DNA of 64,000 nt, taken from Undibacterium umbellatum. Its GTDB lineage: Bacteria; Pseudomonadota; Gammaproteobacteria; Burkholderiales; Burkholderiaceae_D. Shown piece by piece: positions 1-64,000 of this stretch; positions within the stretch are counted from its first letter, which is position 1, and each line of letters begins with the position of its first letter. The position numbers were made by a program, and so were the translations under genes. The stretch spans positions 62,001-126,000 of the forward strand of contig NZ_JACOFX010000016.1 in the NCBI RefSeq assembly GCF_014284125.1, in the 5' to 3' direction. The notes under the pieces were generated by a model that was not told where the DNA came from, made no database searches, and was given only the letters and a program-made list of their open reading frames with translations.

Positions 1-547
1 GTACTTCACCGACCAGGGCAAACGGCGACAGGCCACCCGCATGCCCGCCAGCACCGGCTGCCACCAGAATAAGGCCATCGACTCCGGCTTCCAGCGCCTT
101 TTGCGCATGGCGTATCGAAATCACATCATGCATGACTATGCCGCCATAGCTGTGTATCGCATCCAGCATTTCTGGTGGTGGCGCACGGAGCGAAGAAATG
201 ATGATGGGTATCTGATGTTTGACGCACACCTCGACATCATGTGCCAGCCGGTCATTCGACTGATGGACGATCTGGTTGACAGCAATCGGCCCTATTACCG
301 CATCAGGATGTGCTTCCTGGTGCGCTGCCAGCTCGGCCTGCAGTTCTGTCAGCCATACATCCAGCAACTCGGCAGGTCTGGCATTCAGGGCAGGGAAAGA
401 ACCGACGATGCCCGCCTTGCATTGCGCTGCCACCAGTCTGGGGCCACTGGCAATAAACAAAGGAGAGCCAATGACAGGCAGGCTAAGGTGTTGCAAAGCT
501 GATGGCAAGCGTGAAACTGAACTTGATGCGGGTGAGTCGAGAGCCAT
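1..547 (-). CDS. Nitronate monooxygenase-like protein (truncated by window edge)
   Basis: The reading frame starts at an ATG at 547 and stays open for about 182 codons to the window edge, so the C-terminus is missing. An AGAGG ribosome site precedes the ATG. The protein resembles the FMN-dependent nitronate monooxygenase (2-nitropropane dioxygenase) family: an N-terminal LPVIGSPLFIAS strand, the PAINVQ-like segment here read as GPIAVNQIVHQS, and a late GVDGLILVAAGAGGHAGG segment typical of the phosphate-binding part of the TIM barrel. Family members oxidise alkyl nitronates; some are enoyl-reductase-like. It is divergent from the crotonase gene at 642. Family call is firm, exact substrate unknown. 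Confidence 0.82.
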   Translation of the reverse strand, partial: MALDSPASSSVSRLPSALQHLSLPVIGSPLFIASGPRLVAAQCKAGIVGSFPALNARPAELLDVWLTELQAELAAHQEAHPDAVIGPIAVNQIVHQSNDRLAHDVEVCVKHQIPIIISSLRAPPPEMLDAIHSYGGIVMHDVISIRHAQKALEAGVDGLILVAAGAGGHAGGLSPFALVGEV

Positions 548-641
548 AGTCGGTATCCTCTAACGGTGAGCATAGAATGCTTGATGGACGTACATATCCA
601 GTATGATTTTACCGTGCAAATAAAATTCCTGTGGAGACACC

Positions 642-1496
642 ATGACTTATCAATGTTTTGACTTCAGTATCAGCAATAAAATCGCCCACCTGCGCCTGAA
701 CCGCCCCGCCACGCTGAACACCATGCAGCCGGTATTTTTTCGTGAACTGACAGAGATTTTGCAAAACCTGCAAAACCAGGCGAATGCCCGTGTGCTCATT
801 ATTTCTTCAACTGGCAAGCATTTCACCGCTGGCATGGCGCTGGATGTCTTCGCCGGTGGCGGCATCACGCTCGACGATGCCAGCGCCGTTGGCCGCGCCA
901 ATATTGCAATGGCACTGAAAGACATGCACCATGCCTTCAATCTTATTGAATCCCTGCGCATGCCAGTCATTACCGCCATACACGGTGGTTGCATAGGTGG
1001 TGGTGTCGATATGATCTGTGCCAGCGACATACGCCTGGCCAGCAGCGATGCTTTTTTCTGCATACAGGAAATCAACATAGGCATGACCGCCGACCTTGGT
1101 ACCCTGCAACGCCTGCCCAAACTCATCCCTGAAGGCATAGTCCACGAAATGGCCTACACCGGCCGCCGCCTGCCAGCACAACGTGCCCTCGCGGTTGGCC
1201 TGCTTAACGAAGTATTTGATACCCAGGAAAACATGCTGGCAGCCGCCCTGCAAATGGCCACAGAAATCGCCGAAAAACCCCCGGTCGCGATCTGGGGCAG
1301 CAAACAAGCCATCCACTACGCCCGCGACCACAGCACCCACGACGCCCTGCAACAAATGGGCTGGTTGCAATCCGGTATCTGGCAAAGCAGTAACCTGATG
1401 GAAGCTTTCATGGCGAAACAGCAAGGCAGACCGACTGAGTATGCGGATCTGGCGCCGGTTAGTTCGTTTTCTGAGGCGGTCTATCATTTGAAGTAA
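642..1496 (+). CDS. Crotonase-family protein, probable delta(3,5)-delta(2,4)-dienoyl-CoA isomerase
   Basis: 284-residue enoyl-CoA hydratase/isomerase family protein with a GGAGA site just before the ATG. The CoA/oxyanion region is seen at KHFTAGMALDVF (59-70) and GGCIGGGVDMICASDIR (115-131). Three acidic residues, D123, E143 and D151, sit where the eukaryotic peroxisomal ECH1 dienoyl-CoA isomerase has its catalytic acids, and the ADLGTLQRLPK stretch (150-160) matches that subgroup rather than plain hydratases. Such enzymes shift double bonds of dienoyl-CoAs made from odd-position unsaturated fatty acids. It stands alone, followed by a dispersed repeat. Isomerase assignment is inferred from residues; the crotonase fold is secure. 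Confidence 0.85.
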   Translation: MTYQCFDFSISNKIAHLRLNRPATLNTMQPVFFRELTEILQNLQNQANARVLIISSTGKHFTAGMALDVFAGGGITLDDASAVGRANIAMALKDMHHAFNLIESLRMPVITAIHGGCIGGGVDMICASDIRLASSDAFFCIQEINIGMTADLGTLQRLPKLIPEGIVHEMAYTGRRLPAQRALAVGLLNEVFDTQENMLAAALQMATEIAEKPPVAIWGSKQAIHYARDHSTHDALQQMGWLQSGIWQSSNLMEAFMAKQQGRPTEYADLAPVSSFSEAVYHLK

Positions 1497-1560
1497 ATAG
1501 TATTCATCTCCCTCCAATCGACGGTCAAACCGGTATCAAGATATATGGTTGGTGGTCGCG

Positions 1561-1800
1561 TTGACGTTGTTTTTGACTTTCGCAGTTCCCATGTGTAGCC
1601 GCCGTTTGTGCAGTACAGAAAATGGATTAAGAAATGACCGTTGTCTGAGCGTAGCGAGTTTCGGGCATTTCCCATTTTTTGTACTGCACAAACGGGAACC
1701 CCCTTCAGGGGGCGACTACGCCTGGGTCGCCTTTCTTTGAATACTTTCTTTTGGCGACGCAAAGAAAGTATTTCGGCTGCCGGGCCGAGACCCGGCTTGT
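1561..1800 (+). repeat. Dispersed structured repeat, copy A
   Basis: About 240 bp that recurs near 42138-42375. It folds into successive stems: 1602-1625 with 1672-1695 (24 bp with one G-U, 46-nt loop), CCCCC-TTCA-GGGGG at 1699-1712, 1741-1751 with 1761-1771 around TGGCGACGC, and GCCGGG/CCCGGC at 1779-1796. Several base pairs differ from copy B on both sides of the stem at once, as expected if the fold is selected. It lies downstream of a plus-strand gene, as copy B does. Short ORFs across it are not convincing genes. Function unknown. Confidence 0.85.
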
Positions 1801-1860
1801 ACCCATGAAGGGCAATCTTTTTATTCAAAGTACGGCATTCAACAAGCAACAAGACAGACT

Positions 1861-1920
1861 ACGAACGTCACTGGAGCGCCAGCCCGGTGGATTCCAGCCA
1901 AAAGCACGCTGGAATGACGT
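1861..1920 (+). repeat. Second repeat module (inverted TGGATTCCAGC/GCTGGAATGACG type)
   Basis: A stretch beginning ACGAACGTCACTGGAGCGCC contains the inverted pair GGATTCCAGC ... GCTGGAATGACG. The same module follows the structured repeat again at about 42461-42500, there lacking the 22 bases between the two TGGA direct repeats. This suggests that the module travels with, or accumulates beside, the structured repeat. Confidence 0.6.
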
Positions 1921-1988
1921 AACTAAGATTAGTCGAAAATCAAGAGTTTTAAGCTCGTTGCGTATCGTCGATACGAGCAGCACCCCCC

Positions 1989-2195
1989 TCACCCTACCCT
2001 AATCTCCCGTATCCCCTTCCCCACTCTCCTCCTCAACAAAGTCCGCAAACTCACCCCATCAGCATACCCCACCAACCCCGCAATCTGCTCCACACTATGG
2101 TTGGAAGTCTTCAACAAATGCACCGCCTTTTCTATACGCAAATCCTGCACATACGACACCGATGTTTTGCCCAATACAACTTGCTGGCTACAATG
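1989..2195 (-). pseudogene. C-terminal remnant of an AraC/GlxA-type regulator
   Basis: The minus-strand frame encodes a short stretch with the second helix-turn-helix of an AraC-family regulator (VSYVQDLRIEKAVHLLKTS, then VEQIAGLVGYADGVSLRTLL). An in-frame stop at 2196-2198 cuts it off upstream, and nothing resembling the first helix-turn-helix or a sensor domain lies beyond. The only start is a TTG at 2174. It lies between the repeat region and an ECF sigma gene. I read it as a decayed fragment rather than a functional 61-residue protein. Confidence 0.65.
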
Positions 2196-2254
2196 TCAAA
2201 GACAACGAATTTTTCTGTGGGTTGTTATTGCGAGGGGGGAAGGCCACTGCCATC

Positions 2255-2291
2255 GCTCCATACTCAGACAGTTATTGTCTGAGTATGGAGC
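2255..2291. terminator. Perfect 16-bp inverted repeat after the sigma gene
   Basis: GCTCCATACTCAGACA at 2255-2270 and its exact complement at 2276-2291 flank a 5-nt loop. It starts 10 nt after the stop of the minus-strand sigma gene, so transcription termination is the simplest role. There is no good T-run on either strand, so a protein-binding dyad or RNA-stability element is also possible. Confidence 0.5.
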
Positions 2292-2300
2292 AGAAATATG

Positions 2301-2876
2301 CTAATCGCACTTCTTCCCACACTTGGTGGCCGCATGGCGACGATAATCCGTCACCAGTCCATTCTGGATTTCTACATTGCAGCAAGCCAGCAATTTGTCC
2401 TTGAGCATAGTACGGCCACGCGCGGCCCTGCTTTTGATGGCAGACATGCTGAGTCCTTCCTGCTCAGCAAGATGACGCAAGCTATTACCTTGCAACTCCG
2501 TTGCCATCAGGGTATCGCGATATTTGTCCGGCAATTGCTGGATGAATGCCTGCAAGCAGCTTGCCAGCTCTGCATGCAGTTGCAGGTCTTCACTCTGCTG
2601 TTCAGGCATATTTTCATCAAGCTCTTCCATACTCATACCCTGGGCCCGGTAATAATCGACCAGTGTGGTACGGGCAGCCGAATATAGCCAGCCGGTCAGG
2701 TTATCAATTTCGCGACCGGCGCGTTTGCTTAGCAGGGCTTTGACAAAGATGTCCTGCAAGATATCGTCTGCCTGGCTGGCATCGGCAATGCGCCTGCGCA
2801 GATAAGTGCGCAGGCTTGCCTGCAGGTCGCCAAATGCTTGCGTCAAATCTTCGTTATTTTGTGTCAGTTGCAGCAT
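2301..2876 (-). CDS. sigZ: ECF RNA polymerase sigma factor, SigZ-like
   Basis: 191-residue ECF (sigma-70 family) factor. Region 2 is at about 20-85 (ADDILQDIFVKAL, then LTGWLYSAARTTLVDYYR) and region 4 at about 105-165 (LPDKYRDTLMATELQG, then AIKSRAARGRTMLKD). After region 4 there is a Cys-containing tail with C165-C166 and C186/C190. It would direct core polymerase to its own promoters. Its ATG overlaps the 3' end of the arsI/cadI-like gene by 13 nt, so the two are probably co-transcribed and the sigma factor may sense or respond to metalloids. No anti-sigma gene adjoins it. SigZ naming is by resemblance; ECF identity is firm. Confidence 0.85.
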   Translation of the reverse strand: MLQLTQNNEDLTQAFGDLQASLRTYLRRRIADASQADDILQDIFVKALLSKRAGREIDNLTGWLYSAARTTLVDYYRAQGMSMEELDENMPEQQSEDLQLHAELASCLQAFIQQLPDKYRDTLMATELQGNSLRHLAEQEGLSMSAIKSRAARGRTMLKDKLLACCNVEIQNGLVTDYRRHAATKCGKKCD

Positions 2877-3370
2877 GATTTCTTACCGGCATTGTCCGCC
2901 TTGGGAACGCAACAAGCGACGGTCTCTGCAGCTTTTTCACCACTACCATTATGCAGGGGAATGCAGCAAGCGCCATCTTGTGCTGCAGTGTCTTCACCAA
3001 ATACCTGGGCGTCTGACATCGTGAAGAAATGTTCCCACGGCAAACCCTGGGGATCAACTATCCAGTGTTTTTTGCTATTAGCATAGCAACAGGTAGCTGT
3101 TTCCTGGTCTAATACCTGCGTGCCTGAAGCGGCATCAGCCAACATCTTCAATTGCGCCAGTTCTTCAACCGTATCAGCCTGCATGCCAAAATGATTCAGG
3201 CCAGTTGCATGGCCGCGTGTGGAAATGGCAAAATTGACGCGTGGATCATCCAGCATCCATTTCGCATAATCTGCCTGCTGCTTTGCGGGCATCTGCCCAA
3301 ACAGTTGACTATAAAAAGCAATGCTGTGATCCAGATGTTCTACGGCGATATGTACATGAAAGCGTTTCAT
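2864..3370 (-). CDS. arsI: ArsI/CadI-family VOC metalloenzyme (C-As lyase-like)
   Basis: 168-residue vicinal-oxygen-chelate protein of the ArsI/CadI group. ArsI enzymes are Fe(II) dioxygenases that cleave the C-As bond of trivalent organoarsenicals; CadI is the cadmium-induced relative. Likely metal ligands are H5, H60 and E113. The substrate-binding vicinal cysteines are C94-C95 in TATCCYANSKKHW. A 45-residue C-terminal extension adds more Cys pairs: C135-C136, C153-C154 and C166-C167. A GGAG site precedes the ATG. It overlaps the downstream sigma gene, suggesting a small metalloid-response operon, although no arsR, arsM or efflux gene is nearby. Confidence 0.82.
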   Translation of the reverse strand: MKRFHVHIAVEHLDHSIAFYSQLFGQMPAKQQADYAKWMLDDPRVNFAISTRGHATGLNHFGMQADTVEELAQLKMLADAASGTQVLDQETATCCYANSKKHWIVDPQGLPWEHFFTMSDAQVFGEDTAAQDGACCIPLHNGSGEKAAETVACCVPKADNAGKKSCCN

Positions 3371-3452
3371 TTCTTACTCCTGTCCGGAAAAATACATGTG
3401 AAAGGTGTTACACAGGTATAGACGCAAGCAGGAAAAAAGGTTGCAAAAATTT

Positions 3453-3830
3453 TTAAGCTACCACCTTGGTCACCGCCTCGATGTGGTGTCCATCAGGATC
3501 AACTAAAAATGCAGCGTAGTAATAAGTTCCATAGTCAGGACGCAAACCTGGTGCGCCATTGTCGCTGCCGCCTACAGTCAACGCAGATGCATGAAATTGA
3601 TCAACCGCGGAGCGCGTCGCTGCGGTAAAGGCCAGGTGAAAACCCGGGCCCGGCGGGCTGGCATCCGCTCTTAATTTCAGGCACAGGATATCTTCATCAT
3701 CATGCAAGCCATAGCCCAAGGCGGTGTCGTCTTCAAACACGCGCCTGTAACCCAAAGCACCGAGGGCAGCATCATAAAATGCGCCAGCCAGTATCAGATC
3801 GCGTACGCCCAAGGAGATGTGATGTAGCAT
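3453..3830 (-). CDS. VOC family protein (glyoxalase/bleomycin-resistance fold)
   Basis: 125 residues from the ATG at 3830, chosen because AGGA lies just upstream; an in-frame ATG at 3857 lacks one. The protein opens MLHHISLGVRDL and ends with FLVDPDGHHIEAV, the paired beta-alpha-beta-beta-beta modules of the glyoxalase I superfamily, with H3 and the C-terminal E of HHIEAV as likely metal ligands. The DYGTYYYAAFLVDPDGH signature is common in uncharacterised relatives. Substrate unknown. It lies 35 nt before the metallo-hydrolase stop codon of the next minus-strand gene and may be transcribed with it. Confidence 0.8.
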   Translation of the reverse strand: MLHHISLGVRDLILAGAFYDAALGALGYRRVFEDDTALGYGLHDDEDILCLKLRADASPPGPGFHLAFTAATRSAVDQFHASALTVGGSDNGAPGLRPDYGTYYYAAFLVDPDGHHIEAVTKVVA

Positions 3831-3864
3831 TTTTATTCCTAAAGTTCGATGTATCAATGGTAGG

Positions 3865-4773
3865 TTAGCGCGTGCTGATCAGCAAATCACCTTCCAGACG
3901 GGCGGCTCCGGCAGTCACCAGTTCGTTTGCCATTTGCGATATCAGCAAGTCTGTTTCCAGACACAACAACCTGGCCGACGACATCACCAGGCGAGTGCTG
4001 CCAAGTTGAGATATGGTTGCTGCCAGACTAAGTTGCTGGAATTCCAGCAAGATGAAGGCAAGCATCACTTTTACCGCATTGCGGGCATTGCGGCGTGGGT
4101 CGGTACTCAGATAATCCAGCCGCGATTCCGCCCTTTGCAGCGCGACAGCGACATTGCTGAAGGCAGGACCATGTCCGGGAATGACGATACGTGGATTCAG
4201 TTCACGGATGACTTGCAGTATTGCTGCTTGCTCAGCAAAACCGGACTCCCCTTCGAGTTCAGGAAAAATCACGCCAAAGCCGTTTTCCCATAAGGCATCG
4301 GCAGAAATCAATATGCCTTCCTGCGCACAATAAAGGATCATGGAGTGTGGATCATGTCCGGGCGCGGCCAGCACCTGCCAGTCCATGCCACCAAGCCGCA
4401 GTTCGTCACCATGCTGTATCGCTGCATCAAAACTGAAACGCTCGCAGCGCTGGCCTGTGGCGGTATAGGTAAGAGTTGTCTCATCCCAGAGTGCCACCGC
4501 AGCCGCGTCAGCAATAGGGATCAGCGTGCGGCAAGCATAGTGGCGCTGCAATGCGGCATTGCCACCACAATGGTCAGAATGCAGATGGGTATTGACCAGT
4601 AAATCGAGTTTGCGATCACCCAGGGAATGTTGTATCAGTGCCAGGGTCTGTGGTGCATGGCTGAAGTAACCACTATCCACCAGAGCAGTCTGTTGTTCAT
4701 CAATAAACAGGATGTTATTCGAGGACAGCCATCCCCGTTCAAAGACTTGCATGCAGGCGGGCAGTTGCATCAT
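3865..4773 (-). CDS. Metallo-beta-lactamase-fold hydrolase
   Basis: 302 residues. The dinuclear zinc site is complete: THLHSDHCGG gives H63, H65, D67 and H68; APGHDPHS gives H140; SADAL gives D159; and IPGHGP gives H201. About 90 further residues follow the core and form a helical C-terminal domain. Members include glyoxalase II-like thioesterases and quorum-quenching lactonases; the substrate is not evident here. Its start overlaps the stop of the upstream isomerase-like gene by four bases (ATGA), so they are translationally coupled. Confidence 0.85.
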   Translation of the reverse strand: MMQLPACMQVFERGWLSSNNILFIDEQQTALVDSGYFSHAPQTLALIQHSLGDRKLDLLVNTHLHSDHCGGNAALQRHYACRTLIPIADAAAVALWDETTLTYTATGQRCERFSFDAAIQHGDELRLGGMDWQVLAAPGHDPHSMILYCAQEGILISADALWENGFGVIFPELEGESGFAEQAAILQVIRELNPRIVIPGHGPAFSNVAVALQRAESRLDYLSTDPRRNARNAVKVMLAFILLEFQQLSLAATISQLGSTRLVMSSARLLCLETDLLISQMANELVTAGAARLEGDLLISTR

Positions 4774-5408
4774 GCCCTACCTGCGACTTTGCGCTGCTGG
4801 CCATAGGGCATAGTTTGCGCGGCTGCCAATTCTGCCGATGCGAAAAAGGCATCGCCTTGCAGGTAAGCTTGCAGCATATCAGTTCCATCCAGGCCCCAGA
4901 AACAGCGATCATCCACTACCGCAGTCGGTACACCAAATACATGGGCGGCGATAGCCAGTTCACCATTGCGCCTTAGCGCATCTTTGACAGCGGCAATATC
5001 CAGCATGGCAGGTGTCACTTGCAATTCGTCGAGCAAGGCTTGCCAGTGTTTTGTCTGTGCGGGTATATGACCATCACGCCAGACAAAACGGAATAGCCTG
5101 TGCACGGCAGCTTCAGTGCTGCCAAGCGCCAGGCACAGGCGCAATAAAGGCAAGGGATTGAAAGGATGCTCGGGCAGCATGCGCAAAGGAATGCCATGCT
5201 TGTGTGCCAGCCATGCGCAATGCTCGAAGGTCCACTGGCGCTTGGGTGCGATTTCTGCCGGACCTTTGTTGTCCCAGTGATTGAGCAGGCCAGCAAACAG
5301 GACTGGTCGATAATTGATCTGCTCTACCCCTTGCAGGCGCGGCAGCATTTCGCTTTGCAAATAAGCGAAAGGGGAAATAAAATCAAAATACCAGTCTAGC
5401 TGTTTCAC
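4770..5408 (-). CDS. 2-hydroxychromene-2-carboxylate isomerase-like (DsbA-fold) protein
   Basis: 212 residues, GTG start at 5408 behind GGATAGAGA. The opening LDWYFDFISPFAYLQSEMLP is the hallmark of HCCA isomerases and kappa-class glutathione transferases: a DsbA-like thioredoxin fold in which a Ser replaces the redox cysteines (FISPFAY, S12). The late FGVPTAVVDDRCFWGLD segment carries the cis-Pro loop. These enzymes use glutathione as cofactor, in naphthalene catabolism for the type enzyme. No naphthalene genes are near, so the native substrate is open. Coupled to the metallo-hydrolase downstream. Confidence 0.83.
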   Translation of the reverse strand: MKQLDWYFDFISPFAYLQSEMLPRLQGVEQINYRPVLFAGLLNHWDNKGPAEIAPKRQWTFEHCAWLAHKHGIPLRMLPEHPFNPLPLLRLCLALGSTEAAVHRLFRFVWRDGHIPAQTKHWQALLDELQVTPAMLDIAAVKDALRRNGELAIAAHVFGVPTAVVDDRCFWGLDGTDMLQAYLQGDAFFASAELAAAQTMPYGQQRKVAGRA

Positions 5409-5433
5409 TCTCTATCCTTTCATCGTCAAACAC

Positions 5434-5649
5434 TCATGGCAGCATTCTTTGCTGTACCAGATCCCAGATTTCCAGTTTCTTGTGGTTGTCTGCCTTACTC
5501 CAGCAAATGATTTCATCAATGTTGCGATAGCAACCTGTGCACAAACCCGTCTTGTCATCCATGCGGCAAATATTGATGCAGGGTGAAGGCACGGTCGCGC
5601 CAGGTTTCATGACAAACTGGGCGGGATCAAATTCATACAGGATATTCAT
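5434..5649 (-). CDS. DUF1289 domain protein
   Basis: 71 residues with the conserved four-Cys pattern of DUF1289: SPCINICRMDDKTGLCTGCY, giving Cys at 24, 28, 37 and 40, then the conserved EIICWSKADNHKK segment. The four cysteines probably bind zinc or iron. The family is widespread in proteobacteria without an assigned role. Its ATG overlaps the stop of the YbaK-like gene by four bases, so the pair is translationally coupled. Confidence 0.87.
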   Translation of the reverse strand: MNILYEFDPAQFVMKPGATVPSPCINICRMDDKTGLCTGCYRNIDEIICWSKADNHKKLEIWDLVQQRMLP

Positions 5650-6137
5650 GCGCGCAAAGCCACATCAGCGACCGGCGCACCGGTCATGTTTTTCAATTGG
5701 GCTGGCGTCAGTTTGAAGACAGCGTGAGGATGGCCAGCAGCAGCCCACACATGTGGGTATTGCAGCAAGTCTTCGTCAATGAGCATCACAGTTTTTTGCA
5801 AATGACCGATAGGGCAAACCCCGCCTATGGCATAACCGATTTTTTCTTTAACGAAACGGGCATCCGCCTTACCCAAAGGGCCGACAATCGCTGCCACCTT
5901 GCTTTCATCAACACGGTTGATACCGCTGGCAACGACCATGACGGCTGCATCATCAAGCAAGCGACGAAAGACGATGGATTTGGCAATTTCTGCCACCAGG
6001 CAACCCAGGCCGGCAGCAGCCTCGGCAGAAGTTTTGCCTGACTCAGGCAACATGACGACAGCTTGATCATGCCCCAGGTTATGCAGCAATAGTGCAACGC
6101 GCTGGGCGGTTTCGGGTAAGGCAGTATCTTTGGACAT
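5646..6137 (-). CDS. YbaK/EbsC-family aminoacyl-tRNA deacylase-like protein
   Basis: 163 residues from the ATG at 6137; the frame stays open further upstream but that part has no family character. The YbaK/ProX fold is seen in AAAGLGCLVAEIAKSIVFR, with K of AKSIVF as the conserved lysine, followed by DESKVAAIVG and the YAIGGVCPIGH loop. Family members hydrolyse mischarged tRNAs in trans, e.g. Cys-tRNA(Pro) by YbaK; which tRNA this one edits is not visible. Coupled to the DUF1289 gene. The start codon is uncertain because the ribosome site is weak. Confidence 0.82.
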   Translation of the reverse strand: MSKDTALPETAQRVALLLHNLGHDQAVVMLPESGKTSAEAAAGLGCLVAEIAKSIVFRRLLDDAAVMVVASGINRVDESKVAAIVGPLGKADARFVKEKIGYAIGGVCPIGHLQKTVMLIDEDLLQYPHVWAAAGHPHAVFKLTPAQLKNMTGAPVADVALRA

Positions 6138-6219
6138 GATGCGCAGGCAAATAAAGCAAAGCCTGTTTATATCACAAGCAAAGTCTGTATGCTCAGTGTG
6201 TGTATTTGGCTGGCAAGTT

Positions 6220-6546
6220 CTAACCGTGCCATTCAGCCAGTAAGGCTGCGTGCTGGGCTGGCACTTCAAAATATTTCATGGCAGCGCGATACTCATTACC
6301 ACTCAATATCGAATAAATGCAGGTTGCCTTGCAGACTACCTGGGTACGCTGAGAGGCGTCGCCTGGTTTGGGGACTTCCATCATCATCTGGTAAGTCTGC
6401 TTTTCTTTGAGAACAGCGCTGCACTGCATTTGTATGCTGGCAGAAGTAAAGCTAACTATCCTCGCTGGCACAATCTGACCAGGAACCACCTGTATAGCAC
6501 CGCGCCAGGTAACGTTGGCGCGTGCAGCGTTGCGGGAATCACTCAT
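6220..6546 (-). CDS. PilZ-like domain protein
   Basis: 108-residue single-domain protein resembling PilZ domains: an N-terminal Arg-containing strand (RNAARANVTWRGAIQ), IVSFTSASIQM in the place of the (D/N)xSxxG motif, and a C-terminal RAAMKYFEV strand. The cyclic-di-GMP-binding residues are degenerate, the RxxxR and DxSxxG patterns being incomplete, so nucleotide binding is uncertain. It lies minus-strand between the flavoprotein and YbaK-like genes, with a diguanylate cyclase about 1.5 kb away on the other strand. Confidence 0.6.
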   Translation of the reverse strand: MSDSRNAARANVTWRGAIQVVPGQIVPARIVSFTSASIQMQCSAVLKEKQTYQMMMEVPKPGDASQRTQVVCKATCIYSILSGNEYRAAMKYFEVPAQHAALLAEWHG

Positions 6547-6646
6547 ACGGACAAATACCTGAAATGCAAACTCATGGACAGAATAAAATGATGCGGCGCA
6601 AAAATTATGATTGTACCAACTTCTACGCTTCCCAACGGAAACTATT

Positions 6647-7921
6647 TCAACTCATTTTCAATTCGCTTGAATTCTGCTCCAGCCAGTTTGCTACGCCTGC
6701 CGCAGCAAGCCTTGCGGTAGCGAAACAGGCAGTCAGCAAATAGCCGCCAGTCGGTGCTTCCCAATCCAGCATTTCACCGACAAAAAACAGACCAGGATAG
6801 CGCAGCGCCATGAGATTTTCATCGAGCTCCTCAAAGCGCAGTCCACCGGCACTGCTGATAGCTTCATCTATGGGGCGTGCTGCGTTGAGCACCACAGGCA
6901 ATGCCTTGATGGCCTGTGCCAAGATGGGCGCTTGGGCAAAATCAGTTTTATCCAGGCATTCATGCAACAAAGCCATTTTTAATGCATCCAGACCCAGACG
7001 GCTTTTCAGATGACTGGACAGGGAACGCGAACCACGCGGATGTTCCAGTTCTGCCTGTACTTTCTCCAACGCAGTATCCGGCAATAAATCCAGTTCAAGC
7101 ACAGCTTTACCCTGACTATGTAATTGCTGACGCAGTGCTGCAGACAATGCATAAATCAGGCTGCCTTCGACCCCGCTTTCAGTGATCACAAACTGCCCCT
7201 TGCGCATGGGCTGGCCACTGCCTTGCACCTTGGCTGCCACTGTCAGCAAAGGCTGTCCAGCGAACTTGTCTTTAAAGAAAGCTGTCCAGTTCACATCGAA
7301 GCCGCAATTGGCTGGCTGTAAATCCGCCACATCCAGACCACGCTGTCTCAACAAACTTACCCAGGCACCATCCGAACCCAACCTGGGCCAGCTACCGCCT
7401 CCGAGCGCGAATACCTGCGCTCGTGCAGGCAGGCAGACTTCGCCATCAGGCGTGGCAAAGCGCAATTGGCCTTGCTCATCCCAGCCCAGCCAGCGATGTC
7501 GCATATGAAAGCGCACTCCCTGCTGGCGCAGGCGATGCAGCCAGGCACGCAATAAGGGAGCAGCCTTCATATCAACCGGAAACACCCGCCCGGAACTGCC
7601 TACATAAGTTTCTATACCCAGACCCTTGACCCAGACGCGCAAGGCTGCGGCGTCAAACTGGTCTATGATCGGTGCCAGTTGAAGCTCGCGTTCGGCATAC
7701 CGTGTCATGAAAGAGACAGAATCTTCAGAATGTGTGAGATTCATTCCCCCCTTGCCAGCCATTAAGAACTTGCGTCCTACCGAAGGCATGGCATCATAAA
7801 CATCCACGGCTATACCCTGCAGAGCCAGAGTTTCGGCCGCCATCAGGCCAGCTGGCCCACCACCAATAATGGCAACAATACTGGCTTGTGGATGATGAGA
7901 ATTACTCGCTTTTGTTTGCAT
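6647..7921 (-). CDS. HI0933/YhiN-type NAD(P)/FAD-dependent oxidoreductase
   Basis: 424 residues. A Rossmann FAD-binding motif IIGGGPAGLMAAE is at 18-30, followed by the family-specific GRKFLMAGKGGMNLTHSE segment. A second FAD motif is in the C-terminal GLRFEELDENLMALRYPGLFFVGEMLDWEAPTGGY region. This matches the aminoacetone-oxidase-like HI0933 family, whose physiological reaction is poorly defined. Length fits the family. It is read away from the diguanylate cyclase gene, sharing a 113-bp divergent promoter region. Confidence 0.87.
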   Translation of the reverse strand: MQTKASNSHHPQASIVAIIGGGPAGLMAAETLALQGIAVDVYDAMPSVGRKFLMAGKGGMNLTHSEDSVSFMTRYAERELQLAPIIDQFDAAALRVWVKGLGIETYVGSSGRVFPVDMKAAPLLRAWLHRLRQQGVRFHMRHRWLGWDEQGQLRFATPDGEVCLPARAQVFALGGGSWPRLGSDGAWVSLLRQRGLDVADLQPANCGFDVNWTAFFKDKFAGQPLLTVAAKVQGSGQPMRKGQFVITESGVEGSLIYALSAALRQQLHSQGKAVLELDLLPDTALEKVQAELEHPRGSRSLSSHLKSRLGLDALKMALLHECLDKTDFAQAPILAQAIKALPVVLNAARPIDEAISSAGGLRFEELDENLMALRYPGLFFVGEMLDWEAPTGGYLLTACFATARLAAAGVANWLEQNSSELKMS

Positions 7922-8034
7922 AAGTTTGCGTCATAATATGGTTTTTCATGTGCGGCTTTCCTGCACCGGTACCTGCAAGCAAAGCTGATTTTGTATCTGC
8001 CTGAATTTACCAGAAGTTACAACCAGGTCTCCCT

Positions 8035-9201
8035 ATGGTCAATCTGGATCGTGCTACGCTAGACTTAGTGGTTGCTTGCATCAGCGTGATTTCCATGCTG
8101 GTCATGCTGACTGTTTGGCATATCAACCGTGACATACCCGGCACCGGCGTCTGGGCAGCCGCTGCGTCCATGATCGCACCAGCATTTTTACTGATACGCC
8201 TGATCGACGTCATCAACATCCCCATGTCCCTGATCGTTGCTTTCAATAATTCCCTGACCCTGACCACTACCCTGCTGATGCTGGAAGGCACCCTGCGTTT
8301 TCGCGGTTATCCGTCCCGACTACGCTGGCGCTGGGGTCTGGTACTGATCCCGGCATTTGTCTTGCTGGCCTTCCTCAACCGGGACGACATGATACGCCGA
8401 TATCTGTTCCATGATGTCATCGCTGCCAGCCTGATGTTGAGTAATGCCTTTATTTTGGTCTGGAAAACCCGAGACGTAGACTTGCTGGCCGCCTGCATAG
8501 GTGCGATTTCCCTCGCGATCATGGCAGTTGGTTTTCTTATGCGCTGGCATCTGGCTTTCATTTCGAATAACAATGCAGAACTGGCCAGCCATCCTCTTTT
8601 GAATTTTATCTATCTGCTTGTGGTGCTTTGCTTGCTGGGTTGGACTTATGGCGTCAGTGTCTGCTGTAATTTGCGCGTCCAGAAAAGCATACTGGAGATG
8701 GCTCGCGAAGACGTGCTCACTGGCTTGCCCAACCGCCGCCATGTCGATGAAATGCTGGACAAAGCCATCGCCCAGAGTGGCCGTAACCAGCAAGGTTTTG
8801 GTTTTATCCTGATAGATCTCAATCATTTCAAGTCAGTCAATGACAGATTTGGCCATCAGGCTGGTGACCTGTTACTCAAGGAAGTTGCCAGACGCCTCAA
8901 AAGCTTTTGCCGCCACGCCGACTTTGTAGGCCGCATAGGCGGAGATGAATTCGTGGCCCTGACATTCGGCGTCAATCAGGAATCGCAACTGGACAGCACC
9001 CTGCTACGTTTGAAGAAAATACTCGAAGGCCCCTGCACCATACAAGGCCACACCGTAGAAATCGAGGCCGCCCTGGGCAGTGCCCTCTTCCCCACAGATG
9101 GCCGCAGCGCCGACAAGCTCATGCAAGTCGCCGACCAGCGCATGTATATCGACAAGTCAGTCCCGGAAAATATCCTGGCAGCCGTAACCCAGGGCGCATA
9201 A
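8035..9201 (+). CDS. Membrane-bound diguanylate cyclase (GGDEF)
   Basis: 388 residues. About six hydrophobic segments fill residues 8-210 as an N-terminal membrane sensor. The GGDEF domain follows: DVLTGLPNRR (226-235), the DLNHFKSVND Mg-binding segment, and an intact active-site GGDEF at 302-306. An RxxD inhibitory-site motif (R293, D296) lies exactly five residues before it. It should therefore make cyclic-di-GMP from two GTP with product feedback inhibition. No EAL or HD-GYP domain is fused. A PilZ-like gene and the Pil-Chp cluster in the window are possible downstream partners, which is inference only. Confidence 0.93.
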   Translation: MVNLDRATLDLVVACISVISMLVMLTVWHINRDIPGTGVWAAAASMIAPAFLLIRLIDVINIPMSLIVAFNNSLTLTTTLLMLEGTLRFRGYPSRLRWRWGLVLIPAFVLLAFLNRDDMIRRYLFHDVIAASLMLSNAFILVWKTRDVDLLAACIGAISLAIMAVGFLMRWHLAFISNNNAELASHPLLNFIYLLVVLCLLGWTYGVSVCCNLRVQKSILEMAREDVLTGLPNRRHVDEMLDKAIAQSGRNQQGFGFILIDLNHFKSVNDRFGHQAGDLLLKEVARRLKSFCRHADFVGRIGGDEFVALTFGVNQESQLDSTLLRLKKILEGPCTIQGHTVEIEAALGSALFPTDGRSADKLMQVADQRMYIDKSVPENILAAVTQGA

Positions 9202-9207
9202 AAAAAC

Positions 9208-9229
9208 AAAGCCGGAAAATCCGGCTTTT
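9208..9229 (+). terminator. Intrinsic terminator after the diguanylate cyclase
   Basis: AAAGCCGG, a 5-nt AAAAT loop, then CCGGCTTTT, 6 nt beyond the stop codon. The stem plus T-run is a canonical rho-independent terminator. Confidence 0.85.
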
Positions 9230-9247
9230 AAACTCTCAGTAGTTTTG

Positions 9248-9370
9248 AAATAGGCCTGAGTAAGCGTAGCGAGCGGCCTTAGTTTTAGTTAAGAAGCGCA
9301 GTCGTACTTTAGTACGGCGAGCATCGCAGGCTAAAAATAAGGTCGCGCAGTAGCTTAATCAGGCTTATTT
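9248..9370. repeat. Long imperfect palindrome with a nested hairpin
   Basis: Arms at about 9248-9288 and 9331-9370 are imperfect inverted repeats of about 40 nt (AAATAGGCCTGAGTAAGC against AAATAAGCCTGATTAAGC on the other strand). The spacer contains its own hairpin, CGTAC-TTTA-GTACG at 9303-9316. The outer arm overlaps the stop codon of the minus-strand binding-protein gene. It may act as a bidirectional terminator between convergent genes, or be a REP/BIME-like element. Confidence 0.6.
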
Positions 9371-10471
9371 GGACCAGAATCTTTGATAGTGCGTTCGAAA
9401 ATCATTCGCTGGTTCAAACATATTCTTTTGCCCACCGTCATAAGCGATATTCTGCGCAGTCACCAGATGTGGTGTACCGACAAAGCCGCTGTGTTCTGCA
9501 CCTGCAAATGCGCGATTCAACTCATCGACGATTTGCCAGGCTTGCATGGACAGGGGTTCAGGTACTGTGCCAGACTGCAGGCTATTGGCACGTATGCGCT
9601 TGTACGCCGTCTGCGAACCATCACCAGCAGATACTCCGACCAGTTTGTTATTCGCGATCAGTGCTGCGGTAGCCGGCACTTCCAGTAAATCGAAATAAAA
9701 ATCGTTGACGCCTATCGCATGCGTCCACTTGGCTCCGTGGCGCTTGACCAGGTTTTCTACCACGCCTTTCATTTTGGCATTGGCATCGGCCAGAGGCACA
9801 TCTTCCAGGCTCAGTAATTTGCAACCTTCGCACTGGCGTATGGTTTCAACGATAGCGCTAGATTTGGCCAGCAGAAATGGATTCGTGGAATCAGTAAATA
9901 CGACGATACCAGCTTTGTTGTTTGAATCTACCACTGTATACAAGGCAGCTACTTGAGCGACTTCTTTGGGGTTAGTGGTGATATTCGTGAACAGGCCATC
10001 GGTAGGACCGCTTTTTACGGAGGCATGCCAGCCAACAACAGGCACCTTGGCCTTGGCAGCAGCAGCCATCCCTTTGCCCTGGCTACTGACGTCCACCCCT
10101 GCCAGGACGATGCCGTCCGCTTTCATGTCCAGTGCCTGACTGATGATGGCAGCGCCCTGATTGCAACGACCGCGACAATTGATGGGCAAGACTTCCCAGC
10201 CAGCGCCGGCACTGGCTTCGCGCACACTATTGAATACGCCATTGACACCAGCATCACCCAGATCAGCAGCAATAAAAATAATTTTCTTTTTCTTTTGCAG
10301 TTGCGGTCCTTCTGTAGGACCTTCCCAACGATTCTTCACCGATGCAGCCCTGGCCACCTTGGCATTGGCGCGACTGAGAAATTGCATGGGATTTTCTTGT
10401 GCAGCGGCAGCACTAATGAAACTGAACACAACAAACAACGCGGTCAAGCACTTACTTTTAGTAGCAGTCAT
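9365..10471 (-). CDS. Sugar-type periplasmic substrate-binding protein (Peripla_BP_4)
   Basis: 368 residues with a Sec signal peptide at 1-24 (KCLTALFVVFSFISAAAAQ). The mature part resembles ribose/galactose-type binding proteins: KKIIFIAADLGDAGVNGVF, DGIVLAGVDVSSQGKGMAAA with KVPVVGWHAS, then HAIGVNDFYFD. The CRGRCNQG and CEGCK segments supply cysteine pairs that may form periplasmic disulfides. No ABC permease or ATPase gene is adjacent, so it may serve a distant transporter or a sensory system. The stop codon lies inside a long palindrome shared with the convergent cyclase gene. Confidence 0.8.
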   Translation of the reverse strand: MTATKSKCLTALFVVFSFISAAAAQENPMQFLSRANAKVARAASVKNRWEGPTEGPQLQKKKKIIFIAADLGDAGVNGVFNSVREASAGAGWEVLPINCRGRCNQGAAIISQALDMKADGIVLAGVDVSSQGKGMAAAAKAKVPVVGWHASVKSGPTDGLFTNITTNPKEVAQVAALYTVVDSNNKAGIVVFTDSTNPFLLAKSSAIVETIRQCEGCKLLSLEDVPLADANAKMKGVVENLVKRHGAKWTHAIGVNDFYFDLLEVPATAALIANNKLVGVSAGDGSQTAYKRIRANSLQSGTVPEPLSMQAWQIVDELNRAFAGAEHSGFVGTPHLVTAQNIAYDGGQKNMFEPANDFRTHYQRFWSK

Positions 10472-10781
10472 GATTCTTGGCTGGTCAGGTTGGTAAAAAA
10501 TCTGTAATTACGCAAACTTTAATTCGTGGTTGAAACAAATACTTACAACTGCGCAATGATTATTGCAGAAAAAAGCGTCAAGTAAATAGAGTTTCAGTAC
10601 CACGGCCTCAGCGTCGAATATTAAGCAGAAAATATATTGATATAAAGAATAAAATTTTCCACAAGCAAGAATTTCTTATGGAAAATTTCATTCTTTTAAG
10701 CAACACCTACTAAGACGTACCAATTAACAACAGTTTAAGCTGCACCAATGTGGTACGTGCAACTACAAATTGAGGCTAGCC
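10472..10781. other. Gene-free stretch
   Basis: About 310 bp, AT-rich, between the GIN-protein stop and the binding-protein start, both on the minus strand. It must hold the promoter of the binding-protein gene. Two dyads are visible: AAATTTTCCA ... TGGAAAATTT at about 10651-10688, and ACGTACCA ... TGGTACGT at about 10715-10760. The second could form a terminator-like hairpin. No coding frame looks real. Confidence 0.5.
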
Positions 10782-11585
10782 TTACTCCCAATGTACCTCT
10801 GCCGAGCCGCTGCGCTCTACATTGCGCTTTGCCGGGTTGCCCATGACATGAACATCACCACTCCCTGTGACTTTCAGCTTGATTTCCTGACCTGCAAATA
10901 CTTTGGAGCTGGATGATCCTGTGGAATTCAAATTGACCGCAGCGCTTTTCAAGGCAACGGCTTTCAAGTCACCTGAGCCTGTTAATCTGGCATTAAAGCT
11001 TTTGACCTGGCCTCTAACGATGCTGTCGCCAGAGCCATAGGAAGCAAGTTCCAGTAGCTCCGCTGTCCCAACCCCCAGATTCAGGTCGCCACTGCCATTC
11101 AGGCTGGCAAATACCTGCTGGTATTCGCCATCCAGATTGATATTGCCCGAACCTTGCAGGCTGACTTCAAGTTTGTTGCCTTTGAAGCCCTTGATGACGG
11201 CGTCACCACTGCCGGAAGTCTGCAGCTTTTCCAGGTTAGGCAAACTCAGTTCTATCTTGGTTTGCTCAGTTTTCCCTACCGAAATATAGATCCCACGTGT
11301 GCCTATATACAGGGTATTGCCTTCCAGCCTGGTCGTCACCCGAGAAACCAGCTTGGCGTCACCCTTGACCAGTAATTCTGGCGTGGCAGCTTGTTTCAAG
11401 GCCAGATCTATAGGTCCGCTGAGTATGACATTGACGATGGATGCAGTGACCGGACGAACTTCACTGGCCGCCGAACCGGCAACCGTTACCGTGCTGGCAT
11501 GGGCCCGGATAAAGACCACGCTGGATGCAGTTAAAACCACTGCCAGACCCAACATGCCTACGCCTGTGCGTATGATGTTATTCAT
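10782..11585 (-). CDS. Exported GIN-domain (DUF2807) protein
   Basis: 267 residues. An N-terminal hydrophobic segment (VGMLGLAVVLTASSVVFI, about 8-26) acts as signal peptide or anchor. The rest is a beta-helix-like array of the GIN family with repeated SGSGD-type turns: QTSGSGDAVIKG, LQGSGNINLDG, LNGSGDLNLG, SYGSGDSIV, LTGSGDLKAV and VTGSGDVHVMG. Such proteins are envelope-located and of unknown function. It lies 56 bp downstream of the DUF1700 gene on the same strand; that association is common, and the pair is likely an operon. Confidence 0.85.
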   Translation of the reverse strand: MNNIIRTGVGMLGLAVVLTASSVVFIRAHASTVTVAGSAASEVRPVTASIVNVILSGPIDLALKQAATPELLVKGDAKLVSRVTTRLEGNTLYIGTRGIYISVGKTEQTKIELSLPNLEKLQTSGSGDAVIKGFKGNKLEVSLQGSGNINLDGEYQQVFASLNGSGDLNLGVGTAELLELASYGSGDSIVRGQVKSFNARLTGSGDLKAVALKSAAVNLNSTGSSSSKVFAGQEIKLKVTGSGDVHVMGNPAKRNVERSGSAEVHWE

Positions 11586-11641
11586 TTTTTTCTCCTGAAG
11601 CTAGACTAAAACTAAAAAGGACTACTGCCACTACTTGCTCG

Positions 11642-12394
11642 TCAGGCTGCATGGGAAAGCTGCAGTTGTGACAAGTTCCAGCGCAAATAGTGTTTAAAAC
11701 CGATGAAGGTATATTTGGTCATGAACAGACTGAGCATCATCAAGAGGATGGAACCCAGCAGCAAACCCAGACCTGCGAACAGCTTTTTAACAGAATATTG
11801 ATTACCAACTTCTATATGCAGCTTTTCTGCATGACTTTCTGTGCTGCCCTTCTGTGCTACAACAGATGCGGTCTTACCACTGTCATCCAGTTTTTCACCA
11901 TCTATCAAGATACCCGTTTCAGTAATATCAACGCTGACATTACGATCATGGTGTCTATGTACATGCTGCCTGCCAGCAGGTATATCAACACTGAATTGCT
12001 CGACGCCAGAGATACTGGCCGCAGTGATGCCTATGCCCGCTACATACATCACCAATGCGACAACATAGGTCGAGCACAAGAGACTGAAATACGCCACTGC
12101 AGGTATCAGCATGAACAGATTGAAGATCATCAGACCGATCAGGGCAACCAGCAAACTGGCAACATTACCCAGGTTAAAATTTGTTTTTAATGCTTCATAA
12201 CGTGTGCTGGCGTTCTTTTGCGCCGCCAACAGTTCTGGCTTGGGCAGACCAGCAGCAATTTCCTCTTCCGACTTGCCAGCGGCCATGGCGTCAGTAAACT
12301 TGCGCTCATATTCCCACATGGTGTCTTCGATGACTTTGGCTGGTAAGCCGTCCAGGGCCTGACGCAGCGCGTTCATATATGCAGTCTTGTTCAT
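11642..12394 (-). CDS. DUF1700 (HAAS) membrane protein
   Basis: 250 residues from the ATG at 12394, picked for the GGGAGA site upstream; 42 upstream codons in frame look non-coding. The soluble helical N-terminus (LRQALDGLPAKVIEDTMWEY, EEEIAAGLPKPELLAAQ) is the HAAS/DUF1700 domain. Membrane helices are predicted at about 77-97, 98-125 and 205-228. Residues 131-200 between them look like an extracytoplasmic segment with a His-rich patch (GRQHVHRHHDR). DUF1700 genes often sit beside PadR-type regulators, but none is present here. Role unknown; probably works with the downstream GIN protein. Confidence 0.8.
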   Translation of the reverse strand: MNKTAYMNALRQALDGLPAKVIEDTMWEYERKFTDAMAAGKSEEEIAAGLPKPELLAAQKNASTRYEALKTNFNLGNVASLLVALIGLMIFNLFMLIPAVAYFSLLCSTYVVALVMYVAGIGITAASISGVEQFSVDIPAGRQHVHRHHDRNVSVDITETGILIDGEKLDDSGKTASVVAQKGSTESHAEKLHIEVGNQYSVKKLFAGLGLLLGSILLMMLSLFMTKYTFIGFKHYLRWNLSQLQLSHAA

Positions 12395-12589
12395 TGCCGT
12401 CTCCCGTTCTTGATTTGGTATATTCAGAATAAGCAAAGTAAAGGAAGGCAGCCACAGACTTGCGACAGTGCGCAAATTTCTAGGGATAAACTGCGAAACC
12501 TGAGGATAGTCAGCAGTCATCTAAAGTCGCAACAGAAGGGAATAATATTGGTTTGCTATGACATGAGCATGTCACCCTGAGACAGGCTA

Positions 12590-14149
12590 CTAAGTTGGCC
12601 ACTGGACCGATGTTGCATTAAAATTTAGCCATTCCTGCAAGTGACTGGCATCTTCACCCAGTAAGTGCAAACCCAGACGACTGCGGCGCCAGAGTATATC
12701 GTCAACCGTACGCGCCCATTCATGCTTGACCAGATAGGCCGCTTCTGCGGTATACAAGCCGGGTACCAGCATTTCACCCATATCGGCCAGCGAATATTTA
12801 TCTTTCAACAAAACATGAATGCGACTGCCATAGGCATGTGCATAGCGTTCTGCCAGATGCGGTGGCAGCCAGGCATATTGCTGCTGGCATTGCTGTATGA
12901 ATAAGGGAAATTCGCTGACAGCGCGATTTTCCGGGGATTCACTATAAATATCACCGCCGGGCAGGCAGGCATGCTCGGTCCAGGCAGTATTGGCATTGTT
13001 GAGCAGGGGAGCCAGTATGGACAGTGCTTCTTCAGCCAGTTTGCGGTATGTGGTGATTTTGCCACCAAACACATTCAAGACTGGCGCACCGGCAGTATCG
13101 AGTTCCAGGCTATAGTCACGGGTCAGGGCAGCGGCCTTTTCCTTGCCTCCCACAACCGGCTCTTCCACCAGCGGGCGCACACCGGAATAAGACCACAACA
13201 CATCGGCAGGACTGATTGCCTGGGTAAAATAATGGCTGGCCAACCCGCACAGATAGGCTACTTCTTCCTCGCTGATCGAGACTTCATCCAGCGAGCCCTG
13301 GTAATCCAGGTCGGTCGTGCCTATCAGGGTAAAGTCTTGTTCATAAGGGATGGCAAACACGATGCGGCCATCGGGATGCTGGAAAATATAGGCATAAGGA
13401 TGATGAAATAAACGCCGCACGACTATATGGCTACCCTTGATCAGTCTCAGGGTTTTTGCTGCCCCCTGATGCAGAACCTGCTGCAGGGTATTGACGGCCC
13501 AGGGGCCGGTGGCATTCACCAGACTACGGCTTTGCACCATCATCATGCTGCCGTCCGCCGTTTGCAATTGCACCAGCCAGTACTGCTCTTGCCGTCTGGC
13601 AGAGACACAACGGGTGCGTGTCATGATGACAGCACCTTTTTCTGCCGCCTGCATGGCATTCAAGACAACCAAACGGGCATCATTGACCCAGCCATCTGAA
13701 TAGGCAAAACCACGGCGGAAGTCAGCGAGCAGGGGTTGCCCGGCGATATGTTTTTGCAAATTGATGGATTCAGCACCAGGCAACAATTCGCGTTTCGCCA
13801 GATGGTCATACAGGAACAAGCCTGCCCTGATCATCCAGGCCGGGCGCTGTCCTTTATCATGCGGCATGACAAAGCGCAACGGACTGATGATATGTGGGGC
13901 AGAACGCATGAGCACTTCGCGCTCTTGCAAAGCCTTGCGCACCAGGCCAAATTCATAATATTCAAGATAACGCAAACCGCCATGGATAAGCTTGGTCGAT
14001 GCGGATGATGTATGGGAAGCCAGGTCGTCTTTTTCACACAAGAGTACGCTCAAGCCACGGCCAGCAGCGTCGCGCGCTATACCCGCACCATTAATGCCCC
14101 CGCCGATGACGAGCACATCGACTTCCCGCATGGCAGGCTTGCTCTTCAT
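12590..14149 (-). CDS. glpD: Glycerol-3-phosphate dehydrogenase (aerobic, FAD)
   Basis: 519 residues, normal for GlpD. FAD-binding motif VLVIGGGINGAGIARDAAGRG is at about 12-32, then the family signature SASTKLIHGGLRYLEYYEF (49-67). The C-terminal DAO_C domain contains VLNVFGGKITTYRKLAEEA. It oxidises sn-glycerol 3-phosphate to dihydroxyacetone phosphate and passes electrons to quinone at the inner membrane. The ATG overlaps the stop of the upstream SMP-30-like gene (ATGA). No glpK, glpF or glpR lies in the window. Identification is confident. Confidence 0.93.
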   Translation of the reverse strand: MKSKPAMREVDVLVIGGGINGAGIARDAAGRGLSVLLCEKDDLASHTSSASTKLIHGGLRYLEYYEFGLVRKALQEREVLMRSAPHIISPLRFVMPHDKGQRPAWMIRAGLFLYDHLAKRELLPGAESINLQKHIAGQPLLADFRRGFAYSDGWVNDARLVVLNAMQAAEKGAVIMTRTRCVSARRQEQYWLVQLQTADGSMMMVQSRSLVNATGPWAVNTLQQVLHQGAAKTLRLIKGSHIVVRRLFHHPYAYIFQHPDGRIVFAIPYEQDFTLIGTTDLDYQGSLDEVSISEEEVAYLCGLASHYFTQAISPADVLWSYSGVRPLVEEPVVGGKEKAAALTRDYSLELDTAGAPVLNVFGGKITTYRKLAEEALSILAPLLNNANTAWTEHACLPGGDIYSESPENRAVSEFPLFIQQCQQQYAWLPPHLAERYAHAYGSRIHVLLKDKYSLADMGEMLVPGLYTAEAAYLVKHEWARTVDDILWRRSRLGLHLLGEDASHLQEWLNFNATSVQWPT

Positions 14150-15279
14150 TTTTTGACCAGATGATTCGGTAACCAGCCTATGCCATGGGCATGCAGGCTC
14201 TGTATGTATAAACGGTCTTCCGTCTCAGTGACGCCCGTGGTTTCTGGATATCGGCCGGTCGGGTCCTGCAAATCGGCGACGATTTTTCCGGCTTCGTTAA
14301 ATGCCAGCACATGGCCATAGGCGGGTGGCACTGGCCACAACACACGCGGCAGGCGCAAGGTGATGCTGCGTAACCAGGGTTGTTCTGCCATGTCATCAAT
14401 CGCAGCGCCGCGTGGCTTGGCCAAACCCAGCCAGATACGGCCATCAAGGCCACGCATGAGATTGTCAGGGTAACCTGGCAAATCACGCAGCAAGAGACGG
14501 GCCAGTTTTTTATCTGGCTTGTTTTTCAAGTGCAACTGATGGGCATCGATCGAAATTCTCCAGATGCGGTACTCGCCTGTTTCGGCAACAATCAGGTGCT
14601 GCTCGTCTGCGCTGAGTACCAGGCCATTGGCAAAACACAGGCCGTCAGCAATGACGCGCGTCTGTTTGCTGGCGGGGTCGTATTCCAGTACGCGCCCGGT
14701 AGAAGAGTGTTCGAGGATGTCAAGAACGCTGGCATGGAAGGTGCCGCCAGATTCCCTGGCACCAAAGCGTTGCGATGCATCGGTGAAATAAATCTTGCCA
14801 GTTTTGGCGACCACCACGGCATCCGCATACAAAATTGGACTATCCCCGATTTTGTCGGTGAGTACCGTTATTTGCTTGTCAGGTGAAATCGAGAGTATGC
14901 CGCGAAAGGCATCGGCAGCGATCATATTGCCTGCAGCATCAAACATGAAACCCAGTACCCGTCCGCCGGTATTCACCCAGACTTCACGCTGGCTGCCGTC
15001 GGCCTGCATGCGCAAAATCGCGCCGGATGTCACGGCGGCATACAACTTGCCATCCGGGCCTATGGCGATATGCTCAGGGCCGGTTTCTTCACCTATTGCT
15101 ATGGTTTTCAATGCCGCCAGTTTTTCATTGCGGGCATGCGGTGGTGAATAACCAGCAAAAGGCGTGGCTTGCCAGGCGACGGGGTTGATAGGCACAGGTG
15201 CCAGCAAGAGATAGATAAGAACGGTAGCCAGCAAGGCCAGCGCCAGCAACAGCAGGCGTATGATCCATTTCTTCAACAC
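14146..15279 (-). CDS. SMP-30/strictosidine-synthase-like membrane-anchored beta-propeller
   Basis: 377 residues. An N-terminal signal-anchor (WIIRLLLLALALLATVLIYLLL, about 5-27) precedes a six-bladed propeller with GPEHIAIGPDGKLYA, GRVLGFMFDAAGN, KIYFTDAS, FANGLVLSADEQHLIVAET and GYPDNLMRGLDGRIWLGL. This is the SMP-30/gluconolactonase and strictosidine-synthase/APMAP superfamily. Bacterial members are probable periplasmic lactonases or esterases. It is the first gene of a coupled pair with glpD, but a functional link to glycerol metabolism is not established. Confidence 0.82.
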   Translation of the reverse strand: MLKKWIIRLLLLALALLATVLIYLLLAPVPINPVAWQATPFAGYSPPHARNEKLAALKTIAIGEETGPEHIAIGPDGKLYAAVTSGAILRMQADGSQREVWVNTGGRVLGFMFDAAGNMIAADAFRGILSISPDKQITVLTDKIGDSPILYADAVVVAKTGKIYFTDASQRFGARESGGTFHASVLDILEHSSTGRVLEYDPASKQTRVIADGLCFANGLVLSADEQHLIVAETGEYRIWRISIDAHQLHLKNKPDKKLARLLLRDLPGYPDNLMRGLDGRIWLGLAKPRGAAIDDMAEQPWLRSITLRLPRVLWPVPPAYGHVLAFNEAGKIVADLQDPTGRYPETTGVTETEDRLYIQSLHAHGIGWLPNHLVKK

Positions 15280-15424
15280 TTATCTCCTCGCATTTCAAGA
15301 CTACGCAACAGGAATCCCCAAGGGGGTATCCCCGGCAATTCTGTATTTTGCACTGTCCGGATAATATTTTGATATTTATTTTACGAGATGTTGCAATGAG
15401 GCAGAAAATGGCGTGCTCAGGATT

Positions 15425-15928
15425 TTAACCAAGGCAGCGCACAGCGTCGTAAGTGCGCAACCAGGTCATTTGCAAAATACGCGCGTCATTGCTGGCGCGA
15501 TGACGGGAAATATTCAAATCTTCCTGCACCTGGTGCTTGGTTGCATGCCACAGGCTTTCTTGCTGCGGACTGATGATTTCGCGCAAATCTGCCAGGCGAA
15601 AATTAGGGACCCTGTCGACAGCATCATATAAGCGCGCCATCCAGACGTAGTCCTGGGTCCAGCCGTCGGTATAGACTGTCAGCCCGGCCAGCAGGGTATT
15701 GAGTTGTTCCGTCACCAGGCTGACGGATTTGCCTCTTTCGACCAGGATTTCACGCGGGATGCGGTGTATGAGTGCGGCATGAACATCCCAGTGCTGCCAC
15801 TCAGATTCCGGCCTGATCAGCGTGCACCAGCCTTCGCCATGACGACGTGAGAAGCCAACCTCAATCGGATAGCTACCTTTGCCAAAGCCCGAAGCTTCGA
15901 AATCAATCACGATAGGCACGGTCATCAT
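15425..15928 (-). CDS. DEDDh-type 3'-5' exonuclease-like protein
   Basis: 167 residues. The first acidic motif is IDFEASGFGKGSYPIEVG, with D9 and E11. A middle region has YTDGWTQDYVWMARLYDAV with the second Asp, and the C-terminus has HRASNDARIL, supplying the catalytic His and the last Asp. The arrangement matches RNase T/DnaQ-like exonucleases, in a small stand-alone form. Target nucleic acid unknown. It stands alone on the minus strand between the SMP-30-like gene and the divergent dsbA-like gene. Confidence 0.75.
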   Translation of the reverse strand: MMTVPIVIDFEASGFGKGSYPIEVGFSRRHGEGWCTLIRPESEWQHWDVHAALIHRIPREILVERGKSVSLVTEQLNTLLAGLTVYTDGWTQDYVWMARLYDAVDRVPNFRLADLREIISPQQESLWHATKHQVQEDLNISRHRASNDARILQMTWLRTYDAVRCLG

Positions 15929-16247
15929 CGCATATGCTCCGCTGGGTGATAGTGTGGCAATTTGAGCCAGGAGCCGGGAGTCAAAGCCCGGGCTTCAATT
16001 CCTGCTAGCTAAAACTCATTTTTCTATGAATACCTGGAGCACGCAAGTTTTTGCATAAAAATTTATTCGGTTTATATCTGCATTTAAAGATAGTTCATGA
16101 ATATGTCGCAATTTATAGTCTGGGTTTATGAACATTTTAGTCGCCGGCTTGTCAAAAAAACAGAGTTCGTCCGGTAGCTGCGCTGCCAAATTGCGAAATT
16201 ACTGGTAAGCTCAACGACTTGTTTTGCTCTCTGTTAAAAGGAAATTC
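15929..16247. other. Intergenic region between exonuclease-like and DsbA-like genes
   Basis: About 319 bp of divergent promoter region. A 12-bp palindrome, AAGCCCGGGCTT, is at 15984-15995, and the central part is AT-rich. Related short words TTCATGAATAT and TTTATGAACAT occur at about 16095-16135. No credible coding frame is seen. The AAAGGA site for the DsbA-like gene is at its right end. Confidence 0.5.
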
Positions 16248-16904
16248 ATGCGCTTCTTACGCTTACTGCTCATTACCCTGGGTTTTGTCTCTGCGACAGC
16301 ACTCGCCTCGCCTGCCGCTCCCAAGGAGGGCGCAGACTTTATCAGCCTGAAAACGCCACAAACCACGCAAGCCACAGGCAAGAAAATTGAAGTTATAGAA
16401 TTTTTCATGTACCACTGCCCTGCCTGTAATCTGCTGGAGCCTATCGTCAATGAGTGGAAGAAAAAGCAGGGTGACAACATCGTTTTTCGCCGCATACACT
16501 TGCCGTTGACAGGTGAAAATGATCCTGAAGCACACTTATTTCTGACCTTGGAAGCAATGAATCTGGAAGCCAGCCTGCATGCCAAAGTGTTGGCAACCTG
16601 GCATGTAGAAAGAAGTCGCCTGACCAGCGATGCTGACAATACAGCTTGGGCAGTCAGGAACGGCATAGACAAAGCCAAGTTCCTGAGCTTTTACAATTCC
16701 TTTTCTGTCATCAGCAAATTGAAGAACCTGGGCAAACTGGTTGCCAGCTATCAAGTCGACAGTACACCAACCTTTATCGTCGATGGCCGCTACCTGACCA
16801 ACCCTTCCATGGTAGGTGCAGCCAATGCCAATATCCCACGCGATCAACTCGGCCAGGCCACCATGCAATTATTGGACAGTTTAGTTGCAAAAAGTAAAAA
16901 GTAA
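16248..16904 (+). CDS. dsbA: Thiol:disulfide interchange protein, DsbA-like with CPAC active site
   Basis: 218 residues from the ATG at 16248 behind AAAGGA. The signal peptide is MRFLRLLLITLGFVSATALA (1-20). The thioredoxin-like active site is EFFMYHCPACNLLEP with C57 and C60, and the cis-proline loop is VDSTPTFIVDGRY. DsbA puts disulfides into periplasmic proteins; canonical DsbA has CPHC, whereas here the second X is Ala. That change should alter redox potential, but the fold and helical insert otherwise look DsbA-like. No dsbB is next to it. A strong terminator follows. Could be an accessory DsbA paralogue. Confidence 0.85.
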   Translation: MRFLRLLLITLGFVSATALASPAAPKEGADFISLKTPQTTQATGKKIEVIEFFMYHCPACNLLEPIVNEWKKKQGDNIVFRRIHLPLTGENDPEAHLFLTLEAMNLEASLHAKVLATWHVERSRLTSDADNTAWAVRNGIDKAKFLSFYNSFSVISKLKNLGKLVASYQVDSTPTFIVDGRYLTNPSMVGAANANIPRDQLGQATMQLLDSLVAKSKK

Positions 16905-16920
16905 GCTGATTTCACACATT

Positions 16921-16957
16921 AAAAAAGCTCAGGATTCGCATCCTGAGCTTTTTTTAT
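16921..16957 (+). terminator. Intrinsic terminator after the DsbA-like gene
   Basis: AAAAAGCTCAGGAT, loop TCGC, ATCCTGAGCTTTTTTT. The A-run on one side and T-run on the other make it suitable for both converging genes (dsbA-like and yccF-like). Confidence 0.92.
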
Positions 16958-16966
16958 CGACCACCA

Positions 16967-17362
16967 TCATTTATCGACGACAGTCTTGCCTATGGGCGCC
17001 ACGGCAATTGCTGCCAGCTTCAAGTGCTGAATACCAAACGGTATGCCTATGATGGTGACAAAGCAAATCAGGGCAGACATCAAATGCGCCAATGCCAACC
17101 AGACACCGGCAAAAATGAACCAGATGACATTGCCTAGCATGCCCAACAGACCGGTACCTATATCTTCCTGTCCGCTGGCATCTGCGCGATTCACCACCTC
17201 TTTACCAAAAGGCATGAAGCTCAATTGCCCTATGACAAAACAAGCTTTGCCCCAGGGTATGCCTACGATGCTGATAAAAGCGATCAAGCCCGCTAACCAC
17301 CAGCCCAGCCCTGTCAAAAAACCGCCCAAAATCAACCACAGAATATTACCTAATAGACTCAT
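16967..17362 (-). CDS. YccF-domain inner-membrane protein
   Basis: 131 residues made of two copies of the YccF (DUF307) module: ILWLILGGFLTGLGWWLAGLI with IPWGKACFVIGQLSFMPFG, and later VIWFIFAGVWLALAHLMSALI with IPFGIQHLKLAAIAVAPIG. Four hydrophobic helices are predicted. The family is common in bacterial inner membranes and has no proven activity. It is convergent with the DsbA-like gene and shares its terminator. Confidence 0.88.
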   Translation of the reverse strand: MSLLGNILWLILGGFLTGLGWWLAGLIAFISIVGIPWGKACFVIGQLSFMPFGKEVVNRADASGQEDIGTGLLGMLGNVIWFIFAGVWLALAHLMSALICFVTIIGIPFGIQHLKLAAIAVAPIGKTVVDK

Positions 17363-17446
17363 AGATTACTTTGCAATTTATTAATGTACGACATTGTATT
17401 GCCAAAAAAGCCAGATAACCAGGAGAATCGCGAAAGTCCTTATTTA

Positions 17447-18670
17447 TCACTCATAACGCAAACAATCCACTGGCAATAAACGCGACGCACGGCGCGCTGG
17501 ATAAAAGCCAAAGAAGATACCGACAAAACTGGCGAAGCCGCAGGCAACCACCATGGCTTGCAGGCCTATAATGACTTCGAGTTTGCCGGTAGAAGTAATC
17601 GCTGCCGCACCTGCCATCGCCAGCAAGATGCCTATGATGCCGCCGACCAGGCAGATCACCACCGCCTCCGTCAAAAACTGCAACAGCACATCACGTGGCT
17701 TGGCACCAATCGCCATGCGTATGCCTATCTCGCGGGTACGTTCAGTCACTGATACCAGCATGATATTCATGATGCCTATGCCACCCACGATGAGCGAAAT
17801 GGCACCGATGGCACCCAGCATGGCCGCCAGGCCGGCACTGATCTTGGCACCTGTCTCCGCAATCGAGGCCAGGTTATCGATACGGAAATCATCTTCCTGC
17901 CCAGCCTTGATATGGTGGCGGTCACGCAGCATGTCCTTGATATCTTCCTCTGCGTCCTTCAACTGCTTGTCGCTCTTGCCCTGCACCACCACATAATGCA
18001 CATTGCGCGGGAAAGGGCTGCGCATCAGGGTAGCGCGGGCTGAGGTAATCGGGATCAACACCATCTCACCCAGATCACCGCCGTCAAACATGCGGCCCTC
18101 ACCCTGTAAGACGCCAACTACCTGGAAAGGTACATTGTCTATGCGCACAAACTGGCCTATCGGGTTGTCCTTGTAAAAAAACTGGTCAGCCAGTTTCTTG
18201 CCTATGATGACCATGCGCGCAGCACCCCGGATATCAGAATCGCTGAACTCATTACCCTGGTCCACTTTCCAGTTGCGCACCTTAAACATTTCTGGGGTCA
18301 CACCGAGCACGGCATTATTGGAATTATCATTCCCTACCGTCAATTGGAAGAAGCCCTGCAAGGCTGGCGCAGCGCCATTGAGACTGTCGAGTTGATTGAG
18401 CGCCAATGCGTCCTCTACTGACAGCGAAGGAGCAGTACCGGTACGCGCCCGCACCCCCTGGGTACGGTTGGCACCTGGCGAGATAATCATCAGATTACTG
18501 CCCAGTACTTCCAGTTCCTTGGCGATAAATTTCTTTGCACTTTCACCCACGGCCAGCATCATAACGACCGAGGTAATGCCGATGATAATGCCCAGCATGG
18601 TCAGCGCCGTGCGCAGCCGGTTGGCATTCATGGAACGGAATGCTTCTATAAATACCTGGAGGAAATTCAT
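17447..18670 (-). CDS. MacB-type ABC transporter permease
   Basis: 407 residues. MacB_PCD architecture: a first membrane helix (RTALTMLGIIIGITSVVMMLAVG, about 20-42), a large periplasmic domain (about 45-280), then three helices from about 285 with the FtsX-type signature GIMNIMLVSVTERTREIGIRMAIGA and a final GIFFGFYPARRASRLLPVDCLRYE. Such mechanotransmission permeases drive export through a periplasmic adaptor and outer-membrane channel. The ATPase is a separate gene overlapping it by four bases. The cargo, such as a macrolide, lipopeptide or siderophore, is not identifiable. Confidence 0.9.
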   Translation of the reverse strand: MNFLQVFIEAFRSMNANRLRTALTMLGIIIGITSVVMMLAVGESAKKFIAKELEVLGSNLMIISPGANRTQGVRARTGTAPSLSVEDALALNQLDSLNGAAPALQGFFQLTVGNDNSNNAVLGVTPEMFKVRNWKVDQGNEFSDSDIRGAARMVIIGKKLADQFFYKDNPIGQFVRIDNVPFQVVGVLQGEGRMFDGGDLGEMVLIPITSARATLMRSPFPRNVHYVVVQGKSDKQLKDAEEDIKDMLRDRHHIKAGQEDDFRIDNLASIAETGAKISAGLAAMLGAIGAISLIVGGIGIMNIMLVSVTERTREIGIRMAIGAKPRDVLLQFLTEAVVICLVGGIIGILLAMAGAAAITSTGKLEVIIGLQAMVVACGFASFVGIFFGFYPARRASRLLPVDCLRYE

Positions 18671-19422
18671 TTTCTGTCCCCCTGCGCTTCTGAATATTCA
18701 GCATGTGAGGCGGCCAGTTGGCGCAAGCCTTCTGCCGCCGGGCCATCGTACAGGACATGACCATCCTTGAGCCGCACCAGCCGTTTGCTGTAGGCCGCAA
18801 TATCCGGCTCATGCGTCACCAGCAAGATCGTGATGCCACGATCTGCGTTCAATTGCTGTAGCGAACGCATGATGTCTTCGCTGGTCTGGGTATCAAGATT
18901 ACCGGTAGGCTCATCCGCCAAAATCAATGGCGGATCAGCGACCAGGGCGCGGGCGATCGCCACACGCTGTTGCTGACCACCGGACAATTGATTCGGTAGG
19001 CGTTTGGCATAATCCTTGAGCCCTACTCTTTCGAGTTCCACCAGTGCTTTCTTGTGCGCCTTGTCACGCCCCGCTCCGGCATAGATCAAGGGCAGCGCGA
19101 CATTTTCTGCCACGCTCATGCGCTTGATAAGGTTAAAGCTCTGGAATACAAAACCGATGGTGCGGTTGCGTATGGTGGCCAGTTCGGCACGCGACAGGCT
19201 CAGGGTATCGACGCCATTGAGCAGGTAAGAACCACTGGTGGCCTGGTCCAGGCAACCTAGGATATTCATCAGTGTTGACTTGCCGGAGCCGGATTGTCCC
19301 ATGACGGCCAGAAAATCGCCACGCGGCACCTGCACGTCTATGCCATGCAAAACCTTGGTCTCCACGCCACCAGAGAAATAACTCTTGCTGACCTGGCGTA
19401 TGGCTATCAGGGTATCGCTCAT
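18667..19422 (-). CDS. MacB/LolD-type ABC transporter ATPase
   Basis: 251 residues with Walker A MGQSGSGKST (41-50), signature LSGGQQQRVAIARALVADP, Walker B LILADEPTGNLDT and switch His in LLVTHEPDIA. This is the lipoprotein-release/MacB branch of ATPases. In E. coli MacB the ATPase and permease are one chain; here they are split, as in many betaproteobacteria. It overlaps the adaptor gene by one base upstream and the permease gene by four bases downstream, so the three genes form a coupled operon. Confidence 0.93.
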   Translation of the reverse strand: MSDTLIAIRQVSKSYFSGGVETKVLHGIDVQVPRGDFLAVMGQSGSGKSTLMNILGCLDQATSGSYLLNGVDTLSLSRAELATIRNRTIGFVFQSFNLIKRMSVAENVALPLIYAGAGRDKAHKKALVELERVGLKDYAKRLPNQLSGGQQQRVAIARALVADPPLILADEPTGNLDTQTSEDIMRSLQQLNADRGITILLVTHEPDIAAYSKRLVRLKDGHVLYDGPAAEGLRQLAASHAEYSEAQGDRK

Positions 19423-20663
19423 CAGCGTGCTCCGGCTTTATCCAGCGCACGGATAATGACTTTGTCACCTGGCTTCACATCACCGGAAATGACTTCGGTA
19501 TATTTGAAGTTGGACAAACCAATTTTGACGTCCACAGTTTTTGCCAGGTTTTTGTCATCAAGTTTATAAAGTTTGAAAGTGCGGGTCAGGTCTTTTTTGG
19601 TACGGAAAGCGACGTCATCATCCACATCTGGTGCAGGCAGATTGGCAGATGCTGAAGCCGCGCTTGCGGTTGATCCACTGGCATTTTTTTCCTTTTCCTT
19701 GAGCGCCTTGGCTTCTCTGGCCTGCTCTTCTTCGCTAGGCTTATAGCGCAGGGCAGCGGTGGGAATGCGCATCACGTTTTCGCGGCTGCCGACGACCAGG
19801 CGCACTTGCGCGGTCATGCCTGGCTTCAGCAACTCATCCTTGTTGTCGACATCCAGCACTACGTTATACGTCACCACATTCTGCTGCACATTCGCCGCCA
19901 GACGAAACTGGCGTAATTTGGCTTCAAATTCTCGGTCAGGATAGGCATCGACAACAAAGCGTGCAGGCAGGCCATCTTTCAAAGAGCCGACATCGGCCTC
20001 AGATACGCTGGTATCGATTTGCATTTTGGTCAGGTCACGCGCAATCTGAAACAGGTTCGGGGTCTGGAAAGAGGCGGCCACGGTTTGACCCATGTCGATT
20101 GTACGCTTGATGATCACGCCATCTATTGGTGAACGAATGACGCTGTTATTCAGGTCAGCCCTGACGCGGTCAAGTTGCGCTCTGGCCAGTTTGATATTTG
20201 CATCAGCCACTTCCACTTCACGTTTGGCCTGGTCCATGGCGGTGCCGGAGATATAGTTTTGCGCCACCAGTTTCTGGTTACGCTCAAGATTAGCCTGCGC
20301 CAGACGCTTGGACGCCTCTGCAGATGCCAGGCTGGCTTCGCTTTGCTTGATCTGGGCATTGAAAATAGTAGGGTCTAGCTTGAGCAAGACCTGACCTTGC
20401 TTGACGCGGTCATTGAAGTCTGCCTTCAATTCCACTACGGTGCCTGATACCTGCGAGCCGACATTGATCAGCGCCACAGGGTTGAGCGTGCCGCTGGCGG
20501 TCACGGTCTGCGTGATATTGCCCTTGTCCACGACGGCGGTCTTGTATTTGGGTTCTTCTTCCTTGGGCTTACCATGCTCCTTTTGATAGTACATGGCGGC
20601 TGCTACGCCTGAGAGTAAAAGAACAATGGAGACAACAACGCGTTTCTTCGTGAACACAGGCAT
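19422..20663 (-). CDS. MacA-like periplasmic adaptor (HlyD/RND membrane-fusion family)
   Basis: 413 residues. N-terminal anchor VVVSIVLLLSGVAAAMYY (about 9-26), then the biotinyl-lipoyl-like hairpin half-sites (VTASGTLNPVALINVGSQVSGTV, later IRSPIDGVIIKRTIDMGQTV) around a coiled-coil hairpin, and a beta-barrel (ARFVVDAYPDREFEAKLRQF). An Ala/Ser/Glu-rich insertion at about 310-350 interrupts the membrane-proximal domain. It would link the inner-membrane ABC exporter to an outer-membrane TolC-type channel, not encoded nearby. First gene of the three-gene operon. Confidence 0.92.
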   Translation of the reverse strand: MPVFTKKRVVVSIVLLLSGVAAAMYYQKEHGKPKEEEPKYKTAVVDKGNITQTVTASGTLNPVALINVGSQVSGTVVELKADFNDRVKQGQVLLKLDPTIFNAQIKQSEASLASAEASKRLAQANLERNQKLVAQNYISGTAMDQAKREVEVADANIKLARAQLDRVRADLNNSVIRSPIDGVIIKRTIDMGQTVAASFQTPNLFQIARDLTKMQIDTSVSEADVGSLKDGLPARFVVDAYPDREFEAKLRQFRLAANVQQNVVTYNVVLDVDNKDELLKPGMTAQVRLVVGSRENVMRIPTAALRYKPSEEEQAREAKALKEKEKNASGSTASAASASANLPAPDVDDDVAFRTKKDLTRTFKLYKLDDKNLAKTVDVKIGLSNFKYTEVISGDVKPGDKVIIRALDKAGAR

Positions 20664-20723
20664 GGTAAGAGATATCCCAGATTGTTAGGTACGCATCAAC
20701 AGGTAAAAAAAATAGACCACTAT

Positions 20724-22280
20724 TTATAGATTTCGTTCAATACGGGAGAACCAGGCGATAGCCACGATCAGTAATGCTATCGACAAGGGAAGCAAACCCC
20801 AGACACCATATAACATGCCGACAACGATGCAGGCAGCCCAGGAGAAGCTGGAAGCAGTTTCAAGCAAGCCCGCCATCAAATGCGTCTGCCCGCGCTTGTT
20901 GAACTGAGCACGGCTGGCCGCTTTGGATTGCCACAAATGGATAACGGCCGAACTCAGCATTGCCGCCAGGGTACAGACGATGACAGCCAGGCCCAGTACA
21001 AATTGCTTGATCAGCAGCCACAGCCATGCTGGTGAGATAAATAACATGACTGGCAAGATAGCCGCCAACAACTTGCTGGGGAGGATCAACTGGGCTTTGA
21101 CAGGCGATGCCCACAACAAGTCAGGTGCGTCTTCAGCTGAGACGATAATCCAGATCAAGGAACCAGCCAGTGAGGCGGCCAAAAAAACCAGACCTGAGGC
21201 CACACTGGGCAATAAAGAATTGGACTTGAACATGACAAGAAATAAAGGTGCGATATATAGTACATGCAACAAAACCTTGGAAATCAGGTTAGCGTCACGC
21301 GCAATCAGGCGCCATTCTTTGAGAATGATGGTAGTTCGCAAACTGCGTCCAAAATTGCCAGTTTTCTTTATAGCTTTCTGCCCGTCTGATATCGCCAGCT
21401 TGCGTGGCTGACCAACTGCTTGCTGCACGCCTTTAATAAAGAAACGATGGGTGGATTGCGCCGTCAGCAGAAAAACCATTGCACTGAAAAACAGGATTCC
21501 GAATATCGCCGCTGGCGAGCCAAACAAAGCCCTGGCTGGCATCCACACCATGCTGTCGGCATCCAGCATGCCACCGGGCTGGAACCACGGCAGGATATGC
21601 TGCATCACTGTCTCGCGGACTTCATTCCCCAGATTGCCAAATAATTGTGTGATAAGGAACATGCTGGCACCCGTCAGTGCACTCAGGATTTGCGCCAGCA
21701 CCAGGGTCTTGCGGACGCCAAAACTTTTGACCAAAGCCAGGGCCAGCAACATGGCCAGCGCAGCAGCCAGGGTCGACATGGCAAGCAGCGCAGGATAAAT
21801 ACCCAGCCAGCGCCATTGCCCCAGAATCAAGCCTGTATTCGCCACTGGCGTCAGCAAGGCAAAAAACCAGATGCCAGCAGAAAAGACGATACCTGTCAGC
21901 CTGACCTTGAATATGGTTTTCGACGACAGTGGTGATGACAGTAGCAAATCCAGATCACCACGCTCAAACAAGGCCCTGACACTATGTGCCAGGCCTATCG
22001 ACAACATAAGACTGAACACAGCCAGCATGGCGACACCAGCCCCCATCAGCAAGGGCGCTGGTACAACTTCTTGCAAAGGCGGCATCTTATGCATAAAGAA
22101 CCAGACGCCGAGATGGGCAAATACATACATCAAGCCTATCAACCACATGCCAAACACCGACATGCCACGTACCGCTGCCTGACCAGGTTTGCTATCACCT
22201 TTGTCATAAAAAGCCAGACGGCATTCATGGGTCAGCAACCAGAGTGAACTGCCGGGTTTGAATTGCCAACTACGGACCAT
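20724..22280 (-). CDS. ABC exporter permease (multi-spanning)
   Basis: 518 residues, about twelve hydrophobic segments, resembling the ABC-2-like permeases that accompany CcmA-type ATPases. Visible features include the N-terminal WLLTHECRLAFYDKG and GLAHSVRALFERGDLDLLLSSPLSSKTIFKVRL, a cytoplasmic loop common in these families. Its ATG overlaps the stop of the upstream ATPase gene, so the two make a two-component exporter. Substrate unknown. It is downstream of nothing related to its cargo; the MacAB-like operon that follows starts 60 bp later and may be a separate unit. Confidence 0.82.
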   Translation of the reverse strand: MVRSWQFKPGSSLWLLTHECRLAFYDKGDSKPGQAAVRGMSVFGMWLIGLMYVFAHLGVWFFMHKMPPLQEVVPAPLLMGAGVAMLAVFSLMLSIGLAHSVRALFERGDLDLLLSSPLSSKTIFKVRLTGIVFSAGIWFFALLTPVANTGLILGQWRWLGIYPALLAMSTLAAALAMLLALALVKSFGVRKTLVLAQILSALTGASMFLITQLFGNLGNEVRETVMQHILPWFQPGGMLDADSMVWMPARALFGSPAAIFGILFFSAMVFLLTAQSTHRFFIKGVQQAVGQPRKLAISDGQKAIKKTGNFGRSLRTTIILKEWRLIARDANLISKVLLHVLYIAPLFLVMFKSNSLLPSVASGLVFLAASLAGSLIWIIVSAEDAPDLLWASPVKAQLILPSKLLAAILPVMLFISPAWLWLLIKQFVLGLAVIVCTLAAMLSSAVIHLWQSKAASRAQFNKRGQTHLMAGLLETASSFSWAACIVVGMLYGVWGLLPLSIALLIVAIAWFSRIERNL

Positions 22281-23014
22281 TATGCTGGCTCCGTCAATTG
22301 CAGGAAAATTTCTTCCAAAGTACCTGCTGTCTGGCTGGTCTGGCTGCGCAATTCTTCCAGCGTTCCTTCTGCGATGAGTTTGCCGTGCTGTATGATGCCT
22401 ATGCGCTCAGCCAGGCGTTCGGCGACATCGAGGATGTGGGTGGTCAGGATGACGGTACCGCCCTGTTTGACATGGGTCAGCAAGACATCCTTGACTTGTC
22501 TGGCAGCGGCGGCATCGAGGCCAGTCAAAGGTTCATCCAGGATGATAAGTTCAGGCTGATGTATCAGCGCCCCGGCCAGCGCCAGCTTTTGCTTCATGCC
22601 ACGGGAGAAACCTTCCGTCAGTTCATCTGCATGTTTGAGCAAATCCAGCCATTCAAGCAATTCACGCGCTTTGGGTTCGGCAACTTCCGCAGGTACACCC
22701 CACAAGCCGGCGACAAATTCCAGATACTCAAACGGTTTAAGTTTGTTATACAACATGGGGTCGTCAGGCAGATAGGCCAGCTTGCTTTTGGCCAGTGCAG
22801 GGTCAGCTGCCAGTTCATGTCCCAGTATGCGTATGCTGCCACTATCGGGAGATAGGAGGCCTGCCACCATGCGCAAGGTCGTGGTCTTACCTGCACCATT
22901 TGGTCCCAGCAAGGCATATAGTTCCCCCCGGCGCACGGTGAGATTGAGGTTTTCAACGGCAGGTCTGCCAAAGTTCTTGCAAAGCGCGTGCAATTCCAGA
23001 GCAGTGGCTGTCAT
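22280..23014 (-). CDS. ABC transporter ATP-binding protein
   Basis: 244 residues from the ATG at 23014; a TTG three codons earlier is less likely. Walker A is in YALLGPNGAGKTTTLRMVAG, the signature is degenerate (FSRGMKQKLALAGALIHQP, with FSRGMKQ in place of LSGGQ), Walker B is LIILDEPLTGLDA and the switch His is in LTTHILD. This is the CcmA/NatA type that pairs with ABC-2 permeases. The stop overlaps the permease start, so they are co-translated. Confidence 0.9.
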   Translation of the reverse strand: MTATALELHALCKNFGRPAVENLNLTVRRGELYALLGPNGAGKTTTLRMVAGLLSPDSGSIRILGHELAADPALAKSKLAYLPDDPMLYNKLKPFEYLEFVAGLWGVPAEVAEPKARELLEWLDLLKHADELTEGFSRGMKQKLALAGALIHQPELIILDEPLTGLDAAAARQVKDVLLTHVKQGGTVILTTHILDVAERLAERIGIIQHGKLIAEGTLEELRSQTSQTAGTLEEIFLQLTEPA

Positions 23015-23156
23015 TTTCGGCAATGTTGTCTAAAAAACGTTCATTGTATGCCGAATTTATTCTAGGTAATGAGATGGATGTAAAGCGAGGGAAATTTCAG
23101 GGAATGCTGCACCCCGCCCGCGATGGGTGTGATGCAGGCTTTGATAAAACCAGGTG

Positions 23157-23669
23157 CTAACTGAACACTGGCACATGCGGATCAACGCCACCGAAGCGAA
23201 TTTCTGGATGACGGTTTCTGACCAGTTGCTGGATTTCGGCTATCCGCTTAAATGGCACATCCACCATCAGCAAGACCTTGCCGTCTTCTATATCTGCCAT
23301 GAAGGGCTTCAGACTGGAACTGGGTATGGCTTTGGCTGCCTTGGCCGATGCCCATGATCCAAACAAGGAGCCGCCAATCGCAGACAGCAGCACGGCTACG
23401 ATGCGCATTTCCATACCTTGAGGCGGGAAGATCAGCCACAAACCACCTGCCAGCAAACCTGCGATGCCACCAATCAGCATTCCCACTTCAGCACCGTGGA
23501 TGAGATCAGTTTTCTGAAAGGAATTGGCTTCAGGCATATCGGATGGCAGCATGCCTTCCTTCGCACAAAAATGCATATGTCGCTCATCAATACGAGCAAG
23601 TAAAAGCTCATCCAGCATCGCCCTGGCACTACTCAGGTCAGGCAACATGAAATACAGTCTGCGTCTCAT
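23157..23669 (-). CDS. DUF1269-like membrane protein with glycine-rich hairpin
   Basis: 170 residues from the ATG at 23669, with GGGAGA upstream. The N-terminus (RRRLYFMLPDLSSARAMLDELL) and C-terminus (DGKVLLMVDVPFKRIAEIQQLV) form a ferredoxin-like half-fold. Between them lie two hydrophobic segments with glycine-zipper spacing (GAEVGMLIGGIAGLLAGGLW and VAVLLSAIGGSLFGSWASA). This layout is seen in DUF1269-type proteins of unknown function. It sits alone between the ABC ATPase and a divergent binding-protein gene. Confidence 0.75.
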   Translation of the reverse strand: MRRRLYFMLPDLSSARAMLDELLLARIDERHMHFCAKEGMLPSDMPEANSFQKTDLIHGAEVGMLIGGIAGLLAGGLWLIFPPQGMEMRIVAVLLSAIGGSLFGSWASAKAAKAIPSSSLKPFMADIEDGKVLLMVDVPFKRIAEIQQLVRNRHPEIRFGGVDPHVPVFS

Positions 23670-24021
23670 GACTATCTCCCTAGAGGTAAGAAAGCACGGA
23701 GGCAGTTGCGAGAATATCGCGGTGACCACGATGGTCAGGGGACAAGACAGCAAGCATCAGTATCCCTAGTGGGGAAACCGACAGAATGTGCAACTGCCTT
23801 CATCTTTGTTATAGACAATTCCAGGGAAATTTCAAATGACAAATTGGACCAGGTTTTCATGTTCACTCATGAGAAAAAACTGTAAAAATTGATAAAAATT
23901 CACTTGACCAGTTTAAGCATAATCTGAATACTAGAATTTCGCTGTGAACATGATTTTGACTCAAGCTCACAGGCTAGCTAAAAAGACCAACAATTGCCTC
24001 CATTGGCAGTATGGGACCGGA
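23670..24021. promoter_or_regulatory. Divergent intergenic region with a possible plus-strand promoter
   Basis: About 350 bp between divergent starts. A sigma-70-like pair TTGACC (23904-23909) and AATACT (23927-23932) with 17-bp spacing lies upstream of the binding-protein gene at 24022, implying a leader of about 80 nt. The in-frame ATG at 23944 begins a non-signal-like extension and is probably within this leader. No other gene seen. Confidence 0.4.
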
Positions 24022-24774
24022 ATGAAAAAATTCATTTGCCTGCTTGCTTTGCTCTGCAGCCTGCCCAGTCAGGCGCAAAAAGTTACTGATGCGCAAATCA
24101 AATGGGTCACGGCAGAATTACCGCCCTATCTATGGCTAAACCACAATGTGCCGCAAGGCTATGTCTATGAATTGATTGTGGCTATGTCAGCACAACTGGG
24201 GCGCAAACCCGACCTGAGTATTTATCCATGGGCCAGGGCAATCAAAATGACCAGGGAAGGCCGGAATTATGGCGTCTTTCCACTGCAAAGAACCCTGGAA
24301 CGCGAAAGCAGCTACAAATGGCTAATCCATTTGGGCACAGCGCCAAACCGTTTTTTTGGCAAGCGATCTACGATAGCTGGAAACGTCAATATTGAGCATG
24401 CTTCAATCGAACAATTGCGCGGTTTGCGGGTAGGCATCGTGCGCGGCTCCTCATTGGAACAAGAATTGCTTGCTGAAAATTTTCGCAATATCCAGTATGA
24501 AAAAGATTACCAAAGTTTGCTCAAACTATTGCAGTTGGGTGGGCTGGATGCGGTTTACTCGGGTTATTCCATCATGATATCGGCGGTAGAAGAATATGGC
24601 TTCCGCCTGGAAGATTTCACGACCGGCCTGAATATGGGCAGCGCCGAGCTTTACATGGCCAGTTCCATGAATGTCAGTGAAGAGGAAGAACGCGTCTGGC
24701 GCAAAGCCTATGAAGTTTTACAAAAAGATGGCACAGTACAGCGGCTGCGCAAAAAATACTTTTCCTGGGAATAA
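24022..24774 (+). CDS. Periplasmic solute-binding protein, SBP_bac_3 family
   Basis: 250 residues from the ATG at 24022, which begins a clear signal peptide, KKFICLLALLCSLPSQAQ. The mature part has the amino-acid-binding-protein fold: IKWVTAELPPYLWLNHNVPQGYVYELI, WARAIKMTREGRNYGVFPL, and LRGLRVGIVRGSSLEQELL, followed by GLDAVYSGYSIMI. The transporter-type pocket Arg/Asp pair is not obvious and no permease is adjacent; many such orphan members in betaproteobacteria have unknown ligands. Good confidence in family, none in ligand. Confidence 0.8.
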   Translation: MKKFICLLALLCSLPSQAQKVTDAQIKWVTAELPPYLWLNHNVPQGYVYELIVAMSAQLGRKPDLSIYPWARAIKMTREGRNYGVFPLQRTLERESSYKWLIHLGTAPNRFFGKRSTIAGNVNIEHASIEQLRGLRVGIVRGSSLEQELLAENFRNIQYEKDYQSLLKLLQLGGLDAVYSGYSIMISAVEEYGFRLEDFTTGLNMGSAELYMASSMNVSEEEERVWRKAYEVLQKDGTVQRLRKKYFSWE

Positions 24775-24814
24775 AGCTCTTGCTTTTTTACAAGACGAGA
24801 GCTCCCAAAAATTG

Positions 24815-25207
24815 TTAACCGCCCATAGGGGTGCACAATTCCACCAGACTGCCATCAGGACAACGCAGATACGATACCACCTGGCCCCAAGGTTTTTCAG
24901 CCGGTGCTGCCAGTTCCTGTGCACCAGCAGCGATGGCTTGAGCATGCGCGACTGCCACGTCCGCCGTAGTAAATGCAACTTCCATCCCCAGCGGTTTTTC
25001 TGAACTGTGTGCCGCCACATGGCCACAGGAATAATTCATATCCCCCATGGCATGGGCAGCAAAGGCCAGCGTCGTGGCACCGGTGTCAAGTTCACCATAC
25101 AGGCCAGACTCATGCAAAAATCGGGTAGAAAAACCGAAGGCTTTTTCAAAAAAAATAAGCGATGCGGCGACATCGGGGACATAGATAATGGTGTAAGCGA
25201 AATTCAT
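24815..25207 (-). CDS. VOC family protein (glyoxalase-like)
   Basis: 130 residues with the paired modules of the glyoxalase superfamily: FAYTIIYVPDVAASLIFFEKAFGF at the start and VVSYLRCPDGSLVELCTPMGG at the end, E of LVELCTP being the likely metal ligand. The internal segment GELDTGATTLAFAAHAMG is typical of small uncharacterised relatives. It is convergent with the binding-protein gene; the 40-bp gap contains an imperfect AGCTCT/AGAGCT dyad with a T-run. Confidence 0.8.
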   Translation of the reverse strand: MNFAYTIIYVPDVAASLIFFEKAFGFSTRFLHESGLYGELDTGATTLAFAAHAMGDMNYSCGHVAAHSSEKPLGMEVAFTTADVAVAHAQAIAAGAQELAAPAEKPWGQVVSYLRCPDGSLVELCTPMGG

Positions 25208-25294
25208 GATTCAGTCCTTCATTTTGCAGCAGGTTAAACCTGGCCTCATCATGCGAAACGAAGCCAGGCATGTATCACATCTATATCACATCAA

Positions 25295-27424
25295 CTATTC
25301 TTTAATACCCCATTGCGAGAACATCCAGGCCATATTGAATGCTCCTTCGCGCAAGGCATCGTACCGGCCAGATGCGCCGCCATGCCCTGCAGCCATATTG
25401 ATTTTGAGCAGTAGCGGATTTTTATCGGTTTTGAAATCACGCAGTTTGGCCACGTATTTGGCCGGTTCCCAATACATGACCTGGCTGTCATTCAAACCTG
25501 TGGTCACCAGCATGGCCGGATAGGCCTTTCGGGTAATATTGTCATAGGGTGAATAGCTGCGCATATAGTCGTATGCTGGTTTTTCGTTCGGATTGCCCCA
25601 TTCCAGATATTCACCTGTCGTCAAAGGCAGGCTGGCATCCATCATGGTGTTCATGACATCGACAAAGGGTACGGCGGCATGTACGGCGCGGAACAAGTCA
25701 GGCCGCATATTGACGACAGCACCCATCAGCAAACCACCGGCACTGCCACCCTGGATAATCAGCTTGCCTGCGCTAGTCCATTTTTGTTTGATGAGGTAAT
25801 CGGCGCTGTCGATAAAATCATAAAACGTATTTTTCTTTTTCATCAGCATGCCATCTTCATGCCAATGCTCACCCATGTCGCGGCCACCGCGTATATGTGC
25901 CTGCACATAGATGACGCCACGATCCAGCATACTGAGGCGGCTGGAAGCAAAGGTCGCTTCGGTTGAATAGCCATAGCTGCCATAAGAGTACAACAGCAAC
26001 GGTGCTGAACCATCGAATTTCACGCCTTTTTTATACACCGCCCACAATGGCACTTTGACTCCATCCCGGGCCGTCATCCACAGGCGGCGGCTTTCATATT
26101 TGCTGGCATCGTAACCACCAACCACTTCTTGCTGCTTGAGTACATAACGCTGCCCAGTCGCCATATCCACGTCCAGGGTAGTCGGTGGCGTCACGGGTGA
26201 CTGGTAAGACATGCGGAAGCGGGTGGCAGAAAATTCTGGCGTAGCGGCACCCATCGCGAGGTAGACGGGGTCATCAAATTTCACCGTCTTCCATTGCTTG
26301 CTATTGAAATCATAAATGCGTGCCCGGTTCAAAGCCTGGGTCTTTTCTGTGATGACCATGTAGTCTTTGAACAAGTCCGCATTGGATACCAGCACATCAG
26401 GATCATGTTTGACCACTTCCTGCCAGTGCTTGCTGTCAGGTGTTGCCAGCGGTGCCCGTACGACGCGGAAATTTTTGGCATCCTTGTTAGTGACGATATA
26501 CAACTCGCCATTGCGATGCTGGAGGTGATAGCGATGGCCTTTTTCACGTCCAAGTACACTACGGAATTGCCCTTGTGGTTTGTCTGCAGCCAGCAACATG
26601 ACTTCACTGGTATCAGTGGCGTTGCTGTTGACGACGATAAACTGTCTGTCGCGAGTCGTGCTGACTTGCAGGCCAAATTGCTCAACGGCCTCATGCATGA
26701 TTTCTACCGGAGGCTTGCCGATTTCCATACGGAACAGGCGGTCAGAACGTTTGGTGGTTGGGTCTTCCTGCACAAAAAACAGGGTCTTGTTATCTGCAGC
26801 CCAGGCCATCGACGTTACACGGGGCTGACTGTCACTGAGCAATTCACCAGTGCGCAAGTTCTTGATTTGCAATTGATACTGGCGATAACCAGTGGTGTCC
26901 GTGGTATATGCCAGTAATTGCTCATCCGGGCTGACGGAGCTGCCACCCACGGCAAAGAATTTTTGTCCCTTGGCCATGTCATTCTGGTCCAGCAAAATTT
27001 CTTCGGCGAGCTTGTCATCATAGGCCATGTCAGCACCGGCGCGGCGGCGACAATACAACTGGTACTGCTTGCCTGCCTCTGTACGCGAATAATAATAGTA
27101 ACTGCCGCGACGCACTGGCACGGACAGGTCTACCTCTTTCATCCTGCCCTTGATTTCTGCATAAAGTTTGTCAGACAGGGGTTTAATGTCTGCCGTCAGG
27201 GCTTCGGTATACGCATTCTCTGCATTAAGATAAGCAATTACCTCAGGATTTTCTTTTTTTTGCAGCCAGCGGTAATCGTCAGTGACGACTTCGCCGTGAC
27301 GGGTTTCTTGCCATTTGATTTTGGCAGCCACAGGCGGCACGGGGTCGGCAGCCAACACCAGACCGGATGTTGCCAGTCCAAGTACACTGGCTGATACGAA
27401 TACAGACATTTTTTTGATGGACAC
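25295..27424 (-). CDS. Periplasmic S9A prolyl oligopeptidase / oligopeptidase B-like
   Basis: 709 residues, GTG start at 27424 behind AGGAG. A signal peptide (VFVSASVLGLATSGLVLAADP) indicates export, unlike cytoplasmic oligopeptidase B. An N-terminal seven-bladed propeller is followed by the alpha/beta-hydrolase domain. Oligopeptidase-type features are YGSYGYS, AHIRGGRDMGEHWHEDG and the nucleophile elbow GGSAGGLLMG; the triad is S561, D646 (TTGLNDSQV) and H681 (AAGHGG). It should cut short peptides after basic residues or proline. Stands alone on the minus strand. Confidence 0.92.
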   Translation of the reverse strand: MSIKKMSVFVSASVLGLATSGLVLAADPVPPVAAKIKWQETRHGEVVTDDYRWLQKKENPEVIAYLNAENAYTEALTADIKPLSDKLYAEIKGRMKEVDLSVPVRRGSYYYYSRTEAGKQYQLYCRRRAGADMAYDDKLAEEILLDQNDMAKGQKFFAVGGSSVSPDEQLLAYTTDTTGYRQYQLQIKNLRTGELLSDSQPRVTSMAWAADNKTLFFVQEDPTTKRSDRLFRMEIGKPPVEIMHEAVEQFGLQVSTTRDRQFIVVNSNATDTSEVMLLAADKPQGQFRSVLGREKGHRYHLQHRNGELYIVTNKDAKNFRVVRAPLATPDSKHWQEVVKHDPDVLVSNADLFKDYMVITEKTQALNRARIYDFNSKQWKTVKFDDPVYLAMGAATPEFSATRFRMSYQSPVTPPTTLDVDMATGQRYVLKQQEVVGGYDASKYESRRLWMTARDGVKVPLWAVYKKGVKFDGSAPLLLYSYGSYGYSTEATFASSRLSMLDRGVIYVQAHIRGGRDMGEHWHEDGMLMKKKNTFYDFIDSADYLIKQKWTSAGKLIIQGGSAGGLLMGAVVNMRPDLFRAVHAAVPFVDVMNTMMDASLPLTTGEYLEWGNPNEKPAYDYMRSYSPYDNITRKAYPAMLVTTGLNDSQVMYWEPAKYVAKLRDFKTDKNPLLLKINMAAGHGGASGRYDALREGAFNMAWMFSQWGIKE

Positions 27425-27592
27425 TTCAACTCCTGTATGAAAAAGAATAATGCATTCTAAGTCGATGCTAACAAAACAAGAAATATTTTATATATTGCTG
27501 CAGTGCGGGACCTATTGGCCTTCAATGCCGCCTTGAAATCGGCTGGTCATGAGACCGTTATAAACTAAAAAAGTTTTCATATATGAAATTTA

Positions 27593-27634
27593 AGCAAGCT
27601 CGTATGCCGTTTTCATTTTTCGGCTATGCTTGCT
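27593..27634. promoter_or_regulatory. Imperfect dyad upstream of gshA
   Basis: AGCAAGC (27593-27599) pairs with GCTTGCT (27628-27634), and the inner ATGCCG pairs loosely with CGGCTAT. It lies 56 nt ahead of the GTG start. It could be an operator or leader hairpin; no known motif is recognised. Confidence 0.3.
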
Positions 27635-27689
27635 CGATATTTTTTGCAAACGTGATTGCAAAGACAACTGAATCTTGAAGGAAGACACC

Positions 27690-29318
27690 GTGAGCACTCT
27701 GTTAAACCGACGCCTGACGCTACTCGATAGTGATGCAAACCGACCTTTGCTGGCCGGTGGTTTGCGTGGTATCGAACGGGAAACCCTGCGGGTACATGCA
27801 GATGGCAAACTGGCTTTGACGCCGCATTCTCCAGCCCTGGGTTCAGCTTTGACCAATCCACAAATCACAACCGATTATTCCGAATCTCTGCTGGAGTTTA
27901 TTACGCCAGCAGAACCAGACATCGCCACCGCGCTCGAAGAACTCGACAATATCCACCGCTTTGCCTATACCGTCATGGGCAATGAAATGCTGTGGCATCA
28001 ATCCATGCCCTGCACCCTGCCGGAAGAAAAAGATATCCCTATCGCCTGGTATGGCGATTCGCATATAGGCATGATCAAGCATGTATACCGCCGTGGCCTG
28101 GCACTGCGTTATGGCAAGAGCATGCAATGCATTGCCGGCATCCATTACAACTATTCGTTGTCTGAAGATTTGTGGAAAGTCTTGCAGCAGGCAGAAAATA
28201 CCAGCGGCAGCGCCATGCATGTGCAGTCCGAAAATTATATTTCACTGATACGCAATTTCCATCGTTATAGCTGGTTGCTGATGTATCTGTTTGGTGCCTC
28301 GCCTGCGCTGTCCACCCCTTTCTTGCGTGGCCGCCCGCATCAACTGGAAACCCTGTCCGACGATACCCTGTATCTGCCCTATGCGACCAGCCTGCGCATG
28401 AGCGATCTGGGTTACCAGAATAATGCCCAGTCTGGCCTGGTGCCGCCGTATAACACCTTGCTAGAATACATGCGCAGCCTGTCGCTGGCAGTGCGCCAGC
28501 CCTACCCGGCCTATGAAAAAATAGGTACGCAGCAAAATGGAGAATGGGTACAGATCAATACCAATGTGCTGCAAATTGAAAACGAGTTCTATGCCACGAT
28601 ACGGCCTAAACGCGTCATCAAGACGGGCGAGCGCCCAGTTGAAGCACTATGTACACGTGGGGTGCAGTACATAGAAGTGCGTTGCATGGATGTCAATCCT
28701 TTCGACCCACTCGGTATCAGCCTGGAAACTTCACGTTTCCTGGATGCCTTCCTGCTATTTTGTGCGCTGGAAGAAAGCCCTTTGACGAACCAGGCTGAAG
28801 GCGATGAAAATGTCGAGAATTTTGCCCTCACTGTCAAACAAGGCCGCCGCCCTGGCCTGATGTTGTCTCGCCAGGGGCGAGCGGTTTCCCTGCAAGACTG
28901 GGGCAAGGAATTATTGGACAAGATTGCGCCGGTAGCCGTCCTGCTGGATGCACAGCGTGGTGATAGCAGCCATGTGCAAGCCATGCGCGTGCAGACTGAA
29001 AAACTACAGCATCCTGAACTGACGCCATCAGCACAGGTACTGGATGCCATACGAGCAACGAATAATTCTTTCACCCAGTTCGCTATTCAACAAAGCACGC
29101 GCCTGGCCGAAGAATTCCGCGCCCGCCCGCCTGCGCCAGACCAGCTTGCCCTGTATACAAAAATGGCAGAAAAATCCCTGGCAGAACAGACAGAGATGGA
29201 ACGCTCGCAAAGCGGCAGCTTTGATGAATTCATCGCACACTACGGTTCACGTACGTCCAGCGAAATTTGTTGCGATGTGTATGCCAGTAATATGCTGAAG
29301 CAAACCATGGACGTGTAA
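27690..29318 (+). CDS. gshA: Glutamate-cysteine ligase (gamma-proteobacterial type)
   Basis: 542 residues from the GTG at 27690, preferred over the TTG at 27675 because AAGGAAG is correctly spaced. GshA makes gamma-glutamylcysteine from Glu, Cys and ATP, the first step of glutathione synthesis. Type-1 features are [16 protein letters not shown] near the N-terminus, [13 protein letters not shown], the [13 protein letters not shown] segment, [13 protein letters not shown], and [17 protein letters not shown]. Length fits E. coli GshA with a small extension. gshB is not in the window. A strong terminator follows. Confidence 0.93.
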
Positions 29319-29358
29319 GTGACAGCTTCAAGGGTCGTAAGAGAAGGGTTGTAAGCGA

Positions 29359-29394
29359 ACAACAGGGGCAATTTTTTGCCCCTGTTGTCTTTTT
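29359..29394 (+). terminator. Intrinsic terminator of gshA
   Basis: 13-bp perfect stem: ACAACAGGGGCAA at 29359-29371, TTTT loop, complement at 29376-29388, then CTTTTT. It lies about 40 nt after the stop codon. Confidence 0.92.
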
Positions 29395-29577
29395 GTAGCA
29401 AGCATTCACTGCCAGATAAACTCATCAACATAGTCCATATGCTTAGTACGGTATTTTATGCGCACACGAACCAACAAAAAATAGAACTCAAGTAGTTTTA
29501 TAAGCGAGATGTAAAATATCGTCATCAATGCCTATGCAGTTTATCTACAGGCGTTTTCTCAAATTTGGATATCATTC

Positions 29578-32565
29578 ATGTTGAATTGGCTTAAAAAACA
29601 ATTTACTTCCGCGTCACAAGAAAAAAAATCACAAGCCATAGAAGCCAGGGTAGCGGAATCTGGACAGCCAGAACAGGCGGCGGATCTAAAAGCGCAGGGA
29701 GATGCCTTATTAAAACAAGGGAAACCATTGGAAGCGCAACATTGCTATGAACAGGCCATCGGCATAGATCCAAAAGACGCGAGTACCTATAATCAACTTG
29801 GCGACTTGTATTATGAGCGCCGCGATCTGAAGGTAGCAGAAGCGCATTATCGCCAGGCCGTCAGTCTTCAACCTGGCTTTGTTAACGCTCTTTTAAATCT
29901 GGGGCTGACACTTGACGAGTCAGGACAATTACTTGAAGCAGAGTCTTGTTATCGCCAAATTATTTCTATCAAGCCGGATGAGGCATTGGCACACTACAAC
30001 TTGGGTGTGACCCTCACATCACAAGGAAGAACAGAAGATGCAATCGCTTTTTGCCGCCAGGCGCTTGCCCTCAAGCCGAAATTCAGCCAGGCGCACTTCC
30101 AACTTGCAAACCTGCTGGGAACGCAGGGAGATGTGAACAATGCTGAAAAAGCACTTCGTCGAGCAATAGAATGTGACCCGCAATTTATTCAAGCACATTG
30201 GACTTTGGCCAACTTTTTGCAACAACAAAATCGACTTCAGGAAGCAGCACAAAGCTTTAGGGAAATTTTGGAGATTGCTCCAGAGCTTGATCAGGCGAGA
30301 GACGCCTTATTGTCCATCCTTTTTTCAACTCGACAGTATTCTGAAGCAGAATCCATTTACAGGAAAATGTGCCTGGCCAATCCTGAGGATGCAAACACAC
30401 AAAATAACATGGGGGTCGCGCTAAAAGAGCAAAACAAGCTTGCAGATGCAGAAATATGCTTTAAGTCCGCGATACAACTGCGCCCTGTTTTTGCTGAGGG
30501 CTACTCCAATCTAGGGGCCATCCAATTACTGAAAAATCAGTTGCCAGAGGCGATTGCCAGCTACCAGAAAGCGATCGAAATCAAGCCCGCTTCAATGGAA
30601 GCCTATTCTGCGCTTGCGAGAATTTTGATGCAGCTCAAGCGCACCGAGGAAGCCAAGAATCTGCTTTTGGATGCTATCAAACAGGATGACAATTTTGCCC
30701 TTGCTCATTTTGATCTGGGCTTGCTATACGAAGAGCAGGGTGAGTTGACCAAGGCAGAAACAGAATTTCGCAAATCCCTGGAATTGATGCCCGGACATCC
30801 CATAGCACATGGTTACCTGGGTGTATTGCTCATGAATCAGGGGCGGTACCAGGAAGCCGAAACCAGTCTGCGGCACTGTATCCAAGTGCAACCCAATGAA
30901 GCTGCGGCCCATGATAACTTGGGAATGGTTTTTTACCTGCAAAATAAATATTCCGAGGCAATTCCTCACTTTAAGCAAGCCCTGGAAATTAACCCGGCTA
31001 TTGAAAACACGTGGAACAATCTCGGCGGCACATATATCAGACTAGGCCAATGGAGTGAAGCAGAGACCTGCTATAACAAGTCCCTGCATATCAATCCCGA
31101 CAACCCGCTGACGCACATTAACCTTGCCAAAATCCACCTGAACCAAAAAAGATTTTCCAAGGCAGAAGCCAGTTTCAGGTCGGCACTGAAAGGCAAGCCT
31201 GATGGTTTTGGGGATGCCTATACAATTCTGGGGACCATCTTACAATACACCGGCCGACACAAGGAAGCACTGACTTGGTTCCATACTGCTCTTACAAAAG
31301 ATCCCGGTTTCATGGAAGCGCATTGTCATTTGCTATTCCAACTCTGCCTTGGCAGCTCTGGTGCTCCTGCAGAGTACCGTGCAGAGGTGCTCGCCTATCA
31401 GAATAAACTTTCCTTGAGTAGTACTCCCTATACCACATGGAAAACGTCATCTCAAACTGGCCGTAAACTACGTGTGGGCGTAGTCTCTGCCGACATGGGA
31501 AACCACCCAGTGGGCTATTTCCTGGAAAATGTACTGAAACATTTTGATTTTCAGGAAATAGAACTCGTGGCATTTTCCAATAAAACCCGCAACGACAACG
31601 TCAATACACGCCTGAGACAGTACTTCAGTTCCTGGCACTCCATTGAGAGCATCGGTGACTCTGCCGCAGCGGAAATGATACATGAACAGGGCATCGATAT
31701 ACTGATCGATCTGGCGGGGCATACTGCTGGAAATCGCCTGCCTGTATTTGCCTGGAAACCTGCGCCGGTACAATGTAGCTGGCTAGGTTATTTTGGTTCA
31801 ACCGGCGCACCCGGCATGGATTATGTCCTGGCAGACTACATCTCTGTGCCAGAACAGCACGAGGAATATTTTTCCGAGAGAATCTGGCATCTGCCTGAAA
31901 CACGTTTGTGCTTCACGCCTCCTGCCATGCAACCCAACCTGGAGGTAGCGGTGAATCCTTTACCCGCTTTACGCAATACCTATATTACTTTCGCTTGTTT
32001 CCAGAGCGTGGGCAAGTTGACTGACTTTACTCTCGAATTGTGGGCTCAAGTCTTGCAAAGACTGCCAGAAGCACGCTTGAGGTTACAATGCAGGGAACTG
32101 GAAAATGCCGAAACACGTTTAGTTACACAAGAGCGCTTGCGTCAATTTGGCATAGCGCCTGAGCGTACTGAATTACATGGTCCAAGCTCTCGTGAAGCCT
32201 ATCTTGCCGCCCACAAACAAGTGGATATGATACTTGATACCTTTCCCTATGCAGGAGGGACAACTACCTGCGAGGCTTTGTGGATGGGTATACCTACATT
32301 GACATTGACTGGCTCCACCATGGCATCCAGACAAGGAGCAAGCCTGCTCACTTATGCTGGTCTGAACGACTGGATAGCCAAAAACGGGGATGAATTCGTA
32401 ACGCTTGCCATTTCACATGCCAGCGATCTCAATAAATTGTCACAACTGCGTTCAACTTTACGGGAACAGGTACTGGCGAGTCCTCTTTTTGATGCACCAC
32501 GCTTTGCCGACAATCTGCAAGATGCCCTGCGGGGAATGTGGGCAGAATTTACCCATAAAGAGTAG
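29578..32565 (+). CDS. TPR-repeat O-GlcNAc-transferase (SPINDLY-type) protein
   Basis: 995 residues. From about residue 35 to 600 runs a superhelix of roughly sixteen 34-residue TPRs, seen as repeated A.A.Y.....P......NLG motifs. The C-terminal 390 residues are a glycosyltransferase family 41 domain: KLRVGVVSADMGNHPVGYFL (H at the OGT catalytic base site), IDILIDLAGHTAGNRLPVF, APVQCSWLGYFGSTG, and VDMILDTFPYAGGTTTCEALWMGIPTLTL for UDP-sugar binding. Such enzymes O-glycosylate proteins on Ser/Thr or act on surface appendages. It is more AT-rich than its neighbours, stands alone, and no signal peptide is seen, so it is cytoplasmic. Confidence 0.92.
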   Translation: MLNWLKKQFTSASQEKKSQAIEARVAESGQPEQAADLKAQGDALLKQGKPLEAQHCYEQAIGIDPKDASTYNQLGDLYYERRDLKVAEAHYRQAVSLQPGFVNALLNLGLTLDESGQLLEAESCYRQIISIKPDEALAHYNLGVTLTSQGRTEDAIAFCRQALALKPKFSQAHFQLANLLGTQGDVNNAEKALRRAIECDPQFIQAHWTLANFLQQQNRLQEAAQSFREILEIAPELDQARDALLSILFSTRQYSEAESIYRKMCLANPEDANTQNNMGVALKEQNKLADAEICFKSAIQLRPVFAEGYSNLGAIQLLKNQLPEAIASYQKAIEIKPASMEAYSALARILMQLKRTEEAKNLLLDAIKQDDNFALAHFDLGLLYEEQGELTKAETEFRKSLELMPGHPIAHGYLGVLLMNQGRYQEAETSLRHCIQVQPNEAAAHDNLGMVFYLQNKYSEAIPHFKQALEINPAIENTWNNLGGTYIRLGQWSEAETCYNKSLHINPDNPLTHINLAKIHLNQKRFSKAEASFRSALKGKPDGFGDAYTILGTILQYTGRHKEALTWFHTALTKDPGFMEAHCHLLFQLCLGSSGAPAEYRAEVLAYQNKLSLSSTPYTTWKTSSQTGRKLRVGVVSADMGNHPVGYFLENVLKHFDFQEIELVAFSNKTRNDNVNTRLRQYFSSWHSIESIGDSAAAEMIHEQGIDILIDLAGHTAGNRLPVFAWKPAPVQCSWLGYFGSTGAPGMDYVLADYISVPEQHEEYFSERIWHLPETRLCFTPPAMQPNLEVAVNPLPALRNTYITFACFQSVGKLTDFTLELWAQVLQRLPEARLRLQCRELENAETRLVTQERLRQFGIAPERTELHGPSSREAYLAAHKQVDMILDTFPYAGGTTTCEALWMGIPTLTLTGSTMASRQGASLLTYAGLNDWIAKNGDEFVTLAISHASDLNKLSQLRSTLREQVLASPLFDAPRFADNLQDALRGMWAEFTHKE

Positions 32566-32765
32566 ACCAACTGTTGCAGAAATTGACAATTAACACAGAG
32601 TTCGCGACAACTATAGGTTAAGTCAATAAGTATGCATTCGGTATCCACAAGCACAAGTTGGGAGCGCTGATCGATAGCATCATCAACGCAACGTCCTATG
32701 GTTGTTGTGGCTTAGTGATCTGGCACGCTATCAAGGCTTGAAAAGGTGTGAAGAAGCCTGAAGAC

Positions 32766-32990
32766 TTATTTCTTTTCTGTACCCTTGGTACGCAAGTCCT
32801 CGCGTTGCTTTTCATACTGCTCGTAAGTCGTCTTGTTTTGCTGGAGGCAAGTCTTGCGTTCATTCCAGTCCTGGATTTTTTCACATTGGCGCTGGTTGGA
32901 ATCTTGCCCTATATCATAGACAACGGCACAGCCTGTCATGGCAAGCTGGCTACCAAGTATCAAACTTAAGAGAAATGCTTTTTTAGACAT
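32766..32990 (-). CDS. Small lipoprotein
   Basis: 74 residues. A lipoprotein signal peptide ends in the lipobox LAMTGC (C21). The mature part is short, charged and has a Cys pair: QRQCEKIQDWNERKTCLQQ with two Cys 12 apart, probably a disulfide. The tail is Lys/Glu-rich. No domain is recognised. It lies between the convergent OGT-type gene and the TIGR00266 gene on the same strand as the latter. Confidence 0.7.
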   Translation of the reverse strand: MSKKAFLLSLILGSQLAMTGCAVVYDIGQDSNQRQCEKIQDWNERKTCLQQNKTTYEQYEKQREDLRTKGTEKK

Positions 32991-33104
32991 AAAAGACTCA
33001 CGGAAAATAAAAAATAGAAGTAGTAGCTGAATATAGCGTTCACGATAGACACACGTAAACCACTTTTAGTTCCAGCGACGAGCAATTCCCAGGCAATAAA
33101 AAGT

Positions 33105-33141
33105 ACAGGGGCCACTCATGTTTTAAATGAGTGGCCCCTGT
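33105..33141 (-). terminator. Intrinsic terminator after the TIGR00266 gene
   Basis: Perfect 15-bp stem ACAGGGGCCACTCAT (33105-33119) with its complement at 33127-33141 and a 7-nt loop. Read on the minus strand it is followed by ACTTTTTATT. It lies 50 nt after the stop of the gene at 33192. Confidence 0.8.
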
Positions 33142-33191
33142 CTTTGAACGATTATGGTTTCAATGTGGCTTAGTTTCGGCGTAGTTGTGGC

Positions 33192-33983
33192 TTACTTGTC
33201 TTCAAATAAATTACCCAGGCTGCCAAGTACCGAGCCTTGCTCACCACCTTTGCTGCCACCGATTGCCGATGCACCAACAATACGGTTGGCCAGACGCGCC
33301 AGAGGCAGTGACTGCAACCAGACTTTGCCAGGGCCGCGCAGATGGGCAAAGAACATACCTTCACCACCGAATAGCGCGGTTTTGACACCTCCGACAAACT
33401 TGATGTCGAAATCCACTTCTTGGGTGAAAGCCACTACGCAGCCGCTGTCAACGCGCAGGGTCTGGCCGGGTTGCAAAGTTTTTTCGATAATGGCGCCACC
33501 GGCATGGATAAATGCCAGCCCATCGCCTTCAAGTTTTTGCAGGATAAAACCTTCGCCGCCAAAGAAGCCGGCACCCAGGCGTTTTTGAAAGGCGATACCA
33601 AGAGAAACACCTTTTGCCGCACAGAGGAAAGCATCTTTCTGGCACAGCAAGGTACCGCCCAGTTGGTCCAGGTGCATGGGAATGATTTTGCCGGGATAAG
33701 CAGCACCAAAAGCAACTTTTTTCTTGCCCGCACCACTATTCATAAAGACTGTGGTAAATAAGGATTCGCCCGTCACCAGGCGCTTGCCCGCACCCAGCAA
33801 TTTCCCCAGGATGCCATTCTGGCTTGCCGAACCATCACCAAAGATGGTTTCCATTTGTATGTCATCTTCCATGTAAAACATGGTACCGGCTTCACCTATG
33901 GCTGCCTCACCAGGGTCGAGTTCGACCTCGACAAATTGCATGTCGTCGCCAAAAATTTTGTAATCTATGACATCCATAGCCAT
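33192..33983 (-). CDS. TIGR00266/AIM24-family protein
   Basis: 263 residues from the ATG at 33983, chosen for GGGAA upstream. AIM24/TIGR00266 features are [22 protein letters not shown] near the N-terminus, [21 protein letters not shown], a Gly-rich centre ([22 protein letters not shown]), and [29 protein letters not shown]. These form a jelly-roll-like trimeric barrel of unknown biochemical role, sometimes linked to membranes or stress. It ends near a strong terminator. Confidence 0.9.
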
Positions 33984-34071
33984 GATGATTTTCCCATTGA
34001 GTAAATATGATTCCGCAAACCCGCGCGGCTTGATGGGCATTCTATGAAATTTTCTGGCTTTAGGGTAGATG

Positions 34072-34110
34072 TTGGAAGCGGTAATTTTTGAAGAAAATTA
34101 CCGCTTCCAA
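34072..34110. terminator. Perfect 17-bp hairpin after the isochorismatase-fold gene
   Basis: TTGGAAGCGGTAATTTT at 34072-34088 pairs exactly with 34094-34110 around a 5-nt loop. It starts 24 nt after the stop at 34134 on the minus strand. No T-run follows, so termination is likely but not certain. Confidence 0.55.
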
Positions 34111-34133
34111 TCAAACCTGTAATGGCGATATTT

Positions 34134-34691
34134 TTAGCCCAGCAAGCTCGCTGTATCAAGCACAGTCGCGTATTCACTCTGCAGATTGCTGAGGGCATGC
34201 AGATGCACTTCTTCTGCGGTTTGGGGTTTGCCCTGCAAATCGAGTCTGTCAAAACTGAAGCAGGCATCGGCTACCACCGTGGTCGCAAAGCCCAGGTTAC
34301 CGGCGCTGCGGGCAGTTGCCTCGACTGACATATTGGTGCTGACACCGACGATCACCAGGTCTTTGATACCACGCACATGCAACCAGCGTTCCAGACCTGT
34401 ATTGACGAAGGCATCGGTGACATTTTTTTCGACCACATGTTCGCTTGCTAATGGTGTGAAACTATCTTGAAATTCATTGCCAGGCTGACCTGGCCAGAAT
34501 ACTGACAGAGGTGAGCGCGACATATGCCGCACATGCACAATCGACCTGTCTGCTACGCGCCATGCTGCCAGCAACTGCCGGATATTTTCTTCCGCACTCA
34601 AGTTATTCCTGCGCCCGGATTTAGGGTCAGCCATGCCACGTTGCATGTCGATGATGATCAGTACCGTATTTTGTTTTTCCATATTATCCAT
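34134..34691 (-). CDS. Isochorismatase-fold protein with Ser in place of the nucleophilic Cys
   Basis: 185 residues. Isochorismatase-like hydrolase fold: VLIIIDMQRGMADP (D15), EKNVTDAF (K89) and GVSTNMSVEATARSAGNLGF. Two residues of the usual Asp-Lys-Cys triad are present, but S122 replaces Cys. Relatives with this STNxS pattern exist and may use Ser or be non-amidase enzymes. It overlaps the upstream phosphoesterase gene by 8 nt, and an alternative ATG three codons later would still abut it. Substrate unknown. Confidence 0.85.
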   Translation of the reverse strand: MDNMEKQNTVLIIIDMQRGMADPKSGRRNNLSAEENIRQLLAAWRVADRSIVHVRHMSRSPLSVFWPGQPGNEFQDSFTPLASEHVVEKNVTDAFVNTGLERWLHVRGIKDLVIVGVSTNMSVEATARSAGNLGFATTVVADACFSFDRLDLQGKPQTAEEVHLHALSNLQSEYATVLDTASLLG

Positions 34692-35412
34692 TCATGTATC
34701 CACTGCACAGGGCCCTGGCCCAGTCTTTACGTCCACGCATGGCAGCAAGCTCTGCCATTTGCTGATATCCATAAGGAACATTGATCAGGCTGGCGGTCCA
34801 GCCATGCACCATCTTTTCAATGATGGCATAACGCGCATCCGGCGAGCCGGATTCAATGACGTGCGGGTGAGGATAATCATCTGCATATGCAGGGTGGCCG
34901 ACACTGCCAGGGTTGACGATGAGCTGGCCGTTAGCGTTGCGCACGCTGCGCGCGACATGGCTGTGGCCACATGCTATCACCGCTGCATCAAACTGGCCTA
35001 AGCGGGCATCGACTTCTTGTGCAGTCGCATTCCTCTCCGCTGTCTGCAGCAATGTCACAACATCACTGGTGGGCGTGCCATGGCAAAGCAAAACTTCTTC
35101 ACTTATGCGCAACACGGGTTTTAAACTTGCTATCCATGCTTTCTGTTCTGCAGTTATTTGCTCATGAGCATGAACATCGCCAGCGCCGGAAAATTCATTA
35201 AGCTCCAGAATTTGCCTTTCATGGTTGCCTGCCAGGTGTATCCAGCCAGCTTGCGACATCAAGAAATCCGCCGTCTCTTTAGGCAGCAAGGGGCCAGACA
35301 GGCTGTCGCCCAGATTGACGACCTGATCAACACCACGCAAGCGCAGATCAGAAGCTACTGCCTCAAGTGCAGCCAGATTACCGTGTATATCTGAAATCAC
35401 TGCGATGCGCAT
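34684..35412 (-). CDS. YfcE/MJ0936-like metallophosphoesterase
   Basis: 242 residues with the calcineurin-like phosphoesterase motifs: VISDIHGNLAALEAV (D8, H10), VVNLGDSLSGP, LAGNHERQ, LLCHGTPTS, and CGHSHVARSVRNANGQLIVNPGSVG. It should hydrolyse phosphodiesters with two metal ions; the cellular target is unknown. Overlapped by the isochorismatase-fold gene downstream, so the two are probably an operon. Confidence 0.9.
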   Translation of the reverse strand: MRIAVISDIHGNLAALEAVASDLRLRGVDQVVNLGDSLSGPLLPKETADFLMSQAGWIHLAGNHERQILELNEFSGAGDVHAHEQITAEQKAWIASLKPVLRISEEVLLCHGTPTSDVVTLLQTAERNATAQEVDARLGQFDAAVIACGHSHVARSVRNANGQLIVNPGSVGHPAYADDYPHPHVIESGSPDARYAIIEKMVHGWTASLINVPYGYQQMAELAAMRGRKDWARALCSGYMNG

Positions 35413-35434
35413 TTAGTTTACTCCGCTATATCTG

Positions 35435-35962
35435 CTATATCTGCTTGTGAAAAAAAGTCGTCCCACAAAATTCACCGTCTGGCATCAAGGCGTAGTTGGG
35501 TACAACACCTACCTTTTGCCAGCCAGCACGTTCATACAGACGCTCGGCATCGCCTCCGGTGACGGTATCCAACACCAGCACTGTCTTGCTTTCGGATTTG
35601 GCAGCTTGTTCCACTGCCGCCATCAAGGCTTGCGCAATGCCCCTGCGACGTGCCTTCCTGTGCACCAGCATCTTGGCGACATCGGCGCGGTGCGGCTGAT
35701 TGTCTGGCATGGCAGTAATCAATTGTACCGTGCCTATGATATCGCCGTTGTCATCCCTGGCGACCAGCAAGATGCGCTCCCTGCGCGCCACGCCGTCGGC
35801 AACATCCTGCCAGAATTGCAGTGCACGTTCGTGCGGCAGGGGCCACATGAAACTGACGGACGCGCCACCGGCCACACAGTCCGTCAATACTTCTGCCAAT
35901 GCAGCTACGCTTGCTTGTGCTTCTGCACCGTCAAGAATCTGGATATGGACTTGCTCAGACAT
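35435..35962 (-). CDS. GNAT family N-acetyltransferase
   Basis: 175 residues from the ATG at 35962 behind GGAG. The GNAT core includes ERILLVARDDNGDIIGTVQLI, the acetyl-CoA loop VHRKARRRGIAQALMAAVEQAA, and VLDTVTGGDAERLYERAGWQKVGVVPNYAL. The acceptor is not identifiable. It lies 35 nt downstream of the XRE-cupin regulator gene on the same strand; that pairing is frequent and suggests shared regulation. Confidence 0.88.
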   Translation of the reverse strand: MSEQVHIQILDGAEAQASVAALAEVLTDCVAGGASVSFMWPLPHERALQFWQDVADGVARRERILLVARDDNGDIIGTVQLITAMPDNQPHRADVAKMLVHRKARRRGIAQALMAAVEQAAKSESKTVLVLDTVTGGDAERLYERAGWQKVGVVPNYALMPDGEFCGTTFFHKQI

Positions 35963-35997
35963 GATTCGCTCCATGAGTTGAAAACTGTAAGAAGTGG

Positions 35998-36564
35998 CTA
36001 CTTGCAAAGCGCGACGAGGTAGCGCGCCGCGACTTTTCCAGGATTATGGAAAGTAATTGGTTTATCCAGTGTCATGGAAAGACAGTCGCCCGTCTGCAAA
36101 TCCCAGGCTTGCTCGCCCACCTGCAAGCGCATCACACCGACCAGTATCCAGACTTGCTGCTGTATATCCACGTCGCGATGGAAACTGTCATAGCGCACGG
36201 TCTGCCCCGCCGGGAATTCAACCTCCACCAATTGCAGGGGTGAAATCAGGCCAGGTGAAAGATTGCGGCGCATATAACCGGAAGCAGGATCAGTCCAGCA
36301 CACCTGCTCGGCCAGACGCGAGACTGGTGTAGCCACGGTTGCTGGCGTACTGTCCTCAAACAAGGAAGCCAGCGTCACGCCAAGACCCACGGCCAGCTTG
36401 TCCAAGGCTGCCGCCGTGGGGCTGCTCTCGCCCCGTTCTATGAGGGAAATATTGGAACGGCTGACGCCGCTACGCTTGGCCAACGCATCGAGCGACAGCT
36501 TTTGTTGATCGCGCAATTCGCGCACCCTGCGGGCAATAATCGTATTGATATCCATAAATTCCAT
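35998..36564 (-). CDS. XRE-family regulator with C-terminal cupin domain
   Basis: 188 residues. Helix-turn-helix at about 8-62 (LRDQQKLSLDALAKRSGVSRSNISLIERGE), then a cupin sensor domain with QLVEVEFPAGQTVRYDSF, the DIQQQVWILVGVMRLQVGEQAWDLQTGDCLSM barrel and HNPGKVAARYLVALC. Such regulators often govern a neighbouring acetyltransferase, as here. The start is 36564 or, more likely, the ATG at 36555: a -10 TATAAT overlaps the first ATG, so a transcript from that promoter would start at or near the second. Confidence 0.9.
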   Translation of the reverse strand: MEFMDINTIIARRVRELRDQQKLSLDALAKRSGVSRSNISLIERGESSPTAAALDKLAVGLGVTLASLFEDSTPATVATPVSRLAEQVCWTDPASGYMRRNLSPGLISPLQLVEVEFPAGQTVRYDSFHRDVDIQQQVWILVGVMRLQVGEQAWDLQTGDCLSMTLDKPITFHNPGKVAARYLVALCK

Positions 36565-36590
36565 TATATAGGATATTAAAATCCTGTAAA
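36563..36590 (-). promoter_or_regulatory. Promoter and candidate operator of the XRE-cupin gene
   Basis: On the minus strand TTTACA (36585-36590) and TATAAT (36563-36568) are 16 bp apart. Between them is the dyad AGGAT-N6-ATCCT (36570-36585), well placed for autorepression. The -10 box overlaps the upstream in-frame ATG. Confidence 0.6.
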
Positions 36591-36622
36591 CTGGAAATTA
36601 TCTCGATTGCCTTTGCCCTATA

Positions 36623-37786
36623 TCAGGCTTGCGTCAGTTGTTTGATCGCTGCCACCAGCTTGTCGAGGTCTTCCAAACTGGTGTAAAGATGCGGTGTCAC
36701 CCTGACGATGTCATGTCCATCCAGCTCACGTGTGACAGTGAATATCTTGTGCTCGCGCATGAGGTAATCGACGATGGCATGACCAGAATTGCCAGCGATG
36801 CCAAATCCGGCAATCGCACAGGACCGTTGTGGGTCAGTTGGCGTCATGATGCGCACATCGGGTAAATCGCGTACCTGGTTGACCCAGTATTGCGTCAGGT
36901 AACGCAGGCGCGCCTCCTTGTTGGCGGAACCTATGGATGCATGAAACTTCAGGGCATCCAACACCGTCAATACATTCGCTGGTGGCACCGTACCTACTTG
37001 TGTGAACTTGAAAATCTCATTGTCGGCAAACTTGGCATTGCCAAACAGCGGTGCAATATCAAGCACCCGGTTTTTACGTATATACAGCAGCCCCACGCCC
37101 AGCGGCACGCCCAGCCATTTGTGTAAATTAACCGCGACAAAATCTGCACCCAGTTCTGTCATGCGGTAGTTCAAGTGGGCAAAGGAATGCGCTGCATCGA
37201 CCATGACATCTACGCCATGACGCCTGGCCATGGTGGTGATCTTGGCCACGGGCATGATCTGCCCCGTCCTGTGCACCACATGAGTGACCAGGATCAGTTT
37301 AGTCTTTGGCGTGATCGCCTGTTCATACTGGGCCACGATTTCTTCATCACTGGCAGGGTCTAACGGCAATTGCAAATGTCGCAGCTGTATCTGCTTGCGT
37401 TTCTCCAGCATCAGCAAGGTATCAATGACGAGATCATAGTCATGCGTGGCGAGTATGACTTCATCACCTGCCTGCAAGGGGTAACCCTGCAGCAGGATAT
37501 TCATGCCCTCGATCAGATTGCGGGTCAGCACCAGTTCGCCCTCATCCACCCCACAAAAATCCTTGAGCGCCTGCATGACTTGAACAAACATGGGCGCATA
37601 ACGCACTCTCAAGAAATACGAAGTCTCGGCATTCACTTGCGCCTGATAGCGCTGGAACGCTTCAAACACAGGCCGCGCCTGCACACCGAAATAGCCGTTT
37701 TCCAGATTGATAAAATCAGGTGAGACCGTGTATTGTTCGCGGATATCTGACCAGTAGGCCTCATCATCAGCAGTGATAGTTTTCAT
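36623..37786 (-). CDS. Class V aminotransferase-fold PLP enzyme
   Basis: 387 residues from the ATG at 37786; a TTG at 37798, 6 nt after AAGGAG, is a serious alternative. The fold is that of cysteine desulfurases and isopenicillin-N epimerase-like enzymes: INLENGYFGVQARPVFEAF, LTRNLIEGMNILLQGY, DYDLVIDTL, THVVHRTGQIMPV, VDAAHSFAHL (PLP Asp), and the PLP lysine in VAVNLHKWLGVPLG. The isopenicillin-N-epimerase-like subgroup is the best match; actual reaction unknown. Stands alone. Confidence 0.86.
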   Translation of the reverse strand: MKTITADDEAYWSDIREQYTVSPDFINLENGYFGVQARPVFEAFQRYQAQVNAETSYFLRVRYAPMFVQVMQALKDFCGVDEGELVLTRNLIEGMNILLQGYPLQAGDEVILATHDYDLVIDTLLMLEKRKQIQLRHLQLPLDPASDEEIVAQYEQAITPKTKLILVTHVVHRTGQIMPVAKITTMARRHGVDVMVDAAHSFAHLNYRMTELGADFVAVNLHKWLGVPLGVGLLYIRKNRVLDIAPLFGNAKFADNEIFKFTQVGTVPPANVLTVLDALKFHASIGSANKEARLRYLTQYWVNQVRDLPDVRIMTPTDPQRSCAIAGFGIAGNSGHAIVDYLMREHKIFTVTRELDGHDIVRVTPHLYTSLEDLDKLVAAIKQLTQA

Positions 37787-38003
37787 TTGACTCGACAAAA
37801 GCAACTCCTTCAATTTGTTTGATTTATGTAAATCTTCTGCACAATTCTATATGCAGAGGCCAGGGCAGATGAAAAGTTCCCCAGACGCCTAAAAACTGTC
37901 ATGTGTTGGTCATAATTGCTGAGTTTGACATCTAAGCTGCGTGTTTCTTGCATTCTGCGTATAGCTCCTCTAGCATGGCATGGTTAACTTTTAAGCACCC
38001 ACC

Positions 38004-39014
38004 ATGTCTGCATTGCCTGAACTGAATGAACTCGAACGCATCATCGCCCTTGGCCGCGGCCATCTGGAGGTGGATGTCTTGTGCGAAGTTGCAGTCAAGA
38101 GCAGACAATTTCCAGTCTATAAGCTGGCGCTGGGCAATCCTGATAGCAGCCTGCCAGCCATCGGTTTTTTTGGAGGCATACACGGGCTGGAGCGCATAGG
38201 CACGCAAGTCTTGCTGACTTTCCTGCGCGGTCTGCTGACACGTCTATCCTGGGACAAGAGCCTGCAGCATATGTTACAGGATGTGCGTCTGGTATTCATG
38301 CCTCTGGTCAATCCTGGTGGCATGTGGCAGGCAACACGCTGTAATCCAAGTGGTGTTGATCTGATGCGCAATGCGCCGGTGGAGGCACAAGAGAAGGTAC
38401 CTTTCCTGCTCGGTGGTCACCGTTATAGCCCGCGCCTGCCCTGGTATCGCGGCGCTGCCGGTGCAGAGATGGAAGCGGAGAATTTGGCACTCTGTCACAC
38501 CGTGCAACAGGAATTGCTGGCCCGGCCTTTCAGCATGGCGATAGATTGTCATTCGGGCTTTGGCTTGCGTGACCGTGTATGGTTCCCGCATGCGCATAGC
38601 GTACATCCCATAGACCATCTGGCCGACATCCTGGCGCTGGAAGAATTATTTGAACAAACGCACCCCAATCATTCTTATCTATTCGAGCCACAAAGCCTGC
38701 AATACCGCACCCATGGTGATATCTGGGATTACCTCTACCTGCAGGCGCAGCAGGACAGCAGCAAAACTTTTCTGCCGCTGACGCTGGAAATGGGCTCATG
38801 GTTATGGGTCAAGAAAAATCCACGTCAGTTATTTTCGCGGCACGGCATGTTCAACCCGGTGGCGCAGCACAGGTTGAGCCGCGTTTTGCGCAGGCATAAT
38901 TCATGGCTGGACTTCCTGATGCGGGCAACCTGCGGCCATGCGCAGTGGCTGGCACAAGGCCCTACCCGTTTGCGGCTGCAAGAACGTGCTGTCGCACGCT
39001 GGTACCGACCATGA
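38004..39014 (+). CDS. M14-family zinc carboxypeptidase-like protein
   Basis: 336 residues. Zinc ligands are in GGIHGLERIG (H60, E63) and IDCHSGFG (H183); the catalytic Glu is E262 in LTLEMGSW. NPGGM and the RNAPVEAQEK region fit the aspartoacylase/M14 group. It probably removes acyl or peptide groups from small molecules or short peptides. The next gene starts within the ATGA overlap of its stop, so the two are co-translated. No signal peptide, hence cytoplasmic. Confidence 0.83.
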   Translation: MSALPELNELERIIALGRGHLEVDVLCEVAVKSRQFPVYKLALGNPDSSLPAIGFFGGIHGLERIGTQVLLTFLRGLLTRLSWDKSLQHMLQDVRLVFMPLVNPGGMWQATRCNPSGVDLMRNAPVEAQEKVPFLLGGHRYSPRLPWYRGAAGAEMEAENLALCHTVQQELLARPFSMAIDCHSGFGLRDRVWFPHAHSVHPIDHLADILALEELFEQTHPNHSYLFEPQSLQYRTHGDIWDYLYLQAQQDSSKTFLPLTLEMGSWLWVKKNPRQLFSRHGMFNPVAQHRLSRVLRRHNSWLDFLMRATCGHAQWLAQGPTRLRLQERAVARWYRP

Positions 39015-39793
39015 CAACCTGGGTATTATTGCGCGGCCTCATGCGCGAGAGCAGGCACTGGGGAGATTTTCCTACACGCTTCCAGCAGGCAGTAGGTGCT
39101 GAGCGCGTGTTGTGCCTGGACTTTCCTGGCAATGGTCAATTGCATGCTGAACATAGCCTGACTACGGTAGCAGCGATGGCAGATCATTGTCACCGGCAAT
39201 TGCAGGTACAAGGGGTAACAGAGGCTGTGCACGTATTGGCAGTGTCACTGGGGGCGATGGTGGCACTGGCATGGGCCAATCAATACCCGGATGACTTGCA
39301 GCGCATGGTACTGATCAATACCAGTGTGGCACCGCATAATCCCTTTTATCACAGATTGAGACCGGCAAATTATCCTGCGCTGATTGCCACCATGTTATTT
39401 GGCTCAAGCACCCAGCGCGAACGCCTGATCCTGCGCATCACCAGCAATTTGCAAACAACAGAACAGGCGAAAGAAATCATCAGGCGATGGACAACGTATG
39501 CGCTGGAAAAGCCCATCAGCGTTGGCAACATTCTGCGGCAATTGCTGGCCGCCATGCGTTTCCGTGCGCCGCCCTACGCAGGCAAAGTCCCACTGCTTTT
39601 ACTGGCAGGCGAGCATGACAAGCTGGTCAATGCAAACTGCTCACGCAAGCTGGCAAAGCTTTGGCACAGCCCCCTGCATCTACATACCACAGCAGGCCAT
39701 GATTTGCCGCTGGATGATGCGGCCTGGGTGATACAACAGGTACGGACATGGGATACTATTTCTGCGCCAGTTCTGCAATCAGAAAATCAATAA
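39011..39793 (+). CDS. Alpha/beta-fold hydrolase
   Basis: 260 residues from the ATG at 39011, which overlaps the previous stop codon. Alpha/beta-hydrolase features: WVLLRGLMRESRHWGDFP, LCLDFPGNGQ, the nucleophile elbow LAVSLGAMVAL (Ser), LLLAGEHDKLVN with the acid, and TAGHDLPLDD with the His. Coupled to the M14 peptidase-like gene, it may act on the product of that enzyme. Its last 38 bp overlap the 3' end of the convergent LysR gene. Confidence 0.87.
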   Translation: MTTWVLLRGLMRESRHWGDFPTRFQQAVGAERVLCLDFPGNGQLHAEHSLTTVAAMADHCHRQLQVQGVTEAVHVLAVSLGAMVALAWANQYPDDLQRMVLINTSVAPHNPFYHRLRPANYPALIATMLFGSSTQRERLILRITSNLQTTEQAKEIIRRWTTYALEKPISVGNILRQLLAAMRFRAPPYAGKVPLLLLAGEHDKLVNANCSRKLAKLWHSPLHLHTTAGHDLPLDDAAWVIQQVRTWDTISAPVLQSENQ

Positions 39794-40670
39794 ACACCCT
39801 GACACGCAAAGGCAGGTGACGGTCACGCGGATACAGTAATGAAAATGGCCTAGTACGCCCGCTGAATTCCTGCAGCACCTCGACCATGCGGCCAGAGCGC
39901 AAATCCTCTTCCACCATGAAGCGCGAAGACTGCATCAATCCTGCGCCATGTCTTGCCAGGGTGATGATGCCCAGCAAGTCTTCTGAACAGGTGAGGCCAC
40001 CTCTGGTGGGCCAATCTATGTCCTCACCATCACGCTTGAATATCCAGACGATATTTTGCCCCGCACTGGGCAAGATAAATTGCAGGCATTCATGCTGGTC
40101 CAGATCCTCAAGTTTGGTCGGCACGCCAAAGCGCTGCAGATACTCTGGTGCGGCACAGACCACGATCTCGGTATCTTCCAGCCGGCGTGCGATCATGCCC
40201 GAATCTGGCGGGTTACGACCTCGTATCACCAGGTCAAAACCATCGGCAGTCAGATCGACATTGCGGTTACTGAGTTGCAAATCCAGCTTGACAAGTGGAT
40301 ACATCTGGCGGAATTTTGCCAGCAAAGGCAATACCCGGTAATGCCCAAATGGTGTGGGCATGCTGATGCGTACCAGACCCGCCGGTTGCATTTGCTGGCC
40401 AGACACCTCGCGCTCCGCTTCGACAAGCTGGTTCAGGGCCTGACGGCATTGTACAAAATAGGCACGCCCCGCTTCGGTCAGGCGTAATTGTCGCGTGGTG
40501 CGCACAAACAGGCGCACGCCTATGCGCTCTTCCAGTCTGGCTATCGAACGGCTCACAGCAGCTGGCGTCAGCCCCGCTGCATTTGCCGCGTCCTTGAAGC
40601 TTTCCAGCTCGGCGGCCATGCAAAACAATTCTATGCTACCCAGCAATACATCCGGAAATTGTCGATTCAC
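39756..40670 (-). CDS. LysR-family transcriptional regulator
   Basis: 304 residues, GTG start at 40670. Winged helix-turn-helix at about 10-70 (LFCMAAELESFKDAANAAGLTPAAVSRSIARLE), then a two-lobed effector domain (RISMPTPFGHYRVLPLLAKF ... DLVIRGRNPPDSGMIARRL). It belongs to the LysR subgroup that regulates neighbouring oxidoreductase or transferase genes. It is divergent from the GST gene and likely controls it. A T-N11-A dyad lies directly upstream. Confidence 0.92.
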   Translation of the reverse strand: MNRQFPDVLLGSIELFCMAAELESFKDAANAAGLTPAAVSRSIARLEERIGVRLFVRTTRQLRLTEAGRAYFVQCRQALNQLVEAEREVSGQQMQPAGLVRISMPTPFGHYRVLPLLAKFRQMYPLVKLDLQLSNRNVDLTADGFDLVIRGRNPPDSGMIARRLEDTEIVVCAAPEYLQRFGVPTKLEDLDQHECLQFILPSAGQNIVWIFKRDGEDIDWPTRGGLTCSEDLLGIITLARHGAGLMQSSRFMVEEDLRSGRMVEVLQEFSGRTRPFSLLYPRDRHLPLRVRVFIDFLIAELAQK

Positions 40671-40685
40671 ATTACACCATGTAAT
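40671..40685. promoter_or_regulatory. LysR-type T-N11-A dyad
   Basis: ATTAC-ACCAT-GTAAT at 40671-40685 is an inverted repeat that fits the LysR T-N11-A binding rule and abuts the GTG of the lysR gene. It is a candidate autoregulatory operator. Confidence 0.5.
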
Positions 40686-40726
40686 TTATAAAGTAACTTT
40701 TACCTAGTTTATCAACTTTTTCGTTT

Positions 40727-40739
40727 GGCATAGTATGCC
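40727..40739. promoter_or_regulatory. Perfect 6-1-6 palindrome upstream of the GST gene
   Basis: GGCATA-G-TATGCC, about 60 bp before the GST start. It may be a second operator or overlap the GST promoter; no known motif assigned. Confidence 0.35.
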
Positions 40740-40798
40740 GTCACGCCCTGCTCATCATGGCAGAGCCGCCAGTCAACCTTTATCGAAAGCCCAAAATC

Positions 40799-41404
40799 AT
40801 GAAACTCTATTTCTCCCCTGGTGCCTGCTCTTTGTCTCCACACATCATCCTGCGTGAAGCTGGCCTGGATTTCACTTTGCAAAAAGTTGACACCTATGTT
40901 CACAAAACTGCCGATGGCCTGGACTTCTACAGCATCAATCCCAAAGGTCAGGTCCCCACTGTAGAACTTGATAATGGCGAGATACTGACCGAGGGTTCCA
41001 TCATTGCCCAGTACATCGCCGAAAGCGCTGAAAACCGCGATTTACTGCCAGCATCAGGCTTGCCACGTTACCGTGTGCTGGAATGGCAAAACTACATCAG
41101 CTCAGAATTGCATAAATCCTTCGCACCACTGTTTGATGCTGACATGCCCGCGGAAGGCAAGACGCGTGTAGCAGAACTCTTGCGCAAAAAATTCGCCTGG
41201 GTCAACAGCCGCCTCGAAGGACACACTTACCTGACCGGTGATACCTTCACCGTTGCCGACGCTTATCTGTTCACCGTCAGCGGCTGGAGCAAACACGTGA
41301 ACCTGAATATCAGCGATTTTGCCCACCTGCAAAACTTCCTCGCCAGCGTCAAGGCCAGGCCACATGTGCAAGCCGCGCTGAAAGCAGAGGGCCTGCCTTC
41401 CTGA
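40799..41404 (+). CDS. Glutathione S-transferase, beta-class-like
   Basis: 201 residues from the ATG at 40799. The N-terminal thioredoxin-like domain starts KLYFSPGACSLSPHIILREAG with the bacterial beta-class Cys in GACS, and GQVPTVELDNGEILTEGSIIAQYIAE binds glutathione. The helical C-terminal domain includes TYLTGDTFTVADAYLFTVSGW. It conjugates or reduces using glutathione. A tautomerase-family and an NTF2-like gene follow on the same strand; all may be under the divergent LysR regulator. Upstream in-frame ATG at 40757 is less likely. Confidence 0.92.
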   Translation: MKLYFSPGACSLSPHIILREAGLDFTLQKVDTYVHKTADGLDFYSINPKGQVPTVELDNGEILTEGSIIAQYIAESAENRDLLPASGLPRYRVLEWQNYISSELHKSFAPLFDADMPAEGKTRVAELLRKKFAWVNSRLEGHTYLTGDTFTVADAYLFTVSGWSKHVNLNISDFAHLQNFLASVKARPHVQAALKAEGLPS

Positions 41405-41431
41405 TATCATCAACAGTGAAGAAAGCAAGCC

Positions 41432-41638
41432 ATGCCCTATGTACACATACAGGTTACCCGCGAAAATGTCAGCGCAGCACAAAAAGCCGAACTGATAGCC
41501 GGTGCCACTGAATTGCTGGTACGCGTACTCAACAAAGATCCCGCCACAACTTTCGTCGTCATAGAAGAAGTGGATACAGATAACTGGGGAGTAGGCGGCA
41601 TACCAGTCACGCAATTGCGTCAAATACAGCAAACCTAG
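41432..41638 (+). CDS. 4-oxalocrotonate tautomerase-family protein
   Basis: 68 residues with the catalytic N-terminal proline after Met (MPYVHIQVTRENVSAAQKAEL). The usual small-tautomerase beta-alpha-beta fold follows, with TTFVVIEEVDTDNWGVGG. Such proteins are trimers or hexamers that tautomerise 2-hydroxymuconate-type acids, or have promiscuous dehalogenase activity. It follows the GST gene by 27 bp, so co-transcription is likely. Confidence 0.88.
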   Translation: MPYVHIQVTRENVSAAQKAELIAGATELLVRVLNKDPATTFVVIEEVDTDNWGVGGIPVTQLRQIQQT

Positions 41639-41693
41639 CAGTACTGAAAAACAGGGTGGCTGACAGCCGCCCTGTCAAACAAGAAAGGCAAAA

Positions 41694-42071
41694 ATGGACA
41701 CCGCTTACCCCGACATCATCGCCATGCTGAACCAGTATTTCGATGGCATACACCATAGTGACACCAGCATACTGGCCAAGGTATTCCACCCCGAAGCCCA
41801 CTATTACTGCGCCACCGAAGGTCATTTACTGCATCTGGACATGCAGCAATACTTCCCCGTCGTCGACAAACGCCCCTCACCCGCCAGCAAAAACGAAAAT
41901 CGCCGCGACCGCATCGTTTCCCTGGAAATAGCAGGACCAGTCACCGCCTTCGCCCGCGTCGAATGCGCGATTGCCAATAAGTTTTTTACCGATTTTTTAA
42001 CGCTGGTAAAACTGGATGGCAGGTGGCAGATTGTGAGCAAGGTGTTTCATTTTGAGTTGATGGACACCTAA
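41694..42071 (+). CDS. NTF2-like (nuclear transport factor 2 / lumazine-binding-like) protein
   Basis: 125 residues of the SnoaL/NTF2-like cone fold: YPDIIAMLNQYFDGIHHSDTSILAKVFHPEAHYYCATEGHL at the start and a C-terminal DFLTLVKLDGRWQIVSKVFHFEL. This Pfam-type putative lumazine-binding family is widespread and mostly of unknown function. It is third in the GST, tautomerase, NTF2 gene row. The structured repeat begins within 70 bp of its stop. Confidence 0.82.
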   Translation: MDTAYPDIIAMLNQYFDGIHHSDTSILAKVFHPEAHYYCATEGHLLHLDMQQYFPVVDKRPSPASKNENRRDRIVSLEIAGPVTAFARVECAIANKFFTDFLTLVKLDGRWQIVSKVFHFELMDT

Positions 42072-42137
42072 AAAATCAAATCAATTACCTTTAAGAATAT
42101 GAACTCAGGTCGTATTGACGTTGTTTTTGATCTTGGT

Positions 42138-42375
42138 GTTGATGTTGTTTTTGACTTTCCGCAGTTCCCATGTGTCGACGCCGTTTGTGCGGTACAGAAA
42201 ATGGAAAAAGAAGGGCCGCTGTTTGAGCCGCAGGCGAGTTTCGGACCTTCCCATTTTTTGTACCGCACAAACGGGAACCCCCTTCAGGGGGCGACGACGC
42301 CTGGGTCGCCTTCTTTGGCATACCTTTCTTGGCGACGCAAGAAAGGTATGTAGCTGTCGGGCTATCCCCGACCTG
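42138..42375 (+). repeat. Dispersed structured repeat, copy B
   Basis: Second copy of the element at 1561-1800. Stems: 42181-42204 with 42251-42274 (46-nt loop, exactly as in copy A), CCCCC-TTCA-GGGGG at 42278-42291, 42319-42330 with 42339-42350, and GTCGGG/CCCGAC at 42356-42372. Paired differences from copy A: an A-T pair becomes G-C in the first stem (GTGCAGTAC against GTGCGGTAC), a pair is added in the third, and GCC/GGC becomes GTC/GAC in the last. A partial tandem duplication (GTTGATGTTGTTTTTGACTT type) lies at 42114-42160. Unknown function. Confidence 0.85.
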
Positions 42376-42815
42376 CGAACTCAAATGACTTGTGCAAGTA
42401 TTTAAAAATCAAATAGATAGATCTATAAGAATCACAAATTAAATGACTTCACGGCATGCCACGAACGCCGCTGGAGCGCCAGCCCGGTGGAATGACGTTA
42501 ATAACGGTTTAGATAATCGAAGACTCACAGCTCGACCAACTTCTAGAAAAATCGAACTAATGCGCCAGCCTAGTGGACTGCTGCCAAACAAAATTATGTT
42601 ACTAACATTACCGCAATTTGTAGGAAAACCACCCGAGCCCCCCCCACCCCAAGATTTTTCAAACAATAAGTTGTACACTGTGCCACACCAGAGTCCACAA
42701 CTAGACTCCAAGGCAAGCTCCGCATAAAGGCGGGCTGAAAGAAAGGCCGTATTGAGTATCAAGCACAGACCAAAACCACACTGGCCTGCCGATTGAATTT
42801 CTTAGCCCCAAAACC
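42376..42815. other. Gene-free stretch with decayed repeat modules
   Basis: About 440 bp after copy B. It holds the second module at 42461-42500 (CGCTGGAGCGCCAGCCCGGT, then GGAATGACGTT), and a further decayed version, GCGCCAGCCTAGTGGACTGC, at about 42562-42582. Nothing coding is recognised. The right end must carry the promoter of egtD. Confidence 0.55.
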
Positions 42816-43784
42816 ATGCCCGAATCCAATAGCCTGGCTAACACGGCCAATAGTGTGCGCACCACGCCACCCCACATTATCCGCGAGCTGGAAAACGGAC
42901 TGCTCGCCGATGCCGCCCATACCTCACCCAAATATTTCTATGATGCCGTAGGCTCGGTCTTGTTTGAAGCCATTTGCGTGCTGCCGGAATATTATCCCAC
43001 CCGCACTGAAGCAGAGATTTTTACTCAGCACATGGCTGACATGGCGCGTGTCATCGGTATAGGTGGCAGCCTGATAGACCTGGGTGCGGGTAATTGCGCC
43101 AAGGCAGCGCGGCTGTTTCCGGTGCTGCATCCTGACCAGTATGTGCCCATTGATATCTCAGTCTCTCATTTGCAGGATGCGGTACGCCGCTTGCAACAGC
43201 GCTTCCCACATATAGAGATGACAGCGCTGGGGCTGGATCTGGCACAGGACTGGAAACTACCCGTAGAAGTAAGGCGTGATAAACGCCTGTTCTTTTATCC
43301 GGGCTCATCCATAGGTAATTTTGAACCGGAAGAGGCACTTGCGTTTCTATGTCATTTGCGCGCTGCCTGTGACAATGATGCGGGCATACTGATAGGCGTA
43401 GATCTGATCAAGGACAAGACCTTGCTGGATGCAGCTTATGACGATAAGTTGGGTGTCACTGCCGCTTTTAACCTGAATCTGTTACGCCATATCAATCATT
43501 TACTGCACGCTGATTTTGATATCAGCCAGTGGCAGCACGAGGCTTTTTTTAACACCGAAAAATTCCGCATAGAAATGCATCTGCGCGCCAGGGAAAATAT
43601 CCATGTCACCTGGCCCGGCGGGCAAAGAAATTTTATCAAGGGTGAACACATACACACAGAAAACAGCTATAAGTACAGCATACAGGGTTTTAATGCCTTG
43701 CTGGCCGATGCTGGTTTTTCCCATAGCTGCCACTGGACGGACAAAAATGAATGGTTCGCCGTTATCCACGCCAAAGCTGTTTGA
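42816..43784 (+). CDS. egtD: L-histidine N(alpha)-trimethyltransferase EgtD
   Basis: 322 residues. EgtD transfers three methyls from SAM to histidine, giving hercynine, the first step of ergothioneine synthesis. Family marks: SPKYFYDAVGSVLFEAICVLPEYYPTRTEAEI, the SAM-binding LIDLGAGNCAKAA, YVPIDIS, RLFFYPGSSIGNFEPEEA (the SIGN Asn binds histidine's carboxylate in characterised EgtD), and IHTENSYKYS. The downstream egtB start overlaps its last 38 bp. Identification is confident. Confidence 0.94.
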   Translation: MPESNSLANTANSVRTTPPHIIRELENGLLADAAHTSPKYFYDAVGSVLFEAICVLPEYYPTRTEAEIFTQHMADMARVIGIGGSLIDLGAGNCAKAARLFPVLHPDQYVPIDISVSHLQDAVRRLQQRFPHIEMTALGLDLAQDWKLPVEVRRDKRLFFYPGSSIGNFEPEEALAFLCHLRAACDNDAGILIGVDLIKDKTLLDAAYDDKLGVTAAFNLNLLRHINHLLHADFDISQWQHEAFFNTEKFRIEMHLRARENIHVTWPGGQRNFIKGEHIHTENSYKYSIQGFNALLADAGFSHSCHWTDKNEWFAVIHAKAV

Positions 43785-45015
43785 TTCCCTGACAGAGCCG
43801 GGACAAAGCCTGCAACAGGCAAGCATAATTGAACGCTGGCAAGCAATCCGGTTACGTTCAGTCGCGATTGCAGCGCCCTTGTCTGCCGAAGACTGCATGG
43901 CACAATCCATGCCTGACGCCAGCCCGATCAAGTGGCATCTGGCGCATACGACATGGTTTTTCGAGACTTTTATCCTTGAGCAATTTGAATCCGACTTTCA
44001 GGCTTTTCATATTGACTTCAGGGTACTCTTCAATTCCTATTACAACGGTGTTGGTGACAAGCACCCGCGCCCGCAACGTGGCTTGCTGACAAGGCCATTG
44101 CTGGACACCGTGCTGGCCTACAGGCGCAATGTCGATGAACGCATGCTGCGTTGCCAGGACAAGCTCAGCGATACGCGCTTTGTATCTTTGCTGGAACTGG
44201 GCATGCAACATGAACAGCAACACCAGGAGCTCATGCTGACTGACATCAAGCATCTGCTGTCATGCAACCCCCTGTTCCCGGCCCTGTATCCCGCAAGCGA
44301 GATGCTCAAACCCCTGCCCGCATCTCATACTCTGAGCTGGCAAGACTATGATGCCTGCCTGTTTGAGATTGGTCACGAGGGTAAGGGCTTTGCCTTTGAT
44401 AATGAGGGGCCGCGCCATCGCCAGTTCCTTGAAGCTTTCCAGCTGACAACACGTCTGATCAGCAACGCTGAATACCTGGAATTCATAGAAGATGGTGGCT
44501 ACCAGAACCCTGCCCTGTGGCTGGCCGAAGGCTGGGACTGGGTCCAGCAACAGGACCTGCGTCACCCACTATACTGGCGTTATGATTTTCAACAAAACTG
44601 GCAGGAATTTGGGCTGCATGGCTTGTTGCCGCTGAATCCACAGCAAGCGCTTGGCCACATCTCTTATTTCGAAGCCAGCGCCTTTGCGACCTGGGCAGGT
44701 GCGCGCCTGCCCACCGAAGCCGAATGGGAATACGCAGCACAGCTACATGAGCTCGAAGGTCAATTGAGCCAGTTATTTGATCATTGCTGGCAATGGACCA
44801 GCAGCAGCTACAGCCCCTACCCCGGCTTTGTTCCGGCTGCTGGTGCAGTAGGTGAATACAATGGCAAATTCATGGTCAATCAATATGTCTTGCGCGGCTC
44901 TTCTGCCTTTACCCCGGCCGGCCATAGCCGCCACACTTATCGCAACTTTTTCCCGGCAACATCACGCTGGCAACTGACAGGCTTGCGCCTGGCACGTTCA
45001 CTTATTGAGGAGTAG
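43747..45015 (+). CDS. egtB: Ergothioneine sulfoxide synthase EgtB
   Basis: 422 residues from the ATG at 43747 (GGACGG upstream), overlapping egtD by 38 bp. DinB-like helical domain: IKWHLAHTTWFFETFIL (H67), then MQHEQQHQELMLTDIKH (H155, H159), the three-His iron site. A C-terminal sulfatase-modifying (FGE-like) domain holds HRQFLEAFQLTTRLISNAEYLEFI, EASAFATWAGARLPTEAEWEYA and QWTSSSYSPYPGF. It joins hercynine with Cys or gamma-Glu-Cys using O2. No egtC or egtE follows, so the thiol donor and lyase must be inferred. Confidence 0.94.
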   Translation: MNGSPLSTPKLFDSLTEPGQSLQQASIIERWQAIRLRSVAIAAPLSAEDCMAQSMPDASPIKWHLAHTTWFFETFILEQFESDFQAFHIDFRVLFNSYYNGVGDKHPRPQRGLLTRPLLDTVLAYRRNVDERMLRCQDKLSDTRFVSLLELGMQHEQQHQELMLTDIKHLLSCNPLFPALYPASEMLKPLPASHTLSWQDYDACLFEIGHEGKGFAFDNEGPRHRQFLEAFQLTTRLISNAEYLEFIEDGGYQNPALWLAEGWDWVQQQDLRHPLYWRYDFQQNWQEFGLHGLLPLNPQQALGHISYFEASAFATWAGARLPTEAEWEYAAQLHELEGQLSQLFDHCWQWTSSSYSPYPGFVPAAGAVGEYNGKFMVNQYVLRGSSAFTPAGHSRHTYRNFFPATSRWQLTGLRLARSLIEE

Positions 45016-45019
45016 TTTT

Positions 45020-45310
45020 ATGCCCACCGCAAAATGGAAAAATACCGTCATCGCCCAGGCCAGTGATGGCGAGATTGTGAAACTCGAAGGCAATATCTAT
45101 TTCCCTAAAAATAGGGTTAATCCTGAGCACTTGCGCGACAGTGACAAGCATACGGTTTGTCCATGGAAGGGCACAGCCAGCTATTACGATGTCGTCGTTA
45201 ATGGCGAAGTCAATGCCGCTGCTGCCTGGTACTACCCTGAGCCCAAGGATGCAGCAAAAGTAATAAATGGCTACATCGCCTTCTGGCGCGGGGTAGAAGT
45301 CTTGCCCTGA
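45020..45310 (+). CDS. DUF427 domain protein
   Basis: 96 residues from the ATG at 45020, with GAGGAG upstream. DUF427 features: NIYFPKNRVNPEHLRDSDKHTVCPWKGTASYYDVVV, AAWYYPEPKDAA and GYIAFWRGVEV. Small beta-rich proteins of unknown function. It starts 5 bp after egtB, forming an egtD-egtB-DUF427 operon; such an association suggests but does not prove a role with ergothioneine or thiols. Confidence 0.9.
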   Translation: MPTAKWKNTVIAQASDGEIVKLEGNIYFPKNRVNPEHLRDSDKHTVCPWKGTASYYDVVVNGEVNAAAAWYYPEPKDAAKVINGYIAFWRGVEVLP

Positions 45311-45371
45311 ATATCAGTTAAAGGCATACGAGATAGTAGAATTCTTTACAACCTTGCCACCATCCCTACAC

Positions 45372-46286
45372 TCAGGCCAGACGTTTTGCTGCTAGCGCAT
45401 TACCAGCGCGGCTGACTGCTTTACGGCCCAAATGGGCAGAAATGAATTGCCCTGCATCCACCACTGCATTCAAGTCTATACCTGTCTGTATGCCGAGACC
45501 CTGCATGAGGAAGAGTACATCTTCCGTCGATACATTGCCGGTTGCACCTTTGGCATAGGGGCAACCACCAAGACCGGCAACCGATGAATGGAAGATGGAA
45601 ATACCGACTTCAAGACTCGCATAAATATTCGCGAGCGCCTGACCATAGGTATCATGGAAATGACCGGACAAAGCCGCAACAGGAAAATCCTTTGCCACTG
45701 TTTGCATGACGTTTTGCACCTGTCTGGCCGTGCCTACGCCTATGGTGTCAGCGATGTCGATTTCATCGCAACCGAGGTCACGCAAACGCTGCACTACATC
45801 TGAAACGCTATCAACGGCAACTTCCCCCTGGTAAGGACAACCGAAAGCGCAAGAGATGCTGCCGCGCAAACGAATCTTGTTTTGTTTTGCGGCTTCTGCC
45901 ACTTCACGAAAACGCTCTATCGACTCTGCAATCGAGCAATTGATATTTTTTTGTGCGAAGGCTTCCGAGGCTGAACTAAAGATGACTACTTCATCGGCAC
46001 CGGCTGCCAGTGCGGCTTCAAAACCCTTCATATTCGGCGTCAACACCGAATAGACGACACCAGGCTTGCGCGTGATGCCAGCCATGACCTCTGCCGAAGT
46101 TGCCATTTGCGGCACCCACTTGGGTGACACAAAAGAAGCTGCTTCGATATTCACAAAGCCAGCGGCGGTCAGACGGTTCACCAACTCTATTTTGACGTCG
46201 GCGGGTATGCTTTCTTTTTCATTTTGCAAGCCATCACGAGGACCTACTTCGACGATTTTGACTTGCTTGGGCAATGATGCGTTCAT
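45372..46286 (-). CDS. Hydroxymethylglutaryl-CoA lyase
   Basis: 304 residues. It cleaves HMG-CoA to acetyl-CoA and acetoacetate, the last step of leucine breakdown. Landmarks are KIVEVGPRDGLQNEKE, the substrate-binding IEAASFVSPKWVPQM, and metal ligands in LSGHFHDTYGQALAN. The active-site Cys loop is SSVAGLGGCPYAKGATGN. Length fits. It is convergent with the egt operon. The biotin carboxylase subunit at 61 kb likely belongs to the same pathway, although the genes are not adjacent. Confidence 0.93.
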   Translation of the reverse strand: MNASLPKQVKIVEVGPRDGLQNEKESIPADVKIELVNRLTAAGFVNIEAASFVSPKWVPQMATSAEVMAGITRKPGVVYSVLTPNMKGFEAALAAGADEVVIFSSASEAFAQKNINCSIAESIERFREVAEAAKQNKIRLRGSISCAFGCPYQGEVAVDSVSDVVQRLRDLGCDEIDIADTIGVGTARQVQNVMQTVAKDFPVAALSGHFHDTYGQALANIYASLEVGISIFHSSVAGLGGCPYAKGATGNVSTEDVLFLMQGLGIQTGIDLNAVVDAGQFISAHLGRKAVSRAGNALAAKRLA

Positions 46287-46382
46287 TTTGTTTTTCCTTG
46301 GGGCACCGTAATTCCATCATTTTACCCCTAACATCGGGCAAGCCTGGCTCCCCCGTATTTCTACTTGCATCAAATGCTTTAT

Positions 46383-47825
46383 TCAAACCACATGTAATAC
46401 TGACACACCCAGTCTGGCGAAATAGGGGTCCAGCCGGTCTGCCAGCTGTGGCAAGTTATAACTGGGCACTTGTGGATATAGATGATGCTCAAGATGATAC
46501 GAAAGATTGAACAGCAAGGCAGGGATGATCTTGCCACGCAAGCTTCTGGCCTGCCCCAGTATGCTGCTGTCGGGTTTAAAGTGGGGCAACCATGCTGTAG
46601 TAATGGGATACAGGCAAGAGCCTATGTACATGAAGACGCAATAGGTCAGTGGCGCGGCAGTCCAGGGCAGCACAAGTATGGCAATCACAATGCCCAGGAT
46701 GGCCGCACATAGTTCTGCCTGCATCCAGCGCTTTTGCACCGGGCTTTTGGCAAGCCGATAGGCATGCAGCCAATGACGGGCGATATAAGTAGGCCCGGCT
46801 TTCAGCGCACCCAGCAAGCTCAGATGCGCAGGGCTGCCTTCAAAATCATCATGCTCCAGGCAATGGCTGTGGTGGTGCAAATGCGCCTGACGGAAGGCAT
46901 GACCACTTTCCAACAACAGGATACTCATGGCAAACAAGATCCATTCTGTGCTACGTGGCTTGAAACCAGCAGCTCCATGCAATACGTCATGGGTGAAAGT
47001 CACCGAGACCAGAAAGTGCAAGACGAAAACCAGTGGCAGCAAGAGGTATAACTGCATGGAAAAAACTGTGGCATAGGCAGCCAGGGTCAGTAGTGGCAGC
47101 ACTGGCCAGAACAGGCGTTGTAATTTACTGGCATTCAACAAATCCAGGCCTAGGCTGCTCAGATTAGGCAAGCCTGCCTGGCGGCGGTTGAGCGTGCTTA
47201 TGGCAGTTTGCTTGTGGGATATGACTGCACTACGGCGGACGACAGGAAAGACCGCATCAGTCAGGGTAGCACTATGGATCACGTTCATGCTCCTGATCAG
47301 GCACGCAGCAAGTTGGTGATGAAAAAGAAGAAATAGATTCCCACTACCAGGCTGCTGTATATCTCTCCCCCCCCAGCGTTTTAGTGCATAGCTAATTGCG
47401 CCCTTTAAATGTTGCCTAACAGAAATCGGCGCCCTCAACAAAGGATATAAAAACAGTAGTGACAGCCATCTGACGTCAGGAATAAACAAGAGCAAGCTGG
47501 CGAAATTAGCTAGTGCTACACGGTAGCCCGTCATGAGGAAATCATGACGAAGACTCAGAGGATGCGGGAGAAAACCCATGACATGCATGGAAAAAATAAA
47601 ATTTTTATGTTTGACTTTGGGCATGCCAAACAAAATCAACGACAAAAACCCATGCGCAAGCAAGAGACCGAGATCCACCAGCAAGGCGTGAGCAAGGTTC
47701 GCCCTCACAAAAAATTGCAGCACAGGCGTGATGAGCATGGCCCAGGCCAGGATGCGGTTGAGCCTGACCCAGTTGGCCTTGGTGAGCAAAGTGAAATGTG
47801 GGAAGCTTGATGTCGTTGAGTTCAT
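46383..47825 (-). CDS. Fatty acid desaturase-family protein with fused N-terminal membrane segment
   Basis: 480-residue frame. The desaturase proper is residues 180-480, about 301 residues, with all three His boxes: FTHDVLHG, RQAHLHHHSH and SYHLEHHLYP, which bind a di-iron centre in integral-membrane desaturases. The first 155 residues are a separate hydrophobic membrane domain. The junction is a run of eight G on the coding strand (47367-47374): removing one G makes the upstream frame end in a clean hydrophobic helix and a TGA at 47297-47299, 8 nt before an ATG for the desaturase at 47288. I think these were two genes. See the separate entry for the upstream part. Confidence 0.8.
   Translation of the reverse strand: MNSTTSSFPHFTLLTKANWVRLNRILAWAMLITPVLQFFVRANLAHALLVDLGLLLAHGFLSLILFGMPKVKHKNFIFSMHVMGFLPHPLSLRHDFLMTGYRVALANFASLLLFIPDVRWLSLLFLYPLLRAPISVRQHLKGAISYALKRWGGRDIQQPGSGNLFLLFHHQLAACLIRSMNVIHSATLTDAVFPVVRRSAVISHKQTAISTLNRRQAGLPNLSSLGLDLLNASKLQRLFWPVLPLLTLAAYATVFSMQLYLLLPLVFVLHFLVSVTFTHDVLHGAAGFKPRSTEWILFAMSILLLESGHAFRQAHLHHHSHCLEHDDFEGSPAHLSLLGALKAGPTYIARHWLHAYRLAKSPVQKRWMQAELCAAILGIVIAILVLPWTAAPLTYCVFMYIGSCLYPITTAWLPHFKPDSSILGQARSLRGKIIPALLFNLSYHLEHHLYPQVPSYNLPQLADRLDPYFARLGVSVLHVV
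47297..47825 (-). pseudogene. Probable separate membrane-protein gene upstream of the desaturase (frameshifted at G8)
   Basis: If the G8 tract had seven G, this would be a 175-residue protein from the ATG at 47825, with several hydrophobic helices (ILAWAMLITPVLQFFV, HALLVDLGLLLAHGFLSLIL, ANFASLLLFI, LSLLFLYPLL) and a last one, YSSLVVGIYFFFFITNLL, that exists only in the shifted frame. Its stop would be at 47297. Domain not recognised. It may be a phase-variable gene, a recent frameshift, or a sequencing error. Confidence 0.5.
47367..47374 (-). repeat. G8 homopolymer tract (C8 on plus strand)
   Basis: Eight identical bases inside a coding frame, in codons 151-153 of the 480-residue ORF. Slippage by one base switches between a fused 480-residue protein and two separate proteins. 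Confidence 0.85.
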
Positions 47826-48035
47826 GATTTTTCCTGCGGCGCTATATGGTTTCCGGCTTTTTTGGGTGGCAGGTACGAAAACTGCCTATCTCCTTATTCG
47901 CAAACCGCGTGCCAGTCAGAAAATATTTATAAGCCCTTGTTTTTTAAGGAAATTTACTTTACGTATCAGCAAAACTGTAAGCTTGCTATATAGTTGACTG
48001 AAATTTACTATCAAGATTGTTGACAGTTACTTCCC

Positions 48036-49916
48036 ATGAATACCTACGGACTCTATTTTTTCTCACTCGCCTTGCAGGGCATCATCAGCCCCTTGCTGGC
48101 GATCTGGCTGTGGGTAAAAGCTGGGCAACAGCCGGGCATGAAAGCCCTGGCTCTGTTTTGCGTGGGCATAGGCCTGTGGGCAACCGGGCAACTAGCCATC
48201 AATCTGGGGGATGCCAGGACTAGCGAATTGGGCAAGATGCTCGTCAATACCGGCCCAGTGAATGCGGTATTCTTTCTACATTTTGTCTTGCGGTTTCTGG
48301 GCCGTTTGCAGCCTGCACGCATCATCGCCTGGTATGCAGTTGCCTTACTGGTGGTGCTGGGTATCACCGTCTTTGATATGGGTAACCTCCTGCCCTGGCT
48401 GGAATTCCAGCGCTATTACGTGTTTCCAGTCTGGGGCTGGATACCCGGCATCTTTGTCAGTGGCCTGAGTACTTGGGCGTACTTGCTCTTACTGATGGCA
48501 TGGCCTGCCGCAGCACCGAAGAAGCGCGGGCAAATCCTGGCGGTTTGCCTGGCCGGGGTATGGGGTTCAGCTTCTACGCTGATGTTCCTGAATGCCTCAT
48601 TTGGCATACCCATCTTCCCATACAGTGTGATTCTGTTGCCTTTCTATGCGGTCTTGCTGGTCCTCGGCATATTGCGATATGACATGATGGCGGTGAACCT
48701 GTGGGCCAACCGCTTCCTGGCCTGGCTGGCCCTGAGTCTGTTGACGGTAGCCATTGCGGGTCTGGTGCTGAGCCTGGTAGCACAAACCGGCTTTAGTCCA
48801 TTGGCGGCATTGCCGCTGTGGCAGTTATGGTTATTGGGTACAGGCATGCTGCTCATCATGCTGATGCTGGAAAGACCCATGCGCAGCTTCATGGAGAAAC
48901 TGATCTTCCCGGGTGCGCATCTGGAGGCGGCGGTCCTGAGCAACTGGCGCGTACAACTGGAGGCGGCGGCTAGCTGGCAAGAACTCGAGGCAACCGCCTC
49001 TGACTTACTGGAAACCCATCTGCGCCAGCCCATGCCTGTTTTTCTATCCCGTGATGGTGCACCCGGCAGCAGTGCCGCTGAACAAACCTGTGTGATTTGT
49101 TACCGACAGCAAGCACAAGCCGCCCAGGCAGAATGGCATTACGAACTGCGTCATTGGGAAGGAGCGACCCCCAGTGTACAAAGAGTGGGCGCAGTATTCG
49201 GTGCCCTGCTGGCAGCCGCTGCCGGACGCCTTGATCAGTTGCTGCGGTACGCAGACCAGGAAAAGCAGCGCCTGCAACAGGCACATCTGACGGAACTGGG
49301 TGGGCTGGCAGCTACTGTCGCCCATGAATTGCGCAACCCCCTGAACATCATCAGCATGGCTGCCATTTCCTGCCCGGCAGAAGTGCGCAATGACATACGC
49401 GAGCAGATAGAGAGAGCAGATCATCTGATACAGGATTTGCTCAGTTATTCCGGTGAGGTGCGCCTGAATTGCCAACCAGTGGACGTGGCAGAACTGATTG
49501 ATAACATCGTGGCGCAACTTCGTCCTCCTGCCATGGCGAATGGCGTGCAAATCAGCAGCGAAATCGAACAAAATTTACACGGCAATATAGACCGCATGCG
49601 CACTGAGCAAATTCTGAACAACCTGCTCAATAATGCACTGGCGATGTTGCGCGGCAGACCAGATGCCCGTATCCACATCGAAGCGGCTACACATAAGCAG
49701 ATGCTGAGACTGCGCATATGCGACAACGGCCCCGGCATACCAACAGAACAGATAACCGATTTGTTTCAGGCATTCAAGAGCCGCCGCCCTGGTGGTACAG
49801 GCCTGGGCCTGGCGATAGTACGCAGGCTGGTGGAAGCCCATGGCGGCAGCATTGCACTAGTCAGTAATTCAGGCTGGAACTGCTGTTTTGAACTTTATCT
49901 CCCCAAATCACCATGA
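48036..49916 (+). CDS. Membrane sensor histidine kinase
   Basis: 626 residues. About seven to eight hydrophobic helices occupy 1-280, a multi-helix sensor of the 7TM kinase kind. A GAF-like segment spans about 300-400. The kinase core follows: phospho-accepting H in LGGLAATVAHELRNPLNIIS, the N-box EQILNNLLNNAL, CDNGPGIP (G1) and GGTGLGLAIVRRLVEAHGG (G2). It should phosphorylate the NtrC-type regulator whose gene starts 4 bp after its stop. The signal is unknown. Confidence 0.9.
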   Translation: MNTYGLYFFSLALQGIISPLLAIWLWVKAGQQPGMKALALFCVGIGLWATGQLAINLGDARTSELGKMLVNTGPVNAVFFLHFVLRFLGRLQPARIIAWYAVALLVVLGITVFDMGNLLPWLEFQRYYVFPVWGWIPGIFVSGLSTWAYLLLLMAWPAAAPKKRGQILAVCLAGVWGSASTLMFLNASFGIPIFPYSVILLPFYAVLLVLGILRYDMMAVNLWANRFLAWLALSLLTVAIAGLVLSLVAQTGFSPLAALPLWQLWLLGTGMLLIMLMLERPMRSFMEKLIFPGAHLEAAVLSNWRVQLEAAASWQELEATASDLLETHLRQPMPVFLSRDGAPGSSAAEQTCVICYRQQAQAAQAEWHYELRHWEGATPSVQRVGAVFGALLAAAAGRLDQLLRYADQEKQRLQQAHLTELGGLAATVAHELRNPLNIISMAAISCPAEVRNDIREQIERADHLIQDLLSYSGEVRLNCQPVDVAELIDNIVAQLRPPAMANGVQISSEIEQNLHGNIDRMRTEQILNNLLNNALAMLRGRPDARIHIEAATHKQMLRLRICDNGPGIPTEQITDLFQAFKSRRPGGTGLGLAIVRRLVEAHGGSIALVSNSGWNCCFELYLPKSP

Positions 49917-49920
49917 CACC

Positions 49921-51264
49921 ATGAGCATGCAAACTATTTTACTGGTCGATGATGAACCAGCCTTTCAACGCCTGTGCGGCAACTGGCTGGCCAGCCTGGG
50001 TTATATCGTCAAAGTCGCGGCCACGGCAGAGCAGGTACATGCCTTGCTTGCAGAGAACAGCTTTGACCTGGTCTTGCTGGACCTGGCTCTGCCACCCTCG
50101 TTCACACCAGATGAAGGCCTGGCCCTGCTGCCTGCATTTGCACCTGTACCAGTAGTCGTCATGACTGGTCATGCAGACCGTGAACTGGCGCTGCGCGCCA
50201 TAGGACTGGGAGCATGGGATTTTTTACCTAAGCCACTCGACCCAGACATCTTACGGGTCGTCGTTGACCGCGCCCTCAACAAGAGCCGGCTGGAGCGGGA
50301 ACTGGCAGTATGGCGTGCCCGCGCCCTGCCAGACGACGACAGCATGGGCCTGATAGGTATCAGTGCCGAACTGGCAGAATTGCGCTCGCTGATACGGCGT
50401 ATTGCGCCTACCGATGTCCCGGTCATGATCACTGGCCCCAGTGGCACAGGTAAAGAACTGGTGGCACGCGCCCTGCATGCTCAGGGCAAGCGGGCTGGCA
50501 AAGCCTTTATCGCCGTGCATTGCGGCGCCATACCCGCAGAATTATTCGAGAGTGAATTATTTGGTCACTGCAAAGGCAGCTTCACCGGTGCCGACCGTGA
50601 CCGCAAAGGCCTGATCGCTGCGGCTGATGGCGGCACGCTATTCCTTGATGAAGTCGGTGAAATGCCCCTGCCCATGCAAGTCAAGCTCTTGCGCTTCTTG
50701 CAGTCTGGCAGTTTTTTCCCCATAGGTGCACGAGCCGAATTGCGTGTCGATGCGCGCATCGTCGCGGCCACGAATCGTGATCTGGCCGTCATGGTTGAAG
50801 AAAAAAGTTTCAGGGACGATTTGTATTACCGCCTCAAAGGCATACAAATGCGCACCCTGGCGCTGGCAGACAGGGCAGAAGACATTGCCTTGATAGCCCA
50901 GGCAATTGCGGCCAGATCGACGCCACCAAAACGCCTGACGGCTGCAGCGCAGGAGTGGTTGGTATCTCATGCCTGGCCCGGCAATGTCAGGGAATTGCAG
51001 CATTGCCTGCAAACGGCAATGGCACTGGCGGGTGAAATGAACGAAATCGTAGTGGATGATCTGGCCCTGGCTTGCGGTGAGGTCGCAAGCGATGCGCCTG
51101 TGGTGGATTCCGGTTTATTGGAAGAACAGGTGGCCGCGCTGGAGAAGCGCCTTATCGTTGGCGCATTGAATGACAATCAGCACAACCACACGCATGCAGC
51201 AAAACAACTGGGGATATCCCGCGTCGGTTTGCTGAACAAAATGCGCAGGTATGGACTGCGTTAG
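49921..51264 (+). CDS. NtrC-family sigma-54-dependent response regulator
   Basis: 447 residues from the ATG at 49921, 4 bp after the kinase stop. Receiver 1-125 with D54 as the phosphorylation site. AAA+ domain: Walker A TGPSGTGKELVARALH (about 171-186), GSFTGA (219-224) in place of the usual GAFTGA, and Walker B LFLDEVGEMPL. The C-terminal Fis-type helix-turn-helix ends in HAAKQLGISRVGLLNKMRRYGL. GSFTGA may retain sigma-54 contact, since position two of the loop tolerates change in several relatives. Its targets are unknown. It overlaps the convergent CheW-like gene by 4 bp. Confidence 0.92.
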   Translation: MSMQTILLVDDEPAFQRLCGNWLASLGYIVKVAATAEQVHALLAENSFDLVLLDLALPPSFTPDEGLALLPAFAPVPVVVMTGHADRELALRAIGLGAWDFLPKPLDPDILRVVVDRALNKSRLERELAVWRARALPDDDSMGLIGISAELAELRSLIRRIAPTDVPVMITGPSGTGKELVARALHAQGKRAGKAFIAVHCGAIPAELFESELFGHCKGSFTGADRDRKGLIAAADGGTLFLDEVGEMPLPMQVKLLRFLQSGSFFPIGARAELRVDARIVAATNRDLAVMVEEKSFRDDLYYRLKGIQMRTLALADRAEDIALIAQAIAARSTPPKRLTAAAQEWLVSHAWPGNVRELQHCLQTAMALAGEMNEIVVDDLALACGEVASDAPVVDSGLLEEQVAALEKRLIVGALNDNQHNHTHAAKQLGISRVGLLNKMRRYGLR

Positions 51265-51692
51265 TGGATTGCTGCGAACAGACGACTCAAATCCAGCACA
51301 GGTATGCTTTTCCCCTGTTGTTCAAAGCAGGAAATTGCCATGTCTTCCCAAGCAATTTCATCCAGGCTGCTGGCTTGATCATCATCGACGAGTACGCGCA
51401 CTGGTGGTGCTGCCAGATGTATCGCCCCCAGGCCGGCGCTATTGCTGACAGTATCATGAAATGCCACTAAGGCCAGGATATTGCCAGTACAAGCCCTTTC
51501 GCCCAAACGCAAGGGCAATTGCACGACCGGCACTGCTCGTTTTTGCCAGAAAATTACCTCTCGCATATGCACAGGTGCCAGCGGCACTTCAAAGCTGTCT
51601 TGTGCATCCATGATTTGTATCAGTTCACGCTGGCCTATGGCGACTTGTCTGCCATCACCTATATCGAGTAACCAGGCATTTGCACTAGACAT
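51261..51692 (-). CDS. CheW-like protein (distal)
   Basis: 143 residues from the ATG at 51692 (GGAGAAAG upstream), overlapping the preceding gene by 8 bp. The CheW SH3-like fold is seen in NAWLLDIGDGRQVAIGQRELIQIMDAQDSF, the middle QKRAVPVVQLPLRLGERAC, and a C-terminal GKSIPVLDLSRLF. It would couple receptors to the ChpA kinase or act as a ChpC-like accessory. Last gene of the Pil-Chp row. Confidence 0.8.
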   Translation of the reverse strand: MSSANAWLLDIGDGRQVAIGQRELIQIMDAQDSFEVPLAPVHMREVIFWQKRAVPVVQLPLRLGERACTGNILALVAFHDTVSNSAGLGAIHLAAPPVRVLVDDDQASSLDEIAWEDMAISCFEQQGKSIPVLDLSRLFAAIH

Positions 51693-52173
51693 ATTCTTTC
51701 TCCAGGTGTCCAGACGTGACTTGCGCGAACGCACCATATCGCAGCAAGTGTCTGGCATCACTGAGGCAGGCCAGGCCGTTTTCAAAGGGCATGATAGCCT
51801 GTATAGGTGTGTTGGCAGTGCGCATGGCGGCAGGCAAGGCATAGTCACTGCCAGATTGCTGATTGAGTACCCTGACATCATCACACAGCAAGCCAAGGAA
51901 ACCCTTGCCGGTAGCCAGCATGACACAGGCGCGGCGTGCCGCAGGTATGTTGTCCAGCGTCTGCAATTCACCGTTCAGACTCAATACTGGCCAACTTTGA
52001 CCCAAATAAGCAATCCTGCCAACTGAAGGTGCAAGCGCATTTTCACTATTGAGGTCAGCGACGGATTCGACCGCACAGACATCGCCCTGAGGTAGCATGA
52101 GTTGCAACTTATCAATGCGCAGCAACAGACAGTTACGTACTTCTGTTTTCATGCCCGGCATCATCGCTCCCAT
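51685..52173 (-). CDS. CheW-like protein, ChpC-type
   Basis: 162 residues from the ATG at 52173, with AGGAG upstream and 2 bp after the chpA stop. CheW-like pattern: NCLLLRIDKLQLMLPQGDVCAVESVADL, then GRIAYLGQSWPVLSLNGELQTL. In Pil-Chp systems a second CheW (ChpC) often follows chpA. It could link an additional receptor or signal to ChpA; a role is inferred from position only. Confidence 0.8.
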   Translation of the reverse strand: MGAMMPGMKTEVRNCLLLRIDKLQLMLPQGDVCAVESVADLNSENALAPSVGRIAYLGQSWPVLSLNGELQTLDNIPAARRACVMLATGKGFLGLLCDDVRVLNQQSGSDYALPAAMRTANTPIQAIMPFENGLACLSDARHLLRYGAFAQVTSGHLEKEYV

Positions 52174-52175
52174 GT

Positions 52176-55100
52176 TCAAACTCCTGTCAGGCGGTTGATA
52201 TGCTGCAGCAAGGCATCTTCACTGAAGGGCTTGACGAGGTAGGCATCCACCCCGGCAGCATCACCCTGCTGCCTGTGTTTTTGGGTCGAGCGTGAAGTGA
52301 TCATGATGATGGGAATGCGCTTGTCGAGCTTGCGGGCGCGTACATGGCTGGTCAGTTCCAGACCATTCATGCGCGGCATTTCCATGTCTACCAAAATAAC
52401 ATCCGGTATCACTTCGTCAAGGATGGCAACTGCATCCAGACCATCAATGGCGGTGCGCACTTCATAACCGGCATCGCGCATGATCTGTGCGGTAGCACGG
52501 CGGGCTGACAGGGAATCATCGACCACCAGCGCTGTCCGCACATGTGCAGCCTGATGATCAGTTTGCACTGGCAAGCCAGTATGGGCATCATCCGCATTGA
52601 CGTATTGTTGGGTGGATGCACGCAACAATTCCGGCAAATCGATAACTGGTGCAACACTGCCATCACCAAGAATAACCGCACCTATGGTTCCCTGGATTTT
52701 TGGTACATAGCGGCCAAATTTCTTGACCACGACTTCGCGGCCATCCACCAGTTCTTGTACTTGTACGGCACAGGTAGCACCAGTATCGGTACTGATCAGC
52801 AAGACCGGGTAGCCATAGCTGCGTGCTTCCTTGCGATGGTCTTGCATGCCCAGTAATTGATCCAGCTTCAGCAATTTATGTACGGCATCGCCGACGCGAT
52901 AGACAGGCTGATCAGCCAGCGTATCAATCTGTGCATCAGTGATGTAATGGATATCAATAATGCGACGGCTGGATATCGCCATCATATGACCAGCCACGCG
53001 CGCCATCAGGGTATGTTCTGACAAGAGACTTGCAGGCAAACGCAATTCCACCACCAGACCCTGGCCTGCGACAGAGCGCAGGTTTAGCGAGCCTTTCATT
53101 TCCAGTATGCGTGCATGCACCATGTCCATGCCTATGCCACGGCCAGACGTCTGTGTGCTGCTGTCACGAGTAGAAAAACCTGGCACCAAGATCAGCCTGG
53201 CCAGTTCTTCTTCCGACAAAATACGTTCGGCGCTGATCATCTTGCGTTTCAAGGCGGTGCGGCGTATGGCAGCATAATCCAGACCTGCACCATCGTCCTT
53301 GCAACGCACGACGATGGAATTGCCTTCACGCGCAAAGCTCAGTTCTATCAGGCCATCTGCTGGTTTGTTCACACCCAGCCTGCTGGATGCTGTCTCTATG
53401 CCGTGGTCAACCGCATTGCGCAGGATATGCATTAATGGATCAGTCAGATCATTGAGCATATTGCTATCGATATTGGTATTTGCGCCGAGTATGTTCAGGT
53501 TCACTTGTTTGTCGAGCAAACGGCAAGTCTGGCGTACACTGCGTTGCAGGCGCGAAACGATGGTCGTCACCGGCACCAGGCGCGTGCGTATCACTGCATG
53601 CTGGTTTTCCATTTGCAAGCGGCGCTGAACTTCCAGCAATTCCGCCAGGCCATGCAATTGTTCGTCTATGTGATTGGACATTTCAAAGGCATCGGTGCGT
53701 GCTTCCACCAATTGTGCCGTAATGGTGTGCAGCTCGCTATAACGTTCGAACTCCAGCGGGTCAAAATCGCCATCGGTAGTACTGATGCTGGCTTTTTTCT
53801 GTGGACTGCTCATGCCGCGCACATCGACCAGGGTTTCCAGATCAGCGATGAGTTTCTGGAACAGGACATCGTGCTTTTGTATCGCTTTCGATTGTTTCTG
53901 GGTCTGTTTCAATTGCTCCTGGATTTGCGCATTCGAGATGACATTTTCACCAGCCAGGCGCAGCAGTTCATCGACCACTTTTGCTGGTACCCGCAGCATC
54001 GGTTCTGCAGCGTGTGAACCTGGCTCGACCAGGTCAAGCACCACGCTCGCAGGCTGTGCTGCTGATGTTACTGCAACTGACTGGCTTGATGGTACAGGCT
54101 CACTGCGCACAAGGAACTCACCACTGTTCATAAAGCTGACATAGTCACAAACTTGCTGCAAGACTTGTTGTGACTGCGCCGGGGCAGTACCGCCATCGAC
54201 CACTGCTTCGCTCATGGCTTCCAGGCAGTCCCCTGCTTCGGTCAACAGTTCTGACAATGCCTGGTCGGGCAGGCTTTGCTTATTGCTGAGCGCAATCAGC
54301 AAGTCTTCCAGATGATGAGTCAGGTTGGCGATACCGGCTATTCCCACGGTATTGGCTGCACCCTTCAGCGTATGTGCAGCACGCTTGGCCTGCTCTACAT
54401 CCTGCATGCTGCCAGCGCCGCTGGAAAATTTTTCTATGGCACTGGTAAAACTGCCCACCTGTATTGGCAATTCCTGCAAGAGACCATCAAATAATTCAGT
54501 ATTCAAATCATCCGGCAATTGTATGGAAACATCGCTTTCCGTGATAGAGACAGCAAGCTCTTCTCCATCGTGAATTTCTTCTATAATGTTGACATTGATG
54601 AGTTCTGCAAACAGGGACTCATTGCCATCCATAGTCGCAGTTTGGGACCAGACCTGGTCCATCAAAAGAGCCAGCAACTCCAGCGCAGGTACTTCTTCTG
54701 TTGGATTACTCAAATAGCCTGTCAGTTTGGCAGGCAAATCATTGAGCAAGCTGATTTGTTGATTATCCAAAGCTTCAGTTTGCGCTGAGACCAGATTGGC
54801 GAGCAGGGATAAGAAACGATGTAAGGCAGTCAGCCCTATGGATTCGGAAGTTGTTGCTATGCGCAGCAACGCTTCGACGTAGTTCTGCAAGGCAAGGTGG
54901 CGCTTTTCGCCATCATCGCCTGCGGCTAAAACGGCAGCCAGGTCCGCTGCCAGCATGTCAGCCATCAAGCCAAATTCTCTGGCAAACAGGGCCAGCATGT
55001 CGCTGCTGATTTCTTGCATGGCGAGGCCGTGTTCAGTATCTTCGCTTTGTTCCAGTTCAGTATACGTTGCCTCGGTTGCTTCATTTGCTTCATTTACTTC

Positions 55101-56039
55101 GATTTCTGTTGATGGCTCTGCTAGTGCCTCGGTCCCATTCCATACCGGGTCATAAATGACATCCAGCAAACCCGCTACTACTTCAGGATTATCTGCATCG
55201 GCAATGCTGTCCATCAGCATCAGAGGAAAGCGCTGCAATATACTCAGTTCTGTCTCGTTCAAGGCATTCGCGACTTCAGATCTCAAGGTGACGACATCGG
55301 CGAAAGCATGACAGGCATCGGCCACAGCATGCATGGACAATTGCGCAGCACATGTAGAAAACGCCTGCAATTGGGCGGCATAGCATTGCAGGGTAGCTGC
55401 ATCAGTTTCGCCGCCCAGGCCAAAATGCTCATCGGCAGCCAGGGTCATCACCAGTGCATCGAGGGCATCGTGCAAGTCGAAAGACTGTTTGGGGGTGCTT
55501 AACTGTTCTGCCTCTATTTGTACCACCGCTTCGGCAAATGCTGGTGTCGCAGCAGGCACCAGGAATAGTGCAGGTGCGTCCTCAACCTCATCTACGGGGG
55601 TTAGCGGATCGCTATTTAGTAACTGCCGTAATTCGCCAGAATCACCGTGACTCAAAGGCAGGGGCCAGCTGGCTGTCGATAGATGATCGATCAGGGTTTC
55701 TATATTTTTGTCGCCATGATTCAAGGCATGGCTGGCCAGTAGATCAGGCCACTCGCTGAGCAAATAATATTCTGCTTCGGTGAGTTTGCGGTTCTGGTTA
55801 TACAGGCTGATCAGGTTGCGCTCTATCAACGCGCAGACCCAGTGCAGGCCTGGCATGTCAGCGGCACTGGCTGCTGCGCGTATGCGCCGCAATTGCTCTA
55901 TATAACAAGCCAGTGCGCGGGTAACTATGGCAACATCAGTAGAATGGGTGGCGTCTGTTTCCAGCGCATTGAATACCTCATCCAGGGCACCGAGGACGAC
56001 ATGGCTGAAATCTGTAGCATGGTTTTCTAGCTGTTCCAT
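52176..56039 (-). CDS. chpA: ChpA/PilL-type hybrid chemosensory histidine kinase
   Basis: 1287 residues. Two or three degenerate Hpt/FimL-like N-terminal domains occupy 1-480. A true Hpt domain has H556 in KRAAHTLKGAANTVGIAG. A CheA dimer/linker follows, then HATPase with HILRNAVDHGIE (871-882), DDGAGLD (915-921) and GRGIGMDMV (967-974). A CheW-like domain lies at about 1005-1145, and a C-terminal receiver has D1218. ChpA in Pseudomonas has several Hpt domains too. It phosphorylates PilG/PilH to control type IV pilus extension and retraction. Confidence 0.92.
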   Translation of the reverse strand: MEQLENHATDFSHVVLGALDEVFNALETDATHSTDVAIVTRALACYIEQLRRIRAAASAADMPGLHWVCALIERNLISLYNQNRKLTEAEYYLLSEWPDLLASHALNHGDKNIETLIDHLSTASWPLPLSHGDSGELRQLLNSDPLTPVDEVEDAPALFLVPAATPAFAEAVVQIEAEQLSTPKQSFDLHDALDALVMTLAADEHFGLGGETDAATLQCYAAQLQAFSTCAAQLSMHAVADACHAFADVVTLRSEVANALNETELSILQRFPLMLMDSIADADNPEVVAGLLDVIYDPVWNGTEALAEPSTEIEVNEANEATEATYTELEQSEDTEHGLAMQEISSDMLALFAREFGLMADMLAADLAAVLAAGDDGEKRHLALQNYVEALLRIATTSESIGLTALHRFLSLLANLVSAQTEALDNQQISLLNDLPAKLTGYLSNPTEEVPALELLALLMDQVWSQTATMDGNESLFAELINVNIIEEIHDGEELAVSITESDVSIQLPDDLNTELFDGLLQELPIQVGSFTSAIEKFSSGAGSMQDVEQAKRAAHTLKGAANTVGIAGIANLTHHLEDLLIALSNKQSLPDQALSELLTEAGDCLEAMSEAVVDGGTAPAQSQQVLQQVCDYVSFMNSGEFLVRSEPVPSSQSVAVTSAAQPASVVLDLVEPGSHAAEPMLRVPAKVVDELLRLAGENVISNAQIQEQLKQTQKQSKAIQKHDVLFQKLIADLETLVDVRGMSSPQKKASISTTDGDFDPLEFERYSELHTITAQLVEARTDAFEMSNHIDEQLHGLAELLEVQRRLQMENQHAVIRTRLVPVTTIVSRLQRSVRQTCRLLDKQVNLNILGANTNIDSNMLNDLTDPLMHILRNAVDHGIETASSRLGVNKPADGLIELSFAREGNSIVVRCKDDGAGLDYAAIRRTALKRKMISAERILSEEELARLILVPGFSTRDSSTQTSGRGIGMDMVHARILEMKGSLNLRSVAGQGLVVELRLPASLLSEHTLMARVAGHMMAISSRRIIDIHYITDAQIDTLADQPVYRVGDAVHKLLKLDQLLGMQDHRKEARSYGYPVLLISTDTGATCAVQVQELVDGREVVVKKFGRYVPKIQGTIGAVILGDGSVAPVIDLPELLRASTQQYVNADDAHTGLPVQTDHQAAHVRTALVVDDSLSARRATAQIMRDAGYEVRTAIDGLDAVAILDEVIPDVILVDMEMPRMNGLELTSHVRARKLDKRIPIIMITSRSTQKHRQQGDAAGVDAYLVKPFSEDALLQHINRLTGV

Positions 56040-56070
56040 ACTGCCTCAGATGGGTAAGTTGGAAAGAGAG

Positions 56071-56098
56071 AAACCTGCGCAAAGCCTTGCGCAGGTTT
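56071..56098 (-). terminator. 12-bp hairpin between pilJ and chpA
   Basis: AAACCTGCGCAA (56071-56082), loop AGCC, and perfect complement at 56087-56098, 11 nt after the pilJ stop on the minus strand, followed by TTTCTCTCTTTCC. It is probably a partial terminator that lowers chpA relative to pilJ. Confidence 0.65.
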
Positions 56099-56109
56099 GA
56101 GTGGTGGTA

Positions 56110-57915
56110 TCAGGCTGCCAGTTTGAAGACACGTACAGTAGACAAAAGCATCCTTGCATATTCCACCAGGTTGGTGGTTTGCGCAGATTGTTCGTCGAGT
56201 TGCAAACTGGTTTGCTGATTGGTTTTCTTGATCTGTATCGCTCTGTCCAGCAGCTCCTGACTGGCCTTTGCCTGGCCATGGGATTTGATGGCAATTTGCT
56301 GTACTGATTCCACCAATTCTGTTGTGGCATTCTGGGTCGCCTGCATTTGCAGACCGGCCTGTTCTGCCAGACGGCTGCCTTCCACCACCTGGGCAATTGC
56401 CGAGTTCATGGTGTTGACCGTATCTGATGTTTCCAGCTGGATGTTATTGACCAGGCCAGAAATTTGCAGCGTCGCCTGACGCGCATTTTCTGCCAGCCTT
56501 TGCACCTCATCCGCAACCACCGCAAAACCGCGACCAGCTTCACCGGCAGATGCTGCATGCATACTGGCATTCAGCGCCAGGATGTGAGTACGTTCGGCAA
56601 TCGCATTGATCAGACCGACCACGCCGGAAATTTCTTGTGAACGTTCACCCAGACGTTTAATCCGTTTTTCTGTTTCACGTATGATGTCGCGGGTACTGTT
56701 AATACCACCCACGGTGCTGTTTACCGTATCCATCGCCAGTTGTGTTGAGCGTATGGCATTGTCAGCAGCGCGGTTACAGGTTTGTGCCAAGTCAGCAATA
56801 TTGCGCATTTCTTCAGAAGCATTCGACAGTGACAAAGTCGTATGTTCCACTTCCAGCCTTTCTTCTGCTGCCGCTGCCATCACGTTATCGGACTGCGCTT
56901 TCACTTTCAGCGTGGCCTCGGTCACGTCGGCAGAAATATTACTTACATCGCGCAGCACTTTGGCGGTTTCGCTGGTCAGCATGTTCAAGGCATCAGACAC
57001 TGCACCAGTCACGTCGGCAGATACTGGCACTTTTACTGTCAAATCTCTGCTCGCCAGTTGCGCCACCGCCTGCAACAAGACCAGCACGGATTCATTGAGT
57101 TTTTCATTTTCATCTTCGATGGATTTGCGGCTGGCTTCACGTTCATCCACCATCTTGTCAAACTGGCGTGAGAGTTTGCCAATTTCGTCAGGATGATTAC
57201 TGCGCGCCCTTACGGTGGCATCGCCCTGTGTCAATTTTTGCATAACGCCGATCAGATGCGATACCGGCTTGGTGATACTGCGCGTCATCCAGTAAGCAAC
57301 ACCAACCACCAGCAAGATGGAAAGTGCGGCCACTGCGGCCAATACGTTTTTCGCTGTCAGGTAAGTGTTATCGGCTGCGGCACCATCCCTGTTCACCAGC
57401 TTGGTTTGGTAATCAATCAGGCTATCCATGGAAGAAAACCATTTTTCCTGATCGGCTTGCAGATTTCCCAGCAGCCAGGTAGTCGCTTCTGCCTTTTTAC
57501 CTTCAGTCGCCAGGCGCATGAATTCCCTTTGCGAAGTACCGTATTTGGTACGTGCCTCGGTGGCTGTCTGGAAAATGCCTTTTTCTTCAGCGCTAGTAAT
57601 CAGTTTTTCAAAATTGGCAATATTTTCTTCCTGATTCTGTCTGCGTGACAAAATCAATTGCTGTTCTTTTTCAACTGCCGATTGATCATTCAAGAGCAGC
57701 ATATTACGCATCGAACGCGCATTGGCATTGACATTACCGAGCATCTTGTAAGCCAGCACAACCTTGGGATAGCTGCCATCCACAATACGGTGGGTACCTT
57801 CATTGATGCTCTTGAGGTTGGACATCGCCAGCCAGGCCGTTACCGCCAGCAGCAATAACACCGCTGTAAATCCCAGACTGAGCCGGATACCAATATTCGG
57901 AGTACGTAATTTCAT
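56110..57915 (-). CDS. pilJ: PilJ-type methyl-accepting chemotaxis protein
   Basis: 601 residues from the ATG at 57915. A first membrane helix (SLGFTAVLLLLAVTAWLAM, about 12-31), a periplasmic segment of about 150 residues, a second helix (LAAVAALSILLVVGVAYWM), a HAMP domain, then a coiled-coil cytoplasmic domain with the receptor hairpin tip (AERTHILALNASMHAASAGE and FAVVADEVQRLAENARQAT). In Pil-Chp systems this receptor sits at the cell pole and signals to ChpA. No methylation enzymes are encoded here. GGAG precedes the start. Confidence 0.9.
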   Translation of the reverse strand: MKLRTPNIGIRLSLGFTAVLLLLAVTAWLAMSNLKSINEGTHRIVDGSYPKVVLAYKMLGNVNANARSMRNMLLLNDQSAVEKEQQLILSRRQNQEENIANFEKLITSAEEKGIFQTATEARTKYGTSQREFMRLATEGKKAEATTWLLGNLQADQEKWFSSMDSLIDYQTKLVNRDGAAADNTYLTAKNVLAAVAALSILLVVGVAYWMTRSITKPVSHLIGVMQKLTQGDATVRARSNHPDEIGKLSRQFDKMVDEREASRKSIEDENEKLNESVLVLLQAVAQLASRDLTVKVPVSADVTGAVSDALNMLTSETAKVLRDVSNISADVTEATLKVKAQSDNVMAAAAEERLEVEHTTLSLSNASEEMRNIADLAQTCNRAADNAIRSTQLAMDTVNSTVGGINSTRDIIRETEKRIKRLGERSQEISGVVGLINAIAERTHILALNASMHAASAGEAGRGFAVVADEVQRLAENARQATLQISGLVNNIQLETSDTVNTMNSAIAQVVEGSRLAEQAGLQMQATQNATTELVESVQQIAIKSHGQAKASQELLDRAIQIKKTNQQTSLQLDEQSAQTTNLVEYARMLLSTVRVFKLAA

Positions 57916-57993
57916 TTTGCTCTCCACAAGAAAAACATCAAAGACTGCTTATTCAAACAAGGCTCAGCCAGATTTTGCTTAAAGTTTTATGCT

Positions 57994-58539
57994 CTATGCG
58001 CTACGGCTGAGTTTTTCAAAAAAACTTTCATGATTGAAATCCAGCCAGACCTTGTCATCCTTGACGAAGGCGGCTGTTACATGGGCTTCCAGTGTTGCTG
58101 GCAATTGCGGCATCTGTGTGATGGTACGCAATTCCGTCAGCGGTTGCGGATAACTGTCTATCAGCATGCCAACGGCATTTTCTGCCTTGTCCAGTATCAA
58201 AAATAATTTAGACGCCGCAACTTCAGACCTGCGGCCACTAAGCACCAGGCCCAGATCAAAGATGGGCACCAGATTGCCACGCAGGTTGATCAAACCAAGC
58301 AAATAGGCTGCTGCACCCGGCAGAGGCGCAACAGCCTGTGGTCGTATCACTTCACTCCCTACCTCAGCCCGGATCAGCAAATTCAGCGAACCCACGCGAT
58401 AGCCATAACGCTTTCTTTCGACTAGCGGTGCCACATCGCTCCACAACAAATCACCGGGTGGAGTGAAGCGATCCAGAGCAATGCTGGGTGGCAGCCATTC
58501 CGTAGGCAGCCCGGCATTGCTGGATGTGATTTGACTCAT
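57994..58539 (-). CDS. pilI: PilI-type CheW-like adaptor
   Basis: 181 residues from the ATG at 58539; an ATG four codons earlier is also possible. CheW-fold core: RYGYRVGSLNLLIRAEVGSEVI, PLPGAAAYLLGLINLRGNLVPIFDLGLVL and AASKLFLILDKAENAVGMLID. It couples PilJ to the ChpA kinase. It lies between pilH and pilJ, the standard order of pilGHIJ. Confidence 0.86.
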   Translation of the reverse strand: MSQITSSNAGLPTEWLPPSIALDRFTPPGDLLWSDVAPLVERKRYGYRVGSLNLLIRAEVGSEVIRPQAVAPLPGAAAYLLGLINLRGNLVPIFDLGLVLSGRRSEVAASKLFLILDKAENAVGMLIDSYPQPLTELRTITQMPQLPATLEAHVTAAFVKDDKVWLDFNHESFFEKLSRSA

Positions 58540-58574
58540 GACCGCCCCCATGCATGGGTAAAAGGATATTGAAA

Positions 58575-58940
58575 TCAGGCAGCGATTTTGAGCTGATCGA
58601 TGATCTGGTCAGCGGTATAGGGTTTGGCGACATAGCCTTTGGCACCTTGCAACTGGCCCCAGATCTTGTCAGCTTTTTGAGATTTGCTGCTGACAAAAAT
58701 GATAGGAATGTCTTTGGTTGCAGGGTCTTGCGTCAGACTGCGGCAAGCTTCATAACCATCCATCTCTGGCATGACGATATCGAGGAAAATAATCGAGGGT
58801 TTTTCGGCCTTGGCTTTTTCCAAAGTATCCTTGCCACTGGATGCGGTGATTACCACATAACCGGCATCGGTCAATATGCTTTTGATGTTGGCCAGTTCAG
58901 TCGTGGAATCGTCAACAACGAGTGCTTTTTTCATGCCCAT
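58575..58940 (-). CDS. pilH: PilH-type single-domain response regulator
   Basis: 121 residues from the ATG at 58940 (GGGAG upstream). A stand-alone receiver with the acidic pair DD in KKALVVDDSTTE, D54 (FLDIVMPEMDG) and Lys in VAKPYTADQ. PilH antagonises PilG in twitching control, probably as a phosphate sink for ChpA. Order and length match the family. Confidence 0.9.
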   Translation of the reverse strand: MGMKKALVVDDSTTELANIKSILTDAGYVVITASSGKDTLEKAKAEKPSIIFLDIVMPEMDGYEACRSLTQDPATKDIPIIFVSSKSQKADKIWGQLQGAKGYVAKPYTADQIIDQLKIAA

Positions 58941-59017
58941 GATGTACTCCCGAGATGTGTAGATGAAACACCCTGATCCCCAGGGTAAAGGTAATTGTGC
59001 AAGCTTGCGATAACGAT

Positions 59018-59926
59018 TCAGATACCCATGGCCAGATCGCGGCCCTTGTCCATTGCAAAGATGGCGTCCCCTGCAGTCAGGGTCTTTTCCACCACAGCGC
59101 GAAACTTCAAATGCTCTACAGGTTTGGTCAGATAACTGCTGCAACCTGACAGGGAACCACGTATACGGTCAAAAGGTGAAGACTTGCTGGTTAACATAAC
59201 GACTGGCGTGTGCTTGGTTTGCGGATGACGACGGATGATCTTGCAAATTTCATAGCCGTCGGCACCGGGCATGACGATGTCGAGGAAGATGATGTCGTAG
59301 TTTTTTTTCTCCAGCATTTGCAAGGCTTGTTCACCTGTTTCTGCACAGTCGGAAGCAATCTTCATGGAACGCAATTCAAGGTCAATCTTGATTCTTGCGG
59401 TGGGGCTGTCATCAATAATCAAAGCGCGATGAGCGGTTTGCATGACCGCTGCCTGAAAATTCTTTTGCACCAGTGGTTGCACAATAGCTGCTTTGTTCAT
59501 ATCTGCCTTTTGAAGCATGGCGGCACCGGCGGGTAATTCCGCTGGCAACACTTTTTCCAGCTCACCTGCTACCTGATCCAGCAAAGCCAGCATCTTGGTC
59601 GGAACCAGGGGATGCAGTAAATGATATTTACCTGGCTTTGCCTGACCCACATTCGAAATAAAAACGGTTGCGGGTTCAGGAATATTGCGTGTTGTTATCA
59701 GCTCCTGCAAAGCAGCCCTGGCCTGACCATTGTCGGGGTCAAGTATGACGATATCCGGATCAGCAGCCTGACTGGCATCAAACAGCGCATAGGAATGCTT
59801 GCGACCGCTGGCCATGGTCAAGCTGAGCACGCTGCGCACCAGACGCAATTCATACTCAGACAAACCAAATACACTAATCAGAATTTTTTTTGAAGCGCAG
59901 GGGAGCGCCGTAGAGATGCTGTTCAT
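59018..59926 (-). CDS. pilG: PilG-like response regulator with an extra receiver-like N-terminal domain
   Basis: 302 residues from the ATG at 59926 (GAGGTAGG upstream). PilG is normally about 135 residues; here the C-terminal half (about 180-300) is the receiver, HRALIIDDSPTARIKI with FLDIVMPGADGYEI. The N-terminal half looks like a degenerate second receiver: KKILISVFGLSEYELRLVRSVL, PDIVILDPDNGQA, ATVFISN and LLHPLVPTKMLALL. This fits a fused or expanded PilG. It stands first in the pilG-pilH-pilI-pilJ-chpA row. Confidence 0.85.
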   Translation of the reverse strand: MNSISTALPCASKKILISVFGLSEYELRLVRSVLSLTMASGRKHSYALFDASQAADPDIVILDPDNGQARAALQELITTRNIPEPATVFISNVGQAKPGKYHLLHPLVPTKMLALLDQVAGELEKVLPAELPAGAAMLQKADMNKAAIVQPLVQKNFQAAVMQTAHRALIIDDSPTARIKIDLELRSMKIASDCAETGEQALQMLEKKNYDIIFLDIVMPGADGYEICKIIRRHPQTKHTPVVMLTSKSSPFDRIRGSLSGCSSYLTKPVEHLKFRAVVEKTLTAGDAIFAMDKGRDLAMGI

Positions 59927-60215
59927 GAGCGACCTACCTCTTAACGAAACACCGCTGTTGCGGATTACGGTACCTGGCTGCCCTGCCATGATCAGCGAGG
60001 GCCCTGTAGTTTTGCGTCCCACTCTTTCGGATGGTTTGCCTTTAAACAACGCTGATGCTATCCCTATGAACTACTTCTCATCCATAGGGCGGTACACCAA
60101 CCACAGTGCCTCATGCGAAGCACCGTTACCCCAATGTAGTTCAAGAATTTATAAGCTACAAGGAAAAAGTTAACATTTTTTTGCTTTTTATTTTTTCATG
60201 CAAAGTATGCAAAAT

Positions 60216-60944
60216 TTAAGCTTGCTGGCAAATTTTTGCGTATTTTGTGAGCACTTCAGCAATGCCCTGCTCCAGGCATTCAACGATTACCGCATGGCCT
60301 ATGGATACTTCAAGTATGCCGGATATGGTCAGGAATTTGGCCAGGTTATCCAGGTTCAGGTCATGCCCTGCATTTACCCCCAGACCAGCATCCTGGGCAC
60401 GCTTGGCGGCGGCAGCAAAGTCCTGGAAAATCTCTTCACCCTTTGCCGTGCCAAAATGCTCGGCATAGGGTTCGGTATATAACTCGACCCGGTCGGCACC
60501 GAGTTCTTTGGCCAGATGCATATCCTGGTTGTCGTAATCAATAAACAAGCTGCTACGTATGCCCAGCGCCTTCAGTTCAGCCAGTACGGGACGTAAAAAG
60601 TCAGCATCCTTGCGCAAGTCCCAGCCATGGTCAGAAGTCAGCTGATCTGGCGCATCCGGCACCAGCGTGCATTGAGCAGGTTTGTGGCGTTTTACAACTT
60701 CGAGAAAGTCTGGCGCGGGATAACCTTCGACGTTCAATTCCACACCACGCGCCTGGCATAGCACACCCAGAGTTTCCACATCCGAATAACGCGCATGCCT
60801 TTGATCCTGCCGTGGATGCAGGGTAATCCCACGCGCACCGAGATCCAGGCAGCGGGCAGCAAAGGCCTGCACGTCAGGGTAATTGCGGCCACGGGAATTG
60901 CGCAGCAAGGCGATTTTGTTGATGTTGATGGAGAGTGCGGTCAT
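60216..60944 (-). CDS. pdxJ: Pyridoxine 5'-phosphate synthase
   Basis: 242 residues. PdxJ condenses 1-deoxyxylulose 5-phosphate with 3-amino-2-oxopropyl phosphate to make pyridoxine 5'-phosphate. Typical stretches: LSININKIALLRNSRGRNYPDV, ARGITLHPRQDQRHARYSDV, ALGIRSSLFIDYD, ADRVELYTEPYA, LGVNAGHDLNLDNL and LEVSIGHAVI. Full length. It stands alone, minus strand, between the Pil-Chp cluster and the carboxylase gene; a 289-bp gap without genes separates it from pilG. Confidence 0.95.
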   Translation of the reverse strand: MTALSININKIALLRNSRGRNYPDVQAFAARCLDLGARGITLHPRQDQRHARYSDVETLGVLCQARGVELNVEGYPAPDFLEVVKRHKPAQCTLVPDAPDQLTSDHGWDLRKDADFLRPVLAELKALGIRSSLFIDYDNQDMHLAKELGADRVELYTEPYAEHFGTAKGEEIFQDFAAAAKRAQDAGLGVNAGHDLNLDNLAKFLTISGILEVSIGHAVIVECLEQGIAEVLTKYAKICQQA

Positions 60945-61102
60945 GTTGATTCCAAAGTTCGGGCAAGGTAATGAAAAATCATCATTGCAGATTTTTCTTG
61001 TTCAAGTATTCATCATGGACTTGCTTGTCGGTTTGTACAAGTAACACAGCGGGGTGATTTGCTGGTGTATCTGTTTTGCTTAAATAATCTGATGAAAAAA
61101 AT

Positions 61103-61126
61103 AAGCCAGCACAACAGTGCTGGCTT
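61103..61126 (-). terminator. Intrinsic terminator of the biotin carboxylase gene
   Basis: AAGCCAGCAC-AACA-GTGCTGGCTT, followed on the minus strand by ATTTTTTTC, 24 nt after the stop at 61150. Confidence 0.9.
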
Positions 61127-61149
61127 TATGGTACGAACTCCAGACAAGC

Positions 61150-63150
61150 TTACTGCTGGAAAGCCAGCAACTGCGCCCCCTCAGTCACCTGATCACCAAT
61201 CGCATACAAGACTTCATCAATCACACCATCATGCGGTGCAGAGATCGTATGTTCCATCTTCATCGCTTCCATGATCAGCAGGGCATCGCCCTTCTTCACT
61301 TCCTGCGCCTTGTTGACGAGCACAGCGACGATCTTGCCTGGCATAGGTGCAGTCAGGCGGCCAGTCTCGGCCTCGGCTTCACCGGCATGTGCCAGCGCAT
61401 CAATGTAATGCAGGTCAGTATGCCTGCCCTGACTAAAGACGTGGAAATGTTCACCATCCCGCACAACGGTGGCAGCCACGGTCTGGTCTGCAATCTTGAT
61501 GACAATGTCATTCTCATGCGCCAGTGCCAGTTTGACTTGTGCTGTCGCTGCACCAGCCTGCACTTGCCAGCCGTCTGCCAAATAAGTCACCTGCACTTCA
61601 TGGGTCTGTTCTTCTTCAGTGAATTGCAGACTACGTTGCATCAGGCTGTTCATGCGCCAGCCGTGGCTGGACTGCCATGGGTCACAACTACCATTTGTAG
61701 ACTTCTCTGAGTTCAGCAAGAACACGACGGCCAGTGCCAGTGTCGTCATGTTCGCCGCTACCGGTGTCGGGAACAGTTCTGCCTGATTGCGCTCTATCAG
61801 GCCAGTGTCCAGATCAGCACCAGAAAAAGCCGTGCTGGTCACCAGGCGAGACAGGAAAGCAATATTGCTGTGCAGCCCAACGATCTGATACTGCGCCAGC
61901 GCTTGCGCCATGCGCGCCAGTGCTTCTTTCCTGTCTTTGCCCCAGACGATCATCTTGGCAATCATGGGGTCATAGAAAGGGGAAATCGTATCACCTTCAC
62001 GTACACCGCTATCGATACGGAAAGCAGCCGGATCAGTAGCACCTCCGAGTTCAAAATTCACTGCAACAGGGGTGCGGGCATGACGCAAAGTACCTATCGA
62101 TGGAAGGAAACCTTTTTCAGGATTTTCTGCATACACGCGTGCTTCTATGGCGTGACCATGTATCTGTAATTCATTTTGTTGCAGCGGCAGTTTCTCACCG
62201 GCAGCAACACGCAATTGCCATTCAACCAGATCAGTACCAGTGATCATTTCTGTCACCGGATGTTCGACTTGCAGACGGGTATTCATTTCCATGAAATAGA
62301 AAGAACCGTCCTGGTTGGCGATGAATTCCACCGTACCGGCACCGACATAGCCAACTGCTTTTGCAGCAGCCACGGCAGCATCACCCATGGCGGCACGGCG
62401 TTCTGCCGTCATGCCTGGTGCGGGTGCTTCTTCGAGTACTTTTTGATGGCGGCGCTGTACCGAGCAATCGCGCTCAAACAGGTAGACGCAATTGCCGTGA
62501 GTATCAGCAAACACCTGTATTTCTATATGACGCGGTCTTTGCAGATATTTTTCTGCCAGCACTTTATCGTCACCAAAAGAGTTGATGGCTTCACGTTTGC
62601 AGGATGCCAGCGCATCCTTGAAGTCAGCCGACTTCTCGATGACACGCATGCCCTTGCCACCACCGCCAGCACTGGCTTTCAGCAAGACCGGGTAGCCAAT
62701 ACGGTCAGCCTCGATATGCAAGAAATCAGCATCCTGGTTATCGCCATGGTAGCCAGGCACCAGCGGCACATTGGCTTTTTCCATCAAGGATTTCGCAGCA
62801 GATTTGCTGCCCATGGCTTCAATCGCCGAGGCTGGCGGGCCGATGAAGGCGATGCCATTCTTGGCGCAAGCTTCAGCAAATTCACTGTTTTCTGACAAAA
62901 AGCCATAGCCAGGATGTATCGCCTGCGCACCAGTCGCCAATGCGACTTCAATGATCTTGTCAGCGCGCAGATAACTTTCCTTGGCAGCCGCGGGGCCTAT
63001 CAAAACTGCCTCATCACAAACTGCAACATGCTTGGCGTTGGCATCGGCTTCGGAATACACAGCGACAGTCTTGATGCCCATGCGGCGTGCGGTAGCAGCA
63101 ACACGGCAAGCAATTTCGCCACGGTTGGCGATAAGGATTTTGGTAAACAT
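61150..63150 (-). CDS. Biotin-dependent acyl-CoA carboxylase alpha subunit (methylcrotonyl-CoA carboxylase type)
   Basis: 666 residues from the ATG at 63150. Biotin carboxylase domain: FTKILIANRGEIACRVAATA, LLKASAGGGGKGMRV (ATP), HIEIQVFADTHGN, and EFIANQDGSFYFMEMNTRLQVEHPVTEM. A BT-domain region (SCDPWQSSHGWRMNSLMQRS) is followed by the biotinyl domain with EAMKMEH, K631 being biotinylated. Domain order and BT segment match 3-methylcrotonyl-CoA carboxylase alpha (LiuD/MccA), of the leucine pathway. Its beta subunit is not in the window. It lies 143 nt downstream of bioB, whose product supplies the biotin. Confidence 0.9.
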   Translation of the reverse strand: MFTKILIANRGEIACRVAATARRMGIKTVAVYSEADANAKHVAVCDEAVLIGPAAAKESYLRADKIIEVALATGAQAIHPGYGFLSENSEFAEACAKNGIAFIGPPASAIEAMGSKSAAKSLMEKANVPLVPGYHGDNQDADFLHIEADRIGYPVLLKASAGGGGKGMRVIEKSADFKDALASCKREAINSFGDDKVLAEKYLQRPRHIEIQVFADTHGNCVYLFERDCSVQRRHQKVLEEAPAPGMTAERRAAMGDAAVAAAKAVGYVGAGTVEFIANQDGSFYFMEMNTRLQVEHPVTEMITGTDLVEWQLRVAAGEKLPLQQNELQIHGHAIEARVYAENPEKGFLPSIGTLRHARTPVAVNFELGGATDPAAFRIDSGVREGDTISPFYDPMIAKMIVWGKDRKEALARMAQALAQYQIVGLHSNIAFLSRLVTSTAFSGADLDTGLIERNQAELFPTPVAANMTTLALAVVFLLNSEKSTNGSCDPWQSSHGWRMNSLMQRSLQFTEEEQTHEVQVTYLADGWQVQAGAATAQVKLALAHENDIVIKIADQTVAATVVRDGEHFHVFSQGRHTDLHYIDALAHAGEAEAETGRLTAPMPGKIVAVLVNKAQEVKKGDALLIMEAMKMEHTISAPHDGVIDEVLYAIGDQVTEGAQLLAFQQ

Positions 63151-63292
63151 GTCTCTAACCTTTTGGGTGGATGTATCTACGATAATTAATTGCAATTATT
63201 AGTCATCAGAAAAAGGCTCTTCCTTCACTTTGCCTTCCTCTGTGTCTCATTTTTCTCTCTGTGTGCTCTGTGCTGAAGATTTATGGTTTTAT

Positions 63293-64000
63293 TCAACCAC
63301 AACTACCAGCCTTAGCCTCAACCTTGCCACGCGTCTTCAAGCCCAGTTTGTCGAGCAAGACACGGTCATCCTGTGCTTCCGGATTAGCCGTAGTCAGCAA
63401 TTTATCGCCGTAGAAAATCGAATTCGCGCCAGCCAGGAAACACATGGCTTGCACTGCTTCACCCATCTGGCGGCGGCCCGCAGACAAACGCACACGCGCC
63501 TTGGGCATGGTGATGCGGGCAACAGCTATGGTGCGTACAAATTCCAGCGGATCAAGCGGGTCGAGGCCATGCAAAGGCGTGCCTTCTACCTGCACCAGAT
63601 GATTGACTGGCACGGATTCAGGATAAGGATTCAGGTTCGCCAATTGCGCAATCAGGCCAGCGCGCTGGCGGCGTGATTCACCCATGCCGACAATGCCGCC
63701 ACAACAGACTTTGAGACCGGCGCTTCGTACATGGCCAAGAGTATCGAGTCTGTCCTGGTAATCGCGGGTGGAAATCACGTTACTATAAAACTCAGGTGCG
63801 GTATCAAGATTGTGGTTGTAGTAATCCAGACCCGCATCTTTCAGGCGCTGTGCCTGTTCTTCCTTGAGCATGCCCAGAGTTGCACAGGTTTCCAGGCCCA
63901 TGGCCTTGACTTCGCGCACCATGGTTTCTACTTTTTCCATATCACGGTCTTTGGGTGAACGCCAGGCTGCACCCATGCAAAAACGGGTTGCGCCGTTTTC
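63293..64000 (-). CDS. bioB: Biotin synthase BioB (N-terminal part outside window)
   Basis: About 235 residues are visible and the frame runs off the right edge. BioB inserts sulfur into dethiobiotin with a radical-SAM [4Fe-4S] and a [2Fe-2S] cluster. The CxxxCxxC motif lies outside. Seen are [23 protein letters not shown] (one [2Fe-2S] Cys), [20 protein letters not shown] (another), EGTPLHG and [12 protein letters not shown] with the unusual Arg ligand. It reads towards the carboxylase gene. Confidence 0.95.

Follow-up and report, generated by a model that had tools for sequence, protein, structure and literature searches.

Two structured repeats in a 64,000-nucleotide stretch of the Undibacterium umbellatum genome (here the window) belong to a dispersed chromosomal element whose arms, judged from their sequence, fold as a single strand when read outward. 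Covariation among the copies shows a 5′ hairpin domain followed by an H-type pseudoknot (PK1) and strongly indicates that the first loop of PK1 (L1) lies in the major groove of the second stem (S2) as a parallel U·A-U / C·G-C triple helix of about seven steps. About 60% of sequences also allow a second pseudoknot (PK2). We regard the fold itself as the firm part of the explanation and hold it with high confidence. The folded outward strand would be RNA or single-stranded DNA, most likely RNA, and an action of that RNA near transcript ends is the reading that we favour tentatively, at somewhat less than even chances.

The initial annotation had reported two copies, at 1561-1800 (copy A) and 42138-42375 (copy B), with a shared stem order and compensatory changes, and this description holds. 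The stem order is identical in both, their mean column identity is 86% (in an alignment with 20 bases of flank per side), and the changes are present in the long stem (GCAGTAC/GTACTGC in A, GCGGTAC/GTACCGC in B), the last stem (GCCGGG/CCCGGC in A, GTCGGG/CCCGAC in B) and the loop tip (GAAATG/CATTTC in A, GAAGG/CCTTC in B). Compared with dinucleotide shuffles, the folding z-scores are −6.68 for A and −7.63 for B, and for each copy none of 200 shuffles folded equally well. The proposed extent of copy A proved too short, as the element continues past both sides of 1561-1800. The stems exist, but not all as the separate hairpins first described: some form one pseudoknot, in which the loop of HP-II pairs with the segment preceding it, and the last stem belongs to the second pseudoknot with its flanking bases. 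The features of the two copies are as follows.

1549-1583, plus strand: copy A, hexamer-phased KTTGVB tract with TTTTTGACTTT, 5′ side of the arm (from the phased TTG count)
1588-1726, plus strand: copy A, HP-I, outer helix CCCA/TGGG (1588-1591 / 1723-1726) with the long stem inside (from folding and alignment)
1640-1664, plus strand: copy A, apical module GTTGTCTGAGC..GCGAGTTTCGG
1699-1712, plus strand: copy A, small hairpin CCCCC/GGGGG after GGGAA
1727-1772, plus strand: copy A, PK1 (from covariation)
1727-1731 with 1753-1757, plus strand: copy A, PK1 stem S1
1732-1739, plus strand: copy A, PK1 loop L1, TTTCTTTG
1740-1752 (one T extra) with 1761-1772 (AAAGAAAGTATT), plus strand: copy A, PK1 stem S2
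1773-1796, plus strand: copy A, PK2, TCGG 1773-1776 with CCGA 1785-1788 and GCCGGG 1779-1784 with CCCGGC 1791-1796
1860-1919, plus strand: copy A, tail with the palindrome GGATTCCAGC..GCTGGAATGACG, common to many copies
42111-42159, plus strand: copy B, hexamer-phased tract ending in TTTTTGACTTTC (from the phased TTG count)
42167-42305, plus strand: copy B, HP-I (CCCA 42167-42170 / TGGG 42302-42305), long stem and apical module
42306-42350, plus strand: copy B, PK1 (from covariation)
42306-42310 with 42331-42335, plus strand: copy B, PK1 stem S1
42311-42318, plus strand: copy B, PK1 loop L1, TTCTTTGG
42319-42330 with 42339-42350 (AAGAAAGGTATG), plus strand: copy B, PK1 stem S2
42351-42372, plus strand: copy B, PK2, TAG 42351-42353 with CTA 42362-42364 and GTCGGG 42356-42361 with CCCGAC 42367-42372

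Read 5′ to 3′, an arm thus runs from the KTTGVB tract through HP-I, a small GGGAACCCC hairpin and the pseudoknot module to a tail and the palindrome. The tract is hexamer-phased and variable in length, with a median of six phased TTG in the 120 nt before the 37 own copies against one downstream and two after shuffling. Repeat arrays occur in or beside some copies: two (GGGTTG)n stretches, 126 bp, lie around 99 N between the arms of one pair on an own contig (C6; L042 2304-2656), (GTTGCT)n or (GTTGCA)n arrays are found in other copies, a Silvimonas pair (L138) has (GTTGCT)n and (GGCAAA)n, and a 100-bp (TTTGG)n array lies immediately outside a Burkholderia pair (L067 5503-5602). HP-I consists of the outer helix, the long stem and an apical internal loop. 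The apical loop TYTGAGC..GCGAGT recurs, between stems that differ, in 8 of 60 non-redundant upstream regions and in none of 60 downstream, the string GAGC..GCGAGTT in 11 of the 60 upstream regions, and the loop is absent from most distant relatives. In two copies (own C59:298358-298800 and L218) the apical loop holds an insert of about 80 nt that is rich in hairpins, perhaps another small repeat for which this loop is a target.

The initial annotation had considered that there might be no further copies, and this is not the case. BLAST with copy A gave 48 matches in its own genome (fragments and opposite-strand matches counted), a covariance model of the 3′ module gave 40, and a profile search of the fetched loci found 37 copies with both ends, A and B being two of them. 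In alignments of 36 copies, which omit the one with a hairpin inserted in its apical loop, 16 of the 46 pairs predicted by RNAalifold are kept via two-sided changes in at least one copy. Mismatched stems had also been named as a possible objection. Most pair cells are Watson-Crick (1468 of 1685, with 151 G-U), leaving 19 A-C and 47 other, and one subtype does carry mismatches in the long stem.

PK1 is the conserved core, with an S1 of 5 bp and an S2 of 12-13 bp. In S1 the segment TCGCC, before the pyrimidine tract, is complementary to the HP-II loop GGCGA. Using a pattern that fixed S2, the last five L1 bases and the GC preceding the purine strand, we collected at least 118 bacterial contig stretches and two viral ones; 141 hits were read and 71 non-redundant sequences kept. 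Among the matches listed, all five S1 pairs form at the predicted register in 53 of the 71, at other registers in at most 7%, and, when loops are permuted among sequences, in a mean of 16% with a maximum of 31% (2,000 trials); the full S1 is missing in 18 of the 71. Perfect pairings include TCGCC/GGCGA, GCTGC/GCAGC, GGTGC/GCACC, CCGCC/GGCGG, TTGCC/GGCAA, TGGCC/GGCCA and TGCCC/GGGCA. An ungapped alignment of 36 of the 71 (35 distinct), having a three-A run and an 8-nt loop, shows four of the five S1 pairs changed on both sides and a whole-structure covariation score of 0.289, against 0.094 (sd 0.012) for shuffled and at most 0.081 for slid versions. Two of five whole-structure measures (how many pairs and how many pair types change) are no higher than in the shuffles, because only seven pairs vary. 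Unpaired S1 cells amount to 17%, and three rows (L090, L094 and L165) pair with S1 shifted by one base. Relatedness of the sequences, which can raise covariation scores, is partly controlled here, the permutation and slid versions being a partial answer. Plain tandem hairpins were rejected as a description because the HP-II loop pairs with the segment preceding that hairpin. Behind PK1, the H-type PK2 is possible in 57 of 94 non-redundant sequences against 6.8% after shuffling (with flexible geometry), and in the own genome it takes two alternating forms, TCGG/CCGA and TAGC/GCTA.

For the triple helix we used a profile of S2 and its 3′ side only, L1 and S1 being excluded to avoid pattern bias. 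In the loci collected it returned 250 unique sequences, 245 with a clear hairpin (36 from the own genome, 18 from relatives, 161 from pattern contigs among the matches listed and 30 from the phylum sample), and we kept the 189 whose S1 score was at least 4.5 of 5, dropping 56 with a weak S1. In 151 of these, L1 agrees in parallel with the S2 purine strand (U for A, C for G) over its first seven bases, leaving 38 without a 7/7 match; an antiparallel Watson-Crick match is found in 98 of the 189 at the best of three registers. Counted over the 59 unique combinations, 59% show the full parallel match, compared with a mean of 26% and a maximum of 41% in 5,000 permutations. Pairing of L1 with the 3′ strand of S2 as an antiparallel switch was tried and rejected: it fits symmetric A/G runs, but where the two models predict different strings it explains 2 of 24 combinations and the parallel model 11. 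Asymmetric pairings include AAGAGAAAG with TTCTCTTTG, AAGAAAAAG with TTCTTTTTG and AAAGAAAAG with TTTCTTTTG; AAAGAGGT with TTTTTGGC is an example of an exception to the parallel match. The register that this sequence covariation indicates is what a pseudoknot would show if its L1 ran into the S2 major groove where S1 and S2 meet, as the loop does in telomerase RNA.

The wobble pairs bear on which strand folds. Counted by pair, G-U stands at 20 and A-C at 8 of 47 in the 36 copies; by cell the counts are 151 and 19, the former inflated by invariant G-U pairs. In PK1 S1 of the 71-sequence set (among the matches listed) there are 14 G-U and 2 A-C, rows with fewer than three Watson-Crick pairs being omitted and a one-base shift allowed. 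Since G-U prevails over A-C, it is the outward strand that folds, as RNA or single-stranded DNA. The initial proposal of selection on a folded single strand is thereby supported, by the pseudoknot covariation across genera with its controls, the joint variation of loop and stem and the G-U excess.

By sequence, 33 of 60 genomes match, namely the own genome, 28 of 35 congeners and 4 of 24 others of the order; by covariance model R1 the number is 35, with the same 28 congeners and 6 of the 24 others, at up to 41 matches per genome, and 7 of the 35 congeners have no copy by this model. In a phylum sample the covariance model matched 91 of 398 genomes and 46 of 213 genera. A single family that lies outside the class (f57, e.g. 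G259, G135) accounts for 42 of these genomes and 8 of the genera, and without them 49 genomes in 38 genera are left. The matches of this family to the PK model, mostly with weak E-values but two of them near E = 1e-9, may be real members or chance. Named hosts of pattern hits, among the matches listed, include Caballeronia, Paraburkholderia, Variovorax, Dechloromonas, Thiobacillus, Methylomonas, Lysobacter, Neisseria and Silvimonas. The few hits in Bacteroidota and Selenomonadales may be chance, contamination or real; S1 complementarity is kept in three Selenomonadales MAGs (L142, L167, L169), with TGCCC/GGGCA, TGCCT/GGGCA and CGCCC/GGGCG, and in Chitinophaga skermanii (L112) with four of five pairs. 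A U. macrobrachii locus and a locus from a congener are collinear, with 72-76% identity. None of 50,697 phage records and 2 of 72,556 plasmid records match copy A. The two viral contig stretches noted above match the HP-II pattern, and an IMG/VR viral contig carries a full module (L183 10238-10321), in what may be phage sequence or host flank.

The initial annotation had placed both copies behind plus-strand genes. This is true of the two (ORFs 642-1496 upstream of A and 41694-42071 upstream of B), yet in the genus it is largely a consequence of the element's lying between convergent genes. Simple ORF calls put a same-strand gene upstream of 31 of the 37 own copies, a count that is misleading because any element between convergent genes scores in this way, and we replaced it by orientation classes. 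Single copies in the own genome and congeners (n = 42, some of the loci being orthologues of one site) lie between convergent genes in 20 cases, divergent genes in 2, in tandem sense in 15 and antisense in 5. The corresponding counts are 10, 10, 15 and 13 in pattern contigs (48 of 50 among the matches listed, two having no upstream gene) and 7, 2, 4 and 6 in the phylum sample (19 of 20). Only within the genus do copies tend to lie behind genes.

We favour RNA action near transcript ends because the strand bias and the triple helix fit RNA best, and because of the placement in the genus. In this explanation the fold would act in RNA read out of neighbouring genes, where the triple-helix pseudoknot near the 3′ side of the transcript would stall 3′-to-5′ exonucleases and so fix or stabilise the transcript end; with head-to-head arms, read-through from either side would end in one sense arm, and copies would spread and exchange modules by recombination or an enzyme. 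Against it, the placement bias is gone outside the genus and may within it be mere avoidance of promoters, and single-stranded DNA could likewise accommodate G-U pairs and a parallel triplex. At copy A the element's own strand has no promoter or terminator match. In one Burkholderia pair, moreover, the two arms fold on each other as a single hairpin over 606 nt, which would compete with PK1.

The main rival, which we judge rather unlikely, is that the folded arm serves, in single-stranded DNA, as the signal of a mobile element that is non-autonomous and resembles a REPIN on a much larger scale; the head-to-head arm pair would be the moving unit and an enzyme acting in trans would recognise the folded arm. 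The head-to-head pairing speaks for this. Among the matches listed in named pattern contigs, neighbours within 1.2 kb are divergent in 50 cases, convergent in none and tandem in 3 (51, 0 and 3 in a rerun), and the congener loci give 12, 1 and 1; one Burkholderia genome supplies 13 of the at least 118 stretches, and the pair counts are therefore not independent. At a median spacing of 474 (among the matches listed) the arms are too close for cargo genes. Dispersed copies with a patchy distribution, seven of the 35 congeners having none by model, point the same way. So do two orthologous loci, in five and four genomes with the own included, at which the element is retained and the module type differs. 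That L1, S2 and PK2 differ together at both, with S2 partly decayed in one copy, speaks for the favoured explanation. Other results stand against a mobile DNA. No clean empty site was found at two further loci where it was sought, one site (G026) having an apparent remnant and another (G016) lacking the element but being too diverged. Dependence on Y1 transposases (PF01797) was rejected, as they do not track the element: the complete genome G039 has 11 copies and no PF01797 match, and six of the seven congeners without the element carry 1 to 6 (G005 six, G013 five). We also grouped the 781 neighbouring ORFs of at least 120 aa from the pattern loci (among the matches listed) into single-linkage clusters. 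A Pfam search of ten representatives recognised no linked partner and no mobility gene, the matches being kinase/ATPase, LysR, beta-propeller, aldehyde dehydrogenase, short-chain dehydrogenase, RND transporter and GntR, with three representatives unmatched.

It is improbable that the arms are instead independent small RNA genes, each read outward from the middle of the pair and working in trans. A two-way promoter would suit divergent pairs that share a centre, and TTGAC-like hexamers recur in the 5′ tract, but many copies are single, the length of the tract varies between orthologues, and the only promoter match at copy A (0.5 expected) is on the opposite strand. Likewise improbable is a double-stranded DNA feature, a cruciform or mirror-repeat H-DNA acting on supercoiling, replication or recombination: L1 is the mirror image of the S2 pyrimidine arm, one Burkholderia pair is a near-palindrome of about 600 bases and copies in the genus favour convergent genes, but such structures need neither the S1 loop pairing, which covaries most clearly, nor a bias of G-U over A-C.

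The element has no Rfam 15 family above the gathering cut-off in the window, so the initial statement that it is not a named family stands as far as Rfam goes. The window's only Rfam match lies away from the element, a c-di-GMP-I riboswitch at 59966-60050 (minus strand, 57.7 bits) at the start of the minus-strand ORF 59018-60049. The sole match in the loci of 15 relatives is a CRISPR repeat, also away from the element, and a search of 601 bases around copy A with E up to 5 gave one hit, at E = 5. In the literature searched, which covered neither preprints nor most subscription papers, we found no description of the element and no occurrence of six core strings of 15-17 nt; passages of PMC3733652 and PMC2267715 do not describe it.

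We raise, as a guarded proposal that falls short of probable, that the RNA favoured above represents a previously undescribed bacterial class, a dispersed paired repeat across beta- and gammaproteobacteria that controls the fate of transcript ends genome-wide. The transcript of such a class might have at its end a triple-helix pseudoknot of the telomerase type, in many cases followed by a second pseudoknot, and the class would then correspond in bacteria to those triple-helix elements of eukaryotes and viruses by which RNA ends are protected. Dispersed repeats in bacteria are commonly regarded as simple hairpins and often dismissed as junk. The repeat described here has many copies and retains across many genera an apparent tertiary fold, pseudoknot and triple helix, which is readable from covariation alone. 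Three questions become testable: whether bacteria guard RNA ends with triple helices, how complex repeats are maintained and spread when no partner gene is visible, and whether masking is needed for ORFs that are called across repeats of this kind.

Among known systems, bacterial H-type pseudoknots with base triples include type III antitoxin RNAs and the SAM-II and preQ1 riboswitches. Unlike the former, the element is dispersed and does not appear to form a tandem array before a toxin gene; unlike the latter, it does not lead any one fixed gene. Small, non-coding, dispersed inverted repeats are also known as MITEs, Correia and ERIC among them, and the element shares these traits, but its fold covaries, and neither a target duplication nor, among Y1 transposases and the ten neighbouring ORF representatives, a donor transposase was found for it. 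As to terminal inverted repeats of the MITE type, the pairs are inverted and one Burkholderia pair is near-palindromic, whereas single copies have no partner. Elements of the REP, BIME and REPIN kind (GTAG super-family; see PMC3733652) are likewise dispersed, intergenic, often in inverted pairs and without cargo, a GTAG REP being a 20-40 bp imperfect palindrome with a terminal tag. Inverted pairs are found here as in REPINs (50 of 53 neighbours within 1.2 kb divergent among the matches listed, the counts not being independent). The tail end ...GGAATGACG, which reads CGTCATTCC... on the other strand, appears to resemble the CGTC-tagged REPs of PMC3733652, a likeness drawn from their description, and the palindrome is only the tail of the element. 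The element differs from REPs and REPINs in having, in place of a 20-40 bp palindrome, an arm of some 200 nt that contains one or two pseudoknots and probably a triple helix, and in a presence that does not follow Y1 (RAYT-type) transposases. The closest structural likeness suggested by the predicted fold is to a different group. In the telomerase RNA pseudoknot and in ENE/MALAT1 a U-rich loop lies in the major groove of a stem, parallel to an A-rich strand. In the element L1 would likewise match the S2 purine strand in parallel, in the same pseudoknot order; it differs in being bacterial and multi-copy, with a mixed U/C loop and often a second pseudoknot, and the likeness does not imply homology.
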